A stretch of DNA of 15,637 nucleotides, from assembly GCA_026386995.1 (NCBI GenBank), contig JAPLMO010000495.1:1-15637 (forward strand), written 5' to 3'. The notes under the pieces were generated by a model. It was not told the DNA's origin and did not search any database. It saw only the letters and a program-made list of their open reading frames with translations. Shown piece after piece: positions 1-15,637 of this stretch. Positions within the stretch are counted from its first letter, which is position 1, and each line of letters begins with the position of its first letter. The stretch comes from Planctomycetota bacterium. GTDB lineage: Bacteria > Planctomycetota > Phycisphaerae > FEN-1346. The position numbers and the translations under genes are program-made.

Positions 1-492
1 TTCATCGTGGGGGCGGCCGACGAGACCGACTCCGACATCATCCAGGCCACCTACGGCCTGTATAAACGGCTGCGCCTCAGCCGGGTGTACTTCAGCGCAT
101 ACCAACGCGGGCTGGGCGATCCCTCGCTACCCGGCGAGCAACGCAACGGGCCGCCCGAAGACCTGCTCATGCGCGAGCATCGGCTGTACCAGGTGGACTG
201 GCTAATCCGCAAGTACGGCTTTGCGGCCGACGAGGTGCCGCTGGGCGCCGACGGCAACTTGCCCCTTGCGGCCGATCCCAAGGAATCGTGGGCGCAGTTG
301 CACCCCGAACGGTTTCCGGTGAACGTGAACCGCGCCCCGCGCGAGGAGTTGCTGCGCGTACCCGGCCTCGGGCCGCTGACGGTCCGGCGCATCCTCATGT
401 TACGCCGCGGCGGAGGGCGGCTGTCGTCACTCGATGCGCTGGGCCGCGTCGGAAAACGCCTCGGCAGCGCGGCTGGGTTCGTCACGTTCTGA
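1..492 (+). CDS. Radical SAM protein, putative DNA modification/repair type, C-terminal part (5' end outside window)
   Basis: The frame is open from the first base, so only the last 163 residues are visible. The radical SAM core with its CxxxCxxC cluster lies outside. The visible start, FIVGAADETDSDII, followed by LSRVYFSAYQRGL (residues 26-38), matches the end of the barrel in the family known as putative DNA modification/repair radical SAM protein (TIGR03916, distantly SplB-like). The tail has a helix-hairpin-helix: VNVNRAPREELLRVPGLGP at residues 107-125, then VRRILMLRR. This suggests DNA or nucleic-acid binding. Family members are often encoded next to a uracil-DNA glycosylase-like partner, but none follows here: the frame starting at 492 does not resemble that family. 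The catalytic role of the family is not established. Family call is fairly sure; function is not. Confidence 0.85.
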   Translation, partial: FIVGAADETDSDIIQATYGLYKRLRLSRVYFSAYQRGLGDPSLPGEQRNGPPEDLLMREHRLYQVDWLIRKYGFAADEVPLGADGNLPLAADPKESWAQLHPERFPVNVNRAPREELLRVPGLGPLTVRRILMLRRGGGRLSSLDALGRVGKRLGSAAGFVTF

Positions 493-552
493 TGCGCAGG
501 GGGGGCGCCCCTTGGCACGCTTGCGCCCGGGAAGTCTTCGCCAGAATTATGG

Positions 553-726
553 TCAGTCCGCATCTCCACGGACGAATTCCACAATGGGCCACATTGCTTT
601 CCATGTCTCCGCAAACAGGGCAACGACCTGTATCCCCAACTGAAGGGTGGATCGCTTGTTGCACAGCAGTTCGTAGACGGCATCGGCCCACTCTGGCTGG
701 TATTTGACCGGGGACCCGCCGCGCAC
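553..726 (-). pseudogene. Possible remnant of a small DNA-binding (terminase small subunit-like) gene
   Basis: A 57-codon frame starts at GTG (724-726) and ends at TGA (553-555). An in-frame stop lies six codons upstream of the GTG. Its product begins VRGGSPVKYQPEWADAVYEL. The G-x-P-x-K-Y-x-P-E-x-A pattern is reminiscent of the N-terminus of phage terminase small-subunit-like helix-turn-helix proteins. The second half, with AETWKAMWPIVEFV, resembles the helix-turn-helix region only loosely. No Shine-Dalgarno site is evident. It lies in the gap between two plus-strand genes, and its 5' end coincides with an 18-base sequence repeated at 1919-1936. It may be a decayed gene fragment or a chance frame. 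Recognition rests on a short motif only. Confidence 0.25.
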
Positions 727-733
727 AATACGG
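716..733. repeat. 18-base dispersed repeat, copy 1
   Basis: CCGCCGCGCACAATACGG at 716-733 recurs identically and in the same orientation at 1919-1936. The two copies flank the msrBA gene. This copy covers the GTG start of the small minus-strand remnant. Confidence 0.7.
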
Positions 734-763
734 AAGTAGCGCTGTCATACTACAGTTTCATGC

Positions 764-791
764 GTGACGGGCCCCCGGGGCCGCGTATAAT
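764..791 (+). promoter_or_regulatory. Sigma70-type promoter for msrBA
   Basis: A perfect -10 hexamer TATAAT lies at 786-791. GTGACG at 764-769 is a four-of-six match to the -35 consensus, with a 16-base spacer. Transcription would begin near 798, giving a leader of about 20 bases before the ATG at 818 that contains a GGGAGA Shine-Dalgarno-like site (804-809). This is the clearest promoter in the window. Confidence 0.6.
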
Positions 792-817
792 TGCGAATGA
801 AGCGGGAGAGACGAACC

Positions 818-1825
818 ATGCGGTTCCGCTATCTTTGGGTGCTCGGCCTGCTGCCGCTCGTTGCGTGGGCCTGTGCGCCGCCGAATGATCCTCCAGAAGG
901 AGCAACCATGCGCAACAGAGATCCGAACGAGCCTCAACCGTCGGCCGGCCCTGCCGCATCCCCGGACCGGGCGATGCCGCCGCTCACCGACGTTGAGAAG
1001 CACGTCATCCTGGAGAAAGGCACCGAGGCGCCGTTCACGGGCAGGCACTGGAACACGTTCGAGCGCGGCGTGTACGTGTGCCGGCAGTGCGGCACGCCGC
1101 TGTATCTGTCGGACAGCAAGTTCGCCTCGGAGTGCGGCTGGCCGAGTTTCGACGAGGAGATTCGCGGCGCCGTCCGCAAGCAGCCCGATGCCGACGGCCG
1201 CCGGACCGAAATCCTCTGCGCCAAGTGCGGCGGGCACCTGGGCCACGTCTTCACGGGCGAGAAATTTACGGAGAAGAACTCGCGCCACTGCGTGAACTCG
1301 ACTTCCATCGTGTTCGTTCCGGAGGCCAAGTGGGCGCTGGAGCGGGCGATCTTCGCCGGCGGCTGCTTCTGGGGCGTGGAGCATTACTTCCACCAGGCCG
1401 GCGGCGTGCTCGTGGTCACGTCGGGCTACACGGGGGGCCACATCAAGAACCCCACATATGAGCAGGTCTGCACCGGCACGACCGGCCACGCCGAGTCGGT
1501 GGAGGTCGTGTTCGACCCGGCCCGCGTGTCGTTCGAGAAGTTGGCCAAACTGTTCTTCGAGATTCACGATCCGACGGAGGTGAACCGCCAGGGTCCGGAT
1601 GTGGGGTCGCAGTACCGCTCCGCGATTTTCTATCTGAACGATGAGCAGAAGAAGACCGTCGAGTCCCTGATCGCCCAACTCCGCGCCAAGGGCCTGAAGG
1701 TGGCCACCGAAGTGACGCCCGCCTCCACCTTCTGGCGGGCCGAGGACTATCACCAGGACTACATCGCCAAGCACCCCGAGCGCCCCTGCCACCTGCGCGT
1801 CAAGCGGTTCGATGATGCGCCGTAG
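818..1825 (+). CDS. msrBA: Fused peptide-methionine sulfoxide reductase, MsrB-MsrA, with export signal
   Basis: This bifunctional enzyme repairs both epimers of methionine sulfoxide in oxidised proteins, using thioredoxin-type reductant. The MsrB domain comes first, about residues 54-168, with zinc cysteines C88/C91 (VCRQC) and C134/C137 (CAKC) and catalytic C158 in RHCVNS. The MsrA domain follows at about 175-335, with catalytic C183 in GCFWG plus SGYTGG and TGHAE. Both active sites look intact. The ATG at 818 gives MRFRYLWVLGLLPLVAWAC, a short hydrophobic signal with a cysteine at 19 that could be lipidated (the lipobox is imperfect), so the product would sit in the envelope. A second ATG at 908 (residue 31) has a stronger Shine-Dalgarno site and would yield a cytoplasmic form. 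An upstream TTG at 791 lies inside the -10 box and is unlikely. The gene appears monocistronic, and its stop codon lies inside an inverted repeat. Confidence 0.93.
   Translation: MRFRYLWVLGLLPLVAWACAPPNDPPEGATMRNRDPNEPQPSAGPAASPDRAMPPLTDVEKHVILEKGTEAPFTGRHWNTFERGVYVCRQCGTPLYLSDSKFASECGWPSFDEEIRGAVRKQPDADGRRTEILCAKCGGHLGHVFTGEKFTEKNSRHCVNSTSIVFVPEAKWALERAIFAGGCFWGVEHYFHQAGGVLVVTSGYTGGHIKNPTYEQVCTGTTGHAESVEVVFDPARVSFEKLAKLFFEIHDPTEVNRQGPDVGSQYRSAIFYLNDEQKKTVESLIAQLRAKGLKVATEVTPASTFWRAEDYHQDYIAKHPERPCHLRVKRFDDAP
895..910 (+). promoter_or_regulatory. Internal Shine-Dalgarno and alternative start of msrBA
   Basis: AGAAGGAG at 895-902 sits five bases before an in-frame ATG at 908-910. This is a better ribosome binding site than the one before the 818 start. 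Initiation here would remove the signal sequence and leave both catalytic domains whole. Confidence 0.5.
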
Positions 1826-1878
1826 CGCGGGGCCTTGTGCCCGCGAACGACCACGCGGGGGATAAACCCCCGCGCTAC
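1822..1878. repeat. Nested GC-rich inverted repeat overlapping the msrBA stop codon
   Basis: The outer arms GTAGCGCGGGG (1822-1832) and CCCCGCGCTAC (1868-1878) are perfect 11-base complements. Inside, CGCGGGGG (1854-1861) pairs with CCCCCGCG (1867-1874) around the loop ATAAA. The TAG stop of msrBA (1823-1825) is part of the left outer arm. There is no T-run, so this is not a canonical intrinsic terminator on either strand, although it could slow or stabilise convergent transcripts. It has the look of an interspersed REP-like palindrome. Confidence 0.65.
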
Positions 1879-1898
1879 AATGCGAGAGCGGCCCGATA

Positions 1899-1928
1899 TG
1901 CGCGGCGGGTCGGGAGAACCGCCGCGCA
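1899..1928. repeat. Perfect 10-base stem hairpin between convergent genes
   Basis: TGCGCGGCGG (1899-1908) and CCGCCGCGCA (1919-1928) are exact complements around a 10-base loop. It sits in the msrBA/Gfo-Idh convergent gap and could act as a weak bidirectional 3'-end structure. No U-tract follows. Confidence 0.55.
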
Positions 1929-1936
1929 CAATACGG
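1919..1936. repeat. 18-base dispersed repeat, copy 2
   Basis: This is identical to 716-733. Its first nine bases also form the right arm of a perfect hairpin with 1900-1908. It lies just beyond the 3' end of the Gfo/Idh gene (stop at 1943-1945). Confidence 0.7.
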
Positions 1937-1942
1937 TCGGCG

Positions 1943-3394
1943 TTACAGTTCCCACCCCTTGCGGGGTTCGCGCCGGGTGAACTGGTTGAGTTCCGGCATG
2001 TTGGTGCACTTCATGTTCGGGCCGTCCCACTCGACCTTCTTGCCGGCGCCGGCCCGCATGGCGATGTGGCCAACGTACATCGCCTCAAGCAGCGGGCAGG
2101 CGAACGCCGCGAAGTCCGAGATGCACGGCTTGGAGGGCTCGCGGCAGGCGCGAAGGAAGTCGGCCCAGATACCGCCCTTGCCGATGCGCGGCAGCGTTTG
2201 CGCCGGCACGGGGAACTCCTTGTGCTTCTCCTCGGGGACGATCCGCGGCGCGGCGCCGTGCGAACCGGCGACCATCATGCCCTTCTCGCCGACGAAGATC
2301 GAGCCGGCGTTGCCGAGTTTGCGGCCGTACTTCTTCTCGATCTCAGCCGCCAGTTTCGGGCGGTTGGCGCCCGTCGTGTCCTCGTTGCCGCTCTCGGGGC
2401 CCACGGATGAGCCCTTCACGTGGCCGCCCTCGTACCAGTACACCTTCAGGGCCGGCCGGCCGGCGCGCGCGGGGAAGTCGTGGCAGATCGTCGTGAGCAT
2501 CGGGAACCGCTCGTCGCTCGGGTCGTCAATCTTCAGGGCCTCGACCGCCGTGGGGTAGCCGAGATGGAGGGCGAAGTCGATGGCGTCCCAGACGTGCGTC
2601 CCCCAGCCGCCCAGCGACCCCGTGCCGAAATCGTGGTATCCGTGCCAGTAGCCGGGGTGGCACCGCTTGTGATAGTCGCGGAAGGGCGCGGGTCCGATCC
2701 ACTCGTCCCATTGCAGGCCCGCCGGGACCGGCTCGCTGGGGGGCCGCGGGAAACTTCCGCCGAAGCGGTCGCCGAAGCCGTGCCAGGTGTGCACTTCGTT
2801 GACCGCGCCGATGGCCCCCGCCTGGAGGTACTCCGCGAGGGCCTGGTCGCCGCCCACGCCGATCCCCTGGTTGCCCATCTGCGTGGCAACCTTGCCCTTG
2901 CGGGAGATCTCGCCGAGGGCCCGGGCCTCGTGCATGTTGTGCACCAGCGGCTTCTCGCAGTAAACGTGCTTGCCGCGCTCGATGGCCATCTTACACGCCA
3001 GCGCGTGCTGGTGGTCGGGGGTGGCGATGACGACCGCGTCGAACTCCTTCTGGAATTCGTCGAACATCTTGCGGTAGTCGGTGAAGGTCTTGACCTTCGC
3101 GAGGTCCAGGTTGTCGAGTTTGAACTTCGCGGCGCTATCCTTCAGATACTTCAGCGACTTGGCCGACTGGTTCTCGTCGACATCGACGACGGCGGCCAAG
3201 TGCTCCATGGCCAGGTGCGGCAGGTGCGCGCTTGTGCCGCGCCCGCCGCAACCGATGAGAACCATGCGAAGTTTGGGGTTGGACGAGCCCGCCGCCAGAA
3301 CGGTCGGCCCGCGGACCAGTTGCGTGCCCGCCGCAGCAGCGGCGAGCAGAGCGGTGCTCTTCAGAAAATCGCGCCGATTGCAGCGGTCGGCCAT
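1943..3394 (-). CDS. Gfo/Idh/MocA-family oxidoreductase, Tat-exported
   Basis: This 483-residue protein is an NAD(P)-dependent sugar dehydrogenase or epimerase-type enzyme. A Tat signal (NRRDFLKS, residues 6-13, then an alanine-rich stretch to about 35) predicts folded export. The Rossmann domain begins at about 42, with VLIGCGGRG (45-53) binding the dinucleotide. The family signature CEKPL is at 146-150 and ATPDHQH at 124-130. The C-terminal substrate domain has GGWGTHVWD (262-270), the usual H/D region of this planctomycete-type subgroup. The ATG at 3394 is chosen over the one at 3424 because AAGGGGA lies at the right distance before it and the Tat motif follows at once. It is the last gene of the minus-strand series, 218 bases after rhaB, and may be separately transcribed. 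An A/T-rich patch at 3423-3432 offers a -10-like sequence, but no good -35 is seen. The exact substrate cannot be told. Confidence 0.92.
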   Translation of the reverse strand: MADRCNRRDFLKSTALLAAAAAGTQLVRGPTVLAAGSSNPKLRMVLIGCGGRGTSAHLPHLAMEHLAAVVDVDENQSAKSLKYLKDSAAKFKLDNLDLAKVKTFTDYRKMFDEFQKEFDAVVIATPDHQHALACKMAIERGKHVYCEKPLVHNMHEARALGEISRKGKVATQMGNQGIGVGGDQALAEYLQAGAIGAVNEVHTWHGFGDRFGGSFPRPPSEPVPAGLQWDEWIGPAPFRDYHKRCHPGYWHGYHDFGTGSLGGWGTHVWDAIDFALHLGYPTAVEALKIDDPSDERFPMLTTICHDFPARAGRPALKVYWYEGGHVKGSSVGPESGNEDTTGANRPKLAAEIEKKYGRKLGNAGSIFVGEKGMMVAGSHGAAPRIVPEEKHKEFPVPAQTLPRIGKGGIWADFLRACREPSKPCISDFAAFACPLLEAMYVGHIAMRAGAGKKVEWDGPNMKCTNMPELNQFTRREPRKGWEL

Positions 3395-3454
3395 GGGTCG
3401 GTCCCCTTGCCTTTCGCTATTCATTATGATAACCCGCGACTTTGCGCGGCTGGT

Positions 3455-3581
3455 CTCCGGGGCCTGTTGCCGAATTGCCGTTCATGTAGGGTGGGTGCTC
3501 TGCACCCACCATTTCCACGCGACAAAACGGCATTGGTGGGTGCATAGCACCCACCCTACATATTGGGCAACAGGCCCTCCG
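3455..3581. repeat. Nested inverted-repeat element between rhaB and the Gfo/Idh gene
   Basis: Terminal arms GGCCTGTTGCC (3461-3471) and GGCAACAGGCC (3566-3576) are perfect 11-base complements. An inner pair, 3484-3511 with 3534-3561, pairs over 28 bases with a single mismatch (3500/3545) around a 22-base loop. Within it, each half also forms a small GGTGGGTGC/GCACCCACC hairpin. The pentamer CTCCG lies on both sides (3455-3459 and 3577-3581), with one extra G on the left, and could be a target-site duplication. No coding frame of note is inside. It reads as a MITE-like or REP-like element, and as RNA it would form a long stem between the two genes. Confidence 0.7.
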
Positions 3582-3612
3582 TACCCGCCGCGCTATGTGC
3601 ATACGCTCCTCG

Positions 3613-4986
3613 TTACCTCGCCGGCTGGTACACCTTCACCGGAAACGCCTCGGCGATGGCCTTACGGAACTCGCTTATGTTCTTGAACACGCCGCACGCA
3701 CGCGCCTGGACGCAAAGGTTCCCGAGGGCCGTGGCCTCGACCGGCCCAGCGTAGACCGGGATGCCCACTTCGTCGGCGGTCATCCGGTTCAGGAGTTCCG
3801 CCCGGCACCCGCCGCCAACGACGTGCAGCCGCTGGAACCGCTTGCCCGTGACCTTTTGCAGGCCGTCCAGTTCGCGCTTGTACGCCTTGGCGAGGCTGAG
3901 GTAGCAGCATCGGGCCATGTCGCCGACGGTGCGCGGCAAAGGCCGGCCGCGCGCCGAGAGGTCGGCCTTGATCTCATCGAGCATGTTGACCGGGGCGAAG
4001 AAGCGGTGATCGTTCGGGTCGATGGTCTCGCTGAAGGCCGAGGCCTCGGCCTGGGCGGCGATCTCCGAAAACTCCATCGGACTGCCCTGCTCGGCCCACA
4101 TGCGGCGGCATTCCTGGATGAGCCACAGGCCGTTGATGTTCTTGAGGAACCGAATCTTGCCGTCCACGCCGCCTTCGTTGGTGAAGTTGGCCGCCTCGGC
4201 TTCCGGCGTGAGGACCGGATCGTCGAGTTCCGCCCCGATGAGCGACCACGTGCCGCTGCTCAGGTAGGCCCACTCGCCGCCATCAACGGCCGGAACGGCT
4301 GCAACCGCGCTGCCGGTGTCGTGCATCGCGGGCAGATAGACGGGCGTCTTGCCGCACGAGCCGGCCCGCGCGCCGGGCATCTGAATCTTGCCGAAGATTT
4401 TTTCGGGGAGGCCCAACGTGCGGATGAGGCCGGCGTCCCAGTCGCGCTTGCGGGCGTCCAAGAGGCCCGTCGTGCTACTTATGCTGTACTCTGCGGCCGC
4501 CTGGCCGGTGAGCATGAAGACGATGAGTTCCGGCATGAGGAGCATGCGATCGGCCTTCATAAGCATCTCCGGCCGCTTCATCCGCTCGGCCACCAGTTGG
4601 AAGATGGTGTTGAAGGTCATTTCCTGGAGGCCCGTCAGGGCGTACAAGTTTTTCTTCGGGATGAGGCGGTAGACTTCGGGCATGGCCTCCTGGTGGCGCG
4701 AGTCGCGGTAGGCGAACGGCAGGTCCAGGAGTTTGCCATCCTTATCGATGAGGCCGTAATCGACGCCCCACGTATCGACGCCGATGCTCTCGACCTGGCC
4801 GGATGCCGCGATGCCTTTCTTGACCTTCTCGACGAGTTCCTCGATTTCCCATCGCTTGCCGCCGCTAATGTCCTTAAAACCGTTCTCGAAGCGCGAGGTC
4901 TCCTGCAGAGCGATGCGGCCGCCCTCAATCGTGCCCACGATGGTGCGTCCGCTTGAAGCGCCCAGGTCCACGGCCAGAAATTTCAT
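3613..4986 (-). CDS. rhaB: Rhamnulokinase (FGGY carbohydrate kinase)
   Basis: This 457-residue cytoplasmic kinase would phosphorylate L-rhamnulose, or possibly a related deoxyketose such as L-fuculose, at O-1 with ATP. Family marks are the N-terminal phosphate loop LAVDLGASSGR (4-14), VDTWGVDYGL (70-79), HDTGSAVAA (222-230, D223 as likely catalytic base), SSGTWSLIG (243-251), and the rhamnulokinase-specific NEGGVDGKIRFLKNINGLW region (270-288). The length is that of a normal RhaB. The ATG at 4986 is set by an AGGAGG (4993-4998) six bases upstream. A longer frame to 5016 has no such site. The gene follows the small gene at 5023-5190 by 36 bases and the secreted hydrolases beyond it, suggesting that it uses the deoxysugar they release. 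No RhaA or RhaD partner is visible in the window. Confidence 0.93.
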   Translation of the reverse strand: MKFLAVDLGASSGRTIVGTIEGGRIALQETSRFENGFKDISGGKRWEIEELVEKVKKGIAASGQVESIGVDTWGVDYGLIDKDGKLLDLPFAYRDSRHQEAMPEVYRLIPKKNLYALTGLQEMTFNTIFQLVAERMKRPEMLMKADRMLLMPELIVFMLTGQAAAEYSISSTTGLLDARKRDWDAGLIRTLGLPEKIFGKIQMPGARAGSCGKTPVYLPAMHDTGSAVAAVPAVDGGEWAYLSSGTWSLIGAELDDPVLTPEAEAANFTNEGGVDGKIRFLKNINGLWLIQECRRMWAEQGSPMEFSEIAAQAEASAFSETIDPNDHRFFAPVNMLDEIKADLSARGRPLPRTVGDMARCCYLSLAKAYKRELDGLQKVTGKRFQRLHVVGGGCRAELLNRMTADEVGIPVYAGPVEATALGNLCVQARACGVFKNISEFRKAIAEAFPVKVYQPAR

Positions 4987-4992
4987 CTTCGT

Positions 4993-4998
4993 CCTCCT
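4993..4998 (-). promoter_or_regulatory. Strong Shine-Dalgarno of rhaB
   Basis: A perfect AGGAGG on the minus strand, six bases before the ATG at 4984-4986, decides the start of rhaB. Confidence 0.8.
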
Positions 4999-5022
4999 GC
5001 GATCATGCCACGCCACACCGCC

Positions 5023-5190
5023 TCACTTGGCCACCGGCCTTAGTTTGGGCGGCAGCGTAACCACCCGACGGCCATCCTTGTCTTCTCGTGACCTGGCGTC
5101 TTCGGCAATCGCGCGGATGTCATAGTTGAACTTCGCGGCGTTCTTCTGACGCCATTTCCGCACTTCCGCTACAATCGGATCGTCCTTCAT
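5023..5190 (-). CDS. Small antitoxin-like protein (55 aa), orphan
   Basis: The product begins MKDDPIVAEVRKWRQ and ends near RRVVTLPPKLRPVAK. This layout, with an MKxDPIVxEVxxxR start, a charged helical middle (KFNYDIRAIAEDA) and a VVxLPP-type end, is common among very small conserved proteins of uncertain role that often sit beside PIN or other toxin genes. It has no signal peptide or membrane segment. An AGAAGG lies about eight bases before the ATG at 5190. No toxin gene follows, since rhaB starts 36 bases downstream. Upstream, a 30-codon frame ends two bases before it, so the pair may be translationally coupled. It may be a leftover of a toxin-antitoxin pair now carried in the operon. Real coding is likely; function is unknown. 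Confidence 0.65.
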   Translation of the reverse strand: MKDDPIVAEVRKWRQKNAAKFNYDIRAIAEDARSREDKDGRRVVTLPPKLRPVAK

Positions 5191-5192
5191 CT

Positions 5193-5285
5193 CTAGCCTT
5201 CTAACAATTCTTCCCGCGTACATACCCACGGCAACTCGTAGCCGTGGCGCTCCACGGTACGCCGAATGGCCGGCAGCAACTCCAT
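5193..5285 (-). pseudogene. 30-codon frame just upstream of the small gene; possible gene remnant
   Basis: The frame runs from ATG (5283-5285) to TAG (5193-5195), and the next gene's ATG follows after two bases. The product reads MELLPAIRRTVERHGYELPW, then VCTREELLEG. It is charged and helical in style, and the frame stays open 15 codons further upstream. The codon pattern looks like coding sequence, but I do not recognise a family. The Shine-Dalgarno of the downstream gene is embedded in its last codons. It could be the surviving C-terminus of a larger gene or a small coupled peptide. The rest of the gap, 5286-5398, shows nothing else I can support. Confidence 0.3.
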
Positions 5286-5398
5286 GTTTGCAATGTGCCG
5301 GCAGTTCCACCTCTTCCGCGACGCGCTGGTGGCCTACTTCACCAACACCCCGCCCCATCACTGCTGTCCGTAAATCCGTGAACGGTTACCTTTTTTTA

Positions 5399-7228
5399 TC
5401 ACCAGACTTTGAGCACGAGCGGACCGGTTCCGGCATTCTCAAACGGCCCCGGTGCTGGATTCGTTTCATTTCTGCTCTTGCCGAAATAGTCGGTGTCAAC
5501 GCGAATCGGCGTGCCATCGGGGCGTTCGTAGGGCAGATTGGGGAGGGCCGCCTTGCCCAGCAGTTCGGTGGTCACGAGTTTGCGTGTTCTTTCGCCGGCC
5601 CAGGCTTTGTCGAACTTGACTTCCAGGTAGAAGCCGTCGGCCTTCTCGGCCAGTTTGAGCGCCGGATCGATCTCCGGTTTGACGAGCGGCTCTTTTTCGT
5701 GCTTGGACGGCTTGGCGCCTTTCGAGAACACGTTGCCGTCCATCCACACGGGCGACCTGGCCCCGTCGTATTGTCCCAGGTCGCCGCGCTCCACGAACAG
5801 ATTGTTGTAGTAGCGGTCGTCGCCGCCCGGGACGTTGCGGAGGCCCGCGACCTCCGTGGAGTGCGCCTTGTGGAACGGCGTCAAGCGACCCAATTCGGGT
5901 CGAAGCAGGATGCGCCCCGCCATCAGGTTGTGGACATAGGCGCCGCCTTCCGACATGTCGAGCACCGCTGTCGGGGAGAGGAAGATGTTGTTGTCCACCA
6001 GAAACGGGCCGTGATTCACTTCGACGAACAAGTCTTCGGATTGATTTTCGTGGAAGAGATTGGCGGTCACGCGCGTGCCCTGCGCCATCCAGTCCAGCCA
6101 GAGTCCGCGGCAGGTCCGGTAAATGTGATTGCGGCTGATCTCGGTATCAATGGCGGCGTGGAACTTGATGCCCGCCATCTCCGCGCCTGAGAACAACTGC
6201 CGGACATGGATGTCGTGGATGGTGTTGCCGGTCACAGTGCTGAACGCGGCGCCAAGGCTGCCGACGATGCCCGCTTGTTCGCAGTGCGAAATGGTGTTGT
6301 TGCGGACGACGTGGCCGCCGATGTTTTCCTTGGTCCAGGCGATGGCGTTTGCATGGCCGCGCTCGATGGTTTTGACGTAGCCCTCGGCGGAATTGGCCGA
6401 CGTGTTATCCCACTTGTCGCCGTGCTTCCCCAGCGCGATGCCCGAGCAAACCGAGTGGCTGACCACGTTGTTCTCGATGATCCAGCCCTTGCTCCAGTGG
6501 GTGCCGATCAGGCCGACCTGCTCGGCCGTTGGCGGCGCCCACTGCGTGGCCGCATGGCGCAGCGCGAACCCGCGCACGGTGATGTAGTTCATGCCCGGCT
6601 TTTCCGGATAGAAAACCGTTCGCCGCACGTTGATCTCCACCGGTTGCTCATTGGGATTGACGCCCTTGAACTGCGCCGAGATCGTGGTGTTCTCCTTATC
6701 CACCTCGCCAAACCAAAGCGGGGTGGCTCCCACAGGTTTGAGGACGTCGTCCAGTTTGCGCGCCTCGGCCAGCCATTCGCCGTTGAGATAGACGGCGCCG
6801 GTGTGATGCTGGCGGCCCCTGGCATTGAACCAGTCGCCGCGGATGAGGTCGCTGTAGGGATTGAAGGCGCCGAAGAACGCATTGGGAATGGTCACTTTCC
6901 AGACATCGTCCTGAACCTTCACCCAGTTCCTGACGGCTTCCGACCCCTTGATTTCGACCTTCTCGCCCGGTGCGGCTTGATAGACGATGCGCTTGGCGTC
7001 GGCTTCGCCCCCGCGCGGCGGGGCGATGCGTTCGCGGTAAACGCCTTCATGCACGGTGATGACGTCGCCCGGCTGCGCAAGGTCGGCGGCATGTTGGATC
7101 GTGCGGAGCGGGGCCGCCTGCGTGCCGGCGTTAGAGTCCTTGCCGCTCGGGGCAACGTGAAACTCGGCGGCGTGAGCGGCAACAGCGAGTGCGATGATGC
7201 CTGAGAACGTGATGGCTGCCATTTTCAT
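5399..7228 (-). CDS. Secreted right-handed parallel beta-helix protein, GH141-like
   Basis: This 609-residue protein has a signal peptide (1-20, cleavage near AHA|AEF). After it, EFHVAPSGKDSNAGTQAAPL (22-41) and the AADLAQPGDVITVHEGVYRE block (47-66) form the standard entry to parallel beta-helix carbohydrate enzymes. From about 215 to 430 come helix coils with asparagine ladders: IIENNVVSHS, HVVRNNTISHC, STVTGNTIHDI, TEISRNHIY, FLVDNNIFLS. Aromatic and acidic residues likely to line the cleft include GLWLDWMAQG (375-384) and SEDLFVEVNHG (397-407). The order of blocks resembles GH141, whose characterised members are an alpha-L-fucosidase acting on rhamnogalacturonan-II and a xylanase. A polysaccharide lyase cannot be excluded. 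The start at 7228 has GAGGAG six bases upstream. It lies 51 bases after the GH172 gene, as part of the operon. Fold is sure; family and substrate are inference. Confidence 0.85.
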   Translation of the reverse strand: MKMAAITFSGIIALAVAAHAAEFHVAPSGKDSNAGTQAAPLRTIQHAADLAQPGDVITVHEGVYRERIAPPRGGEADAKRIVYQAAPGEKVEIKGSEAVRNWVKVQDDVWKVTIPNAFFGAFNPYSDLIRGDWFNARGRQHHTGAVYLNGEWLAEARKLDDVLKPVGATPLWFGEVDKENTTISAQFKGVNPNEQPVEINVRRTVFYPEKPGMNYITVRGFALRHAATQWAPPTAEQVGLIGTHWSKGWIIENNVVSHSVCSGIALGKHGDKWDNTSANSAEGYVKTIERGHANAIAWTKENIGGHVVRNNTISHCEQAGIVGSLGAAFSTVTGNTIHDIHVRQLFSGAEMAGIKFHAAIDTEISRNHIYRTCRGLWLDWMAQGTRVTANLFHENQSEDLFVEVNHGPFLVDNNIFLSPTAVLDMSEGGAYVHNLMAGRILLRPELGRLTPFHKAHSTEVAGLRNVPGGDDRYYNNLFVERGDLGQYDGARSPVWMDGNVFSKGAKPSKHEKEPLVKPEIDPALKLAEKADGFYLEVKFDKAWAGERTRKLVTTELLGKAALPNLPYERPDGTPIRVDTDYFGKSRNETNPAPGPFENAGTGPLVLKVW

Positions 7229-7279
7229 TTTGCTCTCCTCATTTTCTGATCAGATGTGCAGGGTTCCAGTCACAGCGGT

Positions 7280-8341
7280 TCACGGGGCCGCGTAGTAATA
7301 GACGCAACTGCGGTACGGCACGTCGAGGCTCTTGCCTCCGACAAAGGGCTGGAGCGCGGGGGCCTTGCCCTTCCTGGCGCCGGCGTTGTACGGTTCACCC
7401 AGGTCGTGCTTGTAGGTCAGGCGGATCACGCAGGATTTTTTGAACGTGATCTTGTCCGTGTCGCGCGCGCGGACCATTGCGACAAGGGTTCCGCCTTTAG
7501 GCGTTTTCTCATGACGGACGATGGCTGAATAGAAGTCCGATTCGATTCCCTGGAAACCCCAGGAGTGACCGTAGAAATCCTCGCATCCGAGGCTCTCGCA
7601 GGTCGGCTCCTTGTCGCCGTCCAGGTAGATTTCGTGGTTCGCCTCGCAGGTTCCCTGGCCGTCGGCACACGATGGATGATCGCCTTCCAACTGGAGCGAA
7701 TGGGCGACGATGGCGCCCGGCGATTGGATGTCGCACAGCACCAGTTCTTCGTGGGGAAACTTGAAAGTCCCCTGCCGATACACGACCCTCAGATAGCCGG
7801 AATCTTTCGGGAGAGCCTTGACCTCATCCCACTGAACCTCCGTGTATCCCATGAGGTAGCGGTCGGTCGGATTCTCCACTTCGATCCGAATGTGCTTCTG
7901 AAACGGCATTGGGAGCCGGAAGTTGTGGGAGGCGCGAACCCGCGAGAAATAGATGGTGTGGTACGGCTTTGCCGCCGCCTGAATGTCGCCCAGGAAGTCC
8001 ATCAGCGGCATGTCGATGGCGGGCTTCTCCTGGCGATCGTACCAGACCCGAAGGAGGAGTTGGCCGGCATCACCGCCGGCGTAGTTGGATACGTGGAAGT
8101 TGGTCACGACGCCCGGCCCATCCTGGTCCAGGACCGTCACCTTGGAGTGCGGCGTCAGGGTCGGCGCATCGGGGTACTTGTCGAGCGTCCACGTCCGGGG
8201 AACGATGTGTGTCTTGGCGTCCGGGATTGCGGTAATCTTCTGCCAGCCTCCCGGATCGGTCTGGGCGGGCAACACACCCGCCGCCGCCAGCAAAGTTCCG
8301 GCGGCGATGAGTCCAACCACACTTCTTGCTTTCAAAGTCAT
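7280..8341 (-). CDS. DUF2961 protein, glycoside hydrolase family 172-like, secreted
   Basis: This 353-residue protein has a signal peptide (1-27, LPAQ then TDP). DUF2961 marks follow in order: DGPGVVTNFHVS (74-85), RVWYDRQEKPAIDMPLMDFLG (98-118), FRLPMPFQKHIRIEVEN (141-157), and EIYLDGDKEPT (237-247) followed by CEDFYG (253-258). E237 and E254 sit where GH172 enzymes carry their two acidic catalytic residues. The usual GTGTED reads ESLGCED here, so the loop is atypical. Characterised GH172 enzymes act on furanosides: difructose anhydride I, D-arabinofuranose and related sugars. They form hexamers through a jelly-roll-like fold. The length is typical for a single-domain member. AAGGAAGG precedes the ATG at 8341. 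It begins only 24 bases after the GH-A/GH43 gene ends, so the two are almost certainly co-transcribed. Confidence 0.88.
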   Translation of the reverse strand: MTLKARSVVGLIAAGTLLAAAGVLPAQTDPGGWQKITAIPDAKTHIVPRTWTLDKYPDAPTLTPHSKVTVLDQDGPGVVTNFHVSNYAGGDAGQLLLRVWYDRQEKPAIDMPLMDFLGDIQAAAKPYHTIYFSRVRASHNFRLPMPFQKHIRIEVENPTDRYLMGYTEVQWDEVKALPKDSGYLRVVYRQGTFKFPHEELVLCDIQSPGAIVAHSLQLEGDHPSCADGQGTCEANHEIYLDGDKEPTCESLGCEDFYGHSWGFQGIESDFYSAIVRHEKTPKGGTLVAMVRARDTDKITFKKSCVIRLTYKHDLGEPYNAGARKGKAPALQPFVGGKSLDVPYRSCVYYYAAP

Positions 8342-8365
8342 GGCAACCTTCCTTGTACCGCGATT

Positions 8366-10339
8366 CTATCTGATGGGCGCCGGCCTTGGCTCCCCGTCCA
8401 GGCCGAACTCGATTCGCAGGAGGCCGGGTCTTTCCTTGAACGGGGCATCCTTGTCGTTGCCGAAGAACGTGCTCCACCACTGCCCGCCCGTGTCCTTGAA
8501 GAACATATTGTGCCCGCCATGCGGGACCGCCAGGTAGCGGTCGCCGTAGGGGCCGTAGAGGTCCTTGGAACTGGCGACGTAGCAATGGTAGCGGTCGTCG
8601 GTGAAGTCCGCGCAAGACAGGTAATAGCGGCCGTTCGCCTTGAAGATGAACGCCCCCTCAAAGCCGACGCGGCCGGCGTTGGCGGGTTTCAGGAACCTGG
8701 GCTTCTCGGCCAAACCGCTCATATCGTCTTTCAGGCGCGCGATCTTGCCGTCCTGGTAGACGAAGTACGCCCTGCCGTCATCATCACAGAAGAGTGAAGC
8801 GTCTATCTCGCCGGTAAGCGGGCCGTCGGGCTTGATATCCACATAGGGTCCCTCGGGTTTGCCGGTGGAACTCTTGAGGATGCCGGTGCCCTGGTAGTTC
8901 ACGCAGTAGGCGATCCAGAACGTCTTGTTGAAGTAGTGAATTTCCGGCGCCCAGATGGCCTGATTCTCTCCCTTCTTCTTCTGCCACGTCATGTCCTTCT
9001 CGAACGACCAGATGAGGCCCAGCGGTTCCCAGGTCTTCAGATCTCTGGACTTCCACATCCGGATCCCCTCGTTGGTTTTCCACCAGGTGGGAGCGCCGGT
9101 GGTGCCTATGAGATAGTAGGTCCCGTCCGGGCCGACGCAGATGCTGGTGTCGCGCACCGGAAAATCGAAGAGCGGCTTGAGGCGGTTCGTGCCGGGGGCG
9201 TCGGTGAACTTGCGGACAAACGCCACCTCGTCCGCGTTCTTAGGCGAGCCGTCCCGCCGCAGCAGGTCGTGGAACCAAACTTTCGGTTCGGGCGCATCCT
9301 TCGGCGACCCCCACCCGTACTGACACTGGGTGCGGCCGTTGACCAGGCCCCAGTTGTAGCAGCCGACTTTCTCCTCCCTGAACAGGGGCAGTTCGGTTTC
9401 GTACTTGCTGCCCGTGGTCCGCGCCATCCATTCGGTGCAGATAACGGGCCTGCCGCGCTTCTTGAGATCGGCGATGCGGTTCTTCATGCCGGCATTGTCG
9501 CCATAGAAATGGAAACTGATCACATCCGAGAGTTCGATCTGCCTGTCGCTGAGTTCCTTTGTGCCGCCCCAAACGCCGATGGTCAAAGGCTGAGAGGGTT
9601 GGGCCTGGCGCGCCCAGTCGAACACCGCCTCGACGAGCGGCAGGCTCTTGTTGCCCATCCCGGAGTTGCCGGGTTCGTTGTAAAGGTCCCAGAGCACAAT
9701 TCGCCTGTCGCTGCTGAAACTGCCGACCATGTCCTTTACATACTTCTCCAACTCGGGCCACGCCGACTTGTCCGTCACGAGTTTCAAACCGGGGCTGGGC
9801 ACCCAGCGGCCGTTGGACTTACCCGGCACCGGGTCATCCTGTTTGCCGGGATAGGGGTCGCGGCCGGCATCGAAGGCGCAATCGTCGAAGAGGACCGGCA
9901 TGACGCTGATCCCGTGTTTTTCGGCGATTGACAGGAATTGGTCGAAGCGGCTCTTGAGGCCCTTGGGGTCCTGTTTCCAAACGATGTATTGGATGAAGAC
10001 CCGGCAGGAGTTGTAGCCTAGCCCTTCGGCCCAGGCCAGTTCGCGGTCGATGGTTTTGGGATCGAAGGTCTCGGCCTGCCACATTTCGGTGTCGTTCACG
10101 GCGGTGCTGGGCACGAAGTTGCAGCCCATCAGCCAGGGCTGCCGGTCGTACCACTGCCGGGCTTGCTCTTCCGTCATCGGGGCGCGGATGGAGGCGGCAG
10201 GCGCAGCCTGCTGCGCGGGGGCAACGCCGGGGACCACCGCGAGCGGCGAGAAAACAAGACTAAGAAACACCGCTCGTCGGCTCAGGCGGGCGAGGATTGC
10301 CGCCAGGTTACGGATGAAGTGCGAATGCGTGCATTGCAT
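8366..10339 (-). CDS. Two-domain glycoside hydrolase: GH-A clan TIM barrel fused to GH43-like beta-propeller
   Basis: This 657-residue exported protein has an N-terminal hydrophobic segment (about 23-43, ending APAQQ). Residues 56-365 form a TIM-barrel hydrolase of clan GH-A type. LWDLYNEPG (216-224) supplies the acid/base E222, ISFHFYG lies at 274-280, and VICTEW (299-304) supplies the nucleophile E303. Such domains are often labelled 1,4-beta-xylanase without proof. Residues 385-657 form a five-bladed GH43-type propeller with all three expected acids: D397 (VRDTSI), D513 (EIDASLF) and E561 (FEGAFIF), plus HGGHN (608-611 region). Both active sites look intact, so two linkages may be cut by one polypeptide. 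GGGAG precedes the ATG at 10339. It sits between the DUF6288-like gene and GH172. GH43 members commonly cleave arabinofuranosides, xylosides or galactosides; the substrate here is open. Confidence 0.9.
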   Translation of the reverse strand: MQCTHSHFIRNLAAILARLSRRAVFLSLVFSPLAVVPGVAPAQQAAPAASIRAPMTEEQARQWYDRQPWLMGCNFVPSTAVNDTEMWQAETFDPKTIDRELAWAEGLGYNSCRVFIQYIVWKQDPKGLKSRFDQFLSIAEKHGISVMPVLFDDCAFDAGRDPYPGKQDDPVPGKSNGRWVPSPGLKLVTDKSAWPELEKYVKDMVGSFSSDRRIVLWDLYNEPGNSGMGNKSLPLVEAVFDWARQAQPSQPLTIGVWGGTKELSDRQIELSDVISFHFYGDNAGMKNRIADLKKRGRPVICTEWMARTTGSKYETELPLFREEKVGCYNWGLVNGRTQCQYGWGSPKDAPEPKVWFHDLLRRDGSPKNADEVAFVRKFTDAPGTNRLKPLFDFPVRDTSICVGPDGTYYLIGTTGAPTWWKTNEGIRMWKSRDLKTWEPLGLIWSFEKDMTWQKKKGENQAIWAPEIHYFNKTFWIAYCVNYQGTGILKSSTGKPEGPYVDIKPDGPLTGEIDASLFCDDDGRAYFVYQDGKIARLKDDMSGLAEKPRFLKPANAGRVGFEGAFIFKANGRYYLSCADFTDDRYHCYVASSKDLYGPYGDRYLAVPHGGHNMFFKDTGGQWWSTFFGNDKDAPFKERPGLLRIEFGLDGEPRPAPIR

Positions 10340-10376
10340 GGGATACTCCCTTGAAGCAGGTACTATCTGTTTGCAT

Positions 10377-10395
10377 GGTCCTCAGGCCGAGGACC
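10377..10395. repeat. Hairpin in the gap between the DUF6288-like gene and the GH-A/GH43 gene
   Basis: GGTCCTC (10377-10383) and GAGGACC (10389-10395) are perfect complements around a five-base loop. It lies in the transcribed strand gap, about 38 bases before the GH-A/GH43 start. It has no U-run, so it is more likely a processing or stability element than a terminator. Confidence 0.45.
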
Positions 10396-10442
10396 TCTAG
10401 AATGCGACGGCAAGTGCCTACACCCCGTGATGAGACCTCCTG

Positions 10443-12956
10443 TCATTTCCGCCGATTCGCATTGGGCTGGAGCGGTGCAATGCTCCGCAACTCGGGCTGC
10501 GTTGTGGCGGCTTCAATGGCCTTGATGGCCGTTTCGACTGCGGCGACTCGCCGATTATTGAGTTCGCCGCCGGGAAATTCCCCCTTCTTGCACTGATCGT
10601 TCAGGGCCACGATCAACTCTTTCAACTCCGGCACCGCCTGGCGGGCGGCCTTGCCATAGGTCACCAACTCCTTCATGATCTCTCCCGTCCTGCTCTCGCT
10701 GCCGTGGCCGCCCTGGGTTTTCGCGAAGATGATGCCCGCTTCGATGCCCTCTTTGAAGTGATATTTCGTCAATGCCTTGAATCCGCCCATGCGGATCTCG
10801 TTGCCGAACATCGTGTCCGCCGGGCACCGCGTCTTGACGGCAGCCAGTATGTCCGGCGCCAGCGCCTGCACATCCTCCACGGTGAGCCGGTGCTCGAAAA
10901 GGTCTCTCAGCGTGGCCCGCGCCATGCCGTCCGCGTTCCTTGAAACAGCCCGGATCGCCGGGTAGAGCAGTTCGGGATCGACTTCCTTGATGGAATGCCG
11001 CAACAGTCCCTGGAACAGGGCCGCAGCCAGTTCGCCGTGCGTGAGTTGGATTGGATCGTCCCATACGATCGGCTGGAGGGGCTCGGCGGTTTTGGCGACC
11101 GCCCTGAGCATGTCGGGGACGACTGGTTTCGCCGTATCGCCCATGTTCTTGAGGGCATTCGCCGCCTTGAGGCGCAGCCAGCGGTCTTCGTGGGTGAGCA
11201 GACGGACCAATACGGGCAAGGCTTCCGCACTTTTGATGTAGCCGAGTGTTTCGCAGGCTCCCTGGCGGACATGCGCATCTCTGCCTTCCGCCAAAGCGAT
11301 CAGTTGGGGCACCATCGCCTTCGCCTCGGGACGCTTGGCGAGTTCCTCCGCCGCCCAACCGCGGGCGACCGGCGACCAGTCGCCCAGCGCGGCGAGGAGT
11401 TCCTCCGTGCTCCTGGCCTTGCGGTCCAGATCGAAGCGGCCGGAGGCGATGGCCTCGGCCACGTCCTTCTTGCTGAGCCAGATTGCCTGATTCGCGTCCT
11501 TGCCGGTGATGCAGAGTTTCTTCAGGGGCAGGGAATACGTGAGGACATAGGTGGCCGTCGGGCTCAGGCCGCAGTAACTGCTCTTGCCGTAGTAGGTGTT
11601 GTCGTCCGTCCTGCCGGCTCCGTATTGTTCGCCGCCGTCGTAGGTGAACGAACCGTCGCAGCGCCGCACGAGGTCCAGGTGCCATGAGGCTTCCTTGATA
11701 AAGGCCGTCGTCGCGGCAGGTCCGCCGGTATTGGCGCCCAGCGCGCCCCACAGATAACTGAATCCCTGGCCGGTGTGTCCGTATTCCCGGTTCTTGTAGG
11801 ACGCGGTGACCATCTTTGCGAAAAACTGCGTCTCCCTGATCCGGTTTCCCTGAACGGCAAACAACACGGCGGCCATGGCGTTCTTGCCGTTGTTGTCGTG
11901 GTACGGCCACGGCAGGTGTTCGCCGTAAGGAATCGCCCCCTTGTCCACGAAGTAGCCGAAGAACCTGGAGGCTCTTCCGATGGCGGGATCGATCTCCGGA
12001 TCCTGCACGCCGCACTTCTTGCCCATGACGATTGCGATGTTGCCCACCAGTCCCGCCGCGTTCACGGGGCCGTAGGGAGGGATCGACCCGTGGAGTTTGC
12101 CCTCGGGCGACGGGGGTGCAATACCATGCCCGAAAGTGCCATACATGCCCTGCCCCTTGGCGAGGGTGATCGTGTATTCATTGATGGCGTGCAGCACTTC
12201 CTTGTCGCCGGTGAGCAGGTAATACTCGCAGAGGAAGATGTTCCGGTATCCCCAGTCCCACACCACCATCCCGTCTTTCAATTCCAGTTTCAGCGTCTGG
12301 GGAGCCATCTTCCGGGCAATCTCCCGCACTCTGGGCAGGTAGTCGGGATTGCCGCTGGCCATCAGCGCGAGGCCGTTCACCGCTCCCCACAGGCCATTCT
12401 CCAGCGGCTCCTTCTCCAGCACTTTGCAGGCGTCCTCGAGGATCAGTTTCGACTTGGGGCAATTGTATGGCGCGGTGTCGCTGTAGGTCCCCATGACTCT
12501 CAGTTTGAGTTGCACCTCTTCGGTCTTGCCCGCCCGCCAGCGGGTCAGCTTCAGGATGCCTTTATTGGCTGCCTTCTCGGCTTCCTGAATTGCCATTGCG
12601 ATGCTCTTGCGGGCGTCGTCCGTGAACAGTTTGCCGCCGGCGCCGAGGATAACGTCGTCCACTTTCATCACGCCGTCCGCCGGCGACTTTGCCCCGACAT
12701 GCGTGACCAGAATCTGGCGGCTGGCCGTCGTCGTCCGACCCTGCACGCTCTCGAGGAAGTTGTCGGGCCTGGTATAAATCCACCCGCGAAGCCCCGTGGC
12801 GCCGAGATTGTAGGTCAACTCGCGATCGACCGTGTTGCTCTGAGTAAGATCCGGCGGCACCCGCGGCGGCTCAGCGACAAGTTGACTGCCGCATGCCAGC
12901 GCGATGGCGACAACGAGGGAGGCTGCGCACAGACGTGTTTTTCGCATCTTTCGCAT
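10443..12956 (-). CDS. Secreted DUF6288-type protein: PDZ, alpha-alpha toroid and HEAT repeats
   Basis: This 837-residue protein begins with a signal peptide (MRKMRKTRLC, then hydrophobic to about 28). The segment NLGATGLRGWIY (50-61) opens the mature protein. Residues 77-153 form a PDZ-like domain (ILVTHVGAKSPADGVMKVDD at 82-101, then LGAGGKLF). Residues 165-480 are rich in paired helices with conserved aromatics (WDWGYRNIFLCEYYLLTGD 233-251, GHTGQGFSYLWGALG 393-407, ATYVLTYSLPLKKL 468-481), suggesting an alpha-alpha toroid like those in lyases and glucuronyl hydrolases. Residues 516-612 and beyond carry HEAT-type repeats (HVRQGACETLGYIKSAEALP, WLRLKAANALKNMG). I recall this architecture as DUF6288, which has no known function. 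AGGAGA lies about seven bases before the ATG at 12956. It sits 66 bases after the esterase. A role in binding or cleaving the same polysaccharide is inferred from context only. Confidence 0.85.
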   Translation of the reverse strand: MRKMRKTRLCAASLVVAIALACGSQLVAEPPRVPPDLTQSNTVDRELTYNLGATGLRGWIYTRPDNFLESVQGRTTTASRQILVTHVGAKSPADGVMKVDDVILGAGGKLFTDDARKSIAMAIQEAEKAANKGILKLTRWRAGKTEEVQLKLRVMGTYSDTAPYNCPKSKLILEDACKVLEKEPLENGLWGAVNGLALMASGNPDYLPRVREIARKMAPQTLKLELKDGMVVWDWGYRNIFLCEYYLLTGDKEVLHAINEYTITLAKGQGMYGTFGHGIAPPSPEGKLHGSIPPYGPVNAAGLVGNIAIVMGKKCGVQDPEIDPAIGRASRFFGYFVDKGAIPYGEHLPWPYHDNNGKNAMAAVLFAVQGNRIRETQFFAKMVTASYKNREYGHTGQGFSYLWGALGANTGGPAATTAFIKEASWHLDLVRRCDGSFTYDGGEQYGAGRTDDNTYYGKSSYCGLSPTATYVLTYSLPLKKLCITGKDANQAIWLSKKDVAEAIASGRFDLDRKARSTEELLAALGDWSPVARGWAAEELAKRPEAKAMVPQLIALAEGRDAHVRQGACETLGYIKSAEALPVLVRLLTHEDRWLRLKAANALKNMGDTAKPVVPDMLRAVAKTAEPLQPIVWDDPIQLTHGELAAALFQGLLRHSIKEVDPELLYPAIRAVSRNADGMARATLRDLFEHRLTVEDVQALAPDILAAVKTRCPADTMFGNEIRMGGFKALTKYHFKEGIEAGIIFAKTQGGHGSESRTGEIMKELVTYGKAARQAVPELKELIVALNDQCKKGEFPGGELNNRRVAAVETAIKAIEAATTQPELRSIAPLQPNANRRK

Positions 12957-13022
12957 GACACTTCTCCTATGGGTTCGTGCTATCCTGTCGGCCTGTTTCC
13001 GCTAAAGCACAACTGCCTATCT

Positions 13023-15637
13023 TCAGGGGGACGGCTTCCGGGGGAGAATCGGGACCTCGCAGAAGGTGAGCGCCGCGATGCCGTTTTCGCCGTACAGCAG
13101 GTTCTTGATGTCCCACCTCTTGTCCACAAGATAGGTGATCGTTTTCGCCGTGGCGTCCGCCGCCAGATTGAGTTTGACCACGTTTCCCGACACGGCGCCC
13201 GAGGTGACCTTACCCGCTGTCCCATCCAGGTAAAACTGACTGGCCAGGGCGTCGGTCCAGACCATCGGCTGGTCGAACTCCAGCGCGATCTCATTTTTCT
13301 TGTCGCTCGTATAGTATGCCTTCTTCAGGTCAGGAGCCGTGATGGGCTTGTCGAATACTTTCCCGTAATTGTCCCGCTCCACCAGAGGGATCATCAGGCG
13401 CGCCATTTCCGCGTAGCCGGCGGCCGGATAGTGTGCCGGACCGGGCGGCTTGATGCCCAGGGTGGACATGACGCTCATGTGCGAGTAGAGGCGCGGCAGG
13501 AGCCTCTGCACATCACGCAACTTGTCGCTATGCCTTGTGCCGCCCTGGCTACAGGAATTGGGCCAGATCTGGTAGAGGTAATAATGCTTGATATTGGGCA
13601 TGTCCTGCTTCCATGCCGCCGTCATGTCCACGAAGTACTGCTGGTACGTTTCACAACCGTAGCCGCCATCGGGACCGTCGGCGCCCTGGTCGGCCTCGCC
13701 CTGATGCCACAAGACGCCGCGGATGCCGTGGGTCAGCCTGGCTTGCTCGACGCGCCACAACAGGCGCCCGTAAATCGTGGCGATGTCGGCATGATTGGCC
13801 GGGTTCGGCATGTGCTCGTCAATTCGCGTTCCCCCGGCCGCTCCGTTGATGATACACACCGGGATTTTCTGACCTTCGACCAGGCTTCTGGCAAGATCCA
13901 GGCCCCAGTATCCGACCTCCCATGCGCCGCCCTTCCTGCGCACCGCGTTGCCCCATCCCTTGCTGACATCCCCGCCCATGGAACCGAAACTGCGGATCCA
14001 GTCGCTGGCGTAGTCACACTCGTCGTTTCCGAAATCAGTCGCTACCGCGTTGGATTGGCCGTCAATCACGTAGGCATCGCCGCACACAAGATTGGCGGCC
14101 GTATTCAGAACCGTTTCGATGTTCCCGCTCTTTGATCCGAACTCCACCCTGTACTTGATGAGGCCCGGCTTGAGATTGACTGCGAACGCATAGGCCTTGT
14201 CCGCCTTGGGTGTCTGGCGTTCGGTGGTGATCAGTTTGTCGTCGGCATAGACCTTCAGGAAGACAGAGTCGGCGGCATCGCTGAGTGTGCCGTTGTAGTA
14301 CAGCGTGCCCTCGTTCTTGTCGTCACGGGCATAGAACTGGTTGTTGACGGGTTTCTCGTCCTTGTCAGGCGTCCGCTGCACCCAGGCATCTTTCTGCGGT
14401 TCCTTGACCACGATCTGAAACGACTGGTTCGCCGGCTTGCCGCCGTTGCTCACCGTCACCGTCACGGTCAGATTTCCGCTGTTCTGCGCGCGATTGAGCA
14501 GTAGCTTGCCGGGCACCACCTCCTTGATCACCGCCATGCCCGAGGCGCTCCAGTGATAGTTCAGTTCACCGGCACCCTTCGCCTGCATCGCTTCCAGATT
14601 GGCGACCTGCGGCACCACCTCGATGGTCTCCCGGCCATCCCACGTCGCCGGTGCTTTCAGAGTGAATACGGGTTCCGGAATATCCTCCTTGATCGTGACG
14701 GGGATGTCAAAGAAGCTCTTCACTTGATTGGCGTAGATCGCCTTGAACTGGAGGATGAACGATTGGTCGCCGGCCACGCGGCCGGCGGTCAACGTGTAGG
14801 AAAACCTGTCCACGGCCTCAACGGTTTCCTGTCCGCCTCGTTTGATGAGCCAATAGACCTTCTGCGCTCCGCCGGCCTTGGCCGTCACCGTGGCGCTCTT
14901 GCCTTCCAAGACGGAGAGCATCTTCTGCGAGACCGAAACGCCCGTGCCGGGCTGCACCAGTGACCCGACCAGGGTTTGCAGGGGCTTCTGGTTCTCGTAT
15001 TGCATCCTCACCCATTCGGCGGAGCGCGTCACTTTGGAAATGCGCACCTCGTCAATGTCTCCGACAAATCTGTAATTGCTGTACCATCCGCCAATGTACA
15101 TCCTCGCCGGGCTCTTGATCGCCAGCGGGGCCCCCGTGGAGGTCGAAACGCCGTCGAGGCGTCCATTCACGTAGACCCGCGACTCGCCGAGCTTGAAGGT
15201 GTGAATCACGTGAATCCACTGGGACATGGGGAGCGCGCTGCCGCCCGCAACGTCCGCGCCCGAGAAATAGCATTCTATCTTAATGTGTGGCGGGCTGAAG
15301 TACTGCATCATCACCTTGCCCTGCCCCGCCTCGTTTCCCCAGGCAAGAACGGTCGCGTTCGGCTTATCGCCCCTGAGCCAGGCTTCCGAAGAATGGGGAT
15401 TAGAGCCGACAGGATAGGTGGTGATCTTTTCCCCGCAGTTGATCCCCTTGCCTGCGTCAAAGCGCCGGCTTTTACCAATGATACCCGAAGAAGATACCGT
15501 GCCCGTATCCTTCGACTCCACCGTGCCGACCTCATCCTTCACCGGATCGTCCATGTGGAATACGCTGAGGTACCCATTGGATTCATTGAACACCGCTGAT
15601 CCGCTGGATTCGCTGGCGGCGTCGGCCTTGCCCCAAT
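13023..15637 (-). CDS. Multidomain secreted acyl esterase (SASA/SGNH type) with LamG and Ig-like domains; 5' end outside window
   Basis: The frame stays open to the window edge, giving 870 visible residues. The first visible residues, WGKADAASESSGSAVFNESN, look like the end of a DUF2341 domain. A LamG/jellyroll domain follows to about 215 (WIHVIHTFKLGESRVYVNGR, then GDIDEVRISK). PKD- or Ig-like domains fill about 225-415. The esterase domain, about 510-760, has VIDGQSNAV with nucleophile S528, INGAAGGTRID (596-606), VLWHQGEADQG (641-651) and PAHYPAAGYAEMARL with H735. The C-terminus (about 770-870) is an SbsA-like Ig domain (EIALEFDQPMVWTDAL). It would remove acetyl or similar esters from polysaccharide outside the cytoplasm; sialic acid is only the family's name-giving substrate. 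The usual acid three residues before the histidine is not seen. The signal peptide and promoter lie outside the window. It is the first visible gene of the operon. Confidence 0.87.
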   Translation of the reverse strand, partial: WGKADAASESSGSAVFNESNGYLSVFHMDDPVKDEVGTVESKDTGTVSSSGIIGKSRRFDAGKGINCGEKITTYPVGSNPHSSEAWLRGDKPNATVLAWGNEAGQGKVMMQYFSPPHIKIECYFSGADVAGGSALPMSQWIHVIHTFKLGESRVYVNGRLDGVSTSTGAPLAIKSPARMYIGGWYSNYRFVGDIDEVRISKVTRSAEWVRMQYENQKPLQTLVGSLVQPGTGVSVSQKMLSVLEGKSATVTAKAGGAQKVYWLIKRGGQETVEAVDRFSYTLTAGRVAGDQSFILQFKAIYANQVKSFFDIPVTIKEDIPEPVFTLKAPATWDGRETIEVVPQVANLEAMQAKGAGELNYHWSASGMAVIKEVVPGKLLLNRAQNSGNLTVTVTVSNGGKPANQSFQIVVKEPQKDAWVQRTPDKDEKPVNNQFYARDDKNEGTLYYNGTLSDAADSVFLKVYADDKLITTERQTPKADKAYAFAVNLKPGLIKYRVEFGSKSGNIETVLNTAANLVCGDAYVIDGQSNAVATDFGNDECDYASDWIRSFGSMGGDVSKGWGNAVRRKGGAWEVGYWGLDLARSLVEGQKIPVCIINGAAGGTRIDEHMPNPANHADIATIYGRLLWRVEQARLTHGIRGVLWHQGEADQGADGPDGGYGCETYQQYFVDMTAAWKQDMPNIKHYYLYQIWPNSCSQGGTRHSDKLRDVQRLLPRLYSHMSVMSTLGIKPPGPAHYPAAGYAEMARLMIPLVERDNYGKVFDKPITAPDLKKAYYTSDKKNEIALEFDQPMVWTDALASQFYLDGTAGKVTSGAVSGNVVKLNLAADATAKTITYLVDKRWDIKNLLYGENGIAALTFCEVPILPRKPSP

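Follow-up and report, generated by a model that had tools for sequence, protein, structure and literature searches.

A SASA esterase–DUF6288 gene pair recurs in planctomycete and verrucomicrobial genomes amid a varying set of sugar-enzyme genes

A contig assigned to Planctomycetota carries, on one strand, a series of genes for sugar-active enzymes that includes a member of the protein family DUF6288. The locus raises the question of which part of this series is a conserved unit and what that unit does. The original prediction was a dedicated polysaccharide-degradation operon reaching from an esterase to a rhamnulokinase, with an exported oxidoreductase beyond. We analysed the whole stretch of 15,637 nucleotides (the window) and compared its genes with those of other genomes, and we found that what merits further study is the esterase–DUF6288 module together with the DUF6288 family.

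Results

Genes of the window

Genes were called from six-frame open reading frames (ORFs) combined with Pfam and NCBIfam scans, in which ten window proteins were scanned. The features are:

13023–15635, minus strand: LamG plus SASA (SGNH-type) carbohydrate esterase (PF13385, 1.4e-17; PF03629, 1.6e-10); the window edge cuts the gene, so the N-terminus is missing
10443–12956, minus strand: DUF6288 protein with HEAT repeats (PF19805, 2e-141; HEAT_2)
8366–10339, minus strand: two-domain glycosidase, GH-A plus GH43 (PF00150, PF04616)
7280–8341, minus strand: DUF2961, predicted GH172-type furanosidase (PF11175, 1.1e-32)
5399–7228, minus strand: GH120 beta-xylosidase-like beta-helix protein (PF21258, 3e-29)
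5023–5190, minus strand: small 55-aa ORF in the gap between GH120 and RhaB, with a GTG extension to 5361
3613–5016, minus strand, better start 4986: RhaB-like FGGY sugar kinase (TIGR02627)
1943–3424, minus strand: Gfo/Idh/MocA oxidoreductase with TAT signal (PF01408, PF10518)
791–1825, plus strand: MsrAB
1–492, plus strand: radical SAM protein, gene end only

The Pfam matches bore out the identities first proposed for the esterase, the DUF6288 protein, the GH-A/GH43 enzyme and the GH172 enzyme, and the TAT match (PF10518) agrees with an export signal on the Gfo/Idh enzyme. Also as first described, no SusC/D, ABC transporter, isomerase, aldolase or regulator was found among the ten proteins of the 15.6-kb window. 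Signal-like N-terminal stretches were seen by eye in the DUF6288, GH43, GH172 and GH120 proteins. The close spacing that had been claimed for seven genes holds for the first five, from the esterase to GH120, with gaps of 66, 103, 24 and 51 bases. Between GH120 and RhaB lies a gap of 412 bases (counted to start 4986), which shrinks only if the 55-aa ORF, or its GTG-extended form, is counted as a seventh gene; RhaB and Gfo/Idh are 188 bases apart. The small ORF had no Pfam or NCBIfam match at E≤0.001 in its long form (to 5361) and no Pfam match at E≤0.01 in its short form (5023–5190). By eye, a stretch ahead of this ORF at 5023–5361 looks decayed. Promoter-like and terminator-like sites in the window were both at chance level (3 versus a mean of 2.8, and 12 versus 15.2), and thus speak neither for nor against a single transcript. 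Rfam and tRNA scans of the window gave nothing above chance.

The glycosidases were then assigned by their domains and catalytic residues. The 8366–10339 product carries a GH-A domain at residues 108–331 (PF00150, 1.6e-9) and a GH43 domain at residues 389–650 (PF04616, 4.8e-37). GH43 matches in the PDB were weak, the best being 7jvh of GH43_12 (1.6e-11). The catalytic residues of GH43 enzymes are an Asp/Asp/Glu set, for which candidate motifs were identified by eye only. The predicted GH172 enzyme shares its DUF2961 family with alphaFFase1 of Bifidobacterium dentium (7v1v); the similarity is low (E=4.8e-10), but E233, E254 and D255 align with E270, E291 and D292. According to the available text of PMC8605356, E270 and E291 have catalytic roles in alphaFFase1, in which mutants lost most activity. 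The DUF2961 match and the presence of both catalytic Glu residues indicate a probable GH172 member, whose furanosidase role is predicted from sequence.

The beta-helix protein, which had been taken for GH141-like, is a GH120 member. It scored 102 bits against PF21258 (cut-off 27) and matched XylC of Thermoanaerobacterium saccharolyticum (3vst) at E=3.9e-163 over residues 22–483 plus 472–609, nearly the whole protein. In this alignment D379 falls on residue 382 of the 3vst chain and E403 on residue 405, positions that we take to be catalytic in GH120. The available part of a 2019 review (PMC6887791) gives the GH120 nucleophile as Asp and the acid/base as Glu, and both characterised GH120 enzymes named there are beta-xylosidases. 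The window protein appears to have the beta-helix, the GH120 insertion domain and both catalytic carboxylates (aligned Asp nucleophile and Glu acid/base) in common with XylC and, unlike XylC, it adjoins GH172 and GH43; its activity is likewise a prediction. Replacing GH141 by GH120 points to xylose and arabinofuranose.

The esterase–DUF6288 pair

An alignment scan of one genome per species yielded 155 stretches encoding DUF6288, and the best 80 were kept. By title, these come mostly from planctomycete, verrucomicrobial and lentisphaeral assemblies, and a few (Klebsiella, Nealsonbacteria) look mislabelled. ORF calling around DUF6288 gave same-strand neighbours upstream at 46 and downstream at 38 of these best 80 of 155 loci. 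We found that the SASA–DUF6288 pair recurs far above background and is sometimes fused. A SASA domain was present in 20 of 44 upstream neighbours (two DUF6288 paralogues dropped) and in 7 of 38 downstream neighbours, compared with 2 of 85 ORFs drawn at random from the same loci at distances of 5 kb or more (Fisher p=1.8e-9 upstream and 0.004 downstream), a control that allows only roughly for the abundance of SASA (52 to 124 matches in four such genomes). By close homology alone, a window-type esterase lay upstream in 12 of the 64 loci that had more than 1.5 kb of upstream sequence. In twelve loci, the esterase match ended 27–165 bases ahead of DUF6288. In five loci it started 334–535 bases past DUF6288, distances that are too long because the esterase query is without its N-terminus. 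The window esterase belongs, together with its LamG domain, to the SASA carbohydrate esterases (PF03629); what differs here is that DUF6288 is the partner or the fusion half. A relative in locus L001, 73% identical and directly upstream of DUF6288, is a protein of 1003 aa made up of DUF2341, LamG and SASA.

One open frame spanned both DUF6288 and SASA in 2 of the best 80 of 155 loci (L055 and L060). For a divergent DUF6288 protein, 120 relatives were listed; 8 of these also contain SASA in the same chain, and 1 contains an alpha/beta hydrolase. SASA comes first in P0133 and P0135 and last in P0199. Among the matches listed for the window DUF6288 protein, SASA was in 0 of 120. The distances within 18 pairs were correlated (r=0.60, with none of 2000 permutations as high), part of which kinship may explain.

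Two loci illustrate the surroundings of such genes. In L090 (G013:C15:1-19900) two DUF6288 genes flank a LamG–SASA esterase gene; farther out come a prolyl-oligopeptidase-type gene and another DUF6288 frame, the third in the locus and of giant size. In L087 (G019:C279:45500-65000) one strand carries GH27-like, GH29, DUF6288, WD40-like, sulfatase, SASA, DUF6288 and LamG genes.

Fold and distribution of DUF6288

The window DUF6288 protein is well above the Pfam gathering score (PF19805, 472 bits versus 26.3). AlphaFold2 models with pLDDT 88.7 and 90.5 confidently predict a PDZ-like domain, an (alpha/alpha)6 barrel and HEAT repeats. After a signal-like helix, these parts would span residues ~48–151, ~158–492 and ~496–816, and the conserved residues of the modelled barrel are mostly on its long-loop face. 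H394, K358, R431, E346, E391 and D434 are among the conserved positions. With the whole protein as query, Foldseek listed HEAT/armadillo-type repeat proteins and complexes. VIA-align with the whole protein showed the barrel clearly only in the first three rows, and the barrel was then modelled alone. The modelled barrel appears to share the (alpha/alpha)6 fold with GH76, whose catalytic site is an Asp-Asp pair. The GH76 alpha-1,6-mannanase (6shd) and MmpH (7qsj) are only ~12% identical to DUF6288, in which the PDZ-like and HEAT domains are extra, and no GH76 family was among its Pfam matches at E≤0.001.

DUF6288 is expanded in some genomes. In the 24 genomes behind 25 chosen loci there were 1 to 50 matches per genome at E≤0.001, a count that may include partial matches. 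The highest number, 50, came from G019, a 12.6-Mb assembly of uncertain purity, and the next five were 30, 29, 24, 23 and 22; the genomes with 22–50 matches each were G019, G005, G013, G002, G017 and G003. Within the phylum of G019, 36 of 288 genomes were over the DUF6288 cut-off, some to the PDZ-like part only, which makes the family patchy, and 0 of 14 control genomes were over it. Big, cadherin-like, YDG and fn3 domains are present in all three giant DUF6288 proteins scanned (2425–3444 aa, from G017, G019 and G013), and some of these also have MBG and PA14. A divergent relative, of ~1,390–1,506 aa, was found in 11 of the 288 genomes, and a protein 89% identical to it is named uncultured Akkermansia. 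Akkermansia-type copies of 1468–1482 aa lie at L126:3935-8365, L127:5132-9580 and L128:4461-8867, and the one in L126 matches a PDZ-like domain and, as judged by eye, has a segment resembling a membrane anchor.

Four proteins (P0009, P0043, P0048 and P0107) are 78–87% identical to the window-type DUF6288, unusually close across phyla for labels that read Planctomycetota, Pirellulales, Verrucomicrobiota and Kiritimatiellaeota; this perhaps reflects transfer or mislabelled bins. PDZ domains are also attached to a GH29 fucosidase (L105:8716-11091) and to a beta-helix protein (L036:4912-7878); attachment of PDZ to sugar enzymes may be a repeated feature in such bacteria.

Proposed function of the module

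Glycosidase sets of the kind found in the window are seen in planctomycete/verrucomicrobial (PVC) genomes. Our preferred reading, to which we give a probability of about 60%, is that a two-gene esterase–DUF6288 module heads a locally assembled set of exported glycosidases. The SASA esterase would strip acyl groups from a polysaccharide, and the DUF6288 barrel would next bind or cleave the exposed glycan, while the HEAT and PDZ parts may anchor the protein to other proteins or to the surface. The glycosidases adjoining the pair would determine the substrate. Since GH120 and GH43 suggest beta-xylosyl/arabinofuranosyl and GH172 furanosyl activity, an acetylated polymer bearing xylose or arabinose would be the most likely target in the window. 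More tentatively, and with the odds somewhat against it, DUF6288 may found an undescribed (alpha/alpha)6 carbohydrate-active family, hydrolase or lyase, that works with the SASA esterase, recurs in the polysaccharide loci of some PVC bacteria, where it is heavily expanded, and could mark such loci as SusC/D does in Bacteroidota.

The module might instead remodel the glycans of the cell's own surface (capsule, S-layer or holdfast), in which case DUF6288 would be a scaffold or binding protein at the surface. The Big, cadherin-like, YDG and fn3 domains of the giant proteins are adhesin-type repeats, DUF6288 is without a fixed glycosidase partner, and in an Akkermansia-type relative of 1476 aa a segment resembling a membrane anchor was seen by eye, while none of its neighbours matched the window esterase. 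However, the neighbours of DUF6288 are often degradative enzymes and sulfatases, as in L087, and up to 50 matches per genome are easier to reconcile with a range of substrates than with a single cell surface. We regard this explanation as unlikely. A place for the barrel among the terpene cyclases of the superfold, where it would act on lipids or as an inert toroid and not as a sugar enzyme, is distinctly improbable, because DUF6288 is fused to or adjoins carbohydrate esterases and glycosidases; the window protein had no Pfam match to a squalene-hopene or terpene cyclase family at E≤0.001.

The reading of a module that heads a glycosidase set can be compared with what is described for Verrucomicrobiota, whose PUL-like clusters without SusC/D are reported in the available text of PMC8857213. 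The clusters described in that text have co-located glycosidases, sulfatases and carboxylesterase-related genes and the absence of SusC/D in common with the loci studied here; the recurring core here is the esterase–DUF6288 pair, and the glycosidase set is xylose/arabinofuranose-like. The window layout had been called distinct from classical PULs, and indeed no SusC or SusD family was found in the ten proteins of the 15.6-kb window. Such absence is already described for Verrucomicrobiota in the part of PMC8857213 available, and so is not enough in itself to set the layout apart as a new type. Complex polysaccharides are degraded without SusC/D in Verrucomicrobiota and probably in other PVC bacteria, which makes sugar loci difficult to spot in these genomes. 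DUF6288, which recurs beside or fused to carbohydrate esterases, has a predicted sugar-enzyme-like barrel and reaches 50 matches in one genome, would help to find such loci. Our literature search found no mention of DUF6288 or PF19805. The family is a candidate new enzyme family, and the Akkermansia-type divergent relative would offer a cultivable system for testing it.

Conservation of the seven-gene layout

The DUF6288 loci were also searched with the window proteins, and matches over 60 bits were counted. Among the best 80 of 155 loci, GH120 was found in two, ~0.2 kb from DUF6288 in L005 and ~3.1 kb in L036, and GH-A/GH43 in one (L032, a weak match of 29% identity to the GH-A part). Gfo/Idh matches of 27–36% were found in four of the 80. 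RhaB was found in 0 of 80 over 60 bits, and so was the window GH172, so the expected co-occurrence of DUF6288 with GH172 did not appear in these best 80 of 155 loci. The closest locus found was in genome G001, where DUF6288 (86% identical) and the esterase (73%) are still paired; closer relatives are metagenome proteins (P0002–P0008, 86–98%), and the DUF6288 proteins P0002–P0025 as a whole range from 84 to 98%. After the G001 pair come two sulfatase genes and an ABC transporter of the oligopeptide type, and no other window protein matched in the 20 kb covered there. G001 has GH120 (84%) on contig C195 and RhaB (75%) on contig C41, each without other window proteins, and neither GH-A/GH43 (E≤1e-40) nor GH172 (E≤1e-30) was found in this genome.

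In the phylum of G001, GH120 was present in 8, GH-A/GH43 in 20 and RhaB in 81 of 294 genomes at E≤1e-40; among the GH-A/GH43 matches listed, no row spanned both domains. GH172 was found in 0 of the 294 at E≤1e-30, in a search without a positive control whose threshold passes over weak relatives, among them the 94-bit match in L106. G024 and G301 have GH120 plus GH-A or GH43 matches, on different contigs. Some parts of the sugar-degradation theme do recur. L106 has a weak GH172 relative (26%, 94 bits) ~3.5 kb from GH120, L107 has a weak Gfo/Idh match (30%, 74 bits) ~1.2 kb from GH120, and in L105 the genes after GH120 encode a polysaccharide deacetylase and a GH29 fucosidase. Because GH120 is scarce elsewhere (8 of 294 genomes), its link to DUF6288 in L005 and L036 may exceed chance. 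These comparisons indicate that the exact layout is local, whereas parts of the theme recur.

A single conserved operon that includes RhaB and Gfo/Idh and is dedicated to an acylated, rhamnose- or fucose-containing polymer with furanose side chains is therefore very improbable, and its layout is largely refuted in the genomes seen. In its favour are the common strand of all its genes, the short gaps between the first five (24–103 bases) and the suitability of GH172, GH43 and the esterase for an acylated furanose polymer. GH29, GH95 and GH78 also occur near other DUF6288 copies, and the associations of GH120 in L005, L036, L105, L106 and L107 fit such an operon as well. Against it stand the counts in the best 80 of 155 loci, the scattering or absence of its genes in G001 and the 412-base gap ahead of RhaB. 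Of the predicted conservation only the esterase–DUF6288 pair held. The carbohydrate-degradation theme of the predicted substrate also stands, but its rhamnose rests on a kinase that is 412 bases away, scores below the model cut-off and in G001 has its counterpart on a separate contig.

RhaB and Gfo/Idh probably lie next to the cluster without belonging to it. The kinase frame runs over 3613–5016, and an ATG at 4986 is preceded by AGGAGG. Rhamnulokinase is the best NCBIfam model matched, yet the score is under the cut-off (TIGR02627, 460.9 versus 527.95 bits). A rhamnose pathway was considered and rejected, as there was no further rhamnose gene among the ten window proteins and none of the remaining window proteins matched around RhaB in G001. 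The nearest NCBIfam model of the Gfo/Idh protein is a glycoside 3-dehydrogenase (NF058561, 297 bits, far below the cut-off of 750), and the product of 1943–3424 could fit a 3-keto-glycoside route.
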